Shown one piece after another: positions 1 to 64,000 of a DNA stretch of 64,000 nucleotides. Both the position numbers and the translations under genes were made by a program. The notes under the pieces are model-generated. The model was not told where the DNA came from, searched no databases, and saw only the letters and a program-made list of their open reading frames with translations. This DNA comes from Alphaproteobacteria bacterium. Lineage in GTDB: Bacteria; Pseudomonadota; Alphaproteobacteria; Rhodospirillales; WMHbin7. Every line of letters begins with the position of its first letter. Within the stretch, counting starts at the first letter, position 1. The DNA is taken from the NCBI GenBank assembly GCA_015231795.1, contig JADGAX010000003.1, forward strand, positions 186,001 to 250,000, in the 5' to 3' direction.

Positions 1-113
1 AACGTGAATGGGGACGTGTGATCCGCATGGAGCAAGACGTAATCGACCGGGTAAGCAAGCGTTGGGACGAATTGGGCCTGCCGGGGCTTGGGAAAGCGAT
101 TTGGAAGCCCTAA
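1..113 (+). CDS. C-terminal end of an unidentified protein
   Basis: An open frame enters from the left edge (codons in phase with position 3) and stops with TAA at 111-113. It gives about 36 residues with sensible alphaproteobacterial codon use, ending GLPGLGKAIWKP. The charged helix-like stretch RMEQDVIDRVSKRWDELG supports a real protein tail. It lies 70 bases upstream of pyrE on the same strand. I do not recognise the family, and the rest lies outside the window. Confidence 0.5.
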   Translation, partial: REWGRVIRMEQDVIDRVSKRWDELGLPGLGKAIWKP

Positions 114-183
114 GCCGCCTTGCATCCCGTCCCCGAATCGCTTTAAGACAGGGCAGCCCCACCCTTGATCGAGAGCTTTTCCC

Positions 184-876
184 ATGGCCGTTGTCGCCCG
201 CACCCCCGAACAGAAACAGGCTGGCCTGACCGTTGCCCGTATCCTGCTGGAGATCAAGGCGATCAATTTCCGCCCCGAGGACCCCTATAAGCTGACCAGC
301 GGCTGGGCCAGCCCGGTCTATATCGACTGCCGCAAGGTGATTTCCTATCCCTTGGCCCGGCGCAAGATCACCGAACTGGCCGCCGCCGCCGTCGAGCGCG
401 AAGTGGGTTTTGCTGGCCTTGAAGCGGTGGCGGGCGGCGAGACGGCGGGCATTCCTTATGCCGCATGGCTGGCCGACAAATTGAACCTGCCCATGCTGTA
501 TGTGCGCAAGAAGCCCAAAGGGTTCGGGCGCAACGCCCAGATCGAAGGCACGTTCGAGGAAGGTGACCGGGTGCTGCTGGTGGAAGATCTGGCTTCCGAC
601 GGCGCCAGCAAGGTCACTTTCTGCAAGGCCATCCGCGAGGCGGGCGGCAAGATCGACCATTCGCTAGTCGTGTTCTTCTATGGCGTCTTTCCCGGAGCGC
701 TCAAGAATCTCGAGGAGATGGGTCTTAACCTGCACTATCTCGCCAATTGGTGGGATGTGCTGGAAGTGGCCGAACACGCCCAGAGCTTCGACAAGAAGAC
801 GCTGGATCAGGTGCGCGCCTTCCTCTACGACCCGGTGGGCTGGTCAACCGCCCATGGCGGCAAGGGAAGCGATTAA
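184..876 (+). CDS. pyrE: Orotate phosphoribosyltransferase
   Basis: This 230-residue protein makes orotidine 5'-phosphate from orotate and PRPP, the fifth step of de novo UMP synthesis, in the cytoplasm. The PRPP-binding loop is seen as RVLLVEDLASDGASK around residue 125-140, the acidic variant common in alphaproteobacteria. The N-terminal part (YKLTSGWASPVYIDCRK) is the usual orotate-site region, and AVAGGETAGIPYA follows the family pattern. The length is normal. The ATG at 184 is preceded by GAGAG about 11 bases upstream. Its stop overlaps by 3-4 bases the stop of the convergent gene on the minus strand. Confidence 0.96.
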   Translation: MAVVARTPEQKQAGLTVARILLEIKAINFRPEDPYKLTSGWASPVYIDCRKVISYPLARRKITELAAAAVEREVGFAGLEAVAGGETAGIPYAAWLADKLNLPMLYVRKKPKGFGRNAQIEGTFEEGDRVLLVEDLASDGASKVTFCKAIREAGGKIDHSLVVFFYGVFPGALKNLEEMGLNLHYLANWWDVLEVAEHAQSFDKKTLDQVRAFLYDPVGWSTAHGGKGSD

Positions 877-1436
877 TTTTCCTTCTTTGGCGTCCAGCTA
901 AGCGCGTTGGCATCGCCCTGATTGCACATTTCGGCCAGGATGGCGGCCGACACGCGTTCCGGCATCACGCCGTTGATGGTGACAAGGCCTGAACGCGCCA
1001 AGCGCCAGCCTGCCGAGACGCAGGCCTTGTTGGGAATGCCCGCCACCGTCACCGAAGGCGGGCTGCCATGGTCGGAAAAAATCATGCCGCCAAAGACATT
1101 TGTCGCCGGGGCCGCCGAAATGGCCGTGTCCTCAATCTGCTGGACCAGGGCTTCGGGGGTCGGCTTGGCGGGGCCGCTGGAGCGCATTGCAAAGAAGACG
1201 CCGCCAATGCCCAGAATGGTCGCTGCCAGCAAAGTATAAACAAGCCAATGGCTTTTTTTCTTCACGGCCGGGGGATGGGGGTGCGCCTTGTGGGGCGGCT
1301 CGGCATGCGGATGCGCGGGTGGATGATGGGCCGCGGGATGTCCGGTGGGGTGCTGAGCGGTCGCGGGCCTGGGGGCGGGCTTTTGATGCCCCCTGGGGTC
1401 GGACTGCATATGGTGCAAGCTGGTCGTAACGGCCAT
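873..1436 (-). CDS. His/Pro-rich membrane-anchored protein with a pilin-like periplasmic domain
   Basis: 187 residues. Residues 1-60 are extremely rich in His, Pro and Ala (repeats such as HPPAHPHAEPPHKAHPHPP). One membrane segment follows at about 65-87 (WLVYTLLAATILGIGGVFFA). The remaining roughly 95 residues should be periplasmic, and contain VTVAGIPNKACVSAGW and a second Cys near the end (LAEMCNQG). A single TM followed by this compact two-Cys domain recalls PilS/type IV pilin-like proteins, but that is inference. The His-rich cytoplasmic arm could bind metal. It is monocistronic and convergent with pyrE, with an AT-rich intergenic region upstream (1437-1601). Confidence 0.7.
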   Translation of the reverse strand: MAVTTSLHHMQSDPRGHQKPAPRPATAQHPTGHPAAHHPPAHPHAEPPHKAHPHPPAVKKKSHWLVYTLLAATILGIGGVFFAMRSSGPAKPTPEALVQQIEDTAISAAPATNVFGGMIFSDHGSPPSVTVAGIPNKACVSAGWRLARSGLVTINGVMPERVSAAILAEMCNQGDANALSWTPKKEN

Positions 1437-1601
1437 GACACTCCCTCCTGGAGATCGTTAGCCTTTATATTCATTATATGATTGAAATTTACTTAATTCA
1501 ACCTTTCAAAAATAAATACTACACACAATTTTATGCAAATTAGATACAAATGCCGTTTCTTATTCTTTGCGTTAACATATATCAAGTAATTCGAAGAATG
1601 A

Positions 1602-1802
1602 TTACGTCACGTCGTCGTCATTCTTATTGTGGGTATTGGCGTCATTCAGTCGGCGTCGAACGCTTTCCGGCGCGTTCTTCTCGGGGCTGGCAAAGCGGAA
1701 GCGGCCATGCATGATGCAGCCTTTCATGCCCGGCGAACATTCCTTGCCTTTTACTTTGTCGCACATGCCCTTGGTTTCGTGCGGGCAACCCCAGCCGGAC
1801 AT
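1602..1802 (-). CDS. Small Cys-rich protein downstream of the HigBA pair
   Basis: 66 residues starting MSGWGCPHETKGMCDKVKG. Four cysteines are spaced C-x7-C-x7-C-x6-C in the first 30 residues, suggesting a small metal site or redox protein, and the tail is charged. The ATG at 1802 has a strong ribosome site (GAGGAG about 7 bases upstream). It lies 13 bases past the stop of the antitoxin gene, so the three genes probably form one operon. A longer in-frame reading to 1979 overlaps the antitoxin and has non-protein-like composition, so I rejected it. Function unknown. Confidence 0.65.
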   Translation of the reverse strand: MSGWGCPHETKGMCDKVKGKECSPGMKGCIMHGRFRFASPEKNAPESVRRRLNDANTHNKNDDDVT

Positions 1803-1815
1803 CTGATTTTGCTCC

Positions 1816-2133
1816 TCAAGCCAGATCGCCGATATTTGCGATGTGGACCGGATCGTGATCGGGAAAGCGGGCGACGATATCCAGCTCGCCGCCCATGCCT
1901 TCGATGACGCGACGCAATGTCGAAACCAGCATATCGGCCCGCCGCTCGATGCGCGAGATTTCGTCCTGCCCGACGCCAAGTTCCTTGGCCAGTTCGTCTT
2001 GTGTCAGCGACAAAGCCTTGCGGATTTCACGAAGCGAATATTCTTCCTCGATCAATCGGGCGGTTTCGCGCTTGATGGCTGCCTTGCGCTTGGGCGGCAA
2101 GGTGACCAAGACTTCGTTCAATGTCCGTCCCAT
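1816..2133 (-). CDS. XRE-family antitoxin (HigA-like)
   Basis: 105 residues with a helix-turn-helix at about 40-75 (SLTQDELAKELGVGQDEISRIERR), typical of XRE-type antitoxins. It follows the toxin gene with two bases between stop and start; toxin-first order is characteristic of higBA. The expected role is to neutralise the upstream toxin and repress the operon with it. The frame continues upstream but overlaps the toxin, so ATG at 2133 (MGRTLNEVLVTLP) is chosen. Confidence 0.88.
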   Translation of the reverse strand: MGRTLNEVLVTLPPKRKAAIKRETARLIEEEYSLREIRKALSLTQDELAKELGVGQDEISRIERRADMLVSTLRRVIEGMGGELDIVARFPDHDPVHIANIGDLA

Positions 2134-2135
2134 GG

Positions 2136-2495
2136 TTATTTGTCCTTTTTCAAACAGGCCAGATGGCGGTCGAAACGCATATCCGCCTTGGCGATCAGGT
2201 CGGCGTAAAATCGGCGTTCGTCGGCCCCTGCCTTGTCGCCCGCTACAAGCAGGATGGCTTCGCGCACAGGGTCGAAAGCGAAGGCGACTCGCCATACCCC
2301 GCCATCGGCGTCGAAGCGCAACTCCTTCATGTTGGCGTGGCGCGAGGCCTTCAACGTATCGACCCGAGGTCGTCCAAGCGAAGGCCCAAACTCTGCCAGA
2401 AGACCGAACACCGCCATGGCCTTGTCCTGCACGCCATCCGGCAGGGCCATCCATTCGGTTTCAAATTCGTCGGCAAAGCGAACCGTCCAGGGCAT
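2136..2495 (-). CDS. RelE/HigB-like toxin (phage Gp49-like)
   Basis: 119 residues beginning MPWTVRFADEFETEW. The family signature is the pattern around residues 45-80, LGRPRVDTLKASRHANMKELRF then GVWRVAFAFDP, found in HigB/Gp49-type mRNA interferases that cut mRNA on the ribosome. The gene is followed by an XRE antitoxin. No export signal. The start ATG at 2495 lies in an AT-richer intergenic region (2496-2665). Confidence is high for the family and lower for the exact target. Confidence 0.88.
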   Translation of the reverse strand: MPWTVRFADEFETEWMALPDGVQDKAMAVFGLLAEFGPSLGRPRVDTLKASRHANMKELRFDADGGVWRVAFAFDPVREAILLVAGDKAGADERRFYADLIAKADMRFDRHLACLKKDK

Positions 2496-2665
2496 GATGG
2501 ATTATGGCATTAAAGTCATATGGTGTCGAGGGCATTATTATTGTGAGGCGACATGTTGTGGATAAAATCTATCGTGCGCTATATTGCGTTTATCTCTCGC
2601 TTGATTTGCATTCGGACCCTATTATAACGGAGAAATATTTCAGCTTGAATTTTCCTGCTTAAACA

Positions 2666-3625
2666 ATGAGAGATCATACAATGGTATGCTCAATTCATTC
2701 GCTGAAAAGGCGATGCCAGATAGTTTGCGAGAACAAACCTCAGCTATCGACAAAAGATCAGCTGCGCGGTCTCTTGTTGATGCAAACAAGGCTAATCGAC
2801 TTGGCTTTGCATAAAATCACTTCTGTTGAAGGAGGTGGCTCTAAAGAGCTAACTAGCACAGTTCGCGTCGCGTCCATGTTGCTGCAAGCCATCGGCGTAT
2901 CCGTCCATAGCCTAGTGAAGTTAACCGCCACTCTTGACATGGGTATTCGCGACTGTTTTGGCATTGCGCGCTCAATCTCGGAGGGCTGTTTGAACATTGC
3001 ATACATCCTTGCAGAAGGAGAAGACGCCGCTAACAAGGCAATAAGACATGCTTTTCAGAAAAACTACCGTGACCTGAAACGAGAGGGTGAATTCGGTGGG
3101 TTCCGTTTCTTGGTTGGAGTTGCGGGTGAGATTCCAAGTCCTGCATCAGTTCCAGGCCTTGAGGATTCACTAAAAGAATTCAGTGACAAAAAAGGGAGGG
3201 GTAAAGGATGGACCGAGAAAAGTGTGGAGGATCGCCTAAGTTCTGTTCGCAACCGATTTGGGCGTAAGGGTATCGGTTTATTTGGTGCAGTTCTGTCGAT
3301 CTACCGTCACTCTTCTGAGATCCTCCATGGGTCTTTCTCAGGAGTAAGCTATTTTTGGACCGGTGGGGACTCGCTGCCAAAGAATAGGGAGGAGGTTGAT
3401 GCCTTATTTCTCAGTCACTTCATCTCTGTGTTTGGCGCCGCATTTTCTGCCATCAGCGATGTGCTTGATGTCATAGCTGCCGAGTATAACTTGCCTGAAC
3501 TGAAGCGAGCGAATGCTGAGCAGCTTAACCTCTTAGAAAATATCATCACAAGTGACGAATTAGACGCAGCCTTGTCTCGGAAAGGAAAGGCCTTACATCC
3601 TATAGCCAAGTTGGCATACAGCTAA
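2666..3625 (+). CDS. DUF5677-like protein of unknown function, probably acquired
   Basis: 319 residues, mostly helical, with the pattern around residues 90-115 (LDMGIRDCFGIARSISEGCLNIAYI) and a later YRHSSEILHG motif. Together these resemble the DUF5677 group of helical proteins often found in accessory and defence-type loci. Codon use and base composition are markedly more AT-rich than neighbouring genes, and there is no operon partner, so transfer is likely. The start is uncertain: ATG 2666 lacks a good ribosome site, while ATG 2681 has GAGAG about 8 bases upstream. No membrane segment or signal peptide. Confidence 0.65.
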   Translation: MRDHTMVCSIHSLKRRCQIVCENKPQLSTKDQLRGLLLMQTRLIDLALHKITSVEGGGSKELTSTVRVASMLLQAIGVSVHSLVKLTATLDMGIRDCFGIARSISEGCLNIAYILAEGEDAANKAIRHAFQKNYRDLKREGEFGGFRFLVGVAGEIPSPASVPGLEDSLKEFSDKKGRGKGWTEKSVEDRLSSVRNRFGRKGIGLFGAVLSIYRHSSEILHGSFSGVSYFWTGGDSLPKNREEVDALFLSHFISVFGAAFSAISDVLDVIAAEYNLPELKRANAEQLNLLENIITSDELDAALSRKGKALHPIAKLAYS

Positions 3626-3890
3626 CATCTACACAAGTTTCTCTGCAAGTAGCTTTTCGGAACTCATATATCTTGTATCAATATTAGAGCTTCCAGCCAG
3701 TACAGAAAGCATATGGTTAACCTATGGGGGCCAAATGAGAAATGTTGTTTTCAGTTTATGGCAGTCTGATCTTGATGCCGTAGAGCGCTGGAAGCTTCAG
3801 TCGCGACATCCACGCCTATCAGTAGAGTCAGGTCCTGAATTGTGAATTGAACAATATTTTGTCACTATCCAACGCTGTTCAGAAATATCT
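3626..3890. other. Intergenic region without a convincing gene
   Basis: About 265 AT-rich bases between the DUF5677-like gene and the end of aapP. A 36-codon frame (3735-3845, plus) exists but has no ribosome site and no recognisable composition. I see no clear hairpin with a T tract. Confidence 0.4.
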
Positions 3891-4631
<741 letters not shown>

Positions 4632-4636
4632 GCGTC

Positions 4637-5785
4637 TTATCTCCGGGTGCCTGCGTTCAGCCGCCGTTCCAGATACTGGCTGTAGCGCGACATGAAATAG
4701 CAGAACAGAAAATAGATGAAGGCGGCGAAGACGTAGCTTTCGATGTAGAAGGGCCGCCACAAAGGATCGGCCAGCGCCGTCTTGGCGGTGGTCAACAGGT
4801 CGTACAGCCCGATGATGATGACCAGCGACGTGTCCTTAAAGCAACTGATGAACTGATTGACGATGGGCGGAATCACCAGCCTTAGGGCTTGGGGCAGAAT
4901 GATCAGGCGCGTCTTTTGCCAATAGCCCAGGCCCAAGGCGTCGGCGGCTTCGTACTGGCCCTTGGGCAGGGCTTGCAGCCCGCCGCGCACCGCTTCGGCC
5001 AGATAGGCCGCCGTGAACAGCATGATGCCCAACTGCGCGCGCAGCAGCTTGTCGATGGTCAGCCCTTCGGGCAGGAACAGAGGAAACATGATCGAGGCCA
5101 TGAACAGCACCGACACCAGGGGCACGCCGCGCACGGTTTCGATATAGCCGATGCAGATGGCGCGGATGGCGGGCATGTCCGAACGCCGCCCCAGCGCCAG
5201 CAGCACGGCCAACGGAAAGGCCAGCACGATGCCCAGTGTCGCCAAAATCAGGGTCAGCGGCAGGCCGCCCCATTTGTCGTTGGGCACGAAGGTCAGGCCC
5301 AGCCAGCCGCCCCACATCAGCACGCCGCAAACCGGCAGGACGAGGCCCCATACGTAAAGGATTTTCACGTTCCACAGCCTGGGATCGCAAGAAGCGGCCA
5401 GGGCGGCAATGAACAATCCCATGGCCAGCAAGGGGCGCCAATGTTCATCGTAGGGATAAAGGCCAAACAGGATGAAGCGGTGCTTGACCTCGATGAAGGA
5501 CCAGCAAGCGCCGCCCGCGTCGCGGCAAGCCTGGGGATCGGCCCCCAGGAAAGTGGCTTTCAATAGCAGCCAATCAAGCAGCGGCGGCACGGTCCAGACC
5601 AAAACGGTTACCGAAAGAACGGTCAGAATCGTGTTGGGAATGTTGCTGAACAGATTGTCGCGCGCCCAGCCCAGGGCCGAAAAGGCGTTGCGCCGGTGGA
5701 TGTGCAACTCGGCCTGCGACGGCTCCTCGACATGCGAGGCGATTTCCGTGGCGGTTTTCGGATCATGGCTGGCAAGGTCGCTCAT
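4637..5785 (-). CDS. aapM: General amino-acid ABC transporter permease AapM
   Basis: 382 residues with several membrane segments. The permease (BPD_transp_1) domain is in the C-terminal half, and the EAA loop is seen as [24 protein letters not shown]. The N-terminal half has extra TMs and a periplasmic loop with Cys ([13 protein letters not shown]), normal for AapM/BztC. It pairs with AapQ to form the inner-membrane channel. Its start overlaps the aapQ stop by 4 bases, implying translational coupling. Confidence 0.94.
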
Positions 5786-6951
5786 CTGCCCACCAGCGCG
5801 GTTTTCTTGTCGTACCAGCTCATGAAGGCCGAGATGGCCAGCGACACCGCCAGATAGACGGCCATCAGAAGGGCGACCCCCTCGATCGCTTGGCCGGTCT
5901 GGTTGATGGTGGTGTTGGAAACGCTGACCAGATCGGGATAGCCGATGGCGACCGCCAGCGAGGAATTCTTGGTCAGGTTCAGATATTGGCTGGTCAGCGG
6001 CGGGATGATGACCCGCAAGGCCTGCGGCATCACGACAAGGCGCAGCACTTGGCCGCGCTTCAATCCCAGGGCCAGCGCGGCCTCGGTCTGGCCCGGCGCC
6101 ACCGCCAGAATGCCCGAACGCACGATCTCGGCGATGAACGAGGCCGTGTACAGGGTCAGCCCGGTCAAAAGGGCCACGAATTCCGGGCTGACCGAATGGC
6201 CGCCCTCGAAATTGAAGCCCTGCAATTCGGGCGCGTTCATCTGCGTGGGCGCGCCCAGGGCTATCCAGGCCAGCAGAGGCAGGCCAAGGATCAAACCGAT
6301 GCCCGCCCGGATGGTGGGAAAGATTTTACCGGTCAGGGCTTGGCGGCGCTTGGCCCAGCGGACCAGCAAAAAGGTACCAGCCATGCCCAGGAACAGGGCG
6401 GCCAGCACCAGCCATTCCACGCCGCCCCAGTCGGGGGTGGGGAACTTCAAGCCGCGATTGGACAGGTAGACGTCGGGCAATGGATTAAGGGCTTGGTTCG
6501 GCCCCGGCAATCCTTCGGTGATCAGCGCGTACCAGAACAACAATTGCAGCAGCACGGGAATGTTGCGCAGCGTTTCGACATAGAAGCTGGCCAAGCGGGC
6601 CACCAGCCAGTTGCCGGAAAGTCTGGCGACGCCGATCACCGTGCCGATCATGGTGGAGAGAATCACGCCCAGCACGGCCACGATCACGGTATTGAGCAGG
6701 CCGACCAGAATGGCCTTGGCGTAGCTGTCGGCAGGGTCGAAAGGAATGGGGCTTTCGCCGATGGCGAAACCCGACTCGCGGGTCAGGAAGCCGAAGCCGG
6801 TGGCGATGTTGCGCGCCGCCAGATTGTCCAGGGTGTTGGAGATCAGATACCAAGCGGCCAGCACCACGGCGCCCACGACCAGAATCTGGTACAGGATGGC
6901 GCGAATGGCCCGGTCGTTCCACCAGGGCGTTTTAGGGGCGTCTTGGCTCAT
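5782..6951 (-). CDS. aapQ: General amino-acid ABC transporter permease AapQ
   Basis: About 389 residues with multiple TMs and an EAA-type loop (TEAALALGLKRGQVLRLVVMPQALR) near residue 300. The large insert between the early TMs and the C-terminal permease core is usual for AapQ/BztB. ATG at 6951 (MSQDAPKTPW) is preferred over an in-frame TTG two codons upstream. A terminator-like hairpin lies between this gene and aapJ, so its level is probably lower than that of the binding protein. Confidence 0.94.
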   Translation of the reverse strand: MSQDAPKTPWWNDRAIRAILYQILVVGAVVLAAWYLISNTLDNLAARNIATGFGFLTRESGFAIGESPIPFDPADSYAKAILVGLLNTVIVAVLGVILSTMIGTVIGVARLSGNWLVARLASFYVETLRNIPVLLQLLFWYALITEGLPGPNQALNPLPDVYLSNRGLKFPTPDWGGVEWLVLAALFLGMAGTFLLVRWAKRRQALTGKIFPTIRAGIGLILGLPLLAWIALGAPTQMNAPELQGFNFEGGHSVSPEFVALLTGLTLYTASFIAEIVRSGILAVAPGQTEAALALGLKRGQVLRLVVMPQALRVIIPPLTSQYLNLTKNSSLAVAIGYPDLVSVSNTTINQTGQAIEGVALLMAVYLAVSLAISAFMSWYDKKTALVGR

Positions 6952-6971
6952 GACCAATCTTCGAAGAAAAA

Positions 6972-6997
6972 CCGCCGCCCGGTTGGCCGGGCGGCGG
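6972..6997 (-). terminator. Intergenic hairpin with T tract between aapJ and aapQ
   Basis: A perfect 11-bp GC-rich inverted repeat with a 4-base loop. On the minus strand it is followed directly by TTTTTCTT. It sits just after the aapJ stop and before aapQ, in the shape of a rho-independent terminator. In this position it would act as a partial terminator or 3' stabiliser that keeps the binding protein in excess over the permeases. Confidence 0.8.
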
Positions 6998-7005
6998 GGA
7001 CGTTC

Positions 7006-8031
7006 TTAGCGGATGGGCAGGGCGTAGATCAAGCCGCCCTTGTTCCATTGCGCGTTGAGGCCGCGGGGCAGTTTCAGTTTTGAATTCGCCCCCACGTTGC
7101 GCTCATAGCTTTCGCCATAATTGCCAACCTGCTTGACGACCTGATAGGCCCAGTCCTCATTGACGCCCAGGGCCTTGCCCAGGCCGGGCGTTTCGCCCAG
7201 CAGACGCTTGATGGTGGGATCGGTCTTGCCCTTGAAACTGTCAATATTGGCGCTGGTGATGCCTTTTTCTTCAGCTTCGAAGGTGGCGTAGACCACCCAT
7301 TTGACCAGATCGAACCATTGGTCGTCGCCATGGCGCACCGCCGTGGCGAAGGGTTCTTTCGAGATCAGTTCGGGCAGAATGACATAGTCGTCGGGGTTCG
7401 ACGCCTGGGCCGAACGGATCGAGGCCAACTGCGAGGCGTCCGAGGTGATGGCGTCGCAACGGCCAGCGAAGAAGGCCGCCGCCAGTTCATCTTGCTTTTC
7501 GATTACCACCGGCTTGAAGCTCATCTTGTTGGCGCGGAAGTAATCGGTCAGGTTCAACTCGGTCGTGGTGCCCGGCAACACGCAGACAGTGGCGCCGTTC
7601 AACTGCTTGGCGTTGTTCACTTTCAGCTTCTTGGGGACCAGGAAGCCCTGGCCGTCGTAGAAGTTGGTCGGGCCGAAATTCATGCCCAGTTCGGTGTCGC
7701 GCTGGCTGGTGATGGTGGTGTTGCGCGACAGCATGTCGATTTCGCCCGATTGCAGCGCGGTAAAACGCTGCTGGGTGGTCAGCGGCACATATTTGACCTT
7801 GGTGGAGTCGCCGAACATGGCGGCGGCCACCGAACGGCAGACATCGACGTCAAGCCCGGCCCAGTTGCCCTTGTCGTCGGGGGCGCCGAAGCCAGCCAAG
7901 CCGGTATGAACGCCGCAATTCAAGCTGCCGCGCGCCTTGACGGCGTCGAAGGTTGTCCCGGCAAAGGCCGGAGCTGCCAAGGTCGCGCTGGTGACGGTGG
8001 CAAGGATGGCCCATAGCGATAAACGTTTCAT
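7006..8031 (-). CDS. aapJ: General amino-acid ABC transporter substrate-binding protein
   Basis: 341 residues with a Sec signal peptide (cleavage probably after PAFA, residue 24). The mature part has the SBP_bac_3 pattern: RGSLNCGVHTGLAGFGAPDDKG, then GLDVDVCRSVAAAMFGD and the ligand-region motif LSRNTTITSQRD. It captures polar amino acids in the periplasm and delivers them to AapQM. First gene of the operon; ATG at 8031 with GGGAGATATC just upstream. Confidence 0.95.
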   Translation of the reverse strand: MKRLSLWAILATVTSATLAAPAFAGTTFDAVKARGSLNCGVHTGLAGFGAPDDKGNWAGLDVDVCRSVAAAMFGDSTKVKYVPLTTQQRFTALQSGEIDMLSRNTTITSQRDTELGMNFGPTNFYDGQGFLVPKKLKVNNAKQLNGATVCVLPGTTTELNLTDYFRANKMSFKPVVIEKQDELAAAFFAGRCDAITSDASQLASIRSAQASNPDDYVILPELISKEPFATAVRHGDDQWFDLVKWVVYATFEAEEKGITSANIDSFKGKTDPTIKRLLGETPGLGKALGVNEDWAYQVVKQVGNYGESYERNVGANSKLKLPRGLNAQWNKGGLIYALPIR

Positions 8032-8328
8032 TTGATATCTCCCGGTTTCCTATGATGTCGAGGACAAGCTCAGCGGGGGCCTTGAGCGAAGCAAGGCCCC
8101 GGTAAGTTATCGGGTGTTGTTCTAGAATTTAGGCGATGACAGTCTTTCCGCCAAGCCCCTAACTCCATTATGAATATTACGTAAAACTTATAAACGCGAT
8201 GGGATCATTATTTTAGTGCGGGGGAACAATTTTTCTGCACAATTCAAAACCAAGGATGAACAGTTTCCTGAAATGTGGCCGCCAAAGAGCCGCCGGGGGC
8301 AATCACGCTTGTTGGGAGATCTTCAGCT
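8032..8328. promoter_or_regulatory. Divergent control region between aapJ and the chemoreceptor gene
   Basis: 297 bases between two divergent operons. The middle (8100-8240) is AT-richer than the genes and presumably holds both promoters. I cannot assign a specific -35/-10 pair with confidence. An in-frame extension of the chemoreceptor to 8275 is not used because a good ribosome site (GGGAG) precedes ATG 8329. Confidence 0.4.
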
Positions 8329-10344
8329 ATGACCATCAAACAGACCTTTTCTTTGGTCTTTGGGCTTTTGTTTGCCTTGATGGCAGGCACAGGCATTCTG
8401 ACTGCCAGCCTGTTCGTGACGCAGACCGAACACATCCACGAGATGGTGCACTCTGCCAACGAAGTGACGGGCAAGGACTTGCCTTTGGTCAAGGCCATCA
8501 AGGATATCAAGATGGATGCCGCCCAGGTGTCGCTCTGGCTGACGGATATTTCGGCCACTCGGGGACAGGATGGGCTGGACGACGGCTATAAGGAAGCCGA
8601 AGCCGCCGCCCAGAGCTTCGAAAAGAACGTCGCCGCAGCCAAGGTCCTGGCCCAAGAATTGGGGCTGACGGGCGTTGTGTCCTCGCTCGATCAGGTGAGG
8701 GCGGATTTCCTGCCTTTTTATGACTTCGGCAAGAAGATGGCTGCCGCCTACGTCGAAAAGGGGCCACCCGGCGGCAACAAGATGATGGAGGATTTCGACG
8801 CCGTGGCGGAGAAACTGAGCGGCAGCCTGGACAAGCTGATCGAGGAAGTCGACGCCAATACGGAAAAAGCCTCCAAGGATTTGCAGGAAGCCGGCGAGAC
8901 GCTGGCCAGTTCCGCCAACACCATGGCGATCAGCATAGGGCTGGCGGGCGGCGTGGTCGTTTGCGTGCTGGTGCTGGCCCTCGTTCTGCTGAACAAGCGC
9001 CTGCTGGGACCGATGCTCGATTTGACGGAAGTGATGGGCAAGATGGCCGACGGCAATCTTGAACTGACCGTACCTTGCGTTGGGCGAAGCGACGAAACAG
9101 GGAAGATGGCCAGCGCGGTTGAAATCTTCAGGGTTAGCGGACAGAAACTGCGCCAGGTGCAGGCGGCGTCCGAGGCGGAATCAAGGCGCAACCAGCGCAA
9201 GCTGCAAAGCCAGTTGCTGGCCTTGAACCATGCCTTGGAAGAGGAAGTGAGCAAAACGGTCGAGGTGGTGCTGACGGCGGCGCAATCCATGCGCGGTTCC
9301 GCCGACAATATGAGCAGCGCCATCGACGCGGTGCAGCGCCAGTCGGAAACGGCGGCGGCGGCGTCGGAACAGGCCACCGGCAGCGTGAACGCCGTGGCGG
9401 CGGCGGCGGAAGAACTGTCCAGTTCGGTCCAAGAAATCAGCCGACAGGTCAGCCAATCGACCAGCATCGCCCATTCAGCCGAGGATGAAGCCTCGCGCGC
9501 CACCGGCATGGTGCAAAGCCTGGCCAAGTCGGCGGAAAGCGTCGGCGAGGTGGTGCATCTGATCAACGACATCGCCAGCCAAACGAATCTGCTGGCCTTG
9601 AACGCCACGATTGAGGCGGCCAGGGCGGGCGATGCGGGTAAAGGCTTCGCGGTGGTGGCCAACGAGGTCAAAAGCCTCGCCAACCAGACCGCCAAGGCCA
9701 CCGACGAGATTTCCGGGCAGATCACGGCCATCCAGCAGGCGACCCAGGACGCCGTGTCGGCCATCGAAGGCATCGCCAAGACGATCAGCCAGATGAACGC
9801 CATCGCGGCGGGCATCGCGTCGGCGGTGGAGGAGCAAAGTGCCGCCACCCAGGAAATCGCCCGTTCGGCATCGCAAGCGGCTGGGGGAACGCAGGAAGCC
9901 TCGTCGAACATTTCCGAAGTCTCCCGCTCCAGCGTCGAAACAAGCTCCATCGCGGGCGAGTTGAAATCCTCGGCGGTTCAGGTCAATGACCGCATCGTCG
10001 GCATGCAACAATCGATGGCCGACATCATGCGTTCCAGCTCTGAAGACAACAAGCGCTTGAATGAACGCCACACGATCAACCTGCCCGCCACGGCCGTCTG
10101 CGATGGCCGCGAGATCAGTTGCCTGCTGCACGATCTCTCGCTCTCCGGGGCCGGGGTGCTGGACCGGGCGCTGGAAGGGGTTAAGCGTGGCGCCGTCCTG
10201 TCGGTCAAGCTGGCCGGGCTTGGCGAGTTCTCGGGGCAGGTCATGGCCTTGACGCCGACGTCGACCCATATCAGTCTGGAGATTGAGGAAGCCAGCCTTT
10301 CCAAGGTCGAGCAATTCATTCAAAGCCGCAAAAAGGCCGCTTAA
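8329..10344 (+). CDS. Methyl-accepting chemotaxis protein with C-terminal PilZ domain
   Basis: 671 residues. TM1 at about 8-28, a helical periplasmic sensor region, TM2 at about 200-222, HAMP, then the MCP coiled coil whose tip ([19 protein letters not shown]) is near residue 414. From about 575 comes a PilZ domain with both c-di-GMP signatures: RLNER (RxxxR) and DLSLSGAG (D/NxSxxG). The expected role is a CheA/CheW-coupled receptor tuned by c-di-GMP. GGGAG 12 bases before ATG 8329 decides the start. It is followed by a STAS gene and a second receptor of the same architecture. Confidence 0.93.
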
Positions 10345-10374
10345 CAGGCCGCCGCTCAAGCAGGAGGATTTATC

Positions 10375-10674
10375 GTGAAATACGAAATCAAGGAAGACGG
10401 CGGGCGAAGCGCCTTGGTGTTGCGCGAGCAGATGACCTATGCCGACCGGCAAGCCTTCGACGGTCTGGTGCCGGGCTTGGTCAAACAAGGAAAGGCCATT
10501 GTCATCGACATGGCCGGGCTTGAATATATGGACTCGGCAGGTCTTGGCATGTTGCTGACCCTGCGCGATCAGGCCGACAAGGCCCGCGTGAAGGTCAGCA
10601 TCCGCTCGGCCCAGGGCGATGTGAAGGAGTTGTTGCGCTTGTCTTGCTTCGACACGCTCTTCGCCTTCGAATAG
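10375..10674 (+). CDS. STAS-domain anti-sigma-factor-antagonist-like protein
   Basis: 99 residues, a complete single STAS domain. The conserved segment IDMAGLEYMDSAGLGML carries the phosphorylatable serine (DSAG) typical of SpoIIAA/RsbV proteins. A GGAGG ribosome site precedes GTG 10375. It lies 30 bases after the receptor gene and 9 bases before the next one. With the downstream HATPase and SpoIIE phosphatase it makes up a complete partner-switching set: antagonist, kinase and phosphatase. Confidence 0.92.
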   Translation: MKYEIKEDGGRSALVLREQMTYADRQAFDGLVPGLVKQGKAIVIDMAGLEYMDSAGLGMLLTLRDQADKARVKVSIRSAQGDVKELLRLSCFDTLFAFE

Positions 10675-10683
10675 GTCCGGCGC

Positions 10684-12249
10684 ATGGGGGGGAAATTGCC
10701 AGGGCTGATCAAGGTCTTTTCCAGGGGGATCGGCCTTAAGATTCTGCTGTCCTTTCTGCCGCCGGTGGCGGTGGCCTGGGCGTTTTTCTTGCTCTACCTC
10801 TACATGGTCGAGCAGTACAGCCCCCACCTGTTCCTGCCTGCCATGGCCCTTGGCCTGGCAGGCATCGTTATCGGCAGCGTCATCGTTCTGGCCCTGGTCG
10901 TCACCACCGTACCCGCCATCCGCCGCCTGATCGACATCACCAACGACTTGGCGGAAGGCAGCTTGTCCGCCGACATTCCCTTCCAGGCGCGCAAGGACGA
11001 AATCGGCGAACTGGCCCGTTCGTTGAACGTCTTCAAGGACAATGCGCGCCGTTTGCGCCTGCTGCAGGTCAAGGAAGAGGCCGAGGGGCGGCGCAATCAG
11101 CGCAAGCTGCAAAGCCAATGGCTGGCCCTCAATCACGCCTTGGAGGCGGAAATATCCGCCTCGGTGAAGGGCGTGCTTGAAACGGCGCAGGAGATGATCG
11201 GCAGCACCCAGGCGGTCAGCCAGTCGGTGACCACCGTCGAGGCCTGCGCCCAGGAGGCGAAGGATGCTTGCGAGCAGGCGCGCCGCAATGTGGAAGGGCT
11301 GTCCGGCGCGGTTGGAGAACTGAGCGGCTCGGTGCAAGAAATCCGCGAACAGGCGGGCCATTCGACGGCCATCGCCCGCAAGGCCGAGGAGGAAGCCGGG
11401 CGGGCCGGACATTTGGTCGAGAATTTGGCCGGAGCGGCCCAAAGCGTCGGCGAGGTGGTGGATCTGATCAGCAGCATCGCCGCGCAAACCAATCTGTTGG
11501 CGCTGAACGCCACTATCGAGGCCGCGCGGGCGGGCGAGGCGGGCAAGGGGTTTGCCGTGGTGGCGGGAGAAGTGAAATCGCTGGCCAATCAGACGGCCAC
11601 GGCGACCGAGGACATCTCGCTTCAGGTTGGACGGATTCAGCAAGCCACCCAGGAAGCCGTGGCGGCGATTGGCGGCATCGGCCAGATCATCGGCGAGGTC
11701 AATGCCATCGCCGGCAACATTGCCGCCGCCGTCGGTCGCCAGGAAGCGGCCAGCCGCGAGATTGCCGACAGTTCGAGGCAAACCGCCGAAGGCACGCATG
11801 CCGTGTTCGACAATATCGTAAGGGCCGCGGATTTCTCGCAAGATGCGGGAACGCTTGCCGCCAGCGTCAGCCAAGCCCTGGGCGACGTCAATTCGCGTCT
11901 TGTGTCGATGAATGGCAGCTTTCAGGAAATCATGCGGGCCGGATCGGGCGAAAACCGCCGCATGAACGAGCGCCATACGGTGAATGTTGCCGCCCTGATC
12001 AGCAATGGCGATGGGCGCAAGCCTTGCCTGCTTCACGAAATATCGCTTTCGGGCGCCGCCGTTCTTGATCGGGCGATAGAAAATGCGTGTCCTTCGATGG
12101 CAATCGGTTTAGAATTGCCAAGCCTTCCGCCATTGCAAGGCATTGTGGTGGCCGTTACGGGGCAGGGTGTGCATGTCGGTCTGGAAATCGGCGATGACGA
12201 ACTGCCGCTTCTGGAGCGTTTCGTCCAGAAATTCAAACCGGCCGCATAA
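10684..12249 (+). CDS. Second chemoreceptor-like protein with PilZ domain
   Basis: 521 residues. Two TMs close together (about 18-42 and 54-75) leave almost no periplasmic sensor. HAMP, an MCP signalling hairpin (tip [19 protein letters not shown] near 265-284) and a PilZ domain from about 425 follow. The RxxxR motif is present (RRMNERH), but the second motif reads EISLSGAA: Glu replaces the usual Asp/Asn and Ala the final Gly, so nucleotide binding may be weakened. The [15 protein letters not shown] segment matches the first receptor, indicating duplication. It probably senses an internal or membrane state. Confidence 0.9.
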
Positions 12250-12321
12250 GCAAACGGGCCGGACAAACAGGGGGTACGCATTGCTGATCGACAATCGGAG
12301 CGTTTCAGGCGGGCCAGAACG

Positions 12322-13263
12322 ATGAATGGCCACACGCCTAGCGGCCAGACCCGTTTGCTGGTCGTTGACGACGAAGGATTCAACCGCGAAATCCTGTCGG
12401 TGCTTCTGGAAAGCGCTGGCTATGCCGTCGATCAGGCGCAGAGCGGCCAGGAAGCGTTGGATCGCATGACGGCCAATCCCGAAGCCTATGACGCCGTGCT
12501 GCTGGATCGCATGATGCCGGGCCTTTCCGGCATGGACGTTCTTCTGCTCATGAAGAAGGACCGCAGGCTGCGCCATGTGCCGGTGATCATGCAAACCGCC
12601 ATCGATGGCCAGGAAGAGATCGTCGACGGCATCCGCAACGGCGTTTTCTACTATCTGGTCAAGCCGATCCAGCGCGAGCTGTTGCTGTCGATCACCCAGG
12701 CCGCCGTCTATGACCATTCGCAGTATCGCCGTCTGATGAGCGAGGTGAAGAAGCACACCGACGCCCTGACGCTGATGAACGACGCCCGGTTTCGCTATCG
12801 CACGCCCGAGGAAGCCAACTTGCTGGCCGTCATGCTGGCCAGCGCCGTGCCCGAAGTGCCTTCTTTGGTATTCGGCCTTTCGGAATTGATGATGAATGCC
12901 GTCGAGCACGGCAATCTGGGCATCAGCTATCAGGAAAAATCCGAACTGATCGAAAGAAGCGCCTGGGCTGGCGAGATCGAGCGCCGCTTGGCCCTGCCCG
13001 AGAACCAGTCGAAATCGGTGGAAGTGGTCTATACCCGCATGCCGCACATGGTGGCCATCACCATCATCGATCAAGGACAAGGCTTCGATTGGCGCCGTTA
13101 TATGGAAATGGACCCGTCGCGCGTTTTCGAGACGCATGGGCGCGGCATCGCGCTGGCCCGCAAAACCGGCTTTTCCGCCATTGAATATCAGGATCGCGGC
13201 AATGTCGTGATGGGGCTGGTCGATTTGAACCGCACCTCCCCGTCTGAGCCGGGCGTGCCATGA
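12322..13263 (+). CDS. Receiver domain fused to RsbW/SpoIIAB-like HATPase
   Basis: 313 residues. The N-terminal receiver has the acidic pair DD, phospho-acceptor Asp62 (LLDRMMPG) and the conserved Lys (YLVKPI). From about 165 comes an HATPase_c_2 domain with N-box ELMMNAVEHGN and later boxes IDQGQGFD and HGRGIALARK. No DHp domain is present, so it is a serine-kinase-like switch protein controlled by phosphorylation, not a histidine kinase. The probable substrate is the upstream STAS protein. It overlaps the next gene by 4 bases (ATGA). Confidence 0.88.
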   Translation: MNGHTPSGQTRLLVVDDEGFNREILSVLLESAGYAVDQAQSGQEALDRMTANPEAYDAVLLDRMMPGLSGMDVLLLMKKDRRLRHVPVIMQTAIDGQEEIVDGIRNGVFYYLVKPIQRELLLSITQAAVYDHSQYRRLMSEVKKHTDALTLMNDARFRYRTPEEANLLAVMLASAVPEVPSLVFGLSELMMNAVEHGNLGISYQEKSELIERSAWAGEIERRLALPENQSKSVEVVYTRMPHMVAITIIDQGQGFDWRRYMEMDPSRVFETHGRGIALARKTGFSAIEYQDRGNVVMGLVDLNRTSPSEPGVP

Positions 13264-14819
13264 ACGCCCGTTCGCTGGATCTGATCTTTCTGTCTGCCGG
13301 ATCGTCGGCGCCTTCCCCCCCTGCTTTTTTGGGCGAGGTGACCTCGGTCGATGGCTTGGCGGCGTGCTTGGAGCTGGCCGCCCGGTCGCAGCCTGATGCG
13401 ATTCTGATCGGTCTGTCCCTATCCGACGCCTTGCCCATTCATGCCGTGCGGCGATTGGCCGAAACCGTGCCCGACAGCGCCTTGGTGATATGGGCCAGTC
13501 ATGAACAGGAAGAGCAGGCGCTGACTTTGGTTCAGGCGGGCGCTACCGATTCCGTGCTTTACGATCTGATGGGCGAGGACAACATCGCGTCCAGGATCGA
13601 CTATGCCATTCAGCGCCACACGGCGCGCGGGCTGTTCTTGCAATCGCTTCAGGTCAAGGGCGTCAAACGCGCCCGTCCCTGGGATTGGGCTTTTGAATTG
13701 GGGCCGGATCTGAAGTTCTGCTGGTTGTCCAAGGAATTTCAGGAACGCCAGCACCTGCCCCCGGACATTCTGCTGGGGCGCACGCCTTGGGACATCGACG
13801 AGATCGAGCACGATCCCGAGCGTTGGCGCCAGTACATCATGGATTTTGAGGCCCGCAAGCCGTTCCAGTCGCTGGCTTGCCGGACCAGGGACAGCGATGG
13901 CGCAAGGCGCGCCTTGCGCATGTGGGGCGATCCCGCCTTTTCCCCGGACGGCGAATTCCTGGGCTATGCCGGAACCGGCGTCGATATTACGAGCGACGTG
14001 GAAAGCACGACCCGCCTTTCCGACGCCTACGAACTGTTGAAAGACATGTTCGACGATTTGCAAAATTATCGCGAACGGTTGGAAGAAGATTTGGAGGCGG
14101 CGCGCAACAGCCAACGCGAATTGTTGCCCAAGCAAGAAATGCTGGCCGAAATCGAGGCGGATGCGAAAGTGCGTCTCAATTATTATTTCGAGCCGACCTC
14201 GGAACTGGGAGGCGACATCTGGGGCGCGGTGCCGCTGGGCGGCGGGCGTTTTGCCCTGTATTTGGCGGATTTCTCCGGCCATGGGGTGGCTGCGGCCTTG
14301 AACACCTTTCGCCTGACGACCCTGATTCAGGAGCATGACGAGCGCAGGGACGAGCCAGCGGCCTATCTGGAAATCCTGAACGCCAGGCTGAAGGAAAACC
14401 TGCCCACCGGTCAATACGCCACCATGCTTTACGGCATCGTCGATCCCAAGGCTGGGCTGTTTCGCTATGCCGCCGCCGCGTCGCCCCGACCGCTGGTTGC
14501 CGATTTGAAAACAGCGACCGTGGAACCGGGCGAAGGGCGCGGCTTGCCTTTGGGCGCCGTCGGCGGCGCTAAATTCCAAGTGAGGGAACTGGCGATCAAG
14601 CCTGGATCGTTGATCATGCTGGCCAGCGATGCGCTGGCGGAAAGCCCGGATGTCGACGGCAAGATGCTGGGCAAGGACGGCGTCGCCGAGTTGCTGCGAT
14701 CCGTGGCCCAGGACAAGCGCAGCGAGACCAACGCCTGGAGCCTGCTGGACCCCTTCTTCAAGAAGGTCGAGCGTCCGCTCAAGGACGATCTGACCGTCAT
14801 CACCTGTCAGATACTTTAG
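13260..14819 (+). CDS. Pseudo-receiver-PAS-SpoIIE (PP2C) phosphatase
   Basis: 519 residues. Residues 1-125 have a receiver-like fold pattern, but the phospho-acceptor position reads LIGLSLSD, with no Asp at the strand end, so it is probably degenerate. A PAS domain follows (about 140-245), then a coiled coil and a SpoIIE phosphatase from about 300 with metal-site motifs ELGGDIWG and LADFSGHG. The expected role is to dephosphorylate the STAS antagonist, opposing the preceding HATPase. Its 3' end overlaps the convergent ATPase gene by 20 bases. Confidence 0.88.
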   Translation: MNARSLDLIFLSAGSSAPSPPAFLGEVTSVDGLAACLELAARSQPDAILIGLSLSDALPIHAVRRLAETVPDSALVIWASHEQEEQALTLVQAGATDSVLYDLMGEDNIASRIDYAIQRHTARGLFLQSLQVKGVKRARPWDWAFELGPDLKFCWLSKEFQERQHLPPDILLGRTPWDIDEIEHDPERWRQYIMDFEARKPFQSLACRTRDSDGARRALRMWGDPAFSPDGEFLGYAGTGVDITSDVESTTRLSDAYELLKDMFDDLQNYRERLEEDLEAARNSQRELLPKQEMLAEIEADAKVRLNYYFEPTSELGGDIWGAVPLGGGRFALYLADFSGHGVAAALNTFRLTTLIQEHDERRDEPAAYLEILNARLKENLPTGQYATMLYGIVDPKAGLFRYAAAASPRPLVADLKTATVEPGEGRGLPLGAVGGAKFQVRELAIKPGSLIMLASDALAESPDVDGKMLGKDGVAELLRSVAQDKRSETNAWSLLDPFFKKVERPLKDDLTVITCQIL

Positions 14820-17403
14820 CGCGCAAGCCATTGCGCGCCGCCTTCTCGATTTCGATGACGATGAACAAAACCAGCGCCGACAGGCAGATGGGACCCCAAG
14901 CCGACAGGGGCAGGGATTGCGTGTGGAAAAAAGCCTGCATGAAGGGAAGGTAAGTGAAGGCCGCCTGGAACAAGAGCATGACGGCGACCGAAATCAGAAC
15001 CGGTCGGCTTCCCAACAGGGCGCGCAGGCGCCATGCCGGGGCATCCAGATATCGCATGTTGAACAGATAGGCGATTTCGCAGGCGACCAGCGTGTTCACC
15101 GCCACGGTTCTGGCCTCGTTCAAGGATGCTCCGCCTTGGATGGCGTGCAGATACAGCCCGAAACTGGCCGCGACGACAAAGGCGGTCACAAGGAAAAGCC
15201 GCCAGAGTTGAAACGGCGTGATCAGCGATTCGTCGGGCGAGCGGGGCGCTCGCAGCATGACGCCCGGCTCGGCCGGTTCAAAGGCCAGCGCCATCGCCAG
15301 CGTGATGGCGGTGACCATGTTCACCCACAAGATTTGCACCGGCGTGATGGGCAATTGCGTGCCCGCCACCACGGCGGCCAGAATGACGAAGGCTTGCGCC
15401 ATGTTGGTGGGCAAAATATAGGCGATGGATTTCTTCAGATTGTCGTAAACGCCACGCCCTTCCAGAACGGCGTCGGCGATGGTGGCGAAATTGTCGTCGG
15501 CCAGAACCATCATGGCGGCTTCCTTGGCCGCCTCGGTGCCGCTGATTCCCATCGCCACGCCGATATCCGCCTTTTTCAGCGCCGGGGCGTCGTTGACGCC
15601 GTCGCCGGTCATGGCCACGATTTCGCCCCTGGCCTGAAAGGCAGAGACCAGACGCAGCTTATGTTCTGGCGTTGCGCGCGCCACGATGCGCGTGCTGGCC
15701 AGGGCTTGCGCCAATTCCTTGTCGTCCAAGCCGTCGATGGCCTTGCCGGTCAGGACCGGGCTGCTGGCGTCCAGCCCCATCTGACGGCCAATGGCCCTGG
15801 CGGTTTCGGCGTGATCTCCGGTGATCATGCAGACGGAAATGCCCGCTCCCTTGCAGGCCGCCACGGCGGCGGTGGCTTCCTCTCTGGGCGGATCGATCAG
15901 CGCCATCAAGCCCAGGAACTCCATGTCGTGCATGGCAAGGCCAATGTCCGAAGCTGGGGTTGTGACGTCGATATCTCCGCGGGCCAGGGCCAGAACGCGC
16001 CGCCCGTTGGCCGCCTGCTCGTGGGCCAGAAGTTCCCACTCATGCCGTCTGGCCGGATCGCACAACAACAGCACGCTTTCCGGCGCTCCTTTGACGTAAA
16101 GGCGCGCCGCAGCCTCGCTAAAGCCATGCAGCGTCGCCATCCGCTTGACTTTTGAATCGAAGGGGATTTCCCCCAGGCGCGGCTGGCTGGCGCGAAGCGC
16201 ATCTGGATTAAGCCCGCTTTCGACGGCGGCTCGCATCAAGGCGGTTTCGGTAGGCGCGCCCTCGATATGCAGAACGCCGTCCACATGGCGGACGGCTGAA
16301 TCGTTGCAAAGCAGGGCGGCTTCCAGAAGGGCGCGCTCGCCCAATGGCGACGGCAGCGTGGCGGCCACGGTCATCTTGTTTTGCGTCAGCGTGCCGGTTT
16401 TATCCGAACAGATGACGGTGACCGACCCCAAGGTTTCCACGGCGGGAAGTCGGCGGATCAACGCCTTGCGTTTGGCCATGCGCCGAACGCCCACCGCCAG
16501 GGCGATGGTCAGCACGGCGGGCAAACCTTCGGGGATGGCGGCCACGGCCAGTCCGACGGCGGCCATGAAGGAATCGTCCAAGCTGAATCCCCGGCCCAGC
16601 CAGGCCAGAAGGAAAGCGGCGCCGGACAGGGCCAGAATGGCGAAGGCCAGCCAGCGGGCAAAGGCTTCGATGCGGCGCAAAAGGGGCGTGGTCAGGCTTT
16701 CGACCGAAGCCAGCAGGGCGCCGATGCGGCCCATTTCGGTGGCTTGGCCGGTCGCCACGGCAACGCCGCTTCCCTGTCCTTGCGTGACCAGCGTTCCGCC
16801 ATAGGCCATCGAGAAACGTTCAGCGAGTGCGGCGTCTTGGGCAACCGAAGAATCGGTCTTGTCGACAGGAACGGACTCGCCCGTCAACGCCGCTTCCTCG
16901 ATCTGCAAGGCGTTGGTCTTCAACAAGCGCAAATCTGCCGGAACGCGGTCGCCAGCCTTCAGATACAAGATGTCTCCGGGCACGATTTCGGCGGCGTCTA
17001 TTCTGACGATATGGCCGCCTCGCTGAACCAGGGCGGTTTGCGACATCATCTTGGCGATGCTGTCCAAGGCCTGTTCCGCTTTGCCTTCTTGCAGATAGCC
17101 GATCAGCGCATTGATCAGCACGACGCCGACAATGACCCCGGTGTCGATCCAGTTTTCCAGCGCCGCCGTGCCGACCGACGCCGCCAGCAGGACATAGATC
17201 AGAACATTGTCGAATTGCTTCAAGAAGCGCTTGAAGGCACTTTCGCGCGTCGTCCTGGCCAGGAGATTGGCGCCAAAGCGAGTTAGCCTGTCTTTGGCAT
17301 CCTGGCCGCTAAGGCCATTTGTATCCGCCTGCAGAAGTAAAAGCGCCTCGTCGGGCGCAAGTGCGTGCCAAGCATGAGACGGCGGAAGCTGGATTTCGGT
17401 CAT
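14800..17403 (-). CDS. P-type (IIA-like) cation-transporting ATPase
   Basis: 867 residues. Cation_ATPase_N, actuator (LTGESVPVD), phosphorylation motif [12 protein letters not shown], hinge [17 protein letters not shown], and M4 [15 protein letters not shown] are all present. M6 reads [16 protein letters not shown], seen in bacterial PacL-like and related P2 ATPases. It is a plasma-membrane pump, probably for Ca2+ or another cation; the ion cannot be fixed from sequence. ATG 17403 is preferred over the adjacent TTG. It sits 12 bases past the stop of the RcdA-like gene, in the same direction. Confidence 0.93.
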
Positions 17404-17415
17404 CAAACCTGCTGA

Positions 17416-17820
17416 TCAGTGGAGGGTGTCGAGAATCCGATTTTCCAGCCTTGAGACCCGGATGTAAAGGTTCAGGCTGCGGTCCATCAGGCTTTTCAGG
17501 GATTTAGGCAAATCTTCCGAATAATTAACAAGATCGCGCAGGCAAATTTCCTGCGCGCCCAGGCGGTTGTCGGGCTTGAAGGCCTCGTCCAAGGTGACCT
17601 CGCCAACCGCAACGGCGCGTTGCATCAGCAGCCAAGCCATTACCTGAGTGAGGCGCGACGTGACGCGCATCGATTCGCATGAAACGCCCAATCGACCGGC
17701 TAGTCCAAGGCGCAGGCGGTCCCTGGGTTCGACATAGGCCACATAGTTGCGGGCCTCTTCCACCAGGGACAGGGCCTCGTCATAGGTGCGGCTGAAGAAG
17801 ACTGGCTGGATGCTGGCCAT
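17416..17820 (-). CDS. DUF1465 / RcdA-like protein
   Basis: 134 residues starting MASIQPVFFSRTYDEALSLV. The three-helix pattern (EARNYVAYVEPRDRLRL, MRVTSRLTQVMAWLLMQRAVAVGEV) matches DUF1465. This family includes Caulobacter RcdA, an adaptor that helps ClpXP degrade CtrA during the cell cycle. An AAGGAGAG ribosome site sets ATG 17820, so a longer frame upstream is excluded. Same direction as the ATPase, possibly cotranscribed. Confidence 0.85.
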   Translation of the reverse strand: MASIQPVFFSRTYDEALSLVEEARNYVAYVEPRDRLRLGLAGRLGVSCESMRVTSRLTQVMAWLLMQRAVAVGEVTLDEAFKPDNRLGAQEICLRDLVNYSEDLPKSLKSLMDRSLNLYIRVSRLENRILDTLH

Positions 17821-17894
17821 CCCGGCTCTCCTTGTCCCCGTAAACAGGATAGGTAATTTGCATGTAAGAATTTGTTGTCGAAAAAAAAGAGGGG

Positions 17895-17924
17895 ACTTGA
17901 CGGGAAATCGAAGCGCACTACATC
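17895..17924 (+). promoter_or_regulatory. Possible RpoH-type heat-shock promoter for hsp20
   Basis: CTTGAC at 17896-17901 and CTACAT starting at 17918 (18 bases from the end of CTTG) resemble the alphaproteobacterial sigma-32 pattern CTTG-N17-18-CYTAT. They lie about 75 bases upstream of the hsp20 start. The match is partial and the call rests mainly on gene context. Confidence 0.35.
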
Positions 17925-17993
17925 CCACTTCGGACGGTCGCCCAATCGGGGGCCGCCCGGACAATCAACCCCATGTTGCTTCATCAGGAGGAT

Positions 17994-18497
17994 ATGGCTA
18001 TGCAACCCTTTGATCTTTCACCCTTGTTCCGTTCCGGCATCGGTTTTGACCATCTTGAGCGGCTGCTTGACAGCGCGCGCCGTCTGGATGACCAGACCTT
18101 CGCCTATCCCCCCTACAACATCGAAAAGACCAGCGAGGAAGGCTATCGCATCAGCATGGCCGTGGCCGGTTTTTCAAGCGAAGATCTCGACATCACGGCC
18201 AAGGAAAATCTGCTGGTGATCTCGGGCAAGGCACGCAAGGAAGCGGAGCCCGCCCAATATCTGCATCGCGGCATTGCCGGTCGCTCTTTCGAGCGGCGCT
18301 TCGAACTGGCCGATCACATCAAGGTGGTCGGAGCCAGATTGGCAGACGGCCTGCTGCATGTCGATTTGGTGCGCGAAGTCCCTGAAAGCCTGAAGCCCCG
18401 CACGATCTCCATCCAAACGGGCTCCATCCAAACGGGCGTCGACGGGCAGCCCAAGGTGATCGAGGGCAAGAAGGCGATCGAAAGCAAGGCGGCTTAA
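17994..18497 (+). CDS. Small heat-shock protein, Hsp20/IbpA-type
   Basis: 167 residues. The alpha-crystallin domain runs from about residue 35 to 135 (YNIEKTSEEGYRISMAVAGF; later ADGLLHVDLVREVPESLKPR). It is an ATP-independent holdase that keeps unfolded proteins soluble. AGGAGG at 17986-17991 places the start at ATG 17994 or the Met two codons on. A short in-frame duplication (SIQTG twice) follows the domain. A G-rich/C-rich hairpin just after the stop is a likely terminator. Confidence 0.93.
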   Translation: MAMQPFDLSPLFRSGIGFDHLERLLDSARRLDDQTFAYPPYNIEKTSEEGYRISMAVAGFSSEDLDITAKENLLVISGKARKEAEPAQYLHRGIAGRSFERRFELADHIKVVGARLADGLLHVDLVREVPESLKPRTISIQTGSIQTGVDGQPKVIEGKKAIESKAA

Positions 18498-18509
18498 GTC
18501 GCCTTGATC

Positions 18510-18540
18510 GGGGGGAGGGCGTTGCCTTCCCCCCCTTTCC
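18510..18540 (+). terminator. Probable terminator after hsp20
   Basis: A run of Gs pairs with the C run across a short GCGTTG-type loop, 12 bases after the hsp20 stop, and is followed by a short T-rich stretch. It also separates the convergent lipoprotein gene. Confidence 0.5.
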
Positions 18541-18551
18541 TATTTATTTGT

Positions 18552-18968
18552 TTATTTGCCGATTCCCAATGTGCCGAAGATGTCGGTATTGGTGTCCGGA
18601 CGTTCGATGTCGGGCAGGCCAGAGGCTTGGCTGGGCAGGTATTGACTTTTGTTGCCCAGGGCTTGGTTGGGGTCCAGGCAGACGAAACTGGCCAGATGTG
18701 GCACCGTCAGCCGGCATTGCCAGCGCTGATATCCCAGGTAATGCGCCGTCTTCTGACCCTTGGCGCATTCCTCTCCCGCCATTTTCTTCAATGTTTCCAG
18801 GCTGTCGCCCTTGCTAAAGCAGATCGTCACCTGCTCGTACAAGGCCTTCGAGCGCCCCGTCTTGCCCAGATCGGGGATTTCGACAAAGGGTTCGGGCCTG
18901 GAGCAGGCGGCCAGAGCCAAAGCCAGAAAAAGGGCCGGAACACAGAGGCGCAAGCCTTGAAAGGTCAT
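18552..18968 (-). CDS. Small lipoprotein of unknown function
   Basis: 138 residues from MTFQGLRLCVPALFL. The lipobox LALAAC puts the lipidated Cys at about residue 21, after a hydrophobic signal, so it should be membrane anchored in the periplasm. The mature part has four further Cys (ICF, EECAKG, WQCRL, FVCLD), probably two disulfides. The start at 18968 puts the signal at the N-terminus and has GGAGGGAGCC-like purines upstream. No family recognised. Confidence 0.75.
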   Translation of the reverse strand: MTFQGLRLCVPALFLALALAACSRPEPFVEIPDLGKTGRSKALYEQVTICFSKGDSLETLKKMAGEECAKGQKTAHYLGYQRWQCRLTVPHLASFVCLDPNQALGNKSQYLPSQASGLPDIERPDTNTDIFGTLGIGK

Positions 18969-19106
18969 GGAGGGAGCCACCAAGTCATTATCCAGTCCTT
19001 ATGTAACCAACGTTGATAATGTAGAAAAGAGTTAATTCTGCCTGTTGCCAGAAGGGGCGGGGCTGTTTACCATCCTGAAAAGCCTGAATCACGAGGGAGT
19101 TGCGGC

Positions 19107-20042
19107 ATGACCGAACCAAAAAAGCGCTTTCGTCTGGTAACCCGCAGCGATTTTGACGGCTTGGTTTGCGCCGTCCTCCTGAAGGAACTGGATTTGATCG
19201 ACGACATCAAATTCGTTCATCCCAAGGACATGCAAGACGGAAAGGTCGAGATCAGCGAAGGCGACATCACGACCAACCTGCCCTATGTCGATGGCGTACA
19301 TCTGGCCTTCGATCACCATCTTTCGGAAACGATCCGGGTGGGGCGCAAGGAAAACCACATCATCTCGCCCGATGCGCCCTCGGCGGCGCGCGTGGTCTAT
19401 GATTATTACGGCGGCAAGGCCCGCTTTCCCCATATCGCCGACGACATGATGGAAGCGGTGGATCAAGGCGACGCCGCCCAATTCTCGGTCGATGAAATCC
19501 TGCATCCCAAGGGCTGGCCGCTTCTGAACTATCTGATGGACGCCCGCACGGGTTTGGGACGCTTCAAGGAATTCAGGGTTTCCAATTATCAGTTGATGAT
19601 GGATCTGATCGCCTATTGCCGCAATCACAGCATCGACGAAATCATCAATCTTCCCGACGTCAAAGAGCGGGTCGAGCTGTATTTCGAGCATGAACCCAAG
19701 TTCAAGGATCAGATCAAGCGCTGCTCGACCGTGCACGGCAATCTGGTGGTGCTGGATCTGCGCAATGAAGACATCATTTATTGCGGCAACCGCTTCATGA
19801 TCTACGCGCTGTTCCCCCAGTGCAATATCTCGATCCATGTGCTGTGGGGCTTCAAACAGCAGAACACCGTGTTCGCCATCGGCCATTCGATCGTCAATCG
19901 CACGTCGAAAACCAATGTCGGCCCCCTGTGCCTGGAATATGGCGGCGGCGGCCATGAAAAGGCCGGGACCTGCCAGGTGGCGAACGAGGATGCCGAGACG
20001 AAGCTGGCTGAGATCGTGAAGAAAATTACCGCAGACGGATAA
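19107..20042 (+). CDS. DHH-superfamily phosphoesterase
   Basis: 311 residues. N-terminal DHH domain: RSDFDGLVCAVLL carries metal-binding Asp residues, then FDHHLS near residue 70 is the DHH motif. C-terminal DHHA1 signature GGGGHEKAGTCQV at about 275-287. The family includes NrnA-like oligoribonucleases and exopolyphosphatase-like enzymes; the substrate here cannot be assigned. GGGAG precedes ATG 19107. The next gene starts on the base after its stop, so both are probably cotranslated. Confidence 0.88.
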   Translation: MTEPKKRFRLVTRSDFDGLVCAVLLKELDLIDDIKFVHPKDMQDGKVEISEGDITTNLPYVDGVHLAFDHHLSETIRVGRKENHIISPDAPSAARVVYDYYGGKARFPHIADDMMEAVDQGDAAQFSVDEILHPKGWPLLNYLMDARTGLGRFKEFRVSNYQLMMDLIAYCRNHSIDEIINLPDVKERVELYFEHEPKFKDQIKRCSTVHGNLVVLDLRNEDIIYCGNRFMIYALFPQCNISIHVLWGFKQQNTVFAIGHSIVNRTSKTNVGPLCLEYGGGGHEKAGTCQVANEDAETKLAEIVKKITADG

Positions 20043-21188
20043 GTGTTCTTCAACAAGAACACGTCCGGCCTGACTCCTCTTGCGGTTTTCCGCGATCTCA
20101 AGGATCGCGGCGAACTGAAGCCCGATCCTGCCCAGTCCTTGGTTGCCGAGAAGCTGGAAAGCCTGTTTCACGCCTTGAAGGATTATCACCCCAGCCAGGG
20201 CGAGACCGGCTGGCGCGAGCGTTTCGGCCTGACAAGGCGCAAGGAGACCGAAGCGCCCCCCATGGGCTTGTACATTTACGGCGAAGTCGGGCGCGGCAAA
20301 TCGATGCTGATGGATCTGTTTTTCCAAACGGTCACCATCGCGGGCAAGCGCAGGGTTCACTTTCATGAATTCATGCGCGACATCCACCAGGAAATTCACA
20401 AATGGCGACAGATGCCGGGGCGCGAGAAGTTGGATCCGCTTCCCAGGCTGGCCCGGCAGATAGCGGAAGACGTTTGGCTTTTGTGCCTGGACGAATTGCA
20501 GATTTTGGACATTGCCGACGCCATGATCGTGGGGCGTCTGTTCCAGTCGCTGCTGGATAATGGCGTGGTGATCGTCGCCACCTCGAACCGCCCGCCGCAC
20601 GATCTGTATAAGGACGGGTTGCAGCGCGAGCGATTCTTGCCCTTCATCGATCTGATCAATCAGCGCTTCGACGTGGTGGAACTGGCCTCGGGCCAGGATT
20701 ACCGGCTCAACCGCCTGAAGGGGCATCCCGTCTATCATGCGCCCTTGGGGGCCGAGGCCGAGGCGGCCCTGGAATACGCCTTCACCTTGCTTTCCGCAGG
20801 CGCGCCGGAAGAGGAAATCGCCATCCAGGTTCTGGGCCACGAGTTGAAAGTGCCGAGAGCCAGGGACAAGGTGGCGCGCTTCACCTTTGCGGATTTATGC
20901 GATTCACCCCTGGGAGCCGTCGATTACCTGGCCCTGGCCTCGCGCTTCGTGGCCCTGATCGTGTCGGAAGTGCCCTTGCTTAGCCCGGACCGGCGCGATG
21001 CCGCCAAACGTTTCGTCACGCTGATCGACGCGCTTTACGATCACCGCTGCATTCTGGTCTGTTCGGCCGCAGCGCCGCCCGAAGACCTGTATCCCAAGGG
21101 CGACGGCGCTTTCGAATTCCAGCGCACGGTCTCGCGCCTAACCGAAATGCAAAGTCGCGATTATCTGGCCAGCAGCCATTTGGCCTGA
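20043..21188 (+). CDS. zapE: Cell division protein ZapE (AFG1-like ATPase)
   Basis: 381 residues starting with GTG 20043, directly after the TAA of the DHH gene. Walker A GEVGRGKSMLMDLFF near residue 80, HFHEFMRDIH, Walker B LLCLDELQILDIADAMI, and TSNRPPHDLYKDGLQRERFLPFI are all family hallmarks. In E. coli ZapE binds FtsZ and affects Z-ring stability; relatives act in membrane protein turnover. The length matches the family. Confidence 0.93.
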   Translation: MFFNKNTSGLTPLAVFRDLKDRGELKPDPAQSLVAEKLESLFHALKDYHPSQGETGWRERFGLTRRKETEAPPMGLYIYGEVGRGKSMLMDLFFQTVTIAGKRRVHFHEFMRDIHQEIHKWRQMPGREKLDPLPRLARQIAEDVWLLCLDELQILDIADAMIVGRLFQSLLDNGVVIVATSNRPPHDLYKDGLQRERFLPFIDLINQRFDVVELASGQDYRLNRLKGHPVYHAPLGAEAEAALEYAFTLLSAGAPEEEIAIQVLGHELKVPRARDKVARFTFADLCDSPLGAVDYLALASRFVALIVSEVPLLSPDRRDAAKRFVTLIDALYDHRCILVCSAAAPPEDLYPKGDGAFEFQRTVSRLTEMQSRDYLASSHLA

Positions 21189-21196
21189 AAAAGCCG

Positions 21197-21985
21197 CTAC
21201 TGCTGGATGAACACGTCCTTGGCTTTGGCGTGGCCGAAATAGCGCCGCCAGAACTGTTCCAGGTTCTTGCGCGTTTCCAGGGGCAGGGGCTTGCGCATTT
21301 TCGTGGCGTTGTCGTAGTCGAAATCGCTAAAGCCGAAGCCGTAGATCTGGACGTGGGCGTCCTCGAAATTGCCAAAACCGCTGCTGCTGCGAATTTTCAG
21401 CAGCGCCTCATCGACCTCGAAATTGCCCATCGGCTTTTCGGGCGGCAGCATCAGAATGTCCTTTTCCAGCAAATCGCTGACCAGAATCAGGCTGCGAACG
21501 CTTTTTTTAGGCAGGTTCATGCTGGCGGCGCCGATGGTGCCGATGATCACGGATTTCTTGATGGCGTTGTTCTTGGACCAGCCGTACTTCGCCATTTTCC
21601 AACCGTTGTTCATGGCGTCATTCAGCATCGGCGCGAATGATTCGTTGTCGTGCTCCAGCCGTGACGAATTAAGCGGCCGGTCGAAGACGCCTTGTTTTCT
21701 GCCCGGCTTGCATTCTTCGAACAAGCGGTCGCGCTTCAAGGAATCATCGACGATCGTTTCGATGACCACCTTCTGCCCCGGTTCGACGTTCGCAACCAGC
21801 CAGGTCGCCGCTTGCTCAAGCGACCTTTGAAACACGCCTTCCGGGCGACTGGTCAAGTCGATCAGCACCAGCACGATCTCGTCGCCAGACTTGTAGGCAG
21901 AGCAATACTCGCCTTTGGCCATGGCCGGTCTTGCCAGCGCCAGTGCCGCCCAGACAAGAGTCAGAAGTTTTGCAAGGCGAAGCAT
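21197..21985 (-). CDS. Secreted protein with a VWA-like fold, unknown function
   Basis: 262 residues with a Sec signal (LLTLVWAALALARPAMA). The mature part begins with two-Cys region EYCSAYKSGDEIVLVLIDLTSR; the hydrophobic strand followed by D-x-T-S is reminiscent of a von Willebrand A metal site (DxSxS-like). Later SVIIGTIGAASMNLPKKSVRSLILVSD also fits a VWA core. ATG 21985 is chosen because AAGGA lies 7 bases upstream; an in-frame GTG at 21991 is too close to it. It overlaps or abuts the stop of the upstream membrane-protein gene, so the two likely work together. Confidence 0.68.
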   Translation of the reverse strand: MLRLAKLLTLVWAALALARPAMAKGEYCSAYKSGDEIVLVLIDLTSRPEGVFQRSLEQAATWLVANVEPGQKVVIETIVDDSLKRDRLFEECKPGRKQGVFDRPLNSSRLEHDNESFAPMLNDAMNNGWKMAKYGWSKNNAIKKSVIIGTIGAASMNLPKKSVRSLILVSDLLEKDILMLPPEKPMGNFEVDEALLKIRSSSGFGNFEDAHVQIYGFGFSDFDYDNATKMRKPLPLETRKNLEQFWRRYFGHAKAKDVFIQQ

Positions 21986-21987
21986 GA

Positions 21988-23199
21988 TCACATCCTTTCA
22001 TAGCGGTCGCGCAGCCGGTCGACTTCCAGGCTGATTCTGGCGTCGCCGAAATATGCGGGCAGGCCCATCTTGCGCGCGCGCTGATTGGCGTTTTGATAGG
22101 CGGCCAGCTTGCGGCCAAGGACGAACAGGACGCGGTTGACGATGCGGTCCCGGCGCCTCGTCAGGTTGTCGATGTCGTTTTGGGCGATCTTCACCTCGGC
22201 CTCGTAGCGGCTGGTTTCGTTGGCGAGATTGCGCAGCAGCACATCATTCGTCTCTAGGAAGCGGCGGCGCTTGTCCTGGAAATCGCGCTCATGCTTCTCG
22301 AAAAGCGAAGCCGCCTTGTTGCGTTCGATGTCCAGGCGGTGATAGTCGGGATCGGGGTCGTGGCGCAGCCAGGAAAGCAGCAGGCCGGTCACGAAGATGG
22401 AAATGTTGATGATCAGGAAGAAGATTCCGCTTTCCACCGTGACGTCGCTGACGCCGTTGGTGGCCGACAGATAGGAAAGCCGCAAGTCGTAAACCAGCCA
22501 GATGATGCCGCCGGAAAGCAGCAGCAAGAGAACCGTCTTGCCCCAGAACAGCCAGCGCCCCAGCCGACCGACGTCTTTAAGTAATTCGTCTTGCTGGCGC
22601 AGGAGCTTGGCGACCATATGGGCGAAGAAGATGAGCAGGACGCCCAGGGTTACGGCCAGGAAAAAGGCGACGAAAAGCGATTCCTTGAAGACCTGCTGCA
22701 TGGCGGGCAGGTTGATGGGAATTTCCGAAAGCGCCAGACCCGCGAACAGAAAGAAATAGATCCAGAAGCGCACATAGACTTGAAGCGGGCGGCGCAACTC
22801 TTCGCGCTTGCCTTTCAGTTGATCGTCGAGGTCCAAAAAAGTACTGCGCTTTTGTTCGTAGACGGCAGAGAGATCGCCCTCGCTTTCGCGCATTCTCGTC
22901 AGCTTGGCCTCGCGTTCCTTCAACAGGTTCTCGCGGCGCGAGGGAAAGCTCTCGACATATTGCCGCTTGCTGTCCCTTTCATCTTCCAGCCTGGCTCGCT
23001 GGTCCTGAATTTCCTGCATGAAGTCGCCCAGGTCGGTTTCGGCCCATTTGACCAATTCGACCTCGTAGGGAGACAGGTTGTCGGTCCCCGGCAGGGGGAA
23101 ATCCTTCTTTCCGTCCTCCTCGCCGCGTTCCCGGTCGCGGGTCAGGTCACGGTCGGTGAATGTGTCGTAATAGGTCAGTCGGCTGCCTTGTGCGCTCAT
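21988..23199 (-). CDS. Four-TM membrane protein flanked by coiled coils
   Basis: 403 residues. Residues 50-135 form a charged coiled coil (QEIQDQRARLEDERDSKRQ), then four membrane segments between about 140 and 275, then a second long coiled coil (ERNKAASLFEKHERDFQDKRRRF) to the C-terminus. This could be a mechanosensitive or scaffold-type membrane protein; no known family is evident. It is transcribed with the secreted VWA-like protein and divergently from another multi-TM gene. Confidence 0.7.
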   Translation of the reverse strand: MSAQGSRLTYYDTFTDRDLTRDRERGEEDGKKDFPLPGTDNLSPYEVELVKWAETDLGDFMQEIQDQRARLEDERDSKRQYVESFPSRRENLLKEREAKLTRMRESEGDLSAVYEQKRSTFLDLDDQLKGKREELRRPLQVYVRFWIYFFLFAGLALSEIPINLPAMQQVFKESLFVAFFLAVTLGVLLIFFAHMVAKLLRQQDELLKDVGRLGRWLFWGKTVLLLLLSGGIIWLVYDLRLSYLSATNGVSDVTVESGIFFLIINISIFVTGLLLSWLRHDPDPDYHRLDIERNKAASLFEKHERDFQDKRRRFLETNDVLLRNLANETSRYEAEVKIAQNDIDNLTRRRDRIVNRVLFVLGRKLAAYQNANQRARKMGLPAYFGDARISLEVDRLRDRYERM

Positions 23200-23243
23200 G
23201 GGTCCCCCGCAGGCACTCTCTAAAGTCGTTACATGCGACTATA

Positions 23244-24149
23244 ATGCCCCAAAAAAAACAGTGTCAACGACAAAGCGTCGTGATAGATGTTGTGTATTGG
23301 ATACAAAACAAGCAATACGAGATATCGGTGCTGCCACCTGAAATTGACCCTCCGGCTGGTTCCGAACAGCGATGGCAAAGGCTTGAAGCCGAGATCGAGG
23401 CACGTTTGGTCCGGTTGACCCAGGCCGCCTCGCAGCGGCGGCTCTTTCAATCCAAGACATGGATGGCGTGGATTGAAAACCAGATCCGTTCGGCAACCGC
23501 CTACGGCGCCCTGGCTCGGCAGAAGGGTTCGCACATCCAGTCGCCTGCCGAACTGGAAGCCGAGATGTTGATCTGGCTGGCGGCGGTTGATCGGCAGTTG
23601 GACGAAAATCGCAGGCGCTGGGAGTATCTTTCGTATGGGATCGAGGTGGGGCTGGCCGCTTTCCTGGCCGCCTTGTTGGCTTTCGGTCAAGCCGGGACGT
23701 TGCTTGCCTTCGTGAAGAGGGCTTTGGGCGACACGGCTTTCGCCGAGGCCATGGCCGGAATGGCGCTGGGTTTCATGGCCTATGTTCTGATCAATGCAGC
23801 CATCGGACTGGTCGAGAGAAATCACGGGCGGCATCGTCCCGCCGTTCTACTTCTGGCCGAATCGCTACGGGTCGTACTGCTGTCGCCGGTGGCGTTGGGC
23901 ATCATCGGCGGCCTGGCCCTGCAATCGGCGGCAATGGCCGATTGCAACAGTGGCAGGGCGCTGTGTTTTCCTGTCTCGCCCTGGCTGCTGGGAGGGGTGG
24001 CTGGATATCTGCTGGCGGTGCTGCATTACAACCGCTTGTTCACAGCGTCGAACGAAGACCGAAAGAAGTTGATGAACACAGCCCTGGCAGGTTGGATTGG
24101 ACGTCTGTTCCAACGCCAGAAAGCGTCCGAGGGCGAGGGCGGGAGCTGA
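23244..24149 (+). CDS. Four-TM membrane protein, unknown function
   Basis: About 301 residues. The N-terminal roughly 130 residues are soluble and helical (RWQRLEAEIEARLVRLTQ), followed by four membrane segments (about 140-160, 175-198, 218-240, 252-270) and a short charged tail. The start is uncertain: ATG 23244 or a GTG at 23280. It is divergent from the coiled-coil membrane protein with about 45 bases between, so both may share a control region. No family recognised. Confidence 0.65.
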   Translation: MPQKKQCQRQSVVIDVVYWIQNKQYEISVLPPEIDPPAGSEQRWQRLEAEIEARLVRLTQAASQRRLFQSKTWMAWIENQIRSATAYGALARQKGSHIQSPAELEAEMLIWLAAVDRQLDENRRRWEYLSYGIEVGLAAFLAALLAFGQAGTLLAFVKRALGDTAFAEAMAGMALGFMAYVLINAAIGLVERNHGRHRPAVLLLAESLRVVLLSPVALGIIGGLALQSAAMADCNSGRALCFPVSPWLLGGVAGYLLAVLHYNRLFTASNEDRKKLMNTALAGWIGRLFQRQKASEGEGGS

Positions 24150-24160
24150 GACGAGGTCGG

Positions 24161-24706
24161 TTAGGCCAGCTTTTGGGAGAGGTCCTCAAGCCACGTGATT
24201 CTGGCTTCGGCCTGCTTGATTTCCATGTCCAGCCAGGAAATCAGATGTTCCGATGTGCCGCTTTCCGATTCCTGGCGCTTCAGGTCGATCAGGCGGGCGC
24301 GTTCCGTTTCCACGGCATCGGTCAGGATGGCGGCTTGCTCGGCTTGCTCGTCGGCAGGCAACAGATGCAAGAAGCGCAGCTTGAGGGCGACGACCAGTTT
24401 GGTCAGATCGCTGCCTGACCGCAAACGAGCGGTCAGCAATGAGATCAGTTCCTTGCGGCCCGCCTCGGTAATGGCCAGCAGGGCATCGTCTTCCATCCCC
24501 TTGCCGTCGATGGCTTCGACCAGCCCCTCATAGCGCAGCAATTCAAGATTGCTGGACATCATCTCCAGCGAAGGGCCGACCAGACGCGTCACGAACTGAC
24601 GGGTGCGGCCAGCCAGGTCGCTATAGCGGCGCGACTGCTCGGCCGCCAAGCCCAGGGCGCAGAGCCGCACACTTTCCTTCGGCGTCAGGGTAAAGTCAGG
24701 AAACAT
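24161..24706 (-). CDS. PadR-like transcriptional regulator
   Basis: 181 residues. A winged helix at about 8-90 (FTLTPKESVRLCALGLAA..., LELLRYEGLVEAIDGKG, LLAITEAGRKEL) is followed by a helical region (LRFLHLLPADEQAEQAAILTDAVETERARL) like the PadR/Vir C-terminal dimerisation domain. It is a likely DNA-binding repressor; ligand and targets unknown. Convergent with the upstream membrane-protein gene and downstream in orientation of hemA's stop. Confidence 0.7.
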   Translation of the reverse strand: MFPDFTLTPKESVRLCALGLAAEQSRRYSDLAGRTRQFVTRLVGPSLEMMSSNLELLRYEGLVEAIDGKGMEDDALLAITEAGRKELISLLTARLRSGSDLTKLVVALKLRFLHLLPADEQAEQAAILTDAVETERARLIDLKRQESESGTSEHLISWLDMEIKQAEARITWLEDLSQKLA

Positions 24707-24799
24707 GCCCGCTATCTAACCAGTGCGATTTATTCGCATCCAATATAGGCAGATTTCGCCCTTTCGTCCAGGGCCGACGCTAAATAAGGCGATTAACGC

Positions 24800-26026
24800 C
24801 TATTCGGCGGCGACGGCTTCCTTGCTCAAGCCCAAACGCTGCCAAACGTCGGCGAAGGCATCGACCAGCTTGTCCATCATCTTGTCGTCATGCAGCGGCG
24901 TCGGCGTGATGCGCAAACGCTCGGTTCCCTTGGGAACGGTCGGATAGTTGATGGGCTGCACATAGATGTTGTGGCGGAACAAAAGCTCGTCGCTGGCCTG
25001 TTTGCACAAGGCGGCGTTGCCCACCATCACCGGCACGATATGGCTGACCGAGGGCAGGACCGGCAACCCTAGTTTCTTGAGGCGCTTCTTCAAAGTGGCG
25101 GCGCGTTCCTGATGGCGTTCGCGCATTTCGTTGTGTTGGCGCAGATAACGGATGCTGGCCAAGGCCGCTGCGGCCACGCCGGGCGGCGGCGAGGTCGAGA
25201 AGATGAAACCCTGGCCGAAGCTGCGCACGAAATCGACCATGGCGGCGGAACCCGCGATATAACCGCCGACCACGCCGATGGCCTTGGCCATCGTGCCCTG
25301 GATGATGGTGATGCGGTCCAGGACGCCGTCGCGCTCGGCGACGCCCGATCCTTGCAGGCCATACATGCCGCAGGCATGCACTTCGTCGCAATAGGTCATG
25401 GCACCGTGCTTTTCGGCGACGTCGCAGACGTCGGCCATGGGGGCGATGTCGCCATCCATCGAATAGACGGACTCGAAGGCCACCATCTTGGGCTGATCCT
25501 TGGGATATTCGGACAGCATCCGGTCGAGGTCCTTGACGTCGTTGTGCTTCCAGACATGCTTGTCGGAACGGCCGTGGCGGATGCCCTCGATCATCGAATT
25601 ATGGTTGAGTTCGTCGGAAAAGATGACCATGCCCGGAATATGCGCGCCCAGGGTGGACAGCGTGGTCTGGTTGGCGACGTAACCCGAGGTGAACAGCAGC
25701 GCCGCTTCCTTCTGGTTCCAGTCGGCCAATTCCTTCTCCAGCAGCACATGGTAATGGTTGGTGCCCGCGATGTTGCGCGTGCCGCCTGCCCCCGCGCCGC
25801 AAATTTTGACCGCCTCGACCATGGCGTCGATCACCACGGGGCTAAGCCCCATGCCAAGATAATCGTTTGAACACCAGACGGCGACATCCGCCACCTGCCC
25901 ATCGATCCGATAGTTCTTGGCATAGGGGAAGGACCCCGCCTGTCGTTCAAGATCAATGAAAACGCGGTAACGGCCCTCGGTCTTCAACTCGGCCAGACGG
26001 TCTTGGAAAAATTTCTCGTACTTCAT
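24800..26026 (-). CDS. hemA: 5-aminolevulinate synthase
   Basis: 408 residues, the usual ALAS length. It condenses glycine and succinyl-CoA to 5-aminolevulinate with PLP, the first step of haem, bacteriochlorophyll and corrinoid synthesis in alphaproteobacteria. Seen: CSNDYLGMG near residue 55-63, [11 protein letters not shown] (PLP-ring Asp/His region) and [20 protein letters not shown] with the PLP Lys. ATG 26026 ([11 protein letters not shown]) is preferred because GGAG lies at proper distance; an ATG two codons earlier is too close to it. Monocistronic. Confidence 0.96.
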
Positions 26027-26230
26027 GCGCATCCGCTCCGGAAGTCGGCGAATCGTTCCGCCAACGGGAAGGTCGCATCTTAATAGCCACAAAGGAGGGG
26101 AGCAACCCTTTGCTTGACAATGCGGCTTGGCGCTTACCCACAGGCGCTTGGACTTTCCATCGTCGGTGAAAGCGGCTATGCTGGTTTTCGGTTATCGCGT
26201 TGGAATTAAGGGGAAACTGGAAAAGGGTGC

Positions 26231-28318
26231 ATGGAGGCGATTGAAGACGCATCCGCGCCGGCGGGTTTCGCCGCGCTGGCTGGAGGGCTGGGAGAGGCCG
26301 TATCCCTGATCGCGTTTCGCCGCGAGCGCAAGCCAGCGGGCGAGGTGGCTTATTCATGGTTTTCCCCTGCGGCGCAAAGATTGTTCGCTGGCGCCTTCGA
26401 CAATCAGGCCCTGCCCGGCGTTCCTGCTGCCGTTCATTGGGCCGACCGCGATCAACTGGCCCAGGCCATTAGCCATTCCGCCGAGACGCTGGAAGTCAGT
26501 CGGGAATCCTTCAGGGCGATCACCCCATCCGGTGAGGTGATTTGGCTGGAAGGGGCCGCCAAGCCACAGCGGCAAGCAGACGGCACGGTCGTCTGGATGG
26601 GCGTGTGGACGGACGTCTCGCCTGGAAAACGCGCCGAGCTGCGGCTTGATCTCATTCTTGGCCATGCATCCGACGGCATCATTCTGATCGACGAGACAGG
26701 GCGGATCCAACTTGTCAACGCGGCCGCCTGCGACTTGTTTGGCTATGGGCAAGCGGAGCTTCTGGGCCAGCCGGTCGGCCACCTGATGAACGACCGGGAT
26801 GCGCAGGAACACAACAACAGCATTCAGCGCTATCTGACCAGCGGACAAGCCAGCAAGGTGGGCAAGGGGCCGGCCGAGCTGACGGCGAAGCGCAAGGATG
26901 GCAGCCTGTTTCCGCTCGACCTGTCGATCAGCGAGGTGCGCTCGGAGGGCAAACTCTATTTCATCGGCATCGGACGCGATGTTTCGTCGCGCAAGGCCAC
27001 CGACGAACGGCTGGAATTTCTGGCCTATCACGACCCGCTGACCGGGCTGGCCAATCTTGCCCGCTTCCGGTCGGACCTGGACGATCTTTTGGCCCAGCAC
27101 AAGGCAAGCGGATCGCCGATCAATCTTTTGTCTCTGGGCATCGACGGTTTTTCCTTCATCAACACCACCCTTGGCCATCAGGTCGGCGATGCCGTGTTGA
27201 AGGCCATCGCGCACCGGCTTGTCGCCTTGGCAGGACCTCAGGCGCTGGTCGCCCGTGTCGGCGGCGACCGTTTCTTCGCCGTTCTGCCCGATGTGGCGCC
27301 CGGCAGGCAGATCTCCGAGCGGGTGGAGCGCATTGCGCGCGGCATGAAGGACCCTTTGAATGCCGAGGGCCAAGAGTTCGAATTGTCGGCAGCGGTCGGC
27401 GTTTCCGTTTGGCCCAAGGATGGCGAAGATGCCGCCAGCCTGATTCGCTATGCCGAGGCGGCACACGACCAAGCCAAGTCGATCGGCCCCGGCAGCGTGC
27501 AGATATTCACGCAGGAATTGGGCGAGAAGGGGGCCAAGTCGCTGCGTCTGCAAAGCCGCATCCGCAGGGCCATCGAGAACCAGGAATTCACCGCCTATTA
27601 TCAGCCGCAAGTGGACCTGAAAAGCGGGGCCATCGTGGGCATGGAGGCGCTGGTGCGCTGGTTCACGCCCGAAGGCCCCATTTCACCCGTCGATTTCATT
27701 CCGGTGGCCGAGGAATTCGGCCTGATCGATCCGATCAGCGAAGTGATGGTCATGGCGGTTTGCCGCCAGCTTCGCGAATGGCGGGGCAAGGGGATCGCCT
27801 GCGTGCCGGTGGCGGTCAATATTTCCTGGCGCCAGTTCAGGAATCCCAGGCGGCTGCTGGCTTCGCTGGATGAAGCCCTGACCGCCACCGGCGTCGATCC
27901 GGCGCTGATCGAAATAGAGCTGACCGAAAGTTCGGCCATGCAGGACATCGCCCAGGCCATCGCCACCATCCATATGCTGAACGAGCGCGGCCTGAACTGC
28001 GCCATCGACGATTTCGGCACCGGCTATTCCAGCTTAGGCGCGCTCAAGCGTTTTCCCATTCACAAGCTGAAGGTGGATCGCTCGTTCGTGATCGATCTTG
28101 ACACCGATCCCAACGACGCCGCCATTGTTAGCGCCATCATCGCCATGGCGCATGCGCTGAAATTGAAGGTGGTGGCGGAAGGCGTCGAGACCGAAAGCCA
28201 CCTCAAATATCTGCGCGAATTGGGGTGCGACACCCTGCAAGGTTATCTGTTCAGCCCGCCCGTGGCGCCGGAACGGGTCGAGGGTTTCCTGCGCGAAGGC
28301 AAGAAGCTGGAAAGTTAA
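26231..28318 (+). CDS. PAS-GGDEF-EAL protein, probable c-di-GMP phosphodiesterase
   Basis: 695 residues. Two PAS-like regions (about 20-130 and 135-250), then GGDEF and EAL. The GGDEF site reads RVGGDRFFAV near residue 344, so the catalytic Glu is replaced by Arg and cyclase activity is unlikely. The EAL half keeps GMEALVRW (about 471), IDDFGTGYSSL (about 592) and KLKVDRSFV, so c-di-GMP hydrolysis is expected. Divergent from hemA over about 200 bases. No TM segments: cytoplasmic sensor. Confidence 0.92.
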   Translation: MEAIEDASAPAGFAALAGGLGEAVSLIAFRRERKPAGEVAYSWFSPAAQRLFAGAFDNQALPGVPAAVHWADRDQLAQAISHSAETLEVSRESFRAITPSGEVIWLEGAAKPQRQADGTVVWMGVWTDVSPGKRAELRLDLILGHASDGIILIDETGRIQLVNAAACDLFGYGQAELLGQPVGHLMNDRDAQEHNNSIQRYLTSGQASKVGKGPAELTAKRKDGSLFPLDLSISEVRSEGKLYFIGIGRDVSSRKATDERLEFLAYHDPLTGLANLARFRSDLDDLLAQHKASGSPINLLSLGIDGFSFINTTLGHQVGDAVLKAIAHRLVALAGPQALVARVGGDRFFAVLPDVAPGRQISERVERIARGMKDPLNAEGQEFELSAAVGVSVWPKDGEDAASLIRYAEAAHDQAKSIGPGSVQIFTQELGEKGAKSLRLQSRIRRAIENQEFTAYYQPQVDLKSGAIVGMEALVRWFTPEGPISPVDFIPVAEEFGLIDPISEVMVMAVCRQLREWRGKGIACVPVAVNISWRQFRNPRRLLASLDEALTATGVDPALIEIELTESSAMQDIAQAIATIHMLNERGLNCAIDDFGTGYSSLGALKRFPIHKLKVDRSFVIDLDTDPNDAAIVSAIIAMAHALKLKVVAEGVETESHLKYLRELGCDTLQGYLFSPPVAPERVEGFLREGKKLES

Positions 28319-28349
28319 GCCATCACATCTTCGCCATGGATGCGAAGGA

Positions 28350-28961
28350 TCAGTCTTCGACCAACCCCTGCATGGCCAGCGTCGCATAGGTTTCGGCGAT
28401 TTCCTCCAAGCTGGCGCCCTTGCCTGGACGGTACCAACGGCTCATCCAGTTCAGCATTCCCAGCAGCCCGAAGGCCACCATCTTGGGGCTAAGGCCAGGC
28501 TTGAAACTGCCGCTTTCCTGGCCCTGGCGCACCAGTTCCGACCACAGGTCGGTGTAGTTTTTCCACATGCCGCGCAATTCTTCGAGTTTCTCGTCTTCGC
28601 TGAGATTCGACAATTCGCGCATGGTCAGCGTCAGTTCCAGATAGCCGGGGGCCAGCGATTGGACATGGCTGAGAATGGCGGTTTTCAGCTTTTCTGGAAA
28701 TCCCATCGGGGCGTCCAGAATTTGCTGGATCGACAACAAAAGCGCAGTGCTTTGCGGAAGCACGATCTCGGCCAGGATCTCGTTGCGGCCCTTGAAATAA
28801 TAATAGATGGCCTCGCGCTTAACGCCGACGGCTTGCGCGATATCCTCGATCGAAGTCTGGCCGACACCCTTGGCCTCGAAAATCTCGGCGGCGCAGCGCA
28901 GGATTTCATCCCGGCGCGACGGTGAGGTTTCGTTTTTTCTGTACGGCAATCGGGATCCCAT
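28350..28961 (-). CDS. TetR-family transcriptional regulator
   Basis: 203 residues. The N-terminal helix-turn-helix (DEILRCAAEIFEAKGVGQTSIEDIAQAVGVKREAIYYYFKGR, read in parts) is a clear TetR_N domain at about 15-60. The C-terminal half resembles TetR_C domains that bind acyl-CoA-type ligands. Convergent with the EAL gene. The next operon on the plus strand contains a MaoC-like hydratase, which could be a target. Confidence 0.9.
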   Translation of the reverse strand: MGSRLPYRKNETSPSRRDEILRCAAEIFEAKGVGQTSIEDIAQAVGVKREAIYYYFKGRNEILAEIVLPQSTALLLSIQQILDAPMGFPEKLKTAILSHVQSLAPGYLELTLTMRELSNLSEDEKLEELRGMWKNYTDLWSELVRQGQESGSFKPGLSPKMVAFGLLGMLNWMSRWYRPGKGASLEEIAETYATLAMQGLVED

Positions 28962-29063
28962 GATACCCCCAACCTCGTTCTGGTGCGTTTTGTTTTAGGA
29001 AAACCTAATGTTTAATTACGCATACCATAGCAGATTTAAGAAAAAGCCACTATATTCAGAGTC

Positions 29064-29291
29064 ATGCTGAATCGACACGGCATCCACCTGCCCCGCAGCC
29101 GCAAGAAACGCCTGATTCTGGGCTGGGCCTTGGTGCTGGGCGGCATATTGGGCTTCCTGCCGGTCGTGGGCTTCTGGATGTTGCCCGTCGGCGTTGCCGT
29201 GCTGTCGGTCGATTTGCCGCGCATCCGCCGCTTCAGGCGCAGATGCGTGGTTTTGTGGGGCAGGCGCAATGGAAAGGAAAAGCGCACATGA
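29064..29291 (+). CDS. Small PGPGW-like membrane protein
   Basis: 75 residues. Basic N-terminus (RSRKKRLILGW), two hydrophobic segments at about 18-36 and 36-50 (ALVLGGILGFLPVVGFWMLPVG), then a basic C-terminus rich in Arg. The FLPVVGFWMLPVG and VDLPRIRRFRRR pattern resembles putative PGPGW transmembrane proteins. Its TGA overlaps the next ATG (ATGA at 29288-29291), so translation is coupled. Confidence 0.7.
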   Translation: MLNRHGIHLPRSRKKRLILGWALVLGGILGFLPVVGFWMLPVGVAVLSVDLPRIRRFRRRCVVLWGRRNGKEKRT

Positions 29292-29758
29292 GCATTGGCA
29301 TTGAAGGGGCCGAGCGCTGGTTCGAAGACTACCGCCAGGGTGCCGTGCATCGTTTCGGATCGATCATGGTCGAGGAACGAGAGCTGTTGGATTTCGCCAA
29401 GCGCTTCGATCCGCAGAGCATTCATACCGATCCCGACAAGGCGGCCGCAGGACTGTTCAAGGGGCTGATCGCCAGCGGTTGGCACACCGGCGGGTTGATG
29501 ATGAATCTGTACGCCCGCTATTATCTTTCGGAATGTTCCAGCATCGCTTCGCCCGGCATCGATGAATTGCGCTGGCCAGCACCCGTGCGGCCGGGCGATC
29601 AGTTAAGCGTGCGGGTGACCATCGAGGAAGCCAGGCCTTCGGCCTCGAAACCCGACCGCGGGCTGGTCCGGACCCTGATCGAAGTGCTTAATCAGAAGGA
29701 CGAGATCGTCATGAGCATGCGGGCCATGAACATGATATTGCGAAAGCCAAATCCATGA
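29288..29758 (+). CDS. MaoC-like hydratase (hot-dog fold)
   Basis: 156 residues from [16 protein letters not shown]. The MaoC/NodN signature is present: [17 protein letters not shown] with the catalytic-type Asp and His, then [16 protein letters not shown]. Such enzymes hydrate enoyl-CoA or act on related thioesters. Start and stop overlap by 4 bases with neighbours on both sides, marking a tight operon (small TM protein - MaoC - hisI). Confidence 0.88.
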
Positions 29759-30138
29759 AACGCATCTTCAGCCAAATTACCTTTGATTCCCAAGGCCTGA
29801 TCCCAGCCATCGCCCAGGATCACCAGACCGGTCAGGTGCTGATGATGGCCTGGATGAATCGCGAGGCGTTGGAAGAGACCCTCAGCACCGGCCATGTCTG
29901 TTATTGGTCGCGCTCAAGATCCAAGCTGTGGCGCAAGGGCGAAAGTTCCGGCCAGCAGCAGCGCTTGGTCGAACTGCGCATCGATTGCGACGGCGACACC
30001 ATTTTGATGAAGGTCGAGCAGAAGGGGGTGGCCTGCCATACCGGGCGCAGAAGCTGCTTTTATCGCCTAGCCAAGGATGGCGCTTGGGCCGAAACCGATC
30101 CGGTGCTGATCGATCCCAAGGATTTGTACGGCCAATAG
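29755..30138 (+). CDS. hisI: Phosphoribosyl-AMP cyclohydrolase
   Basis: 127 residues; catalyses the third step of histidine synthesis. Seen: [27 protein letters not shown] (read in parts), the metal-binding Cys/Asp segment [15 protein letters not shown], and [11 protein letters not shown]. It is monofunctional (no HisE part), usual in alphaproteobacteria. Overlaps the MaoC gene by 4 bases; tRNA-Leu lies 45 bases downstream. Confidence 0.95.
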
Positions 30139-30183
30139 AGGTGACAGCCGGTTCTGGCCGTGTTAGCCAGAGACATCCCCGAC

Positions 30184-30271
30184 GCCCGCTTGGTGGAATG
30201 GTAGACACAACAGACTTAAAATCTGTCGGAGGGCAACCTCCGTGCCGGTTCAAGTCCGGCAGCGGGCACCA
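30184..30271 (+). tRNA. tRNA-Leu(TAA), intact, with encoded CCA
   Basis: The acceptor stem GCCCGCT pairs with AGCGGGC. The anticodon arm ACAGA-CTTAAAA-TCTGT gives anticodon TAA. A long variable arm (CGGAGGGCAACCTCCG) marks a class II tRNA, and the T arm GCCGG-TTCAAGT-CCGGC is perfect. Ends ACCA. Its 3' two thirds are repeated at 46058 and 54330, making it the integration target of the elements to the right. Confidence 0.97.
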
Positions 30272-30279
30272 AATATCAA
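30214..30279 (+). repeat. attL: 3' part of tRNA-Leu plus adjacent bases (copy 1)
   Basis: 66 bases running from the anticodon loop to just past CCA are identical to 46058-46123, and the first 59 also match 54330-54388. This is the standard footprint of a tRNA-targeting tyrosine integrase. This copy keeps the working tRNA. Confidence 0.95.
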
Positions 30280-30335
30280 GGACTTAGCAGAATTTACGAA
30301 TTAGATTTCCTTATGCGTCATCTGAAAATTAAGAA

Positions 30336-30363
30336 TTTGTCCCCCATCTGTCCCCCATTTTTA
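30336..30363 (+). repeat. Left terminal direct repeat of element 1 (probable integrase arm site)
   Basis: 28 bases containing two copies of TGTCCCCCAT, identical to 45919-45946. One copy lies about 60 bases inside the left att, the other just upstream of the integrase gene. This fits arm-type integrase binding sites. Confidence 0.8.
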
Positions 30364-30470
30364 TGCGACGCCCTGGACACTTATGTTGCGCGGGAATACG
30401 CTTCTCGTTGCCTACCGGTGCGGCTTTTTCACCTGGGGCATCGCGATGTCTCCCACAAGGGAGTTTTCCG

Positions 30471-30686
30471 ATGGTCCAGTATGACAAGCAGCTCGTAACG
30501 AAGAAGGAGCTAAGGACAGTCTGTGGCATCCCATATTCGCCTCAGCACATTGCGCGTCTTGAAGCGGCAGGCCAATTCCCCAAGCGGGTACAGCTTGGCC
30601 CTTGCAGGGTCGCGTGGCTGTTGATTGAGGTGGAGGCATGGGTAAGCGAGCGAATCGCAATTCGTGATGCGTCCGTGACACACTGA
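30471..30686 (+). CDS. AlpA/excisionase-like DNA-binding protein
   Basis: 71 residues from MVQYDKQLVTKKELRTVCG. The pattern TKKELRTVCGIPYSPQHIARLEAAGQFPKRV is an AlpA-type winged helix-turn-helix (MerR-like), common as excisionase or activator of integrase genes. AAGGGAG about 8 bases upstream fixes ATG 30471, so the longer frame is not used. First gene inside element 1. A strong hairpin follows at 30707-30740. Confidence 0.8.
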   Translation: MVQYDKQLVTKKELRTVCGIPYSPQHIARLEAAGQFPKRVQLGPCRVAWLLIEVEAWVSERIAIRDASVTH

Positions 30687-30706
30687 TGCTTCCTTCCAAG
30701 GGGCGG

Positions 30707-30745
30707 GAAATGGCCGGGGTGCACACTCGGCCATTTCTTTATAAT
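30707..30745 (+). terminator. Repeated hairpin, copy 1, after the AlpA-like gene
   Basis: A perfect 10-bp stem (GAAATGGCCG / CGGCCATTTC) with an 11-base loop containing GTGCAC, followed by TTTATAAT. The stem-loop core is repeated at 31651-31687 after the next gene with one change in its first 25 bases. Confidence 0.75.
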
Positions 30746-30791
30746 ATTGTCTGTTGCCAAAACCGGACCGAAGACCACGAAAGGATTTTGC

Positions 30792-31643
30792 ATGTCGCAA
30801 AGTAGCAACGGGCATAGCGAACACATTCTTTTCGAGATGATGAAGCGGATTGAACCAAGACTGCAAGAACTCTTGGCTCAGAACGGAGTTGAAAGTCCGA
30901 ATCAACTTTCAAAAGATCGGGCAAGAGATATTTTTTTACAAGCCACAATTGAGGTGGCGTCCAAATTCCATGGCGCGAACATTGAATGCCTTCGACATGG
31001 CTTAATGTCGTTTCATCATGATGAGTTCCTTCCTTCATTTAAGCGAGCAAGGGTCATGGTAGAAAAGGAAACAAGCGCCTTTGGTTTATCAGCGGGAATT
31101 GATGCTGCAATCGTACTCAGTGGATTTGGCTTGCCCGTAGTTCCTCTTGATAAGAGAACGACTATGCCACTTGGGAACGCGTCTAACGACATAGATGAAG
31201 TCAGAAAAATCTTTTTAAAATACAAGACTGCTTACGTCGGCTACTCGACATGCAAAGCACCATTCTATTTTCTTGCTACTGACTGCATCAAAACGCTGCA
31301 AGAACGAATCAAAACTCATCCCGCCTTGAAACAAGTTCACGAATTATTCCAAAGGAGCGGGGCTCGATTTCCAGCGTTCAACGGCGAAAATTTCAGGCAC
31401 GGGGGAATGTTGTTCGCACGAGAGCAGGCGGACAAAATTTCTTCAGTCCTCCTCGAAGACCACAGCCCACACAATGGCTCAATAGCGCTTTACGCTGGAT
31501 GGGAAGAAAACGGACGTCCTGAAGGGTCTTCAAAAAGCGGATACATTCCTGTGCCAAGTCGCTTCCTTTTAAGCGCAATAACTGATCCTGAATTTGCAAC
31601 ATGGGTTTGGCGTCCAGTTGGCGCAAGGGCCTGCATTCATTGA
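30792..31643 (+). CDS. Unidentified protein with weak PrimPol-like resemblance
   Basis: 283 residues, cytoplasmic, AT-richer than the core genes. AAAGGA precedes ATG 30792. The middle (AAIVLSGFGLPVVPLDKRT..P, later KTAYVGYSTCKAPFYFLATDC) follows the layout of bifunctional DNA primase/polymerase N-terminal domains, but the paired catalytic acids of that fold are not evident. It could be a degenerate primase or a different fold. It lies between two copies of a repeated hairpin, as if gene plus hairpin formed a unit. Confidence 0.55.
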   Translation: MSQSSNGHSEHILFEMMKRIEPRLQELLAQNGVESPNQLSKDRARDIFLQATIEVASKFHGANIECLRHGLMSFHHDEFLPSFKRARVMVEKETSAFGLSAGIDAAIVLSGFGLPVVPLDKRTTMPLGNASNDIDEVRKIFLKYKTAYVGYSTCKAPFYFLATDCIKTLQERIKTHPALKQVHELFQRSGARFPAFNGENFRHGGMLFAREQADKISSVLLEDHSPHNGSIALYAGWEENGRPEGSSKSGYIPVPSRFLLSAITDPEFATWVWRPVGARACIH

Positions 31644-31650
31644 AAGCGAG

Positions 31651-31687
31651 ATGGCAGGGGTGCACACTCGGCCATCCCTTTTTATAA
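31651..31687 (+). terminator. Repeated hairpin, copy 2
   Basis: Same core as 30710-30745 (ATGGC-GGGGTGCACACTC then GGCCAT) with a shorter stem, followed by CCCTTTTTATAA. It lies just after the 30792-31643 stop. The shape is terminator-like, but the shared loop sequence suggests more than a generic terminator. Confidence 0.7.
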
Positions 31688-31709
31688 CGCGGCATTCCTT
31701 GGGGGAGAA

Positions 31710-32471
31710 ATGAAGCGGTATTACATTCTAGGTTCCATTCTGTATGCCTTCTGCTTTTCGGCTGTAATTTCAAGCATTCTCTACGATGAAACGAAAAGGC
31801 AGCTTGCGGCACTTGAAATCAAAGGGCAGGCGATAGCATCTCGTGTGGAGCCGTTTGATAAATGGCTGCGCAATAACCGCGATGTGTATTACCAAGGATC
31901 ATGCCAAGCCCCGTCCCGACCAAGCAATATGTGCACGACTGAAAATGATGCGCGGGCGCGAGCGGTTGTAAAATGCGGGTTCGAGTGGCAGGGCTGTTCA
32001 GGCGTAAAGGCGTTGCTGAACGGCAAGGGCGACTCACCAATTATGGGGTACATCGCAAACGTGGGCTGCAATTCCATCACGGCAGACATGAAAGGTGAGA
32101 GCTATTCCGAAGCAAACTTAGCACTCGATACGATTGAGGCCATAGCTGAAAGCTACTGTACGCATGATGACAGCTTCTTCAGCAAGCTCGCATGCTTTAT
32201 AACGTCCGTCTCAAAAATTGAAAAGAAACTAACTCTGATCGCTTGCATCAAACGCGAGACAAACGAATGCTACAATGCCTACGTGAGTTGGAAATCGGCA
32301 GCCGAAAAATACAACATATGTGTCGATTGCGTTGCGAGATTAAAGTCTGCGAGAGCCGAAATGCTGGATGTGGACAACCAAGTTGCAAAGCTGAAGCGAG
32401 GATTCGTCTATCAACAGATCGGGGGGCTGGAACGAAAGTTTGGACCATATTTCAGGCCAAAGAAACGATAA
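31710..32471 (+). CDS. Membrane-anchored Cys-rich periplasmic protein, unknown
   Basis: 253 residues. An N-terminal hydrophobic segment (about 5-25, ILGSILYAFCFSAVISSIL) acts as anchor or uncleaved signal. The rest is probably periplasmic, with about ten Cys in pairs (GSCQAPS, MCTTE, KCGFEWQGC, ICVDCV), so several disulfides are likely. GGGGGAG precedes ATG 31710. AT-rich accessory gene, no family recognised. A T-rich stretch after the stop separates it from the convergent transfer genes. Confidence 0.65.
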   Translation: MKRYYILGSILYAFCFSAVISSILYDETKRQLAALEIKGQAIASRVEPFDKWLRNNRDVYYQGSCQAPSRPSNMCTTENDARARAVVKCGFEWQGCSGVKALLNGKGDSPIMGYIANVGCNSITADMKGESYSEANLALDTIEAIAESYCTHDDSFFSKLACFITSVSKIEKKLTLIACIKRETNECYNAYVSWKSAAEKYNICVDCVARLKSARAEMLDVDNQVAKLKRGFVYQQIGGLERKFGPYFRPKKR

Positions 32472-32517
32472 GCAGAACGCCGAAGTTTTTTTAATCTGGT
32501 AGGTGGGAGACATCTTC

Positions 32518-33372
32518 CTAAAAAAGACGAATCGGCTTTTGATCCCCTATCTTCCGCCATCCTTCCCGAAAATCCGCCATCAATTCCGGCAGGGTTTTGA
32601 AAAAGAAGAACGGGCGGAAATGTGCGCCGAAGTCGGCGCGTTGCGAGAGGTTGCGCAGGGTCAGTTCAAGCGCCTTGTCGTCCTCAAACACTGCTAGAAT
32701 ACGCGGGCTGTGCGGATAATCAAACTGCCGCTCTATGGCCTGTTCGCCGATGGCATAGCGGTATTCGGCCAGCTTGTCGCTCATGCGCTTGGTGCGGTGT
32801 TGGTTGTACATTTCCAGCACGAACAGGCGTGGCGTTCCGTTGCCGTCGGTCAATTGCATAACGCTATCGGGAATGATGCCCGTTCCGTTCACAAGGTCAA
32901 TCTTGGTCAAGGCACGGCGGCGCGGCTTGGTCTTGCTGCGGTTGGCCCCGGCAACGTCGAAATAGGAAACCATGAAATCGACGTTGTGCTTGTGTTCGGC
33001 GGCCCACAGACGCACGGCAATTTCGCAATCAATCGTGTGCAAGCGGTGCATGAAGCCGTGGCGGACCAGCACTACGCCACGCGGAAAGGGCACGTCCGAA
33101 ACTTCCATGCCCAAAGCACCGGCCAAAACTTTGGCCCCTTGCTCGGTCAGGTAATGCGCGGTGGGGATGCGCCCAACGCCCGGCATGGCCCCGTGATCGA
33201 TCCGCCCCAGCCAAGGGCGCTTGCCGCTCGCCAGATCGCGCAGCACGGTATAAAGATGCGTGGAATGGGCCGCCACTTTCAGGCGCAGCATTTGTTCCGC
33301 CGTGAGGTAGCGATACAGCCTCAAGGCATCAAGAATGCGGAACTCGGTTTCGGTTAGCGTGGTGATGCTCAT
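32518..33372 (-). CDS. Replication-relaxation family protein
   Basis: 284 residues. An N-terminal winged helix (TETEFRILDALRLYRYLTAEQMLRL) is followed by HYLTEQGAKVLAGAL and a C-terminal alpha/beta region, matching the Replic_Relax family seen on mobilisable elements beside coupling-type ATPases. It probably helps process element DNA for replication or transfer. Overlaps the ATPase gene upstream by 4 bases (same operon). Confidence 0.82.
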   Translation of the reverse strand: MSITTLTETEFRILDALRLYRYLTAEQMLRLKVAAHSTHLYTVLRDLASGKRPWLGRIDHGAMPGVGRIPTAHYLTEQGAKVLAGALGMEVSDVPFPRGVVLVRHGFMHRLHTIDCEIAVRLWAAEHKHNVDFMVSYFDVAGANRSKTKPRRRALTKIDLVNGTGIIPDSVMQLTDGNGTPRLFVLEMYNQHRTKRMSDKLAEYRYAIGEQAIERQFDYPHSPRILAVFEDDKALELTLRNLSQRADFGAHFRPFFFFKTLPELMADFREGWRKIGDQKPIRLF

Positions 33373-35177
33373 ACAAAATCGATCTTATGGGGTTTCGGCG
33401 GGCCTGAGCGGTGCGATTGGGCATTGGGTGGCGTCTCGGTGCCAGAGTGGCTTGAAGGGGCCGTAGCGCCCTCGGCTGTCGGTTCAACGCTGGGCCGGTA
33501 ATAGGCGGCAAGCTGTTCGGACTTCACGGCCTTCCAGGCTTCGGCGTCGATATGATCGCGCACACGGGGCACGGTCAGTTTGAAGGCCGGGGTGTTGCCC
33601 GATACCTTGACGTAATACTGCCCAACGGAAAGTGCCTGCAAGGCGTCCAGACCAACGCTCATGCGTTCGTCCATCGGCTTTAGGGTTCGCACGTCATTCA
33701 TGCCGCAAAACTTGACGGCGGTATTGCCCACCACAGCGGCAGCCAAGTCGCGGTCCATGTCTTGCGCGAAAGTTTGTTGGGCAAGGGTGAGGTGCAATCC
33801 GTATTTGCGGCTTTCGGTCAAAATGGTTTGAACGCTGGGGGATAAAAAATTCTGGCACTCGTCCACAAACACATGCACGGGAACGCGCTGGGATTCCGGG
33901 ACACTTTCGCGCCTGATCGCCAAGCCTTGCAGCATGGCAAGAACGAAGCTGCCAAAGGTAGGGCTGGTTTCCGCCCCGATGCCGCCCTTGGGCAAAGCGA
34001 AGATCACGATCTTGCCCGCATTGACCGCCTCTTCCAGATTGACGGTTGAGCGCCCCACCAACAGGCGATACAGCACCGGGGAATTCAGCAGGCTTTGAAT
34101 GCGGGTATAGAGGGCGGATTTCGTGCTATCGAATTGCTTTTCATAGAAACGTTCATGGAAAAAATCGCGGTGCGCTGGCACGCTCGAACGGCAACCGATT
34201 TCCCATAGTTCCCTGTTGCGCTTGTCGTCCATGAAACTTTGCAAATCGCGGATGCTGGCCCCTTCGCATTTCAGCAGGGTTGAGATGCAGGGAATGAGCA
34301 ATGCGCCCATATTGCCAGACAAGCCGCTGTGCCCGGCCCTGCGCATCAGTTCATCGAAGACGCTGGCAATCTGTTCGGCCATGACATGCACGGCGCTTTC
34401 GGATTGGTCGGCCAATTCAAACGGGTTGATGGTGGGCGTTTTGTCACGGGCCAAGCTGGGGTGCAAATAGACCAGCCGCCCGGAATTGGCAACGCCAGGG
34501 AATCTGGCAACTTGTTCGGCCAAATCGCCGTGCGGATCGATCAGCACCAAACTTACCGGAGCTTGGCTTTTCAAATAGGCGCTAAACAGCACCTTCAACA
34601 ATTCGCTCTTGCCGCTTCCCGATTGGCCCGTGATGTAGCTATGCCTCTTGCGTGCGTCTTCGGGAATCAGCACGGGGAGGCGGCGATAAAAAAAACCGTA
34701 GAGGGATGAAGCCGCCTTCTCAAGATACGCCATATAGCCCGGCCAATCAGGCGAATGGCTGTCAGGATCATAAATTCGGGATAGCTGTTCCTCAAGCGGC
34801 GAGGGGGAGAGGTGTTCGGCATAGAAGTTGGGGTTATTGCGATTTTGCTGGTCAAATTCCTGGCGGCGCTTGGTGTTGTCGATGCGTTGCAGGCGTTCGC
34901 GGATTGAGATAACGCGCTTTAGCGCGGTTAGATATTCGCCGTAGTTCAGGAAGTTCAGATCGTCGAGCCGGGCCTTTTGCCCTTCCGTGAACTTGATCGG
35001 CACCCGGCTGGCAAGGCGCACCTTGGTCAGGCGTTGCGAGACGATGGCCCGGCAGGCATCGGGGCTATCGGCCAATTCTGTTTCGCCGACGGCGTGAAGG
35101 CCTTCAAGATTTCCGTCCGCCGGATGCGCCAAGCCCAGAACATTCAGGGCCTTGCGTTCGTAATCTTCCGCGCCCAT
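33369..35177 (-). CDS. T4CP/VirD4-like ATPase (HerA/FtsK superfamily)
   Basis: About 602 residues. Walker A ITGQSGSGKSELLKV near residue 180, LVLIDPHGDLAEQVA right after, Walker B VHVFVDECQNFLSP, and TLAQQTFAQDM are typical of coupling-protein ATPases that pump DNA. No N-terminal membrane segment is seen, unlike canonical VirD4, so it is a soluble T4CP-like type often found on integrative elements. ATG 35177 with GGGGG upstream is preferred to an upstream TTG. Operon with the replication-relaxation gene. Confidence 0.88.
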   Translation of the reverse strand: MGAEDYERKALNVLGLAHPADGNLEGLHAVGETELADSPDACRAIVSQRLTKVRLASRVPIKFTEGQKARLDDLNFLNYGEYLTALKRVISIRERLQRIDNTKRRQEFDQQNRNNPNFYAEHLSPSPLEEQLSRIYDPDSHSPDWPGYMAYLEKAASSLYGFFYRRLPVLIPEDARKRHSYITGQSGSGKSELLKVLFSAYLKSQAPVSLVLIDPHGDLAEQVARFPGVANSGRLVYLHPSLARDKTPTINPFELADQSESAVHVMAEQIASVFDELMRRAGHSGLSGNMGALLIPCISTLLKCEGASIRDLQSFMDDKRNRELWEIGCRSSVPAHRDFFHERFYEKQFDSTKSALYTRIQSLLNSPVLYRLLVGRSTVNLEEAVNAGKIVIFALPKGGIGAETSPTFGSFVLAMLQGLAIRRESVPESQRVPVHVFVDECQNFLSPSVQTILTESRKYGLHLTLAQQTFAQDMDRDLAAAVVGNTAVKFCGMNDVRTLKPMDERMSVGLDALQALSVGQYYVKVSGNTPAFKLTVPRVRDHIDAEAWKAVKSEQLAAYYRPSVEPTAEGATAPSSHSGTETPPNAQSHRSGPPKPHKIDFV

Positions 35178-35479
35178 TGCAGCCCCCAAGGCATACAGTC
35201 TTGCACATGTATACCTTACAATCTATATTCTACATGTCAAACAATGAACTGAGCGTGAATTCTAATTACAAAACGCTCCATTCCATTCCGCTTTGAACTT
35301 TAAGCTTCCTCATTCGCTTATCGCTCATTCGTCAGCTTAAACCTCAAACCGTCATGGCCTGTCGCGTTGCCGCCCACACCCCGGCACCCGCCCCTTCGTG
35401 CTTCGCACGGCCAATGGGAAAAGCCCTCATTGAGGGCTTTTAGGGGAATGCCAGGATAGGGGAGGGAAGCGGGCGGCTG
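35178..35479. other. Intergenic region before the ATPase operon
   Basis: 302 bases; AT-rich at 35190-35330 (presumed promoter of the minus-strand operon). A strong inverted repeat at 35419-35441 is a terminator for the upstream minus-strand gene. Confidence 0.5.
35419..35441 (-). terminator. Rho-independent terminator (works on both strands)
   Basis: AAAAGCCCTCA and its exact complement TGAGGGCTTTT with a minimal loop, 39 bases past the stop of the 35480-36055 gene. The A/T ends give a U tract in either direction. Confidence 0.85.
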
Positions 35480-36055
35480 TCAGTTGGCGAACAAAGATTG
35501 CCACCAAGGCGAGGCGGCTTTCTTCTCGCGGCGCGGTTTTGGCTTTCTGGGTTCGGGCTGCGGCGCGACTGACGAAACGACGATGGCCGGTTCCTTGGGC
35601 GCACCGGCCAGGGCACGGGCGGTTGGGGTGTCTTGCGCTGCCAACAGATTGGCCTGGGATTCCCGAAGGGCCACCCGCCAATTCTCGCGTTCGTGCTCAC
35701 GGTCCTTGCGCTCATGGTCCAGGGTGGCTTGCAGGCTGGATATGATTTCACCCTTGGCAGTCAGCTTGGCCCGCAACTCGGCGGCTTCATGGAAGCTTCC
35801 ATGAACTTCATCCAGGCTTTCATGCTTGCGGGGTGAAGCGTTCGCCAAAGGCTTCAGCTTGCCGAAGACGCTTTCCAGGACGGCAACCGATACCAGCTTA
35901 ATCCGTCCATCCATCTTGATGGCTTTGGCCGGTATCTGCCCGGATGCCAGCTTGTTTTGCAAAGTGCGCCGGGTAACGCCTGCCAACAAGGCGGCCATCT
36001 CAAGATTAATGAAGGGTGGAAGCTTACCGGCTGGGCCGTGAAGGGGTGCATTCAT
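35480..36055 (-). CDS. MerR-like HTH plus coiled-coil plasmid-type protein
   Basis: 191 residues. Residues 15-60 (FINLEMAALLAGVTRRTLQNKLASG..) are a MerR/excisionase-type DNA-binding domain. A coiled coil follows at about 85-135 (EAAELRAKLTAKGEIISSL), then a Pro-rich basic tail ending PWWQSLFAN. The layout resembles plasmid KfrA-like or replication/partition accessory proteins. Divergent from the next two small genes. Confidence 0.7.
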   Translation of the reverse strand: MNAPLHGPAGKLPPFINLEMAALLAGVTRRTLQNKLASGQIPAKAIKMDGRIKLVSVAVLESVFGKLKPLANASPRKHESLDEVHGSFHEAAELRAKLTAKGEIISSLQATLDHERKDREHERENWRVALRESQANLLAAQDTPTARALAGAPKEPAIVVSSVAPQPEPRKPKPRREKKAASPWWQSLFAN

Positions 36056-36185
36056 GGAAGGGGGGGTGAAGTTTCACGGAAATTATGCCCCCGCTTCGTG
36101 AAACTGGCAAATCGCGCCATATTCCCATTCGGCCAAAAGCTGTGTAGCCTTAGGGGGCGGAAGGCACAGGGGAGGGAAGCCGCCA

Positions 36186-36416
36186 ATGTTTGATATGTTC
36201 AATCCAGTTTTGCGCGAGGCCAAAAAGCGGGCCAAAGAGGAATACAGGCAACGGCTGATTCAGGGCAAAGCCGATGCCATGATGCGCCATGCCAGAGAAT
36301 CGGCGGACGAAGAACTTGCCAGCAAGGAACAATTCCGCCGGAGCTTTCCAAAGAATTTTAAGATGTTCCTGGCGATGGCTGCGGGCCTGCTTATCGCCAT
36401 AGCGCTTTCGAAGTGA
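36186..36416 (+). CDS. Small tail-anchored membrane protein
   Basis: 76 residues: a charged helical N-terminal region (LREAKKRAKEEYRQRL) and one C-terminal membrane segment (MFLAMAAGLLIAIALSK) at about 60-76. GGGAGGG lies upstream. It is one base from the next gene, a coiled-coil protein, so the two probably act together at the membrane. Function unknown. Confidence 0.65.
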   Translation: MFDMFNPVLREAKKRAKEEYRQRLIQGKADAMMRHARESADEELASKEQFRRSFPKNFKMFLAMAAGLLIAIALSK

Positions 36417-36417
36417 C

Positions 36418-36828
36418 ATGCTGAACCGCCTGCGCCGTTTTCTAACCCGTAGCCAGGAAGGCCCGCCTGCCGATGAGGCGGGCGATGTTTCCGCCTCCCG
36501 TGAACTTGCACGGCTTGAACAGCGTCTTAGGGAAGAGAAGGTGAAAACCGAACAGCTTGCCAAGATCAGCTATGCGAAATGGAAACTGCGCAAGGAGCAG
36601 GAAAAGGAATATGCCCTCAAGTTCGGCGTGACTCTGCCATTGACCACAATGCAGCAAGAGCAGGACGATTTTTTCAGGTCGCTGGAATCGCGCATGGAGC
36701 GCCAACGCATCGACTTCATCGAACAGAACAAGGCGCTTGAATTCCAGCAAGGCGAGGAGCAGAAGCAAGAGCTTGAACGCCAATCCGCCGAATGCGTGTT
36801 GAAGGCGCTGGAAGATGATTTGACGTGA
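36418..36828 (+). CDS. Coiled-coil protein, unknown function
   Basis: 136 residues, nearly all helical and charged (ARLEQRLREEKVKTEQLAK; QGEEQKQELERQ), with no membrane segment. Cotranscribed with the tail-anchored protein just upstream. A short GC hairpin (36831-36846) follows its stop, overlapping the promoter of the toxin-antitoxin pair. Confidence 0.65.
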   Translation: MLNRLRRFLTRSQEGPPADEAGDVSASRELARLEQRLREEKVKTEQLAKISYAKWKLRKEQEKEYALKFGVTLPLTTMQQEQDDFFRSLESRMERQRIDFIEQNKALEFQQGEEQKQELERQSAECVLKALEDDLT

Positions 36829-36837
36829 AAGCGGGGA

Positions 36838-36875
36838 TTGCCCCGCCGATGGTTTACGTATATATTACGTAAACC
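36838..36875 (+). promoter_or_regulatory. Promoter and palindromic operator of the MazEF-like pair
   Basis: TTGCCC (36838-36843) and TATATT (36861-36866) are spaced by 17 bases. A near-perfect 25-base palindrome (GGTTTACGTA... ...TACGTAAACC, 36851-36875) covers the -10 and ends directly at the ATG. Transcription should start at or within a few bases of the start codon, giving a leaderless message. The antitoxin presumably binds the palindrome. Confidence 0.75.
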
Positions 36876-37103
36876 ATGAAGAAACTGACGATTTCCGTTT
36901 CCGATGAATTTTACGCAGGCCTGCAACGTTCGGTCGGGCGGCGGCGCATTGGCAATTTTCTGGAAAATCTCGCCCGCCCGCATGTGATGCCCCAAGACTT
37001 GGCGGCGGCCTATCGTGACATGGCAAACGACAAGGCCCGCGAAGACGAAGCGATGGAATGGGCCGAGGCGACAACGCACGACGCGGCGCATGAAGCGCGG
37101 TAA
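36876..37103 (+). CDS. MazE/RHH-type antitoxin
   Basis: 75 residues: an N-terminal ribbon-helix-helix-like segment ([20 protein letters not shown]) and an acidic C-terminal tail ([20 protein letters not shown]), the usual DNA-binding plus toxin-wrapping layout. Overlaps the MazF gene by 14 bases. No ribosome site: ATG abuts the operator palindrome. Confidence 0.85.
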
Positions 37104-37413
37104 CGTTTGGTGGGTGTCGTTTGATCCCTCGCTGGGCGGCGAAATCCAGAAGACCCGCCCCGCCGTCATCATCAGCAACGATTCGTCCAATGCGGCCCTT
37201 AACCGAGTCCAGGTGGTGCCGATCACCAGCAACACCACACGCCTTTACCCGTGCGAGGCTTACGTCACCTTGAAGGGCGAAAGCCGCAAGGCAATGGCCG
37301 ATCAAATCGCCACGGTTGCCAAGATACGTTTGAAAGAAAAAATCGCAACGCTTTCGCCTGCCGACATGCAGGCCATTGAACAGGCGCTAAAGGTCCAGCT
37401 TGGTTTTTTGTGA
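37090..37413 (+). CDS. MazF/PemK-like mRNA interferase toxin
   Basis: 107 residues. [20 protein letters not shown] then [11 protein letters not shown] and VVPITSN are the standard MazF pattern, including the catalytic-region Arg and Thr/Ser. It cleaves single-stranded RNA at short sequences. ATG 37090 is chosen by the family N-terminus. Followed by a small gene in the same direction. Confidence 0.92.
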
Positions 37414-37420
37414 GCTTGCC

Positions 37421-37600
37421 ATGCGCTATTACGAAAATCTTGGCCTGGAAGATCGCAAGCGCATTGTGCTTGGTGCCGTCGCCTTCAGTTGCGCGATGGA
37501 AGGCATGGACGAATCGCGGGATGCCTGCCTAAAGGAATTGCGCGAACTTGAATGTTGGCAAGAAACGGCCCGGTTTAATGAATCGAAAATGAAATCGTAA
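37421..37600 (+). CDS. Small protein after mazF, unknown
   Basis: 59 residues (MRYYENLGLEDRKRIVLGAV...), helical and acidic, beginning 7 bases after the mazF stop. The start follows GAGCTTGCC, a weak ribosome site. Composition looks protein-like (two Cys, many charged residues). It could be a third operon member; no family recognised. Confidence 0.45.
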   Translation: MRYYENLGLEDRKRIVLGAVAFSCAMEGMDESRDACLKELRELECWQETARFNESKMKS

Positions 37601-37661
37601 AAACGCATTTCATGCTAATTTCATGTTTGCCTCTGTATGCTGGGCATGAACAAAAACAAAT

Positions 37662-38252
37662 ATGCAGCATACCAAACAGTCCCTTGCGGCCCATGCCCCC
37701 TATCCCGGCTTTCAGTTGCACATCGATATCATGGCCGTGCCGGACGAAAGCAAGCATTTGATCAGGCCGCAACGTTATCAGATAACGGCTATTGATATCG
37801 CAACCCAGATTCGTTTTCTTGGTCTCTGCCGTAGCCTGACTGCGACAAGTGCCGTGAGATTTCTAAGAAAGGCGCTTTCTTTTTTCGCCAAGCTTGGCAT
37901 TTGCGTACAAAGCGTTCGCACCCCCAATCACGCCATGTTCCTGAAAACGGATTTAAGACGGGGAAAAAAGGTTTGCCACCTTCACCCCTTCACACGCTTT
38001 TGCCGCAAACGCGGGATCATCCATGTTTTGAACAGGCATGATCTGCGATGGCACAATTGCTTTGTCGAGCAAAGCCGACAAATCGACGAAGAGGAATTCT
38101 ACCGCTTTTGGAATCCGGGCAGATTGAGCGACAAGGCATTGGCTGCCAAGTTGCAGATTTGGCAGTACAGATACAATTGCTTTAGGCTTCATCCCTGCTG
38201 CAATTACGAGCCGCCATTGAAGAGGTATTTGTCTTTGAATAAAGCGGACTGA
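37662..38252 (+). CDS. Stand-alone, degenerate rve/DDE transposase-like protein
   Basis: 196 residues aligning in layout with the integrase catalytic core of IS481-type transposases: FQLHIDIMAVPD (first Asp), RYQITAIDIATQIRF, HPFTRFCRKRGIIH, and FVEQSRQIDEEEFYRFW (Glu). The segment that normally reads T-D-N-G is TPNH here, so the second catalytic Asp is missing. There is no N-terminal DNA-binding domain and no terminal repeats were found nearby. It is either a decayed transposase core or a domesticated protein. Intact frame with AT-richer codons. Confidence 0.65.
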   Translation: MQHTKQSLAAHAPYPGFQLHIDIMAVPDESKHLIRPQRYQITAIDIATQIRFLGLCRSLTATSAVRFLRKALSFFAKLGICVQSVRTPNHAMFLKTDLRRGKKVCHLHPFTRFCRKRGIIHVLNRHDLRWHNCFVEQSRQIDEEEFYRFWNPGRLSDKALAAKLQIWQYRYNCFRLHPCCNYEPPLKRYLSLNKAD

Positions 38253-38267
38253 AAATAAGATGGTGGG

Positions 38268-40274
38268 TTATTTGTTGTGCACCAAAAAGGCGTTACCACC
38301 CTCGCGGACGAAGAAAGTGCGATTGCCAGAAACGGCAAAATTATATAGCTGCGTCTCAGGCGATGCAGATTGCGCCTGAATGGTTTCGATCCGTGTTTCG
38401 CCACTGTCTGAAATAATAAAGTCGCCAACTTGAAGCGGGCCAAGCACAAGGCCGGGATTCGTCTGTTCCGCCAGCCCCACATCAAAGGCTTTCCAGCCTT
38501 CCTTCGTCATGAAGGGATGGCCGCCAGTTACGAAGTGGCGCGAGCCGTTGATGGAATAGAGGTGCTGGCTGCCAAGCATCGGGCGATGCAGAACCTCGAC
38601 TTGGTTGATTTGTCCGTCAGCACCTTTCAGCCATTCGCCAACTGAGATTTCCTCAATCGTTTTTTCTGAACCGTCGTCCATCAGAACTTTTGTTCCGGCG
38701 ATGAAGCAGCAACCAAGCCCCATGGTAAGGTGTGTAGGCACCTCACCCAGGGAAACGTTGTCCTGATAGACCCGGATGGACCCCATACAAGTCTGACTCA
38801 GATCAACCCTGATTTCATTGGAGGTGACTGAGACAGTTAGGCGTGTATCAGGCCAAGTGGTGTTGATTGCGTAGAAAGTAGATGCACTTGCATTTGAAAT
38901 GCTGGTTGCTGTCGCCCAAAGCTGATTTGCCAGTTTTGTTCCGACCGATGCTGACAATGTAAGACCTACAATGACAGCCTTACTCGATCCATTTCTCACC
39001 TCGCTATTCTTCTGTGCCGTCACTTGCCTCTGCAAATCCTGTGTGCGCTTGATGGCCTGCTGCACCTGCAAGGGCTGCTGGGCAACGGAAGCCGGGCTTA
39101 ATTGCAGCGAGGCGGACGTACGCTGCCCGTCGGCAGGCCGGATGGTTTCACTGCCGGTTGGCGGCAGGAATCCCATGCGCATCAAGCTGTTTTCGGCGCG
39201 AGAAAATTGCTCGGACATGCCAGCCCCACGATCCGATGCAGCGAACGACAGGGGGGCATTGCCGTTGGCAACACTTAGGGTGCTGGCACGCTGCTTTTCT
39301 TTGTCGGTCCACAAATCGGACATGCGCCATGCGGCAAGAACGGTTGTTTGCTGGTCGCTGGTATGGCGCACACTGAAGGACAATGATCCAAGTTCAGCTG
39401 CAGCCGTTCCCCCCACGACGCCTTGCGTATCGCCGTCGCCGCCAGCCCCCACCAGCCAGTGGATCGGATTCTTGAAATAGTCGCTTCCCATGAAGGCGAT
39501 GCCAAGTCCACCGTTTCCGACGATTTTGTTTTGGGTGGTGTTATCAACATGGTGATAATGGGCTGTGTTGACCCCAGCCCCTACCGAGACAGGCAAATAC
39601 TCGCCGAAAACCGACGGCGTTACGGCGCGGAGTGACAGGTCCAGCGCGTTGGTTCTGGGCGAACCTTCCGTGCCCTGCCTGACCAACGGGTTGTGCGTAT
39701 AGGCCGCCGTGCCGGACAGTGCAGAGACATTGTTCAAAAGCGTTTGCAGACCGGTACGAAGACCGGGCGGCAAATCGCCACTGGGCGATTGCCTGCCATC
39801 GCTCCGTTTGAACCAATTCAGGTAGGTCGTATAACCCCAGACTTGCCGATTCCCTTCCGTGTAGAAGTTCTCCTCACGGGTGACGTACTCGCCCAAGGTG
39901 AAGGAAGACAGCGGATCGAGGTTGGGCAGCACGAACTGATATTGGCCGTAGAACTCGCTGGCTCGTTCGTTGGTCAGGATGCCCCCGCCGATGGCTTGGC
40001 TTTTCTCTTCGTCCAGGGTGGCCCCAAAGCTCATGCCGCCTCGGGATTTATACCGATTATCCCACTTGCCCCGGACTGAGATGTTGGCGTTATCGAAGCC
40101 AAGGCTTCTGTCTTGGGGTTCCTCGCTATCCTGGCTGTCGTTCAACCCCCGAAAGACCCCATCGGACCTTCCCAGGACGGGCAGTGCTTCACCCGCAATT
40201 CCCCAACGCCCGGTGGACAACACCAGGGCAAGCGCGGTACTTGCGATTAATGCGCTGCGAAGACCGGACGGCAC
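38268..40274 (-). CDS. Exported beta-rich surface protein with C-terminal Hint (intein-like) domain
   Basis: About 668 residues. Signal peptide at the N-terminus (ASTALALVLSTGRWGIAG). Residues about 65-420 are beta-rich, with alternating aromatic and Gly patterns (WDNRYKSRGGMSFGATLDEEK, YTTYLNWFKR, LSLRAVTPSVFGEYLPVSVG), suggesting an outer-membrane or surface barrel or sandwich. A helical linker follows, then a Hint domain of about 147 residues starting CCFIAGTKVLMDDG, with HPFMT in the middle and ending FLVHNK. The end lacks a +1 nucleophile, so cleavage and not splicing is expected. GTG 40274 is set by GGGGG 8 bases upstream. Paralogue of 49601-51337. Confidence 0.85.
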   Translation of the reverse strand: MPSGLRSALIASTALALVLSTGRWGIAGEALPVLGRSDGVFRGLNDSQDSEEPQDRSLGFDNANISVRGKWDNRYKSRGGMSFGATLDEEKSQAIGGGILTNERASEFYGQYQFVLPNLDPLSSFTLGEYVTREENFYTEGNRQVWGYTTYLNWFKRSDGRQSPSGDLPPGLRTGLQTLLNNVSALSGTAAYTHNPLVRQGTEGSPRTNALDLSLRAVTPSVFGEYLPVSVGAGVNTAHYHHVDNTTQNKIVGNGGLGIAFMGSDYFKNPIHWLVGAGGDGDTQGVVGGTAAAELGSLSFSVRHTSDQQTTVLAAWRMSDLWTDKEKQRASTLSVANGNAPLSFAASDRGAGMSEQFSRAENSLMRMGFLPPTGSETIRPADGQRTSASLQLSPASVAQQPLQVQQAIKRTQDLQRQVTAQKNSEVRNGSSKAVIVGLTLSASVGTKLANQLWATATSISNASASTFYAINTTWPDTRLTVSVTSNEIRVDLSQTCMGSIRVYQDNVSLGEVPTHLTMGLGCCFIAGTKVLMDDGSEKTIEEISVGEWLKGADGQINQVEVLHRPMLGSQHLYSINGSRHFVTGGHPFMTKEGWKAFDVGLAEQTNPGLVLGPLQVGDFIISDSGETRIETIQAQSASPETQLYNFAVSGNRTFFVREGGNAFLVHNK

Positions 40275-40342
40275 TAACAAGACCCCCTTGATAAGCTTAT
40301 CGTGTCAATAACATGAGGGGGGATGCCGGGCAACGACAAAAC

Positions 40343-40357
40343 GTTGTTACAAACAAC
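40343..40357. promoter_or_regulatory. Candidate operator between surface-protein and XRE genes
   Basis: GTTGTT-ACA-AACAAC, a 15-base inverted repeat, lies between the divergent surface-protein gene (start 40274) and the XRE regulator (start 40405). The position suits an autoregulatory operator for the XRE protein. No binding evidence beyond symmetry. Confidence 0.45.
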
Positions 40358-40404
40358 ACGAATAGTCGTTAGCGTGTGCCTTGCATTCACGAGACAAGAA
40401 AAGG

Positions 40405-40740
40405 ATGGATGGTCTCGGTGAAAAGCTTCGCGCTCGTGCGCGTGAATTGGGTTTGTCGGACACGGAAGTGGCCCGGCGGCTTGGTCTTAGCCAGTCACGG
40501 TACGCGAACTATGTTTCCGACAAAAGAGAACCTGACTTCGCAACTTTCGTTAAGATTTGCAGAGTGTTAGGCATGACCCCCGATATGTTGCTTGGCTTTG
40601 GGGCGTTGCCGGAAGCCGGTTCGGAAGACGAACGGATACGCCTGGAAATCCAGGCGGCGCTTCTCTCCTTGAATTCCCGGACCCTGCGCACAGTTGCCGA
40701 AGTTGTTTCGGCCATGTCTGCGTTTGGGGCGGACAGGTAG
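40405..40740 (+). CDS. XRE-family (Cro/CI-like) regulator
   Basis: 111 residues. An N-terminal HTH (LGLSDTEVARRLGLSQSRYANYVSDKREPDF, read in parts) is followed by MTPDMLLGF and a short helical tail. ATG 40405 chosen (MDGLGEKLRARAREL); an upstream TTG at 40381 lacks a ribosome site. It sits between the Hint surface-protein gene and the two-gene AT-rich operon and could regulate either. Confidence 0.85.
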   Translation: MDGLGEKLRARARELGLSDTEVARRLGLSQSRYANYVSDKREPDFATFVKICRVLGMTPDMLLGFGALPEAGSEDERIRLEIQAALLSLNSRTLRTVAEVVSAMSAFGADR

Positions 40741-40836
40741 CTTCCCAGCCCCTTGTTTTGTTTTGCCTCGCCTCTAAGCACACACAGATTGTTCGTTAAA
40801 CGATATTTCAGGCAGTTTGACTGATTATCCCCATAA

Positions 40837-40900
40837 ATTTACCCTACCGTTCGTATTTGCGGGGGTAAATCTATTGACAATAAGTTGTGTGTGCTATGAT
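40837..40900 (+). promoter_or_regulatory. Promoter with inverted-repeat operator for the AT-rich two-gene operon
   Basis: ATTTACCC (40837-40844) and GGGTAAAT (40863-40870) form an inverted repeat. Just after it come TTGACA (40874-40879) and TATGAT (40895-40900), 15 bases apart, near-consensus boxes with short spacing. The start ATG is at 40907, about where transcription should begin, so the message is probably leaderless. Confidence 0.65.
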
Positions 40901-40906
40901 GATCGC

Positions 40907-41512
40907 ATGGAATTCGGCGTTGAAAAGCTTCGCAGCGTGGAGAACTCCGGTTTTCGTTCGTTTTGGCGGGAGCTAGTTTGGTTGCTATGGCTCACAAGGA
41001 GTAGGGAGGTGGACGTGCCAGATGGAATCCTTCAAGCAATTTTTAGCGTATTTAATGCAAAAAAACTACCGCAGAATAATCTCTATGTCCTCACAGAAGA
41101 CAAGGCTGTATCTGCCCTAAAAATGATTATGTCAGCCACAAGTAAAGAATTAAATGTTACTGATCGCCGTATGACGCTTGTGATTGGAGACGAGGATCCT
41201 GTTATAAATAAAGTGCTTGATGGCATTAAAGGATGCAAATGTGACGATGAGGTCACGTTGGATGTTCTGGCATCAAGTGAAGATACACTTCAAAGCATAA
41301 AAGAAGTATTTAGTCACAACGGATCAAGTCGCCTAAAATTAGGAGAAACCTTGGTTGTCAATTATAGTGGTTACCCATTCTTAGTTGCTCCAAGAGGGTA
41401 TTATTTCCAGAAAGGACCAAACTTTTCTTATGCTGAAGCCGCATTTATTAAAGATCGTATTACAGAGTTGCTTTTGCAAAGGGCTTCAGAAATTCGTGAG
41501 GATGCGGCATGA
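40907..41512 (+). CDS. Unknown cytoplasmic protein, first gene of an AT-rich pair
   Basis: 201 residues from MEFGVEKLRSVENSG. Mixed alpha/beta (LYVLTEDKAVSALKM, MTLVIGDEDPVINKVLDGI, LKLGETLVVNYSGYPFLVAPRGYYF) without TM or signal. Markedly AT-rich compared with element backbone genes. It overlaps the next (membrane protein) gene by 4 bases. I do not recognise a family. The cytosolic-plus-membrane pairing in a regulated accessory operon is a layout also seen in antiphage modules, which is inference only. Confidence 0.6.
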   Translation: MEFGVEKLRSVENSGFRSFWRELVWLLWLTRSREVDVPDGILQAIFSVFNAKKLPQNNLYVLTEDKAVSALKMIMSATSKELNVTDRRMTLVIGDEDPVINKVLDGIKGCKCDDEVTLDVLASSEDTLQSIKEVFSHNGSSRLKLGETLVVNYSGYPFLVAPRGYYFQKGPNFSYAEAAFIKDRITELLLQRASEIREDAA

Positions 41513-42060
41513 GTGATGATTATACTTTGTTTACACTTTTAGTAGCTTCTACTTATGGTTCTGCTGGGATTTGTCAGTATTTGAGGGTGTATTCCGAGAA
41601 AATAATTGACGAGAATGAAAGCTGGAATCATGATGTTGAAACAAGTTCTGAATATATTCAGTTAGCTAAGAAAGACAACGCGCATTTACAAACATTCAAT
41701 GTGCTTCGGCAGCAGGCAAAATCGGTTAAACCAAGAAGAGGGGCGTGGCCTGTTTGGACGCTTGCAATAATTGCTTTGCTTCTTGTGGTCCATGTTTCAT
41801 TGAGAAAAATTATCATGGGCGCTTCGTGCGTGGAGGCCTCTGATTCTCTTTGTATAATAACATCAGCCATAGTAGTTATTCTAAAGCAATACATACAGTT
41901 GACAGATAATTTGTTTATCGCGCTGCCTCTTATTGGTTCTGTACTTGCGTATTACTATGCATGGGATATGCAGGTGAAGACACAGAAATACAAAGATTTA
42001 TGGTTTATGATAAAAAAAGAGCATAGAATAATAATAAATACGTATTTTCCGCCACCTTAG
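41509..42060 (+). CDS. Unknown multi-TM protein, second gene of the AT-rich pair
   Basis: 183 residues. A soluble N-terminal region with acidic helices (EKIIDENESWNHDVETSSEY), then three membrane segments (about 77-98, 105-125, 135-150; WPVWTLAIIALLLVVHVSL) and a basic C-terminus (KKEHRIIINTYFPPP). ATGA overlap with the previous gene shows coupling. AT-rich. It could be the membrane effector of the pair; no family recognised. Confidence 0.62.
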   Translation: MSDDYTLFTLLVASTYGSAGICQYLRVYSEKIIDENESWNHDVETSSEYIQLAKKDNAHLQTFNVLRQQAKSVKPRRGAWPVWTLAIIALLLVVHVSLRKIIMGASCVEASDSLCIITSAIVVILKQYIQLTDNLFIALPLIGSVLAYYYAWDMQVKTQKYKDLWFMIKKEHRIIINTYFPPP

Positions 42061-42143
42061 CGGGTCCAGATCAAAGCTCTCATGCTACGAGGACACTATT
42101 ATTATTGTTTGAAAACTAATATTTTTTCTTCTAATAAGGTGCC

Positions 42144-43493
42144 TTAGCATTTGATTGCTACCTTTTTGCGCGCCCTACTTCCAGGCTTTAATGTAACAAA
42201 TACACGAAAGAAGTTTTCCATGCCCGGCGCATTCCAGCCCCTTTGCGCAAAGCTGGCAGCAAGAACCGCACCATGTTTGCCTGCCTTCACTTCCTTGGCG
42301 AAGGCGTTGCGTAGCGCCTTCAGCTTGGCCTTCGGCAGTGCTTGTAGCTTGGCGTTGATATCGCGCCTGCGGGCGATCTGCGCTTCCTCTCTGGCTTCAT
42401 CCTCAAGCTCTTGTTCAGTCATGGCAAGCACCCTGGCATTGCTTCTCGCCAGGGCCTCTTGCCGCTTGGCGCGATCATCGGCGGCAAAGTCGTTGCTGAT
42501 AGCCGCCACCGTCAAACCGGCAAGATTCACGTCCCTGCCCTTGGCAGCCAAGTGCCGCTTTCTGGCCAATTCAATATTTTTCAAAACGTGCTGGGGTTCG
42601 TGCCGCGCCAGAAGCTCGCGCATCGCACTTGCCCGAACGCCATTCTGTTCGCCTTCGGCCATCGCTTCGTTATAAAGCTGCTTGCGTTCCTTGTCGGCAT
42701 CGCTTGATGGCAGCAAGGGCGGTTGGTTGTCGTTGGCTGGTTTCGTTTGCGCAATGATGGAACGTGGCGGGGTGCGCGGCACGTTGTCACGGATGGAAAA
42801 GGAAACGCCAACCACCTTGCGGCCTTTGCGCGTCTCACAATATTCAAAAGCAATGTCCGTTTTTTCGGCCAATTCGCTTTGCGCAATCAGAATCACCCGG
42901 TTGCGAAAATCCTTGTAGTTTCCATATTTCTTTTCCGCCTTCAGGATTTTGCGCAGTTCCGGCACCTTGAAGGAAACAGTTTTCATGCGCCGTCGGCTTT
43001 TCAAAATCTCGTAAAGCCGGATGGAATAGAAGCTGCGCAACCCTGCCACGTTTTGCAGCATGTAGCTTGAAAAGTGCGCTTTCAATTCCAGAAGATAGGG
43101 TTTCATTTCCGGCGAGAAGGATAAATCCAGGCAGGCGATTTCCGCTCCCCTGTATCCCTTGGGCACATAGCGGGCCGATGATACCCAGCCGACTTTCAAC
43201 CATCCTTCGCCCTCTTCCGGTATGTGCAACACGCGAGACAGCAACGCTTCGGCCACGCGCTTGATGTCCTCGTAAAGCTTGTTGGTGCGCAAGCCCAGAT
43301 AGTCGCGGATGTCGGTAATGGGAATGCGATAAGTTTTGAAATCCTTGTCTTCGCACCGCACAAGCGAGACAAGCAAAAGCACGATGCGCTTTTCCTCAAG
43401 CGTCATGGTGTAGCTGGCTTCAGCAAGTTTGTTGGCTTGCGTTACCACCAGCTTGTTGCGGTCAATTTTGGAAACGACGATAGGCGAAGGCAT
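42144..43493 (-). CDS. Plasmid-type replication initiator, Rep_3 family
   Basis: 449 residues. The first 250 hold the twin winged-helix Rep_3 pattern: VVTQANKLAEASYTMTLEEKRIVL, then FSSYMLQNVAGLRSFYSIRLYEILK and AEKTDIAFEYCETRKGRKV. The C-terminal 200 residues are charged and helical (extra domain). It opens and loads an iteron origin; six matching iterons lie right upstream (43547-43670). Element 1 is therefore a plasmid-like replicon that can sit integrated. Confidence 0.88.
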   Translation of the reverse strand: MPSPIVVSKIDRNKLVVTQANKLAEASYTMTLEEKRIVLLLVSLVRCEDKDFKTYRIPITDIRDYLGLRTNKLYEDIKRVAEALLSRVLHIPEEGEGWLKVGWVSSARYVPKGYRGAEIACLDLSFSPEMKPYLLELKAHFSSYMLQNVAGLRSFYSIRLYEILKSRRRMKTVSFKVPELRKILKAEKKYGNYKDFRNRVILIAQSELAEKTDIAFEYCETRKGRKVVGVSFSIRDNVPRTPPRSIIAQTKPANDNQPPLLPSSDADKERKQLYNEAMAEGEQNGVRASAMRELLARHEPQHVLKNIELARKRHLAAKGRDVNLAGLTVAAISNDFAADDRAKRQEALARSNARVLAMTEQELEDEAREEAQIARRRDINAKLQALPKAKLKALRNAFAKEVKAGKHGAVLAASFAQRGWNAPGMENFFRVFVTLKPGSRARKKVAIKC

Positions 43494-43546
43494 TGGCGGG
43501 TTGGGTTATGGCCCAAGTTTAGCAGAATGGGGACGCATTGGCGCAA

Positions 43547-43740
43547 CGTCCCCAAGTCTCCCCCTTTCGTCCCAATGGCACCCCGATCCGTCCCCATAGG
43601 GGCACCAATCCGCCCCAATAGCGCCCCCGATCCGTCCCAATACAGCCCCCGATCCGTCCCAATACAGCACGGAAACGCTATAAAAACCGACGATTTTTCA
43701 AGCCCAAACAAGGCAAACATATAAACAGCAGCAAAGGAAA
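43547..43740. other. Iteron replication origin upstream of the Rep_3 gene
   Basis: Six direct repeats with core CCGTCCCAATA at about 43548, 43569, 43590, 43612, 43634 and 43656 (at the core G), spaced 21-22 bases; the last two are identical over about 22 bases. They are followed by an AT-rich stretch (43675-43740, containing TATAAAAACC). This is the classic layout of iterons plus a DNA unwinding region for theta replication. Confidence 0.85.
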
Positions 43741-43813
43741 TATGCTGCTACGGGCTAAAAAAACGAAGAAAAACGGGCGGTTGGCAAGGGGTGGTTTTGT
43801 GCTGGCAAAATGA

Positions 43814-43841
43814 TATAATCCAGGCATGAAAACCCAGGAGG
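43814..43841 (+). promoter_or_regulatory. -10 box and ribosome site for the ParDE-like pair
   Basis: TATAAT at 43814-43819 (no good -35) would start transcription near 43826. AGGAGG at 43836-43841 lies 8 bases before ATG 43850 and so decides the start over the ATG at 43826. Confidence 0.6.
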
Positions 43842-43849
43842 CCGCAGCC

Positions 43850-44104
43850 ATGCGCCAAAGTGCATCCGTGATGATCGAAGCCGAAAAGTTGCCGAAGGAA
43901 TTGGCGAGCGTTTTGAAAGAACGCCCGGTTCTCGGTTCGCATCTTCGGATTACGGTTGAAGAATTTGATGAGTCGGACGAAGAAAAGCTGGTCGCTTTGC
44001 GTGCGGCAATTCAAAAAGGCCGCGATGATATTGCCGCCGGAAGATTTGTTGATGGCGAAGCAGCTTTTGCTGAATTGCGAGCCAAGCATTTTCCGAACAG
44101 ATAG
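43850..44104 (+). CDS. ParD-like antitoxin
   Basis: 84 residues from MRQSASVMIEAEKLPKEL. The C-terminal part, LVALRAAIQKGRDDIAAGRF, is the typical ParD/antitoxin segment LRxAIxxGxxxxxxGR that precedes toxin wrapping. The ATG at 43826 is in frame, but the ribosome site favours 43850. The toxin gene begins 8 bases downstream. Confidence 0.85.
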   Translation: MRQSASVMIEAEKLPKELASVLKERPVLGSHLRITVEEFDESDEEKLVALRAAIQKGRDDIAAGRFVDGEAAFAELRAKHFPNR

Positions 44105-44112
44105 CAGCTTGA

Positions 44113-44421
44113 ATGTCTCGCTTCGTCCTAGCCGATAGCGCCAAAAGCGATATTAATGAAATCCTGACCGCAATCATTCCTGAAAATGAGAATGCTGCGT
44201 GGGAATGGTATTTTGCTCTTCAAAAAACATTCGGAACGCTTGCCCATTCCCCGCTTATTGGCCGAGTTCGCGATGAACTATTGCCAGAAGTGCGGATGTT
44301 CCCATTTGGGAATTATCTGATTTTCTACGATGTGATCCAGGGCGGAATTCAGGTCGTGCATGTTGTTCACGGTGCCCGTGACGTGCGGCGCATGTTTGCC
44401 CAAGACAACGGACCATCTTAA
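44113..44421 (+). CDS. ParE/RelE-family toxin
   Basis: 102 residues: FVLADSAKSDINEIL at the N-terminus, LIGRVRDELLPEVRMFPFGNYLIFYDV and VVHVVHGARDVRRMF at the C-terminus are the ParE pattern (gyrase-directed toxins, though some relatives are ribonucleases). Its stop shares a base with the next ATG (TAATG). Confidence 0.9.
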   Translation: MSRFVLADSAKSDINEILTAIIPENENAAWEWYFALQKTFGTLAHSPLIGRVRDELLPEVRMFPFGNYLIFYDVIQGGIQVVHVVHGARDVRRMFAQDNGPS

Positions 44422-44645
44422 TGAGCGAGCCGATAGTTAGAGTTTATCGTGGCGATGAATTGCCCAAGGTGCTTGCTGATGCCCTTGAGGGCGTTGAGGC
44501 AGACGCCTTGTATATCGTGCGTATTAAGAAATTTTCGGCGAATGATCCCGCCAATATGACCGAAAATGAAGTAGCAGAATATGCCGATGCCGTGGTGCAG
44601 GAAGTTCGGCATAACAACAAAGCGAAGCCGGTTCCAAAACAATAA
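44421..44645 (+). CDS. Small acidic protein after the ParDE-like pair
   Basis: 74 residues (MSEPIVRVYRGDELPKVLADALEG...), acidic, ending in a Lys/Pro tail. It begins on the last base of the ParE stop, so it is translationally coupled and may be part of the module. Six bases before the convergent integrase stop. No family recognised. Confidence 0.55.
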   Translation: MSEPIVRVYRGDELPKVLADALEGVEADALYIVRIKKFSANDPANMTENEVAEYADAVVQEVRHNNKAKPVPKQ

Positions 44646-44650
44646 ATCGC

Positions 44651-45904
44651 CTACCCTTGCTTCCTGAGCGGCACCACCGGGCTTTCGGATTTTCCAAGTC
44701 CCTTGGCAAATGCCGTCAACTGATCGGCCAAGGCTCGGGCCTGATCCTTATCGCCGTGAATATAGTTCATATAGGCCGCATGCGATTTGTGGCCGGTCAA
44801 GGCCATGCCGACACGCGGATTGCTGACGGCATTGGCCGTCATGGTGGCGAACCAATGGCGGATGGTGTGAAGCGAACAGTTGGGAACGCCAGCCAATTGG
44901 CGAATGCGCCGGAAAGCGCCTTCTACCGTGTCATAGCTCAGGGCTTCCGTTGGGTCGCTTGCTGCCCTAAAGACATGCGGCACCCCTGGCATACGTTCCA
45001 AGCTTTCAAATACGGCCAAGGTTTCTGCCGACAAGGGACGGCGCGAAAAGCCCGTCTTGGTGTCGGGTAAATGCGCTTCCATTTCTTCGGGTCTGATATG
45101 GCCCCATTGCAGGGAGAGCAATTCACTGATGCGCCAGCCGGTAAAGATGGCTGCCTTGAAGATGGCCGTTACCTGGGGAAGCTCAGAGCCTTTCTTTTCC
45201 GCCTGTTCCAAAGCCTTCATCAACGCCCCGATTTCCCCGGCAGTCAAAAGCCGTTCACGGCGCGGCACTTTGGGTTCGGCGATATTCTCAAGCGGGTTTC
45301 CCATTTCCTTGGGGCGCAAGTGCCAAGCCAGGGCCTTGCTGAACAGGTGATGCAATAGACGGTACAGATTTCCAGCTTCCGCCTTGCCGCCGATCACCTT
45401 GCCGTCCTTGTCCAGCCTCAGAGGTGAGCGGACCACGCTGCCCGCGTCTTCCTCGGTTACGTCCTTGAGCTTGAGTGCGCCGATGGCAGGCATAACGCGC
45501 TTTTCCCAAAGGCGGGTTTTCTCGGCAATCGTGCGCGGCTTGTTTTCAAGCGCCATGACTTCCTTGGCGTAACGGTTCCACAAATCGGCAACCGTCCTTT
45601 CTTGGCGCGCCCGGCTGGTCTCTTCCTCAATGGCTTTCGTCTTGGCTTTGAGGTTGGCTTCGCGTTTGTCGCGCAAGGTGGCTTCGCCCTTGCCGGTGCG
45701 TTTGGTTTCGCGCAGCTTCGCCAGTTCCTCTTGCGCCTTGGCAACCGTCCAGCCATCGGACGCCCAGCCCAAAGCCTCTTCCACGCGCCTGCCGTTCACG
45801 TAAAAACGGAGCGTGAAATAGCGGTCAGGGCGAATGCCATGCTTGCGGGTTTCGTGTTCCCTGTACCGGATTCCCGGCACAACAGACTTCCATGAAACTG
45901 CCAT
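44651..45904 (-). CDS. Tyrosine integrase of element 1
   Basis: 417 residues. An Arm/SAM-like N-terminal region (YFTLRFYVNGRRVEEALGW) resembles DUF4102-type P4 integrases. The catalytic domain has WRISELLSLQW (Arg I), HTIRHWFAT (His-x-x-Arg) and the box-II end GHKSHAAYMNYIH (Tyr nucleophile). It recombines att sites in tRNA-Leu. Located at the right end, adjacent to the 46058 att copy, with the element's arm repeat 15 bases from the start. Confidence 0.93.
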   Translation of the reverse strand: MAVSWKSVVPGIRYREHETRKHGIRPDRYFTLRFYVNGRRVEEALGWASDGWTVAKAQEELAKLRETKRTGKGEATLRDKREANLKAKTKAIEEETSRARQERTVADLWNRYAKEVMALENKPRTIAEKTRLWEKRVMPAIGALKLKDVTEEDAGSVVRSPLRLDKDGKVIGGKAEAGNLYRLLHHLFSKALAWHLRPKEMGNPLENIAEPKVPRRERLLTAGEIGALMKALEQAEKKGSELPQVTAIFKAAIFTGWRISELLSLQWGHIRPEEMEAHLPDTKTGFSRRPLSAETLAVFESLERMPGVPHVFRAASDPTEALSYDTVEGAFRRIRQLAGVPNCSLHTIRHWFATMTANAVSNPRVGMALTGHKSHAAYMNYIHGDKDQARALADQLTAFAKGLGKSESPVVPLRKQG

Positions 45905-45918
45905 ATCTGTTGCCTCAT

Positions 45919-45946
45919 TTTGTCCCCCATCTGTCCCCCATTTTTA
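45919..45946 (+). repeat. Right terminal direct repeat of element 1
   Basis: Exact copy of 30336-30363, just upstream of the integrase gene start and about 110 bases from the att copy. See the left repeat for reasoning. Confidence 0.8.
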
Positions 45947-46057
45947 GACGATGGAGGGGTAAATCATGTTCCGGCATGAGAAGGTGGTAGTCAATAACAT
46001 TATGAAAACAAACGATTCTGAAAAACTATGTGTAGCTATGTGAATGCGTTTCAGCTA

Positions 46058-46123
46058 ACTTAAAATCTGTCGGAGGGCAACCTCCGTGCCGGTTCAAGTC
46101 CGGCAGCGGGCACCAAATATCAA
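46058..46123 (+). repeat. Internal att (copy 2): junction of elements 1 and 2
   Basis: 66 bases identical to 30214-30279, without the 5' part of the tRNA, so not a working tRNA. It is the right end of element 1 and the left end of element 2. The bases beyond (AAGGCTTAGCT versus GGACTTAGCA) still resemble each other, suggesting related element ends. Confidence 0.93.
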
Positions 46124-46154
46124 AGGCTTAGCTCATATGGTGGCGGCCCAACTA

Positions 46155-46190
46155 GGTAAGCGCCTCCTTCGGGGTAAGCAGGAGGTAAGC
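46155..46190 (+). repeat. Left arm-type repeats of element 2
   Basis: GGTAAGC at 46155, 46173 and 46184. The latter two with their spacer (GGTAAGCAGGAGGTAAGCA) are identical to 54181-54199 near the integrase, including the 11-base spacing. Probable integrase arm sites. Confidence 0.8.
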
Positions 46191-46255
46191 AGCCAACGAC
46201 CTACCCATCCGGCTACTACTGATTCCGATTTTCTATCCCTGTTTGTACCGCTAAC

Positions 46256-46876
46256 ATGGCTGCAGGCGTTTCGATTCGTTTGGAAGAGGCGATGGACGGC
46301 GACGAAGACCAGGAAGCAAGAATTAGGATTCCAAGAGCCATGTTGCCGCAGGCAGTGCAGCAAGCGCTTGGCATTTCATTGCAAGAAGCTTCTGAGCTAT
46401 TGTTCGAAGAATTTGGTGAGCGGGGCTTTCGTTCTTCAATTGATGAAGAAGAGGCAGAGTTATCAGATCGGAGAGTTTTACGGCGCGAACCCGATTATCC
46501 CAATCTAAGCGCGTGTCTTCCCTTTGAAGGCCTGACAATTCGCGAGTTTAAGAATTGGATAGAATTTGTTAAGGCTGTCACTGCCTGCGCCGCGCCTGGC
46601 AAAATTAATTCACCTGCGGCCCTGCCCATTAATCCCAAACGCGCACCAGCCCCCACTATCCATAACTGGGATTTGATCTGGGAAGAGGCGATCATGATGG
46701 CGGCTGAAGGAAAAATCCCCGAAACCCAAGGCGCGTTCTTTGGCGCACTCCGTCATCGGATTGAGGCCAAGAACGCCAGCGTTCCCGACGACGAAACGCT
46801 GCGCCGAAAATTCCGCAACCTTCATGCGCAATTGCGAGAACGCGCCTTGACCGCCCCCAAAGGCCAGAAGGCCTAA
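46256..46876 (+). CDS. Unknown protein at the left end of element 2
   Basis: 206 residues. Acidic N-terminal half (MDGDEDQEARIRIPRAML, then ALGISLQEASELLFEEFGERGF) and a C-terminal helical part (IHNWDLIWEEAIMMAAEGK, DETLRRKFRNLHAQLRERAL). Cytoplasmic, no domain recognised. The ATG at 46256 has no strong ribosome site, so the start is tentative. It may be a regulator; the next gene is an excisionase-like protein. Confidence 0.6.
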   Translation: MAAGVSIRLEEAMDGDEDQEARIRIPRAMLPQAVQQALGISLQEASELLFEEFGERGFRSSIDEEEAELSDRRVLRREPDYPNLSACLPFEGLTIREFKNWIEFVKAVTACAAPGKINSPAALPINPKRAPAPTIHNWDLIWEEAIMMAAEGKIPETQGAFFGALRHRIEAKNASVPDDETLRRKFRNLHAQLRERALTAPKGQKA

Positions 46877-46975
46877 TCTTCCCTTCCACGAGGAATGACG
46901 AGGAACCACGCGGGGGATTTTTACCCGTCAATTATCGTTTGCTGGGTCTGCAACTCATTGAGAGGAACGCAGACC

Positions 46976-47224
46976 ATGAGCAACCAAACACCATCACAAC
47001 CGCCTGATCCTGATTTTCTGGATCGGCTGTTGACCGAGCGGGAGACGGCCCAGCTTTTGGGCTACACCCGCAAGGCTCTCCAGAAATGGCGCTCGGAAGG
47101 CGGAGGTCCCCGTTATATCCGCGTCTCCTGCCGCTCGATCCGCTACCGGCGGCGCGACTTGCTTGCCTGGATCGAACAGCGCGTCTGCGCCAACACGATC
47201 CGGGGCAGGGCGGTGGCGTCATGA
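46976..47224 (+). CDS. Excisionase/AlpA-like HTH protein
   Basis: 82 residues from MSNQTPSQPPDPDFL. LLTERETAQLLGYTRKALQKWRSEGGGPRYI then SIRYRRRDLLAWIEQ is the HTH_17 (excisionase-type) pattern. GAGAGG about 10 bases upstream supports ATG 46976. Likely controls excision or the rep gene downstream. Confidence 0.85.
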   Translation: MSNQTPSQPPDPDFLDRLLTERETAQLLGYTRKALQKWRSEGGGPRYIRVSCRSIRYRRRDLLAWIEQRVCANTIRGRAVAS

Positions 47225-47552
47225 CCGGCCATGCCAGTTTCCCAAGTGGCGGGGTCAAGGCCGTTTGCGGGGAACCGCTTCGGCACGAAGTGGGCGAAAC
47301 GACCTTGATGCCGCCATCAGGTCATAAGCTGACAAGCAGCGGGGGCAGTTCATCCATGAATCTGCCCCTCTGCCCAGCGGCGAGCGTTTTACAGCCAAGG
47401 CGTAAGCCAGCTAAGGCGCAGGGCCGGGCAAGGCCCGTGCTAGCGCGAGCGAGCGGGCCGCGCGGCCCGCGCGGTGGCGGAGGGTGCGTTCCTGTAACAC
47501 GCACCCACAGAGTGACCAAACACATCAGAAATCAAATCGAGACGAGGTTCTC
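47225..47552. other. Candidate rolling-circle origin region upstream of rep
   Basis: 328 bases without a gene. Contains an 18-base perfect palindrome (GCGGGCCGCGCGGCCCGC, 47453-47470) and a second hairpin with 8-bp stem GGGTGCGT/ACGCACCC (47482-47506) and a 9-base loop, which ends about 45 bases before the rep start. A further GGGCC/GGCCC repeat lies at 47420-47436. This fits a double-strand origin, with a nick site presumably in a hairpin loop. Confidence 0.6.
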
Positions 47553-48707
47553 ATGAAACCGATCTATCACAATTTCGATGCGCTGGACGTCGCCTTTCAG
47601 GGCGCACTTCCGCAAAGCGTTTTGACCGTGCTTGAGAAGGCCAAGGCGGAAGCGCAAGAGCAACAACAGTCGGCCTATTGCATCCTGGGGCCGGGTCGTG
47701 TGCACGGCCATGTCAAGAAAACCGGCCTGTCGGGCGGCTATGCCTTCATCTTCAATCGCGGCCCGATGGAAGAAATCTGGTTCATTATGAACAACACGAA
47801 GTCAGATCGCTGGAATCTGCGGGCAACGGTTCGTAGTGCGTCATTGGCCTTAAGAGGATATCAGGGGGCCAAAGAGGAATTGCTGACCACCTTGGACCGG
47901 CTGGGCGTTATTGGTCCCCATGGCGGAACACCTGTCGAGCGCATCAGCCGCATCGATTACTGCGTCGATTTCGCCACCGAGGATGGCTTCATCCCCGATG
48001 CCGAAAACATCGTGGCGCACAGCAACAGCACAGCCGCCGTTCACTATGCCCAGGAAATCGACCTGGCTGAAAACCGGCGCGGTCGAAGGTTGGAAACCAT
48101 CCGGGTTGGCAAGATGCCTAACCGGCAAGTGACCATCTATGACAAGACACGCGAGATTCACCGGGCCGAGCATCACTTGATGTGGTTCTTGTGGGGCCTA
48201 AGCCGGGAAGAATTCACCGGCGATGTCTGGCGCGTGGAAGCGCGGGCCGGAAAGGATGAGCTGAACAAGTGGAACTTGCGCAGCTTTGCCGATCTGGAAA
48301 GCAAGGCGGGGGATGTGTTCGTAGGTGTCATGGAGGCGATCCGCTATATGAACCCCAAGTCCGCCGACAACAACACGGCCCGTTGGGACGTGGCCCCCTT
48401 CTGGCGGCAAGCTCAAGACGTGATGCGCGAAGCCCTGGCCCCCTATACCTCGAATGTCCTGCGCAGCCAGGTCAAGGAAGTGTTCCGCCAAGCCCTCGTG
48501 AAGCAGCTACGCCAGCAGATCGTGGGCCTTGCCACCTCATACGCCGTGGCGCGTGGGCTGGATATCTCGGAGATACCCGGCATCGTTGCCCAGATCGAAT
48601 GCGACATGATGAACGAGGCCGTTCAAGACCCTGCCAAGCTGCAAGCGCGCTACGAGCGGGCGATGAATCGCTACATCTTCCTGGATGAAGGGGGCGACCA
48701 TGCGTAA
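47553..48707 (+). CDS. Rep_trans-like rolling-circle replication initiator
   Basis: 384 residues from MKPIYHNFDALDVAF. The signature for this family is in the middle: ISRIDYCVDFATEDGFIPD (metal-site Asp region), then TIRVGKMPNRQVTIYDKTREI and WRVEARAG. Such proteins nick the origin and stay attached through a Tyr. GACGAGG upstream decides ATG 47553. Overlaps the next small gene by 8 bases. Confidence 0.82.
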   Translation: MKPIYHNFDALDVAFQGALPQSVLTVLEKAKAEAQEQQQSAYCILGPGRVHGHVKKTGLSGGYAFIFNRGPMEEIWFIMNNTKSDRWNLRATVRSASLALRGYQGAKEELLTTLDRLGVIGPHGGTPVERISRIDYCVDFATEDGFIPDAENIVAHSNSTAAVHYAQEIDLAENRRGRRLETIRVGKMPNRQVTIYDKTREIHRAEHHLMWFLWGLSREEFTGDVWRVEARAGKDELNKWNLRSFADLESKAGDVFVGVMEAIRYMNPKSADNNTARWDVAPFWRQAQDVMREALAPYTSNVLRSQVKEVFRQALVKQLRQQIVGLATSYAVARGLDISEIPGIVAQIECDMMNEAVQDPAKLQARYERAMNRYIFLDEGGDHA

Positions 48708-48909
48708 TCCCATCAAGCCAGAAAGCAGCGGCAACATCTTTGCGGATATGCTGGGCTATAAGGAAATACTGTTCGAGGAATTGCCGGACGCCATCAAGCA
48801 GGATTTTGCCGACATGATGCAGGATTATGCGAGACAGGGGTTGAAGCCGCGTATCTATCGACGCCCCGATGGCCTCTACTCGCTGATGGCTGACCCAGAG
48901 CCGTTTTGA
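48700..48909 (+). CDS. Small acidic protein coupled to rep
   Basis: 69 residues (MRNPIKPESSGNIFADMLGY...), overlapping the rep stop by 8 bases and therefore coupled. The acidic segment FEELPDAIKQDFADMMQDYA is helical. Possibly a copy-control or accessory factor; no family recognised. Confidence 0.6.
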   Translation: MRNPIKPESSGNIFADMLGYKEILFEELPDAIKQDFADMMQDYARQGLKPRIYRRPDGLYSLMADPEPF

Positions 48910-48986
48910 TCTGTCTGCCGATGATGAACCCCGCCGGGAAACCGGCGGGACTCTGGTGAACCTCATTTTTCTGACTTGGCCAGTCT

Positions 48987-49012
48987 GCGGATTCCATCAG
49001 GGCCAGCGGCCA
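48987..49012 (+). repeat. 26-base direct repeat, copy 1
   Basis: Starts GCGGATTCCATCAGGGCC and matches 49349-49374 exactly. With the transposase tail between the copies it looks like the debris of an insertion sequence. Confidence 0.75.
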
Positions 49013-49106
49013 CATATGCGGTTGGGAGGTTGTGCGGCGGAGGGGGGGCTGGAAGCGGGCGGGGGAGATAAAAAATAGGAAACTATCAAGACCTGACCCC
49101 CCTCCC

Positions 49107-49211
49107 CTTGTATATGAAAACGCCCGCATCGCCTGGGCACTGCTGAACCGGGGCGAAACCTTCCGGCGCACGCCGCCAAACCGGGAAACCGCTCAACCAA
49201 TTGCCGCTTGA
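49107..49211 (+). pseudogene. C-terminal fragment of an IS110-type transposase
   Basis: An open stretch encodes VYENARIAWALLNRGETF followed by a Pro-rich end and TGA at 49209-49211. The segment NARIAWALLNRGETF is characteristic of the C-termini of IS110/IS116-type transposases. Nothing of the rest of the enzyme is present upstream; the junction falls in GACCTGACCCCCC. Confidence 0.65.
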
Positions 49212-49348
49212 GCCTGAACGCTTAAGCGGCTGCACCGATCTTGCGAGGGTAAAGAGAGAGTGATGGCAAAATGGGTCGAACCACGGCTGGCTGAACCCGC
49301 TTGGGGTCAAGGACAATGAAGTCCGCAGACCTGATAGGGTGCCAGTTC

Positions 49349-49374
49349 GCGGATTCCATCAGGGCCAGCGGCCA
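49349..49374 (+). repeat. 26-base direct repeat, copy 2
   Basis: Exact second copy of 48987-49012. It runs directly into the palindrome GCGGCCATATGGCCGC (49368-49383). Confidence 0.75.
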
Positions 49375-49546
49375 TATGGCCGCAATCAAAGGCCGGATAC
49401 ATGACCGCAAGACTCCTGCCGCCTACTCAATCAAAATCCTTGCAAGTAGGAGGCCGTCCATACATGACCCCATTTCAATAGCTATGGCGAGTAAAAAGTG
49501 ACGAACGAATTTTAGAAAGAGAATAGAAATTCAAGATTCAAGACCT

Positions 49547-49594
49547 GACCCCATTTCCCACTTTTTGGAAGACCCCATTTCCCACTTTTTGGAA
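49547..49594 (+). repeat. 24-base tandem duplication before the surface-protein stop
   Basis: GACCCCATTTCCCACTTTTT plus GGAA occurs twice back to back (49547-49570, 49571-49594), six bases past the stop of the minus-strand surface-protein gene. Probably the edge of an inserted repeat. Confidence 0.85.
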
Positions 49595-49600
49595 TGAGTC

Positions 49601-51337
49601 TTATTGGACGTTTATACGTACAGTGACACTCGCACTACCAGATTTATTAGTAGCCGTAACAGTGAAATTATAAGCAATACCAGCTTCACCACCACCAGGA
49701 GTACCTATAATTGTACCATTAGCATTCACCGTCAAGGTTGCCGATGGAGCGCCACCACCTAGGACATCTACAGCACCGGAGTAGGTACATTCAGCGCAAT
49801 CAAAAAATTGTGAGACATCCCAACTAGACGCTTGGCCTCCTACAAAATCTGTATTATTCCATGGCGTCTGCGCTACCAGCGCCCTAGGCGGACACATTTC
49901 TTTGCCACACTTGGCATTCAGCAATTCTGTATTCTTCTTGTCCCGCGCTTCCTTTGTCAGTTCTTGCGAGCGCTTCAGCGATTCCTGAACCGCGCGGGGT
50001 TGTTCGGCCACACCCCCTGGCGTTAGGCGCATACCGGCCTTGGCGGCGGCTGGCGATGTGGGTTTGGCGGTTTCCCCACCCGTGGGCGGCAGGAAACCCA
50101 GGCGGCCCAAAGCGCTTTCGGCTTCCCGCATGCGGTCTTCCGACGAGGCCACGGGCTGGGAGGCGAAATTCAAAGGCCCGTTTCCGTTGGCGACACTTAA
50201 GGTGCTGGCCCGTTGTTTCTGATCCTCGGTCCACAGGTCAGAAACCCGCCAGGACGCCAGCAGGGTTTGTTCCTTGTGGCTGGTCTGGCGATAGCTGAGC
50301 GACAACGGCCCCGCCTCGGCAGCCGCCGTGCCGCCAACCACGCCACGCGTATCAACATCACCGCCCATGCCGACCAGCCAGCGCATCGAATGGCCAAAAT
50401 AATCGCCGCCCAAAAAGGCCACGCCCAAGCCGCCATTGCCCACGGCCTTCCATTGGGTCGTGTTATCGACATGGTCGTAATGGGCGATGTTGACGCCGGT
50501 TCCCACCGACACCGGCAGATAGGTACCCAGGATGCTGGGGGTGACGGCACGCAGGCTTAGATCGGTCGCATTGCTGCGCGGGCTTCCTTGAAAGCCCGAG
50601 CGTTCCATCGGGCTGAAGCCATAGCTGGCCGTGCCCGACAGCGAGGAAACATTGTCCATCAATGTTTGCAACGGGGCGGCCAAGGATGGCGGCAAGGATG
50701 CGTTCACACCCTGGCGGCCCGGGTTGCGCTTGAACCAATTGAGATAGGTGGTGTAGGTGCGGACCTGACGGTTATCGAGCAGATAATATTCTGTGCCCTG
50801 CGATACATGCTCGCCCAGGGTGAAGCTGGACCAGGGGTCAAGTTCCGGCACGACGAATTGGAATTGGCCATAGCCTTCCTGGGCGCGATGATTGGTTAGG
50901 AACCCGGCGCCAATGGCGTAATGCTTCTCTTCGTCCAGCACCGCGCCCAGCGTAAAGCCGCCCCGGGTTTTGTATTTGTTGTCCCATTTCATCTTGGCGC
51001 TGAAATCGGACAATTCGATACCCATCGACGCGTTCTGGCCCCATTCGCTGCCCGTTTGATCGGGCAAGGATGGATTTAGCGAAGCCCGGAATGGTCCCGC
51101 CGTGTAATTCAGGCCAGATGGCGATGGCTGCGAAGTTCGAAGAACGGTATCGGCAAGAGAAGATCGAGTGGGGGTATTTAGCTTGGACAGGTCGTCGTCA
51201 GCCAGGGCATCAATGCCGGGAGCGAAAAGGGCAAGACCGGAGGCGACCAGAACCGCAGCCCGGGCGGCAGCGTTGTCGTAGCCAGGCCGCTGACTGGCCT
51301 TCACCTTATCCAACAATGACGACCAAAGCTGAGCCAT
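49601..51337 (-). CDS. Surface protein paralogue with Ig/cadherin-like C-terminus
   Basis: 578 residues. Hydrophobic export segment at about 27-45 (AVLVASGLALFAPGIDALA), then a beta-rich region (about 80-440) closely similar along its length to the Hint protein at 38268-40274: shared blocks YTTYLNWFKR, LSLRAVTPS, YLPVSVG, HVDNTTQ, QRASTLSVANGN, LGFLPPTG. After a helical linker the C-terminus differs: TLTVNANGTIIGTPGGGEAG then YNFTVTATNKSGSASVTV resembles a He_PIG (cadherin/Ig-like) domain. Start ATG shares a base with the stop of the upstream membrane-protein gene (TAATG). Confidence 0.85.
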   Translation of the reverse strand: MAQLWSSLLDKVKASQRPGYDNAAARAAVLVASGLALFAPGIDALADDDLSKLNTPTRSSLADTVLRTSQPSPSGLNYTAGPFRASLNPSLPDQTGSEWGQNASMGIELSDFSAKMKWDNKYKTRGGFTLGAVLDEEKHYAIGAGFLTNHRAQEGYGQFQFVVPELDPWSSFTLGEHVSQGTEYYLLDNRQVRTYTTYLNWFKRNPGRQGVNASLPPSLAAPLQTLMDNVSSLSGTASYGFSPMERSGFQGSPRSNATDLSLRAVTPSILGTYLPVSVGTGVNIAHYDHVDNTTQWKAVGNGGLGVAFLGGDYFGHSMRWLVGMGGDVDTRGVVGGTAAAEAGPLSLSYRQTSHKEQTLLASWRVSDLWTEDQKQRASTLSVANGNGPLNFASQPVASSEDRMREAESALGRLGFLPPTGGETAKPTSPAAAKAGMRLTPGGVAEQPRAVQESLKRSQELTKEARDKKNTELLNAKCGKEMCPPRALVAQTPWNNTDFVGGQASSWDVSQFFDCAECTYSGAVDVLGGGAPSATLTVNANGTIIGTPGGGEAGIAYNFTVTATNKSGSASVTVRINVQ

Positions 51338-52206
51338 TAGCCACCAGCGCCTTTCTCAGGCAGCTTCTTGACCTTCAGCCAGATGTAGTAGGTGTCATCG
51401 CGGGAACTGGCAGGAACGTCCTTGTCATTAACCTCAAGCACCTGAACGCGCCCGCCCTGCTTGACGAAGTCAATGATTTCTCCGCGCGTCCATTTGCCTT
51501 CTCCAATGGGGATTGGCTTTCTGGTGCGCATATTCAAATCTTCTGTGGGGGAAATTATTTCCCCAGAGACTGGCATCTTCTCCATTTTAAAGAGAGGAGA
51601 AGTAACCGTAGCTCCCTTCTTTATTCCGAAATATACCCAGCCTTCAGCAACGATGGGCGCATCTTCGCGCGAAATCGTTGACTCAGAATATGACTTAATT
51701 TCTGAAAGCGGCGTGCTCTGAATAACAGAAAGATTGTATCTTGCAGCGTTTAAGCGCTCAACAAGCCTAGCTATTTCAGCTGTTGCCGTGTCGTTAAATG
51801 GGGTTTGCTTTGTATCCTTTATGGACGGGTCTTTTTCATTGAGTTCAGCTTTAATTCCCCGTTCAACAATTATTGCATTCTCTAGAAGCACGCTGCGTGT
51901 ATTCACGTCGTCGTAAACCGCTGGTGCCTTAAAATAAGCAATTAATGCAGCAAGCAAAAGAATCTGAACATGAAAAAAATGGTGAAATAAATACACAGAT
52001 TCCTTAAAATATTTAACAGAGTATTTGTTGTCTTCGCGCGTTTTGTACGTAAAAAAGACTAAGCCGAAGAAAACATATGCAATAAGAATAGCAATCCAGT
52101 AATTGCGGATAATTTCAATGGATACTAGACGCAAAGGGGGCACCAGCACAATTGCAGCAATTGCGCAGAATGCAGTCAGTGCAAACAGGCACCTCCTCAA
52201 GCTCAC
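51337..52206 (-). CDS. Three-TM membrane protein coupled to the surface protein
   Basis: About 289 residues if started at GTG 52206. Membrane segments at about 5-28, 37-54 and 75-92, then a soluble, beta-rich C-terminal region (EGWVYFGIKKGATVTSPLF; DDTYYIWLKVKKLP). Translation is coupled to the surface-protein gene. The start is unusual: a run of eight G (minus strand) sits one base before the GTG, and an internal AGGAGG lies at codons 4-5, so a later CTG cannot be excluded. AT-rich in its middle. No family recognised. Confidence 0.68.
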   Translation of the reverse strand: MSLRRCLFALTAFCAIAAIVLVPPLRLVSIEIIRNYWIAILIAYVFFGLVFFTYKTREDNKYSVKYFKESVYLFHHFFHVQILLLAALIAYFKAPAVYDDVNTRSVLLENAIIVERGIKAELNEKDPSIKDTKQTPFNDTATAEIARLVERLNAARYNLSVIQSTPLSEIKSYSESTISREDAPIVAEGWVYFGIKKGATVTSPLFKMEKMPVSGEIISPTEDLNMRTRKPIPIGEGKWTRGEIIDFVKQGGRVQVLEVNDKDVPASSRDDTYYIWLKVKKLPEKGAGG

Positions 52207-52207
52207 G

Positions 52208-52264
52208 CCCCCCCCTTGAAATAGTCGCCGTATCAGGAAGTGTTGTTACCATGACGGGGGGGGG
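52208..52264 (-). repeat. Homopolymer tracts (G8 and G/C9) at the start of the surface operon
   Basis: On the minus strand AAGGGGGGGGC directly precedes the GTG start at 52206, so the length of the G run (52208-52215) sets the distance from AAGG to the start. A second run of nine G on the plus strand (52256-52264) lies 41 bases further upstream. Such tracts are prone to slippage. Confidence 0.7.
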
Positions 52265-52498
52265 CAAGCCTGCGATGCAGGAATCTTATAGGTTGTGGTC
52301 GGCGATCGGTGATTTGAAGCAGCGCCTTCTTATCAAATGACATTCAGAAACGGCCCTGGCTGCAATCGGTAAGAATCTCGTGATGCATTCGCAGAAGAAG
52401 CTCAGGTGCCGCAAATTCTCTTCTACCCCACCCATCACCGCCCCCCCCATGCCCCAATCCCATTGAACCCTGCTACCCTTGTCTGCCATAATCCATCC

Positions 52499-52696
52499 AT
52501 GTCCACGCTGCGCAAGATCGAGAACGACCCAACTGCCCTTTCCGATGCCGAATGGAAAGCGATCGAGCAGGGCCGCGCCGATTTTGCCGCAGGTCGCTAC
52601 ATCGACCATGAAACCATGTCGGCTTGGCTGAAGACCTGGGGAACCGATCCCCTTAGGCCTTCCCCCGCGCCTAGAACGGCCCCGAAGGACAAATGA
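52499..52696 (+). CDS. Antitoxin of a ParDE-like pair
   Basis: 65 residues from MSTLRKIENDPTALSDAEW. KAIEQGRADFAAGRYIDHETM is the usual antitoxin C-terminal segment. The frame upstream of 52499 is Pro/His-rich and not protein-like. Overlaps the toxin by 4 bases (ATGA). Confidence 0.82.
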   Translation: MSTLRKIENDPTALSDAEWKAIEQGRADFAAGRYIDHETMSAWLKTWGTDPLRPSPAPRTAPKDK

Positions 52697-52983
52697 GGGT
52701 CTTCTGGTCGGATCAGTCTCGCTTTGATGTCGAGCGCGTCCGGGCCTATCTCTTCGAGAAAAATCCCCTGGCGGCCATTGCCGTTTCCGAAACGCTGTTT
52801 CAGGCGGGCAACAGCTTATCAAGCTTGCCACGCCGCTATGCTGAACGTGACGGCGGCTACCGGGAGATGGTGGTGTCGCGTTATCACTACATCATACGCT
52901 ACGAAATCCTACCCGATCCCGACCATGCCAAGCGCCAAGCCGTGCTGATTCTTTCCGTCTGGCATCCGGCGCAGGATCGTTAG
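52693..52983 (+). CDS. ParE/RelE-family toxin
   Basis: 96 residues: FWSDQSRFDVERVRAYL, then SLPRRYAERDGGYREMVVSRYHYIIRYEI and ILSVWHPAQDR fit the ParE/RelE fold. Coupled to the antitoxin upstream and overlapping by 4 bases the convergent integrase stop. Confidence 0.9.
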   Translation: MRVFWSDQSRFDVERVRAYLFEKNPLAAIAVSETLFQAGNSLSSLPRRYAERDGGYREMVVSRYHYIIRYEILPDPDHAKRQAVLILSVWHPAQDR

Positions 52984-54146
52984 GCGTTTTGCCCCATCGC
53001 CTTCGCAATCTCGCCGCCCACCAAATTCGCCGCCTCGCGCAACGGGTTCGAGGCGAAGTGGGCATAGCGGTTGGTGGTCTGCATGGCCGTATGGCCGAGA
53101 AGTGCGCCCGTCACCGGCAGGCTTTGCCCGCCCATTACTGCCCAGGATGCGAAGGTGTGGCGCAAATCATGAAGCCGCACCTCTTTGAACCCCAGGGCAG
53201 CGCGGACCACCTTCCAGCACTGATACAGCGCGTCCCCCTTCATCGGAAGTTCGCTGTCATGCCGGGACGGCAGCATCCAGTCGCTTTCCTTCTTCAGCCC
53301 CTTGATCACGTCCAAAGCAGGGTGGCTAAGATAGATCGTCTTGGCCCCGGTCTTGGAATCGGCTAAGCGAAGCGTGCCAGCCTCGGCATTCAATCCATCC
53401 CAGCGAAAACCGCACACTTCGGATAGGCGGCAGCCGGTCATCAACAACAGTCTGATTCCGGCAATCATGGTGGGATGCAGGATCGCGTTGCTCTTTGCCT
53501 CGGTCAGATAAGCGCCCAGGTTGGAAAGCTCATCGGCGCTCAGGAAGCGTTCTCGCTTTTGCTCCTTGTTCTTCTTGATATGCCGGCAGGGGTTGGTATC
53601 GAGGGCGCGGATTTCCCAGGCCTCGGCAAGGTTGAACATTTTGCTGAGCAGGGCCAAGGCGCGGTTCGCCTCGTAGGGCGTATTGCGCATCTCGTTTTGC
53701 AGTTTCAAAATATCCGCTCGAGTGATCTGTTCAACCTTCAAGCTGCCCATGGCAGGGTTAATGCGATTGTCGATCAGGCGGCGATCCTGGCTGGCGCTGC
53801 GGGGCTTCTTATGCACCAGCGCATGTTCTTCCATATAGCGCTCGCACAGCTTGGCGACGGACAGCGAATGACGCTCACGCTCTCGCAACTCGACAGGGTC
53901 TTCGCCCTTCTGCACTTCGGCCAGTCGCAGCTTGGCTTCCTTGCGCGCTTCCTCGGGCGTCAACACGCCATGTCGGCCAATCGTGAGGCGGCGGGATCGG
54001 CCCTGACGGTTGCGGTATTGGATGACAAAGCTGCGCACCCCCGAGGGCTTCACGCGCAACCCAAATCCCGGCAGCAGATCATCCCAGGCGAAAACATCGC
54101 TATTGCCCGCCGGGACGGTTTCGATGCTGCGAATAGTCAGGCGCAT
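52980..54146 (-). CDS. Tyrosine integrase of element 2
   Basis: 388 residues from MRLTIRSIETVPAGNSD. N-terminal arm-binding DUF4102-type part (FVIQYRNRQGRSRRLTIGRHG), catalytic residues in MTGCRLSEVCGFRW (Arg), LHDLRHTFASW (His, Arg) and LGHTAMQTTNRYAH (His, Tyr). Differs from the element-1 integrase although both use the same tRNA. The start has GGATCG-type purines upstream; a longer frame to 54200 is not favoured. Confidence 0.93.
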   Translation of the reverse strand: MRLTIRSIETVPAGNSDVFAWDDLLPGFGLRVKPSGVRSFVIQYRNRQGRSRRLTIGRHGVLTPEEARKEAKLRLAEVQKGEDPVELRERERHSLSVAKLCERYMEEHALVHKKPRSASQDRRLIDNRINPAMGSLKVEQITRADILKLQNEMRNTPYEANRALALLSKMFNLAEAWEIRALDTNPCRHIKKNKEQKRERFLSADELSNLGAYLTEAKSNAILHPTMIAGIRLLLMTGCRLSEVCGFRWDGLNAEAGTLRLADSKTGAKTIYLSHPALDVIKGLKKESDWMLPSRHDSELPMKGDALYQCWKVVRAALGFKEVRLHDLRHTFASWAVMGGQSLPVTGALLGHTAMQTTNRYAHFASNPLREAANLVGGEIAKAMGQNA

Positions 54147-54180
54147 AGGGCGATCCTTGATTTTCCCAAGCCGCTTTCCG

Positions 54181-54208
54181 GGTAAGCAGGAGGTAAGCAC
54201 GGGTAAGC
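54181..54208 (+). repeat. Right arm-type repeats of element 2
   Basis: GGTAAGC at 54181, 54192 and 54202, just upstream of the integrase gene. The first two match the left-end pair with identical spacing. Confidence 0.8.
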
Positions 54209-54329
54209 AAAATCCAGCGGCCTTGATGGTACGCCATGGAATCTGGCTATCAAGTAAAATCGTTTGTTTATAAGATAATAGGTGGCAATTTCGGAATGTA
54301 TGGTAAGCCGTAGGAACCCTGGAATTTCG

Positions 54330-54388
54330 ACTTAAAATCTGTCGGAGGGCAACCTCCGTGCCGGTTCAAGTCCGGCAGCGGGCACCAA
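54330..54388 (+). repeat. attR: third copy of the tRNA-Leu 3' part
   Basis: 59 bases identical to 30214-30272, lacking the tRNA 5' part. It marks the right end of element 2 and the return to pre-existing chromosome. Confidence 0.95.
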
Positions 54389-54447
54389 TAAAAACAATAA
54401 GTTATGTAAACTTTGCGGGGGCGGCAAACCTCGCCATCTTTCGTCCA

Positions 54448-54472
54448 CGGAAGCCACACGGAAGCCAGAGAA
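54448..54472 (+). repeat. Short direct repeats, possible arm sites of a lost element
   Basis: CACGGAAGCCA occurs twice within about 22 bases (54447-54469), some 75 bases before the tRNA-Lys fragment. Position and design resemble the arm repeats of elements 1 and 2. Confidence 0.4.
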
Positions 54473-54548
54473 TCAAAAAACTGGCCGATGGCCTGCGCTA
54501 TCCTTGCGCCGGACGCGATTGTTGACGGATTGACAGTCAAAGTCCTTC

Positions 54549-54597
54549 CTGGCTTTTAATCAGAGGGTCGCGGGTTCGATCCCCTCCGCGCTCACCA
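54549..54597 (+). pseudogene. 3' fragment of tRNA-Lys(TTT), probable scar of a third integration
   Basis: From CTTTTAATCAG (anticodon loop, TTT) through GGGTCGCGGGTTCGATCCC to CGCTCACCA it follows a tRNA-Lys 3' half. There is one mismatch in the T stem (CCCTC where the stem needs CCCGC). No 5' half (expected GAGCGCG...) lies upstream. It is best read as an attR left by an element whose other parts are gone. Confidence 0.7.
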
Positions 54598-54601
54598 AGT
54601 A

Positions 54602-54638
54602 AAAAAGCCTGTTAACCCAAGCGGTTAGCAGGCTTTTT
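54602..54638 (+). terminator. Strong rho-independent terminator after the tRNA-Lys fragment
   Basis: A 16-bp stem (AAAAAGCCTGTTAACC with GGTTAGCAGGCTTTTT, one G-T wobble), loop CAAGC, and a T tract. Four bases after the CCA of the tRNA fragment, so possibly the original tRNA terminator. Confidence 0.9.
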
Positions 54639-54639
54639 C

Positions 54640-54941
54640 TTTGCCCGGTTTCCTTCCTTGGATCGCCCCGGTTCTCCGGATAGGCACCGCTGTAGGCACC
54701 AAAATTCTGGCCCAAAAGACCGGGTGGGGGTGCCGGGGGGGGCGGATTTGAAATCGCGGGTGTCGGTCCATCGGACCTGCCGCGCACAAATTTTTTTGAG
54801 CACTTTCAACATTTATCTGGATACAATATCTGGCTTAGTAGTCATTCAGTGCCGCTGGTGTTGACACCGCTGCGGTGAGGCGTGCGATGGATAGTTGTGC
54901 TGTTGCTCACGTCTTTCTGCTAAAAGCAAGGAGAATGGGGT
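54640..54941. other. Region without a supported gene
   Basis: About 300 bases with G and C runs (GGTGGGGGTGCCGGGGGGGG near 54720-54740) and then AT-rich sequence from 54790. Open frames here have Pro/Arg-rich, non-protein composition. The AAGGAG at 54929-54934 belongs to the next gene. Confidence 0.4.
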
Positions 54942-55160
54942 ATGGTAACAAAAAAGGAAAAAAACATTATAAGTATTGTTTTTGTACTTGCGTGTCTTGC
55001 TCTTTTATATTTGCTAGATGTTGTTCTTGGCAAGATGCTTGGAAACGTCAGTACAGATTACTATTTGATTATTGAGGCTGCGGCATTTTTCTCGTTGGCA
55101 TTCTGCTGGAAAAAATTAAATGAAGGTCTAGACACCTTCGAGGATCACATAGAAAACTAG
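54942..55160 (+). CDS. Small two-TM protein
   Basis: 72 residues. Basic start (MVTKKEKN), two hydrophobic segments (about 8-28 IISIVFVLACLALLYLLDVVL and 40-56 YLIIEAAAFFSLAFCW), acidic end. AAGGAG about 8 bases upstream. Strongly AT-rich, unlike the surrounding core, so acquired. It precedes another small gene; the pair could be remnants of an accessory module. Confidence 0.6.
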   Translation: MVTKKEKNIISIVFVLACLALLYLLDVVLGKMLGNVSTDYYLIIEAAAFFSLAFCWKKLNEGLDTFEDHIEN

Positions 55161-55179
55161 GGGAATACTTAGAGGAGCT

Positions 55180-55452
55180 TTGTATTTAATAAGCTATTTG
55201 TCCGACGGCAGATTAGCATCCTACAGGGAAATTCTGGAGGAGTTTGAGCAAAGGGGGGACGAAAGCAGCCAGAAAGCTAACTTTACTTCAGTAAATCCTC
55301 ACGCATACATGGGGATAGAGCAGTTGGTTTTGGATGCGATTGTAATGCTTGCAAGCGAAAATAGGATTGAGTGGGTCGCTCCAGAAATAAAAGCCGAAAG
55401 CGAACCGTGTTCTGATTTGATTAATTATACGAATGACCTAGAGCAGGTTTAG
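55180..55452 (+). CDS. Small acidic protein, unknown
   Basis: About 90 residues (YLISYLSDGRLASYREILEEF...), acidic and helical, AT-rich. AGAGGAG at 55171-55177 is very close to the apparent TTG start (55180), so the true start is uncertain. Same direction as the two-TM gene, 19 bases on. Size and acidity are like immunity or antitoxin proteins, but no partner is seen. Confidence 0.5.
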   Translation: MYLISYLSDGRLASYREILEEFEQRGDESSQKANFTSVNPHAYMGIEQLVLDAIVMLASENRIEWVAPEIKAESEPCSDLINYTNDLEQV

Positions 55453-55528
55453 CGAAAGCTGAGTCGTTAAGGGGTTGGTAATGCGGTCGTGATTCAGTCT
55501 TTTTGTCGGTTATGGCAAGGAGGCGGGA

Positions 55529-55822
55529 ATGTCACACAGTTTCAGCATCGATCTTCGTGAACGCGTTTTGCGGACGGTTTTGGACGGCAGCTCAACGCGC
55601 CAAGCGGCGGCCCGGTTTGGGGTTGGGATTTCGACGGCGGGACATTGGTTCCGGCGCTACCGGGACCACGGCGAGACGGCGGCACGCAAGCAGGGACAGC
55701 CCAAGGGCTCGAAGCTTGACGCCCACGAGAGGTTCATCTTTGGCTTGGTCGATGAGATGCCCGATATCACCCTGGATGAGATTGCCGAACGACTGGCCAG
55801 CGCGAAATTGGGGTCAGAGTGA
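55529..55822 (+). pseudogene. IS630-family transposase, N-terminal fragment
   Basis: The first about 94 codons of an IS630 transposase: SIDLRERVLRTVLDGSSTRQAAARFGVGISTAGHW (read in parts) is the HTH, then MPDITLDEIAERLAS. After AKLG the frame ends, where a full enzyme would need about 200 more residues with the DDE domain. The right end abuts the 5' region of the enoyl-CoA hydratase gene. Confidence 0.88.
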
Positions 55823-55909
55823 TTTCCATTTTTTCTCATTTGAAGTGCAACACCGGTATCATCCAGAGTTGCACTTGACGTGGGAATCCAGCGAGCACAA
55901 GCCAGGGCC

Positions 55910-56683
55910 ATGTATGAAACGCTGATCTGCGAGGCAAGGGACGAGATTGGCGAAATTCGTCTGAACCGTCCGCACTGTCTGAACGCCTTATCCTTGAAAT
56001 GCTATGCCGAGTTGGAATTGGCGCTCGATGCGGCGGTTGCCGACAAGGGCGTACGGGCAATCATGATCACGGGCGCTGGGCGTTCATTCTGTGCGGGCGC
56101 CGATTTGAACGACATTGCGGGCCATGCCGGTGCAGGGGCGGATTTGATCCAGGCCGAACAGGATTTGGCCCGCAAACTGGCGGCATCGCCAAAACCCCTT
56201 GTGGCGGCGGTTCACGGCTATGCGTTGGGGGCGGGGGCTGAACTGGCCCTGGGCTGCGATTTCATCTTGATGTCCGAGACGGCGCGTTTCGGTTTGCCTG
56301 AAGTGGGGCTGGGCAATTTCCTGGGCGGTGGTGCAACGCAAATTCTGCCGCGTCTGGTCGGCTTGGCCAAAGCGCGCGAGTTGGTTTTTCTGGGGGAAAT
56401 GATCGATGGGGGCGAAGCCCTGCGCATCGGCCTAGCCAACCGCTGTTTCCCCGAAGATGGTTTCGAGGCGGGCGTGCTCGAGTTCGCCCGTCATTTGGCG
56501 GGCCAATCGCCCTTGTCGATGCGCCTAGCCAGAACGCAATTGAACAATGCCGAGATTCTTGGCTTCGAAGACGTTCTGGTCTGCGAAGCCGACGCCATGG
56601 CCCAATGTCTGGCGGGGCCGGATTGGAAAGAGGCGCTGTTGGCGAAGGCGGAAAAACGCCCGCCTCGCTTCAAGGGCGAATAG
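55910..56683 (+). CDS. Enoyl-CoA hydratase/isomerase family protein
   Basis: 257 residues. Crotonase signatures: GAGRSFCAGADLNDIAG (oxyanion-hole region, about residue 58-74), AAVHGYALGAGAELALGCDF and ETARFGLPEVGLGNFLGGG with a catalytic-type Glu. Acts on acyl-CoA intermediates in fatty-acid or related breakdown; substrate unknown. ATG 55910 chosen from the family N-terminus (MYETLICE). The IS630 scar lies about 85 bases upstream and may have replaced its native promoter. Confidence 0.93.
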   Translation: MYETLICEARDEIGEIRLNRPHCLNALSLKCYAELELALDAAVADKGVRAIMITGAGRSFCAGADLNDIAGHAGAGADLIQAEQDLARKLAASPKPLVAAVHGYALGAGAELALGCDFILMSETARFGLPEVGLGNFLGGGATQILPRLVGLAKARELVFLGEMIDGGEALRIGLANRCFPEDGFEAGVLEFARHLAGQSPLSMRLARTQLNNAEILGFEDVLVCEADAMAQCLAGPDWKEALLAKAEKRPPRFKGE

Positions 56684-56692
56684 GCCGGATTG

Positions 56693-57028
56693 TCAGCTGC
56701 AACCTTTGGGCCTGGGCAGGCCAGCGATCTTGTTGCCTTGCTTCAAAAGACCGTGCGGGAAAAGCTGATACAGATATTGCTGGCTGGCCTTGTCGGCGCC
56801 GAATTTTTCCTTCATCAACTTCATGAAGACGCGCTGTTCGGCCACCGTGCCGTATTCGTCGAAATAGGCGCGGCTTTCGCGGATCACATCCCAATGATCG
56901 GGCGTCAGCTCCACGCCCTCGCGTTCGGCGATCGCCTTGGCGATCTCCTCGTCCCATTCCTTGATGTCGTCCATCCAGCCCGCTTCGCTGACGCCGATGC
57001 TGCGTCCGCCCACGTTCAATTCCGGCAT
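56693..57028 (-). CDS. TusE/DsrC-family protein with a single C-terminal Cys
   Basis: 111 residues. WDEEIAKAIAEREGVELTPDHWDVI and FPHGLLKQGNKIAGLPRPKGC fit DsrC/TusE. The penultimate Cys (CysA, 110) is present, but the second Cys of true DsrC (11 residues earlier) is Asn here, so it is of the TusE/sulfur-relay type and not a dissimilatory DsrC. It likely passes persulfide sulfur, for example toward tRNA thiolation. GGGAGGGG upstream of ATG 57028. Convergent with the hydratase gene. Confidence 0.88.
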   Translation of the reverse strand: MPELNVGGRSIGVSEAGWMDDIKEWDEEIAKAIAEREGVELTPDHWDVIRESRAYFDEYGTVAEQRVFMKLMKEKFGADKASQQYLYQLFPHGLLKQGNKIAGLPRPKGCS

Positions 57029-57125
57029 TAACCCCTCCCGCCATTACATTAGTTAACCTGAATATGAATATGGTCTCGGACTTGTCCGCCGTCAATGCGG
57101 GTTGGAAGAAAAAGGGGAGGGGGCA

Positions 57126-58085
57126 TTATCCGCCGGTGGCGTTGATCAGCAGGCGCATCAGCTCGGACTGGCGGTTGACCCCGGTTTTCTGGAAAATGGT
57201 GCGCAGATAGGTGCGCGCCGTATTGACGGTAACGCCCATCGCCTCGGCGGCATCCTTGACATCCTGGCCCTTGGCCAGTTCCTGCGCCAGCTTGGCTTCG
57301 GTGGGGCTTAGCCCGAACAGTTGTTTGAGCGCGCCGATGCTGGGCGCACTCTGCCCATCCAGCGCCCGCACGAACAAAATGGCGGCATTCTCCATGTCGC
57401 TGGCCGCCGGGGCCTCCACCAGCACCGAATAGCGTTCGTCATTCTTGCCGGTAAGTGCGAGCACCATGGGCAAGCCGCCGCGCGCCACGCTGGCGATGGT
57501 TTGATGCAGGGCCATGGTTTCGCCCGGCGTCATGGCGCGGCAGATTTCGTTGGCGTCCAACAGCAAAGGCGATTTTTCGGCCAGGAATTCGCCGCCCATT
57601 CGGTTGGAGAACAGCACCCTTCCAGCCTGATCGACGGCCAGAGCGGCCAGCGGCAGGGCATCCAAAGCGGTTTGGGCGAATTGCCCGGCATTGTCTTGCG
57701 GCTTGGCAAAGGCGATGGCGTCTTCGATGCCAGAAGCCAGCGCCGATGAGGGGCAGGGCTTGGTGTAGAAGCGGAAAATCCGGATGGTGTTGATGGCTTG
57801 CACCGCCTGGGCCATGTCGCCCGTGCCGGTCAGGATGATGGCCTGCGACTGAACGCCCGCGTCGCGCAGGGTTTTCAACATTTCCAGCCCATCCATGCCG
57901 GGCATGCGCAGGTCGGAGACGATGACGTCGAACTGGCCGTTCCTGGCGGCAGCCAGGGCTTCCGCCGGGCTTGTCATGAAGGTCATGTCCCAGGAAGCGG
58001 CAAAACCCCTCAGGCTGCGATGGATGGCATCCAGCAAGGCAGCTTCGTCGTCCACGAACAAGATCTTGGGCTTGCCCCGTTCCAT
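57126..58085 (-). CDS. Response regulator: receiver, PAS-like, LuxR HTH
   Basis: 319 residues. Receiver with DD, phospho-acceptor in VIVSDLRMPGMDG (about residue 55) and TKP. A PAS-like middle (about 140-240, LAVDQAGRVLFSNRMGG) and a C-terminal LuxR-type HTH (LFGLSPTEAKLAQELAKGQDVKDAAEAMGVTVNTARTYL, read in parts; FQKTGVNRQSELMRLL). It probably links a phosphorelay to transcription. No cognate kinase is adjacent. Confidence 0.92.
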   Translation of the reverse strand: MERGKPKILFVDDEAALLDAIHRSLRGFAASWDMTFMTSPAEALAAARNGQFDVIVSDLRMPGMDGLEMLKTLRDAGVQSQAIILTGTGDMAQAVQAINTIRIFRFYTKPCPSSALASGIEDAIAFAKPQDNAGQFAQTALDALPLAALAVDQAGRVLFSNRMGGEFLAEKSPLLLDANEICRAMTPGETMALHQTIASVARGGLPMVLALTGKNDERYSVLVEAPAASDMENAAILFVRALDGQSAPSIGALKQLFGLSPTEAKLAQELAKGQDVKDAAEAMGVTVNTARTYLRTIFQKTGVNRQSELMRLLINATGG

Positions 58086-58236
58086 GCGGCCTCCAGTTTT
58101 CAGTCGTTAACTTTAGGCACAGCTTTCTTTGTCCGGCAAGCCGTACCCCTCTCCAAATGAGGATATCGGTTCGGATAATCCAGGGACAAAATAGCCTTCA
58201 AGAAGCAAGGGAATTCAAAAAGAACAGGAGATGGTC

Positions 58237-58512
58237 ATGGGCTTGCATATCAATCCGCTGTGGAAATCGTTGTTTGGCCGGTTGGCTCGAATGCTGGCGG
58301 CTTGGCGGCTTCCCCGCATGAGCGGTTTGCCTAGGTCATGGCCTCTCTTGCGCAATGGCGTCGGCCCCGATTTCCCGGCGCAGCCGTTTCTGGTGACGGT
58401 AGAATCCTTGTCTCCTTGGAACATGGCCGTCTTGCATCCGGGCTGGGACATGCAAACGGCAAGAATACGCATCGACAACAGTCCGGGATCGTTAACCCGG
58501 CACGTCTATTGA
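58237..58512 (+). CDS. Small hypothetical protein
   Basis: 91 residues from MGLHINPLWKSLFGRL; CAGGAG 6 bases upstream favours ATG 58237 over ATG 58231. The N-terminal 30 residues are amphipathic and basic, and the rest is unremarkable. No domain recognised and no conserved partner; real-gene status rests on the ribosome site. Confidence 0.4.
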   Translation: MGLHINPLWKSLFGRLARMLAAWRLPRMSGLPRSWPLLRNGVGPDFPAQPFLVTVESLSPWNMAVLHPGWDMQTARIRIDNSPGSLTRHVY

Positions 58513-58594
58513 GCTTAGGGAAGAGGTGACCGGCAAGACAGCGGAATGGCGGCGGGAATTTCCCCCTGAAAACCCCTCCCTCCGTCTTCTGCTG

Positions 58595-58650
58595 GGCGGC
58601 GTAGAGTCCAAAGTTGCGGGATCGTTTTGGCTCTACGCCGCCTTTTCTTT
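58595..58650 (-). terminator. Long-stem terminator after the M48 peptidase gene
   Basis: GGCGGCGTAGAG pairs with CTCTACGCCGCC (12 bp perfect), extended by CCAAA/TTTGG inside. The CTTTTCTTTTT tract follows on the plus strand, and A-rich sequence is present on the other side only weakly. It sits between the small 58237 gene and the peptidase stop, so it can serve the plus-strand side best. Confidence 0.7.
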
Positions 58651-58655
58651 TTCGC

Positions 58656-59522
58656 TTACGACTTGGGGGTGGGCAGGATGCTTTTCAGTTCGGCCCAACC
58701 GGGCGCGGCAGGACGCGTGGACGGTTTGGCGGCGCGCTTGGCGGCGGCCTCGATCTTGCTGATGCGTTCCTTGGTTCCCGGATGGGTCGAGAACAGCGAG
58801 GTGGTTTCGGAGGCCGATTGCGGGTAGATGCGCATCAAAGTATGGAAGAAGTCGTCGGCCTTGGTTGGGTCATAGCCGGTGCGGCCGAAGATGGACAAGA
58901 TATGTTGGTCGGCCTCGAATTCGTTGGTGCGCGAATAGCCGTTGAGGACCAAGTTGTACAACGGCGCTTCGATCGCCGACATGACCTGGGCGGTCAGGGC
59001 GCTGCCGCCCAGCCAACTGGCGACGGCGTCCTTGCCCAGCCCGCCCACCGTGGTCAGCAAGGCTTCGTTGCGGATCTGGGACAGGCTGTGGCCCTTGTCG
59101 GCATGGCCGACCTCGTGGGCGATGACCGAGGCCAGCTCGTCGGGGGTCGAGCAATTTTTCACCAGCGCCGAATTGATTGCCAGCTTGCCGCCGGGAAGCG
59201 CCCATGCGTTCACCTGATCACTGTCGATCAGTGTGACTTCCCAAGGCAGGCTTTTGCGGTCCGCGCTGGCTAGCAGGGGGGCTGCGAAACGTTTCAAAGC
59301 CTCCTGGGCGTTGCGGTCGGGATAGGCACCGCCGGATTTTTGCACCAATGGCTGGTAGTAATTCTCGCCCAGTTGAACCTCGTCGCCCTCGCTGGCCATG
59401 AAGGCGCCGCCGACCTTGGCGGCCCCTTGCATCAATTTGTCCATACTGAACTGGGCCTGGGCGGGCAGGGACAGGGCGGCGCCGGTGGCGGCCAATCCGG
59501 CAAGCAAGGCTCTGCGATTCAT
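58656..59522 (-). CDS. M48-family metallopeptidase, exported
   Basis: 288 residues. Signal sequence MNRRALLAGLAATGAALSLPAQA with an Arg pair (possibly Tat, otherwise Sec). Zinc motif VIAHEVGHADKGHS near residue 137 and the downstream Glu region (NEFEADQHILSIFG) are those of M48 peptidases (HtpX/BepA-like periplasmic quality control). ATG 59522 with GGAGAG upstream. Confidence 0.93.
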   Translation of the reverse strand: MNRRALLAGLAATGAALSLPAQAQFSMDKLMQGAAKVGGAFMASEGDEVQLGENYYQPLVQKSGGAYPDRNAQEALKRFAAPLLASADRKSLPWEVTLIDSDQVNAWALPGGKLAINSALVKNCSTPDELASVIAHEVGHADKGHSLSQIRNEALLTTVGGLGKDAVASWLGGSALTAQVMSAIEAPLYNLVLNGYSRTNEFEADQHILSIFGRTGYDPTKADDFFHTLMRIYPQSASETTSLFSTHPGTKERISKIEAAAKRAAKPSTRPAAPGWAELKSILPTPKS

Positions 59523-59543
59523 CTAGGCTCTCCTGTCTTTCGG

Positions 59544-60317
59544 TTAGGCGGCGCCGCGTCTTAAAAGATCAATGGCGGCGTTCAACTGGCTCATGCGCTG
59601 GTGGCTGCCATGGCTGCTGTCGGGGTGGTGAATGGTGGCCAACATGCGAAATTTGGCGCGCAGCAAGCGCTCGTCCGGTCTGGCGCTGGGCGGGAAGCCC
59701 AGAATATGCAGCGCTTCCTCGCGGGTTTGGACGCCTTGCGGCAAAGGGTCGAAGGACAGGGTATTGATGACGGCGCGCAGACGTTCAACTTCCTCGATAT
59801 GGCGCGCCAGTTCGGCTGGGTCGGGGCCGGGCGGCGGTTCGGGCGTTGGCGGCGGCGGCGGCGCCACTTTGGCCTTTTCCTTGCCGTCATCGACCCGAAT
59901 GGCCAATTCGCCCCTGCCCATCGACAGGGCCAGGGCCAGCGCCTTCCTGATGAAGGGGATGGAAAAGCCGGGCGTCATGCGCACCTGCAGGCGCGGCTTG
60001 CGCCGCCAGGGCCTGCCTTCGGCGGGGCCTGATTTCAAGATGATCGTCTCGCGGTCGCCGGGCGGCGGCTCGCCGGGATCGATCTGCGCCTCGATGGTTT
60101 CAGAAGGCACCACCAGCATGACCGAGCGGGCTAGGTCGCCGACATTGACCCTGCGGCTGGCGGCCATGGCGTCCACGGCGTCGCGAAAGACGCTGGAACA
60201 GGTGACCGTGTAAGAATGCTTGTGGTGAGCAGTTTTCGACTCGGCTTGGGGTTCGGATGGCTCTTGATCCTGTGCCGGAAGATCGGGGTGGCCGGAATCG
60301 GACGTAACGTCGCTCAT
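59544..60317 (-). CDS. Protein with C-terminal J-domain-like region
   Basis: 257 residues. The N-terminal 190 residues are of unknown fold, with a Pro-rich linker (PPPPPTPEPPPGPDP) near 170. The C-terminal about 60 residues, EALHILGFPPSARPDERLLRAKFRML then TIHHPDSSHGSHQRMSQLNAAIDLL, look like a J domain with HPD intact, so DnaK cooperation is plausible. It lies 21 bases upstream of the M48 gene in the same direction; both may serve protein quality control. Confidence 0.75.
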   Translation of the reverse strand: MSDVTSDSGHPDLPAQDQEPSEPQAESKTAHHKHSYTVTCSSVFRDAVDAMAASRRVNVGDLARSVMLVVPSETIEAQIDPGEPPPGDRETIILKSGPAEGRPWRRKPRLQVRMTPGFSIPFIRKALALALSMGRGELAIRVDDGKEKAKVAPPPPPTPEPPPGPDPAELARHIEEVERLRAVINTLSFDPLPQGVQTREEALHILGFPPSARPDERLLRAKFRMLATIHHPDSSHGSHQRMSQLNAAIDLLRRGAA

Positions 60318-60517
60318 GCTGGGCAGTTTCTCCGGTCAAAATCGAAAAGCGGCCTTGGAACTTACAAACCCTTGTTATCCCCCGAAGGCATTCTAACTAC
60401 ATCTGCGGTCATTCAAAGTGGAACCTATTCCTTAAAATCATAACTGCGCTTGATGTTGTAGGATTGCGGTCGCATTTGTCACGTTTCGGTAATGATCCGA
60501 GGGCGAAAGGAAAGAAG

Positions 60518-62299
60518 CTAGACTTGACCGCAAATGCGGTTGCGTCCTTCCTTCTTGGCCAGATAGAGGGCTTCGTCGGCCCGTCCGATCAGGTCATGCA
60601 GGGTTTCACTTGGTTGGCGCAGGGCGATGCCCAGGCTGGCGGTTACCTGCAGGCCCGGCTGGACCTGCGAAAAGTCCAGACTCTCTACCGCTTTGCGCAG
60701 GCGTTCGGCCAAGCCGCCGATGCCATCGCAGGTTGGCCCCGATGAGAAGATGGCGAATTCCTCGCCCCCCATGCGCACGGCCAAGTCGCCCTCGCGGATC
60801 GTGTCCATCACGGCTTTGGCTACCTGCTTCAGAACGGCGTCGCCCTTGTTGTGGCCAAAGCGATCATTGATCGACTTGAAGTGATCGACATCCATGACGG
60901 CTGCCGCCACCTTGGCTTCCGGATTGCGGTCGTTCAGGCTGATCAGGCGCTGCACCATGTCTTGCATGTAATTGCGATTGAACAGGCCGGTCAGCGGATC
61001 GCGGATCGATCTTTGATAAATCTGTTCGCGCTGTTGGTCCAGATTGCGCAGCATCATCTCGCGTTCGATGGCCACCTGCAGCGGCTGGCTTAGATGCATC
61101 AGCAAGGATTGCGCCTCGTCGGAAAGATCGACCTCTTCTTGCAAGGTCAGTAAGGCCAAGGCGCTGCTGCTGCCCTTGTTGCCGGTATCCAGGGGAACGG
61201 CCAGGGTCGGTTCCTGGTCCTGTTCAGCCTCAAATCTGAAATTGAGAAAGGTAGCGGAACCGGCTGTCGCCTGCGCCGCCGGCAGCAAGGCTTCAAGACT
61301 GTCGGGCGGCAGTTCGGCCGGTTGGCTGTGATAGCGGTTTTCCGGCGTCAGGGCCACCATCGTTCCGTTGTCGTCGAAGGCCAGAAAGGACAGTTCTTTC
61401 AGGGGCAGCAGACGGCGAATCAGGGGGCGTGCCGCTTCGACGATTTCGGTGAAATCGCGGTACAGAACCATGGCGCGGGTGAATTCGCGCAAGGTCTTGC
61501 TTAGCGCCGTCAGGCGGTGAATGTCGGCACTGCCATGCGCCAGAAGAAACAACCCGCAGTCCAGGGCGGTCAGCCGGTCGAAGATATAAGGGGCAAGATG
61601 GCCGGGGATCAGGCATCCATGCTGCGGCGCGATCAGCGCCAGCGGGAGTTTGCGGACTTTCTCGACGGCATGCACCAGGACTTCATTGCTGGGGATGTAA
61701 TGTTCATGAAAGGGCCGAATGGCCTCGAAATAGGATTCATCTTCGGCGAACAGCTTGAAGCCATCGGTGAAGCCGCCAAACAGGTCGCTGGAGAAAAGAA
61801 TGCCGCTGATTTCGTCGAAGGTGCAAAAGGCGCCTGGAAAATGGGCATAGGGGGTAAAGACGAATTTCATCTTGCGTTCAAGCGCGCTTAAGCACCAGTC
61901 ATTCCTCTCAACGCACAAGAACGGCAGCTTAAGGCCATATTCCTTCATCAGCATCTGGGCGCGCCAATGCGTCACGATGCAAGCGTCGTCGCGTGAGACC
62001 AGCGGATCAATCTCGACCAGCGAGGCCGTGATGTCCGGGTCCTGATGCTGGCAGATGAAGTAGCGGATGTGCTCGAAGGGAACGACCTGGCGGACCTTGT
62101 TGTAAACCTCTGTCCAAGTTCTGCGCCCGCCCGGATCGATCAGGATGCTTTGATCCCCGTCGACGATCAAATATGCATGGCACTGAAAACTGTCACCACT
62201 CTGATGGCTGCCTACCCACCAAACCCCTGGCGCCAATTCAAACGGCTTTGTGGGGTCAATGGGGGCAAGGCGAAGAGGATCGAAACGCTGATTTGTCAT
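60518..62299 (-). CDS. ODP-like diiron (MBL-fold) sensor fused to GGDEF diguanylate cyclase
   Basis: 593 residues. Residues 15-260 have the metallo-beta-lactamase/ODP fold with metal ligands H85-x-D87-x-D89 (CQHQDPD), later THWR, AHFPG, SSDLFGG and PQHGC. A helical GAF-like middle follows, then GGDEF with an intact active site (MGGEEF, near residue 510). ODP domains bind O2 at a diiron centre, so this is probably an oxygen- or redox-controlled c-di-GMP synthase. ATG 62299 is favoured over a GTG two codons earlier by GGTAGG at 5 bases. Confidence 0.88.
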   Translation of the reverse strand: MTNQRFDPLRLAPIDPTKPFELAPGVWWVGSHQSGDSFQCHAYLIVDGDQSILIDPGGRRTWTEVYNKVRQVVPFEHIRYFICQHQDPDITASLVEIDPLVSRDDACIVTHWRAQMLMKEYGLKLPFLCVERNDWCLSALERKMKFVFTPYAHFPGAFCTFDEISGILFSSDLFGGFTDGFKLFAEDESYFEAIRPFHEHYIPSNEVLVHAVEKVRKLPLALIAPQHGCLIPGHLAPYIFDRLTALDCGLFLLAHGSADIHRLTALSKTLREFTRAMVLYRDFTEIVEAARPLIRRLLPLKELSFLAFDDNGTMVALTPENRYHSQPAELPPDSLEALLPAAQATAGSATFLNFRFEAEQDQEPTLAVPLDTGNKGSSSALALLTLQEEVDLSDEAQSLLMHLSQPLQVAIEREMMLRNLDQQREQIYQRSIRDPLTGLFNRNYMQDMVQRLISLNDRNPEAKVAAAVMDVDHFKSINDRFGHNKGDAVLKQVAKAVMDTIREGDLAVRMGGEEFAIFSSGPTCDGIGGLAERLRKAVESLDFSQVQPGLQVTASLGIALRQPSETLHDLIGRADEALYLAKKEGRNRICGQV

Positions 62300-62531
62300 G
62301 CTCACCTACCCGCAAAAAATGTAACAGATTTATTCCCATGAAAAAGAACTAACGTTTCGATCATCTGCAACCCAAGAAATGGCGGATGTTCCGTCCGCCG
62401 CGCCAAGGAAAATGATTTTCTGATATTTACCGATTTGGAAGTATATTAAAATCAACCTGCTCCCCTTGTCTTTGCCAAGTCAGGGCAAATCAACTAAGTT
62501 TGATCACAGCAATCAGTTGAGGGAGGCAAGA

Positions 62532-63671
62532 ATGAAGCTGAAGCAATATCTGTGGACGCCCGACAAGGGACTGTCCGAAGTCGACAAGGAACCGGCGGTT
62601 CAAGATCCTCAGTTGGCTCTATATTTTGCAGCACCTGGGCTGATGAATGACGGCAAGCGCTTCAAGGATCTGCAGGCGGCTTTTCCTGGGGCGCATTTGG
62701 TCGGCTGCACGACCGGCGGCGAAATTCTGGGCGAGGACGTGCTGGACGGCACCATCGCCGTATCCGTTGCCAAGTTCGAAAAAGGACAAATCCGAGTGGC
62801 CAGCCATGCCTTGACGGAAGGCGAGAATTCGCGCGTTGCCGGTCGCGCCTTGGCGACGCGCCTGAAGGCCGATGATTTAAAAGCCATCTTCGTGCTGTCT
62901 GACGGCACCAAGGTGAATGGCAGCGATCTAGTGACCGGCATCCGAGACGTGGTGGGCGAGAACGCGATCATCACGGGCGGCCTGGCTGGCGACGGAGCCG
63001 ATTTCAAGCAAACGCTGGTTGGTTGCGACGCCGCTCCCGCCGAGGGCATGCTGGCCGCCATCGGCTTCTTTGGCGATATTTCCATCCGCCATGGCAGCTT
63101 CGGCGGCTGGGACCGTTTCGGACCCGAGCGCATCATCACCAAATCGGAAGGAAATATCCTTTACGAACTCGATAGCGAACCGGCGTTGGATCTCTATAAG
63201 CGCTACCTGGGCGATGAAGCCCAACGGCTTCCCGCCAGCGCTTTGCTGTTTCCGTTGTCCGTGCGCTCGGGAGCCGAGGACAAGGGCGACGTCGTGCGCA
63301 CTGTGGTGGGTATCGACGAAACCAGGAAGGCCATGATTTTCGCGGGCGACGTTCCACAGGGCTATGTCGCCCAGTTGATGCGTGGCAATTTCGACCATTT
63401 GGTCGAGGGCGCCCAAAAGGCGGCCGAGCAGGCGGGCGGCGGTGGCGAAGAGGAGTCAAGGCTTGCCATTCTGATCAGCTGCATCGGGCGCAAGCTGCTG
63501 CTTGACCAGCGCATTGTGGAAGAGGTCGAGGCAGTGGCGCCCGTTCTGGGCCCCAAGGCCCGCCTGACCGGATTCTACTCGTATGGCGAAATCTCGCCGC
63601 ACGGATTTACGGGCAAATGCGAATTGCACAATCAGACCATGACCATCACGGTGATTTCGGAAAACGGTTAG
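62532..63671 (+). CDS. FIST-domain sensory protein
   Basis: 379 residues from MKLKQYLWTPDKGLSEV. FIST_N (HLVGCTTGGEILGEDVLDG; ITGGLAGDGADF) and FIST_C (GRKLLLDQRIVEEVEAV; GFYSYGEISPHGFTGKCELHNQTM, read in parts) are clear. FIST modules are thought to bind small ligands such as amino acids and are commonly paired with signalling outputs. GGGAGG 6 bases before ATG 62532 fixes the start. Three bases before the following PAS protein. Confidence 0.92.
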   Translation: MKLKQYLWTPDKGLSEVDKEPAVQDPQLALYFAAPGLMNDGKRFKDLQAAFPGAHLVGCTTGGEILGEDVLDGTIAVSVAKFEKGQIRVASHALTEGENSRVAGRALATRLKADDLKAIFVLSDGTKVNGSDLVTGIRDVVGENAIITGGLAGDGADFKQTLVGCDAAPAEGMLAAIGFFGDISIRHGSFGGWDRFGPERIITKSEGNILYELDSEPALDLYKRYLGDEAQRLPASALLFPLSVRSGAEDKGDVVRTVVGIDETRKAMIFAGDVPQGYVAQLMRGNFDHLVEGAQKAAEQAGGGGEEESRLAILISCIGRKLLLDQRIVEEVEAVAPVLGPKARLTGFYSYGEISPHGFTGKCELHNQTMTITVISENG

Positions 63672-63674
63672 CCC

Positions 63675-64000
63675 ATGCATAAACTTCTCACCCGTCAGGT
63701 CGAGCGGTTAAGAAAACAGTCTCCAAACCGGGGACCTGATCAGGATGATCTGCTGGCGGTCGTCAGTCAGACTTATGAGACGTACGACCGCGAGCGCAGC
63801 CTGGGCGAACGGGCGTCCAGGCTGATGGAAGACGAACTTCAAGATGCCAACCGGCGCTCCAAGGAGCAGGCCGAGGCGCATCTGAAGGCGATTCTGGAAA
63901 CCGTTGGCGATGGGGTGGTGATCAGCGACCTGCGGGGAATCGTCATTGACGTGAACAAGTCGATCGAGACCATGTTCGGCTATGAACGCGATGAACTGGT
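63675..64000 (+). CDS. PAS sensor protein, 5' part (cut by window end)
   Basis: At least 108 residues, open to the edge. A coiled-coil start (LLTRQVERLRKQS; ERASRLMEDELQDANRR) is followed by a PAS domain (AILETVGDGVVISDLRGIVIDVN, read in parts; IETMFGYERDEL). It starts 3 bases after the FIST gene and is therefore probably its output partner: a histidine kinase or GGDEF/EAL protein whose C-terminus lies outside. Confidence 0.9.
   Translation, partial: MHKLLTRQVERLRKQSPNRGPDQDDLLAVVSQTYETYDRERSLGERASRLMEDELQDANRRSKEQAEAHLKAILETVGDGVVISDLRGIVIDVNKSIETMFGYERDEL

Follow-up and report, generated by a model that had tools for sequence, protein, structure and literature searches.

A C-terminal BIL-type Hint module with a frequently basic +1 residue in a probable bacterial outer-membrane protein and in phage virion proteins

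Two papers (PMC7765530, PMC7664689) characterize A-type BIL domains by a cysteine at their first position (Cys1), a conserved His-Asn (HN) and the lack of a nucleophile at the residue that follows (+1); according to PMC7664689, cleavage products predominate when a BIL domain has no nucleophile at +1. BIL2 of the Tetrahymena thermophila protein BUBL1, according to PMC8616854, forms an isopeptide bond with a lysine side chain and attaches the ubiquitin-like domain on its N-terminal side to other proteins. The domain investigated here resembles the A type: it has the Hint fold, Cys525 and His588, the pair H668-N669 and a non-nucleophilic +1 residue, Lys670, and it sits in the variable part of a non-conserved bacterial protein, five of the six genes for the preceding trunk being without it. 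It differs from the A type in that a basic +1 residue is frequent and part of the module, and in its place at the very end of a protein or in head-to-tail arrays with one-residue spacers. The PT-HINT domains of polymorphic toxins and the MafB/CDI BIL domains we take to be Hint domains of secreted proteins, as is the case here; unlike these, the Hint studied has neither a toxin nor any other domain behind it, only a stop codon. We did not find the terminal or phage-array form with a lysine at +1 in the open PMC literature, and as far as our searches show, a clade that mostly ends in Lys/Arg and is found both in exported proteins of bacteria and in virion arrays of phages is new.

The Hint gene is a minus-strand reading frame of 670 codons (38268..40280) in the window, by which we mean the entire 64,000-nucleotide stretch that was analysed. 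It encodes a signal-like N-terminus, a beta-rich trunk, a helical linker and the C-terminal Hint domain. Judged by eye, the likeliest start codon is GTG at 40274 or TTG at 40280, behind AAGGGGG; a search for a sigma-70-like promoter found none. The last 147 residues run from CCFIAGTKV to FLVHNK and are followed by the stop codon; C524 to K670 and the stop occupy 38268-38711, which leaves the first coordinate of the preliminary description (38268-38712) in place and shortens its span by one base. The module proper, C525-K670 (146 residues; 38271..38708, minus strand), is recognized by Pfam Hom_end_hint at residues 525-578 (E 8.3e-10; 39.5 bits against a cut-off of 32.1), and Vint, Hint and Hint_2 also match, below their Pfam cut-offs. 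Our profile A2, built from nine domains of our choice and containing the +1 column, finds BIL domains in the PDB at 7.4e-14 and 1e-12. In the AlphaFold model, residues 521-670 reach mean pLDDT values of 84-98 in blocks of ten residues, the trunk being modelled poorly, and VIA-align recovers a BIL/intein fold. The preliminary assignment of a Hint/BIL domain to the C-terminal end is confirmed by these four lines of evidence, which rule out a chance or mis-framed reading frame. PF07591 gave no match in the six-frame genome search (E 0.001) or in the scan of the Hint protein; it does match the genome's tandem-Hint protein L004 (29.3 bits against a cut-off of 27.7).

In the VIA-align superposition C525 coincides with the first residue of inteins and N669 with their last. 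The catalytic N-terminal cysteine proposed earlier is thus present, although it is the second and not the first of the Cys-Cys pair. Cys525 (38706..38708, minus strand) is the predicted nucleophile of an N-S acyl shift, with C524 as the -1 residue. Block B, T585-x-x-H588, lies at 38517..38528, and the penultimate His668 and terminal Asn669, likewise correctly named beforehand, at 38274..38279, all on the minus strand. The statement that no extein follows is nearly but not exactly true, because K670, the sole C-terminal flank, stands between N669 and the stop codon (38271..38273, minus strand).

The nearest solved fold is that of BIL2 (6Y75: Z 19.6, 139 residues aligned, rmsd 2.2, 25% identity; second structure 6TMM: Z 19.0; identities 25-26%), which also gives the best match of the sequence profile to the PDB (7.4e-14). 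BIL2 lies in a eukaryotic polyprotein between ubiquitin-like domains, whereas the window Hint is bacterial and comes last in its chain, after a probable outer-membrane barrel. The Clostridium thermocellum BIL domain (2LWY) reaches Z 17.4 and is tied with inteins (gp41-1, 16.9). The class 1 inteins gp41-1, DnaB and RecA have the same fold (Z about 15-17) and the same catalytic residues. In contrast to an intein, the window Hint has Lys670 in place of Cys, Ser or Thr at +1, and it is not flanked by N- and C-exteins: the stop codon comes after one residue, and the paralogues have other C-termini and not an uninterrupted form of the protein. The Vint structure 8r2c is more distant (Z 10.3).

Described Hint chemistry (PMC8616854, PMC7664689) is the basis for the steps that we propose. 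The peptide bond between C524 and C525 would be converted to a thioester on C525, aided by T585 and H588 of block B; Asn669, aided by His668, would cyclise and free Lys670; and water or an amine would resolve the thioester, which would sever the trunk from the Hint. With water as the acceptor, C524 would be the free end of the trunk; with the released Lys670 the trunk would gain a C-terminal lysine in what amounts to one-residue splicing, and with another amine it would become conjugated. We regard it as probable, from sequence and model, that this BIL-type Hint module of 146 residues removes itself from the trunk; that it does so with an amine as the acceptor is doubtful. The fold, the active-site residues, their conservation and the frequent Lys/Arg at +1 are seen in the sequence and the model, and we infer each chemical step, the acceptor, the compartment (periplasm or cell surface) and the purpose, which may be trimming after export or assembly. 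The same module, usually with its basic residue, would act on other bacterial proteins and, arrayed, on phage virion proteins. Self-removal is worth annotating, since it would make the mature protein about 16 kDa (146 residues) lighter than its precursor.

Conservation was counted over domains that start at model position 4 or earlier and reach at least position 140. The 152 full-length domains reduce to 109 representatives at 70% identity, 104 of them with HN; the position filter dropped three domains of at least 60 bits (L091, L043, L093). Left out as the window copy or as duplicates of the window or L004 were L001, L005, L006, L008, L024, L026, L032, L078, L080 and L086, and L031, L079, L087, L089 and L090 were also kept out of the counts. 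Close representatives are those of at least 80 bits (57; 41 viral and 16 cellular), and distant ones are those with HN and below 60 bits (28). Cys1 occurs in 57/57 close representatives, the scan pattern having required Cys1, but not HN, in the viral rows. HN is present in 56 of these 57, the exception being L039; the alignment for the +1 counts holds only the 104 HN domains and shows HN as complete by construction, so that 56/57 is the fair count. The block-B His is kept in 56/56 close representatives aligned, and Cys1, the block-B His and HN are invariant in the nine domains of profile A2. Homologues lacking the Cys and HN, which the preliminary description had named as evidence that would speak against it, are thus nearly absent from the close clade, an outcome that for the most part favours the description.

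An alternative explanation is that the Hint is a structural or binding domain used for display, its catalysis being absent or irrelevant. Up to seven copies in a row on phage proteins are what display repeats would look like, and terminal HN has been lost in some Hints: in the tail-fibre protein of phage JWF and in 5/109 representatives, all cellular (L039 of the close set and the more distant L017, L016, L063 and L041). However, the close representatives with HN share a mean pairwise identity of 38%, and active-site residues that are almost invariant at such divergence argue against an idle domain. We consider the display explanation improbable.

Among the 56 close representatives with HN the +1 residue is Lys in 42, Arg in five and Cys, Ser or Thr in one; in the 28 distant representatives Lys/Arg occurs six times and Cys, Ser or Thr 12 times. 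The difference in Lys/Arg, 47/56 against 6/28, has a Fisher p of 3.2e-8, not corrected for descent. A basic residue stands at +1 or +2 in 53/56: six phage representatives have Ala or Ile at +1 and Lys at +2, and L009 (Cys), L010 (Tyr) and L007 (Val) have neither. The preference holds whatever follows the domain, with 13 Lys among 14 terminal Hints, 15 Lys and two Arg among 17 followed by another Hint, and 14 Lys and three Arg among 25 followed by something else. In the ranking of columns by conservation among close relatives, whose rows are related and not independent, +1 is 39th of 143. At most ten residues follow HN in 24/109 representatives, and 21 of those 24 have Lys at +1; the raw comparison with the other representatives (21/24 against 17/52, Fisher 1.4e-5) would link terminal position to lysine, a link that disappears with tree-aware independent pairs (median p 1) and that we do not claim. 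We therefore regard Lys/Arg at +1 as a clade-wide trait, part of which shared descent could explain. A clade that has kept its active site and a mostly basic +1 residue, be it before a stop codon, the next Hint or another domain, bears on the question of why BIL domains persist.

These counts leave the earlier view, that the domain cleaves but apparently cannot splice, half supported: the window Hint has no Cys, Ser or Thr at +1, yet the residue there is usually an amine, and one-residue splicing by aminolysis may occur. Lys670, or a lysine of a partner protein, may be the programmed acyl acceptor, so that splicing or conjugation would proceed by aminolysis and without ATP. The products would be trunk-Lys or an isopeptide bond to a surface protein and, in the phage arrays, a short lysine tract or virion cross-links. 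The basic residue at +1 in 47/56 and at +1 or +2 in 53/56 close representatives with HN fits this explanation, as do the inter-Hint linkers, 46/48 of which begin with Lys/Arg and 19 of which consist of that residue alone, and the isopeptide bond to lysine described for the nearest solved relative, BIL2 (PMC8616854). The six phage representatives with the lysine displaced to +2 and the three with a basic residue at neither position fit it less well, and a lysine at +1 could instead block splicing or stabilise the C-terminus. We hold a programmed lysine acceptor to be unlikely. The wider proposal, in which the 'Lys+1' Hint clade would serve cell surfaces and virions as a ligation module that needs no ATP, we also rate as unlikely, and slightly more so. 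Each Hint would then activate the carboxyl end before it as a thioester and pass it to a lysine amine, its own or a partner's; a terminal copy would yield trunk-Lys or cross-linked surface proteins, and the single-lysine phage arrays would yield a lysine tract or covalently stapled virion proteins. If lysine does take the acyl group, bacteria and phages would own a self-contained, ATP-free means of tagging or cross-linking extracellular proteins, which could also find use as a ligation tool; if it does not, the domain would be a C-terminal module that surface and virion proteins carry and that removes itself.

The arrays were found on viral contigs, where the profile scan recovered 152 relatives among 168 candidates, 80 of which entered the viral analysis. 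Among these 80 of 152 relatives, 31 of 66 distinct viral reading frames, some of them near-copies, carry at least two Hints: two in 22, three in five, four in two, five in one and seven in one. With near-copies included, 48 inter-Hint linkers were counted; Lys/Arg comes first in 46, and the 19 single-residue linkers comprise 17 Lys and two Arg. The virion-type proteins of L115, L118, L122, L114 and L120 have up to seven head-to-tail Hints with mostly single-lysine spacers. In L118, L120 and L122 the array precedes a DPLAQ-like motif of VrlC-type proteins. Named phage records matched the window Hint (10 records), one L115 Hint (5) and one L165 Hint (19), all at below 60% identity, and no array was seen in those matched records.

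Pfam scans of three phage proteins found DUF4815 in two, L118 and L147, and these two also match phrog_358. Behind its array, L118 matches 1265 named phage records, among them one with the annotation VrlC. In 11 viral loci a Hint stands just before the motif DP[LV]xQ[ST]F, and in 8/11 only Lys/Arg lies between; the pattern used for this junction count asked for HN and then K or R, and no locus with another residue before the motif was seen in the locus table. Nine named phages read over about 130-500 residues upstream of the motif, and Hint-less within that stretch, have Y, Y, W, V, Y, V, D, R and V at that place (1/9 basic). Since the basic residue is found before the motif mostly only where there is a Hint (8/11 against 1/9), it seems from these sequences to come with the Hint. 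By eye, the VrlC-type protein of L147 is apparently split over two reading frames (1-3432 and 3461-5878): the first ends Hint-Lys-stop, and the next appears to continue the protein. Also by eye, L013-L017 and L200 1577-3028 (Achromobacter phage JWF, where the Hint protein is annotated as tail-fibre-like) have a Cys-rich stretch before a CFPA-type Hint without terminal His-Asn.

Relatives of the Hint also occur in bacteria. With the own genome counted each time, they occur in 16/150 genomes, in 36/385 genomes of the class sample and, at E 1e-5, in 18/398 genomes of the phylum sample. A further protein of the own genome has a tandem pair of Hints (...VHNK-GGAGGG-C... and ...VHNK-stop), and the window Hint pairs with the first of the two in the quick tree (98*). 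The second Hint of that pair (C12 protein; L004 2041-2613) has an insertion of about 38 residues, NPLPRGEGG...NPSPRGRG, that resembles an in-frame genomic repeat. FecR is present in 5/10 relatives chosen for a scan, several FecR proteins having the Hint at their very end, and several relatives have Gly/Ser/Pro-rich flexible linkers before Cys1 (by eye). In Aeromonas caviae (locus L081) 35 residues without annotation follow a close Hint. The 1.8-Mb genome G273 of the class has eight Hint matches (L042, L092-L095, L100, L101), and in L042 and L092 a D-rich stretch, LDGDGIEL-like by eye, follows the Hint. The quick tree comprises 77 domains, with 34/74 inner branches poorly supported, and requires a minimum of eight changes in Lys/Arg, 15 in terminal position and nine in bacterial or viral origin, at least three of the latter being forced by well-supported branches. 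These changes of origin suggest that the module has moved between phage and bacterial proteins.

The terminal place of the window Hint is shared with the Hog/Hint domain of Hedgehog (1AT0, Z 14.3), as are the fold and Cys1. The preliminary description had compared the expected cleavage with Hedgehog-type processing, for which we find no specific evidence. Such processing would transfer the trunk to a non-protein nucleophile, for example a lipid, LPS or a peptidoglycan amine, and thereby anchor it; a terminal Hint with nothing behind it is compatible with this. On the other hand, the window Hint keeps its terminal HN, unlike Hedgehog, and has no room for a sterol-recognition region, because the chain ends at K670, one residue after the Hint; Hedgehog also lies five Z units below BIL2, and a trunk that is itself a membrane barrel would presumably need no further anchor. 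Hedgehog-type transfer therefore appears quite improbable.

The Hint gene appears to be part of mobile DNA. A tRNA-Leu gene at 30184-30271 overlaps an attachment-site-like repeat of 75 bp (30214..30288, plus strand), which is 97% identical to a repeat at 46058..46132 (plus strand); roughly 60 bp of the repeat are found once more from 54329 onwards. We read window positions 30184-54390 as two elements integrated in tandem at tRNA-Leu, the first repeat being the left end of element A and the second its right end and the left end of element B. Close to the right end of each element lies a gene for a tyrosine integrase (A: 44651..45904, minus strand, Phage_integrase 1.5e-18; B: 52980..54200, minus strand, 4.2e-21). 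Element A contains the Hint gene, a Rep3 initiator, a TraG/HerA-like ATPase and a MazF-like toxin; element B contains a Hint-less trunk paralogue, so that each element carries one member of the barrel family. For the genome's third trunk paralogue, a serine recombinase is encoded at a distance of about 2 kb.

About 15 bp separate the end of a transposase fragment (37662-38252) from the stop codon of the Hint gene, and related Hints occur in toxin-type and helicase/terminase proteins. Both observations would fit a remnant of a polymorphic toxin or an intein whose C-terminal part was lost, for example through this transposase. However, the same end recurs in relatives, at most ten residues following HN in 24 of the 109 representatives and 21 of those 24 having Lys at +1, which makes this end the family's own and not a break. 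Truncation by the adjacent transposase is rejected on this ground, and a remnant of any such origin is very improbable.

The trunk that a self-removing module would release spans residues 51 to 323 approximately (39312..40130, minus strand). Two paralogues in the same genome are 56-58% identical over residues 45 to 478 or so, and neither has a Hint; the one on element B (49601..51337, minus strand; 58% identity) has an Ig-like C-terminal end (He_PIG 9.2e-07). In all, the family has six genes in 3/199 genomes searched, the own genome included; the congener G003 contributes two of them, and G163, from another genus of the same order, contributes one that is divided between two frames. Only 1/6 trunk genes carries a Hint, and the other five have different C-termini, which makes the Hint an add-on; two Hint-less genes end in the Pfam Ig-like domain He_PIG, and the third one scanned gave no Pfam match. 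The class sample yielded 2/385 genomes, the own one and one weak match (E 0.003), in which a search for one motif gave nothing; named phages gave no match to the trunk, and a trunk-plus-Hint query against plasmids matched in the Hint region only, among the best 20 of 49 records.

Two AlphaFold predictions of the trunk, both of low confidence (mean pLDDT 44.7 in one of them), show about 15 predicted strands and then helices. Outer-membrane beta-barrels make up most of the 50 best structural matches to this low-confidence model, PirA for example with Z 16.4, rmsd 4.0, 249 residues aligned and 7% identity. The trunk, previously called beta-rich in a description that the low-confidence model fits, is from these models and its paralogues probably an outer-membrane barrel with a C-terminal extension. 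Inverse autotransporters consist of an outer-membrane barrel and then a surface Ig-like passenger. The barrel-like matches of the low-confidence model and the Ig-like tails of two paralogues recall this layout; the trunk is without a Pfam match, and intimin and invasin barrels are not among its 50 best structural matches, an absence that excludes nothing. Membrane-protein-like genes of similar layout, possible partners, adjoin three barrel genes by eye: window 51337-52206 (no Pfam match), L002 496-1305 and L084 7461-8267.
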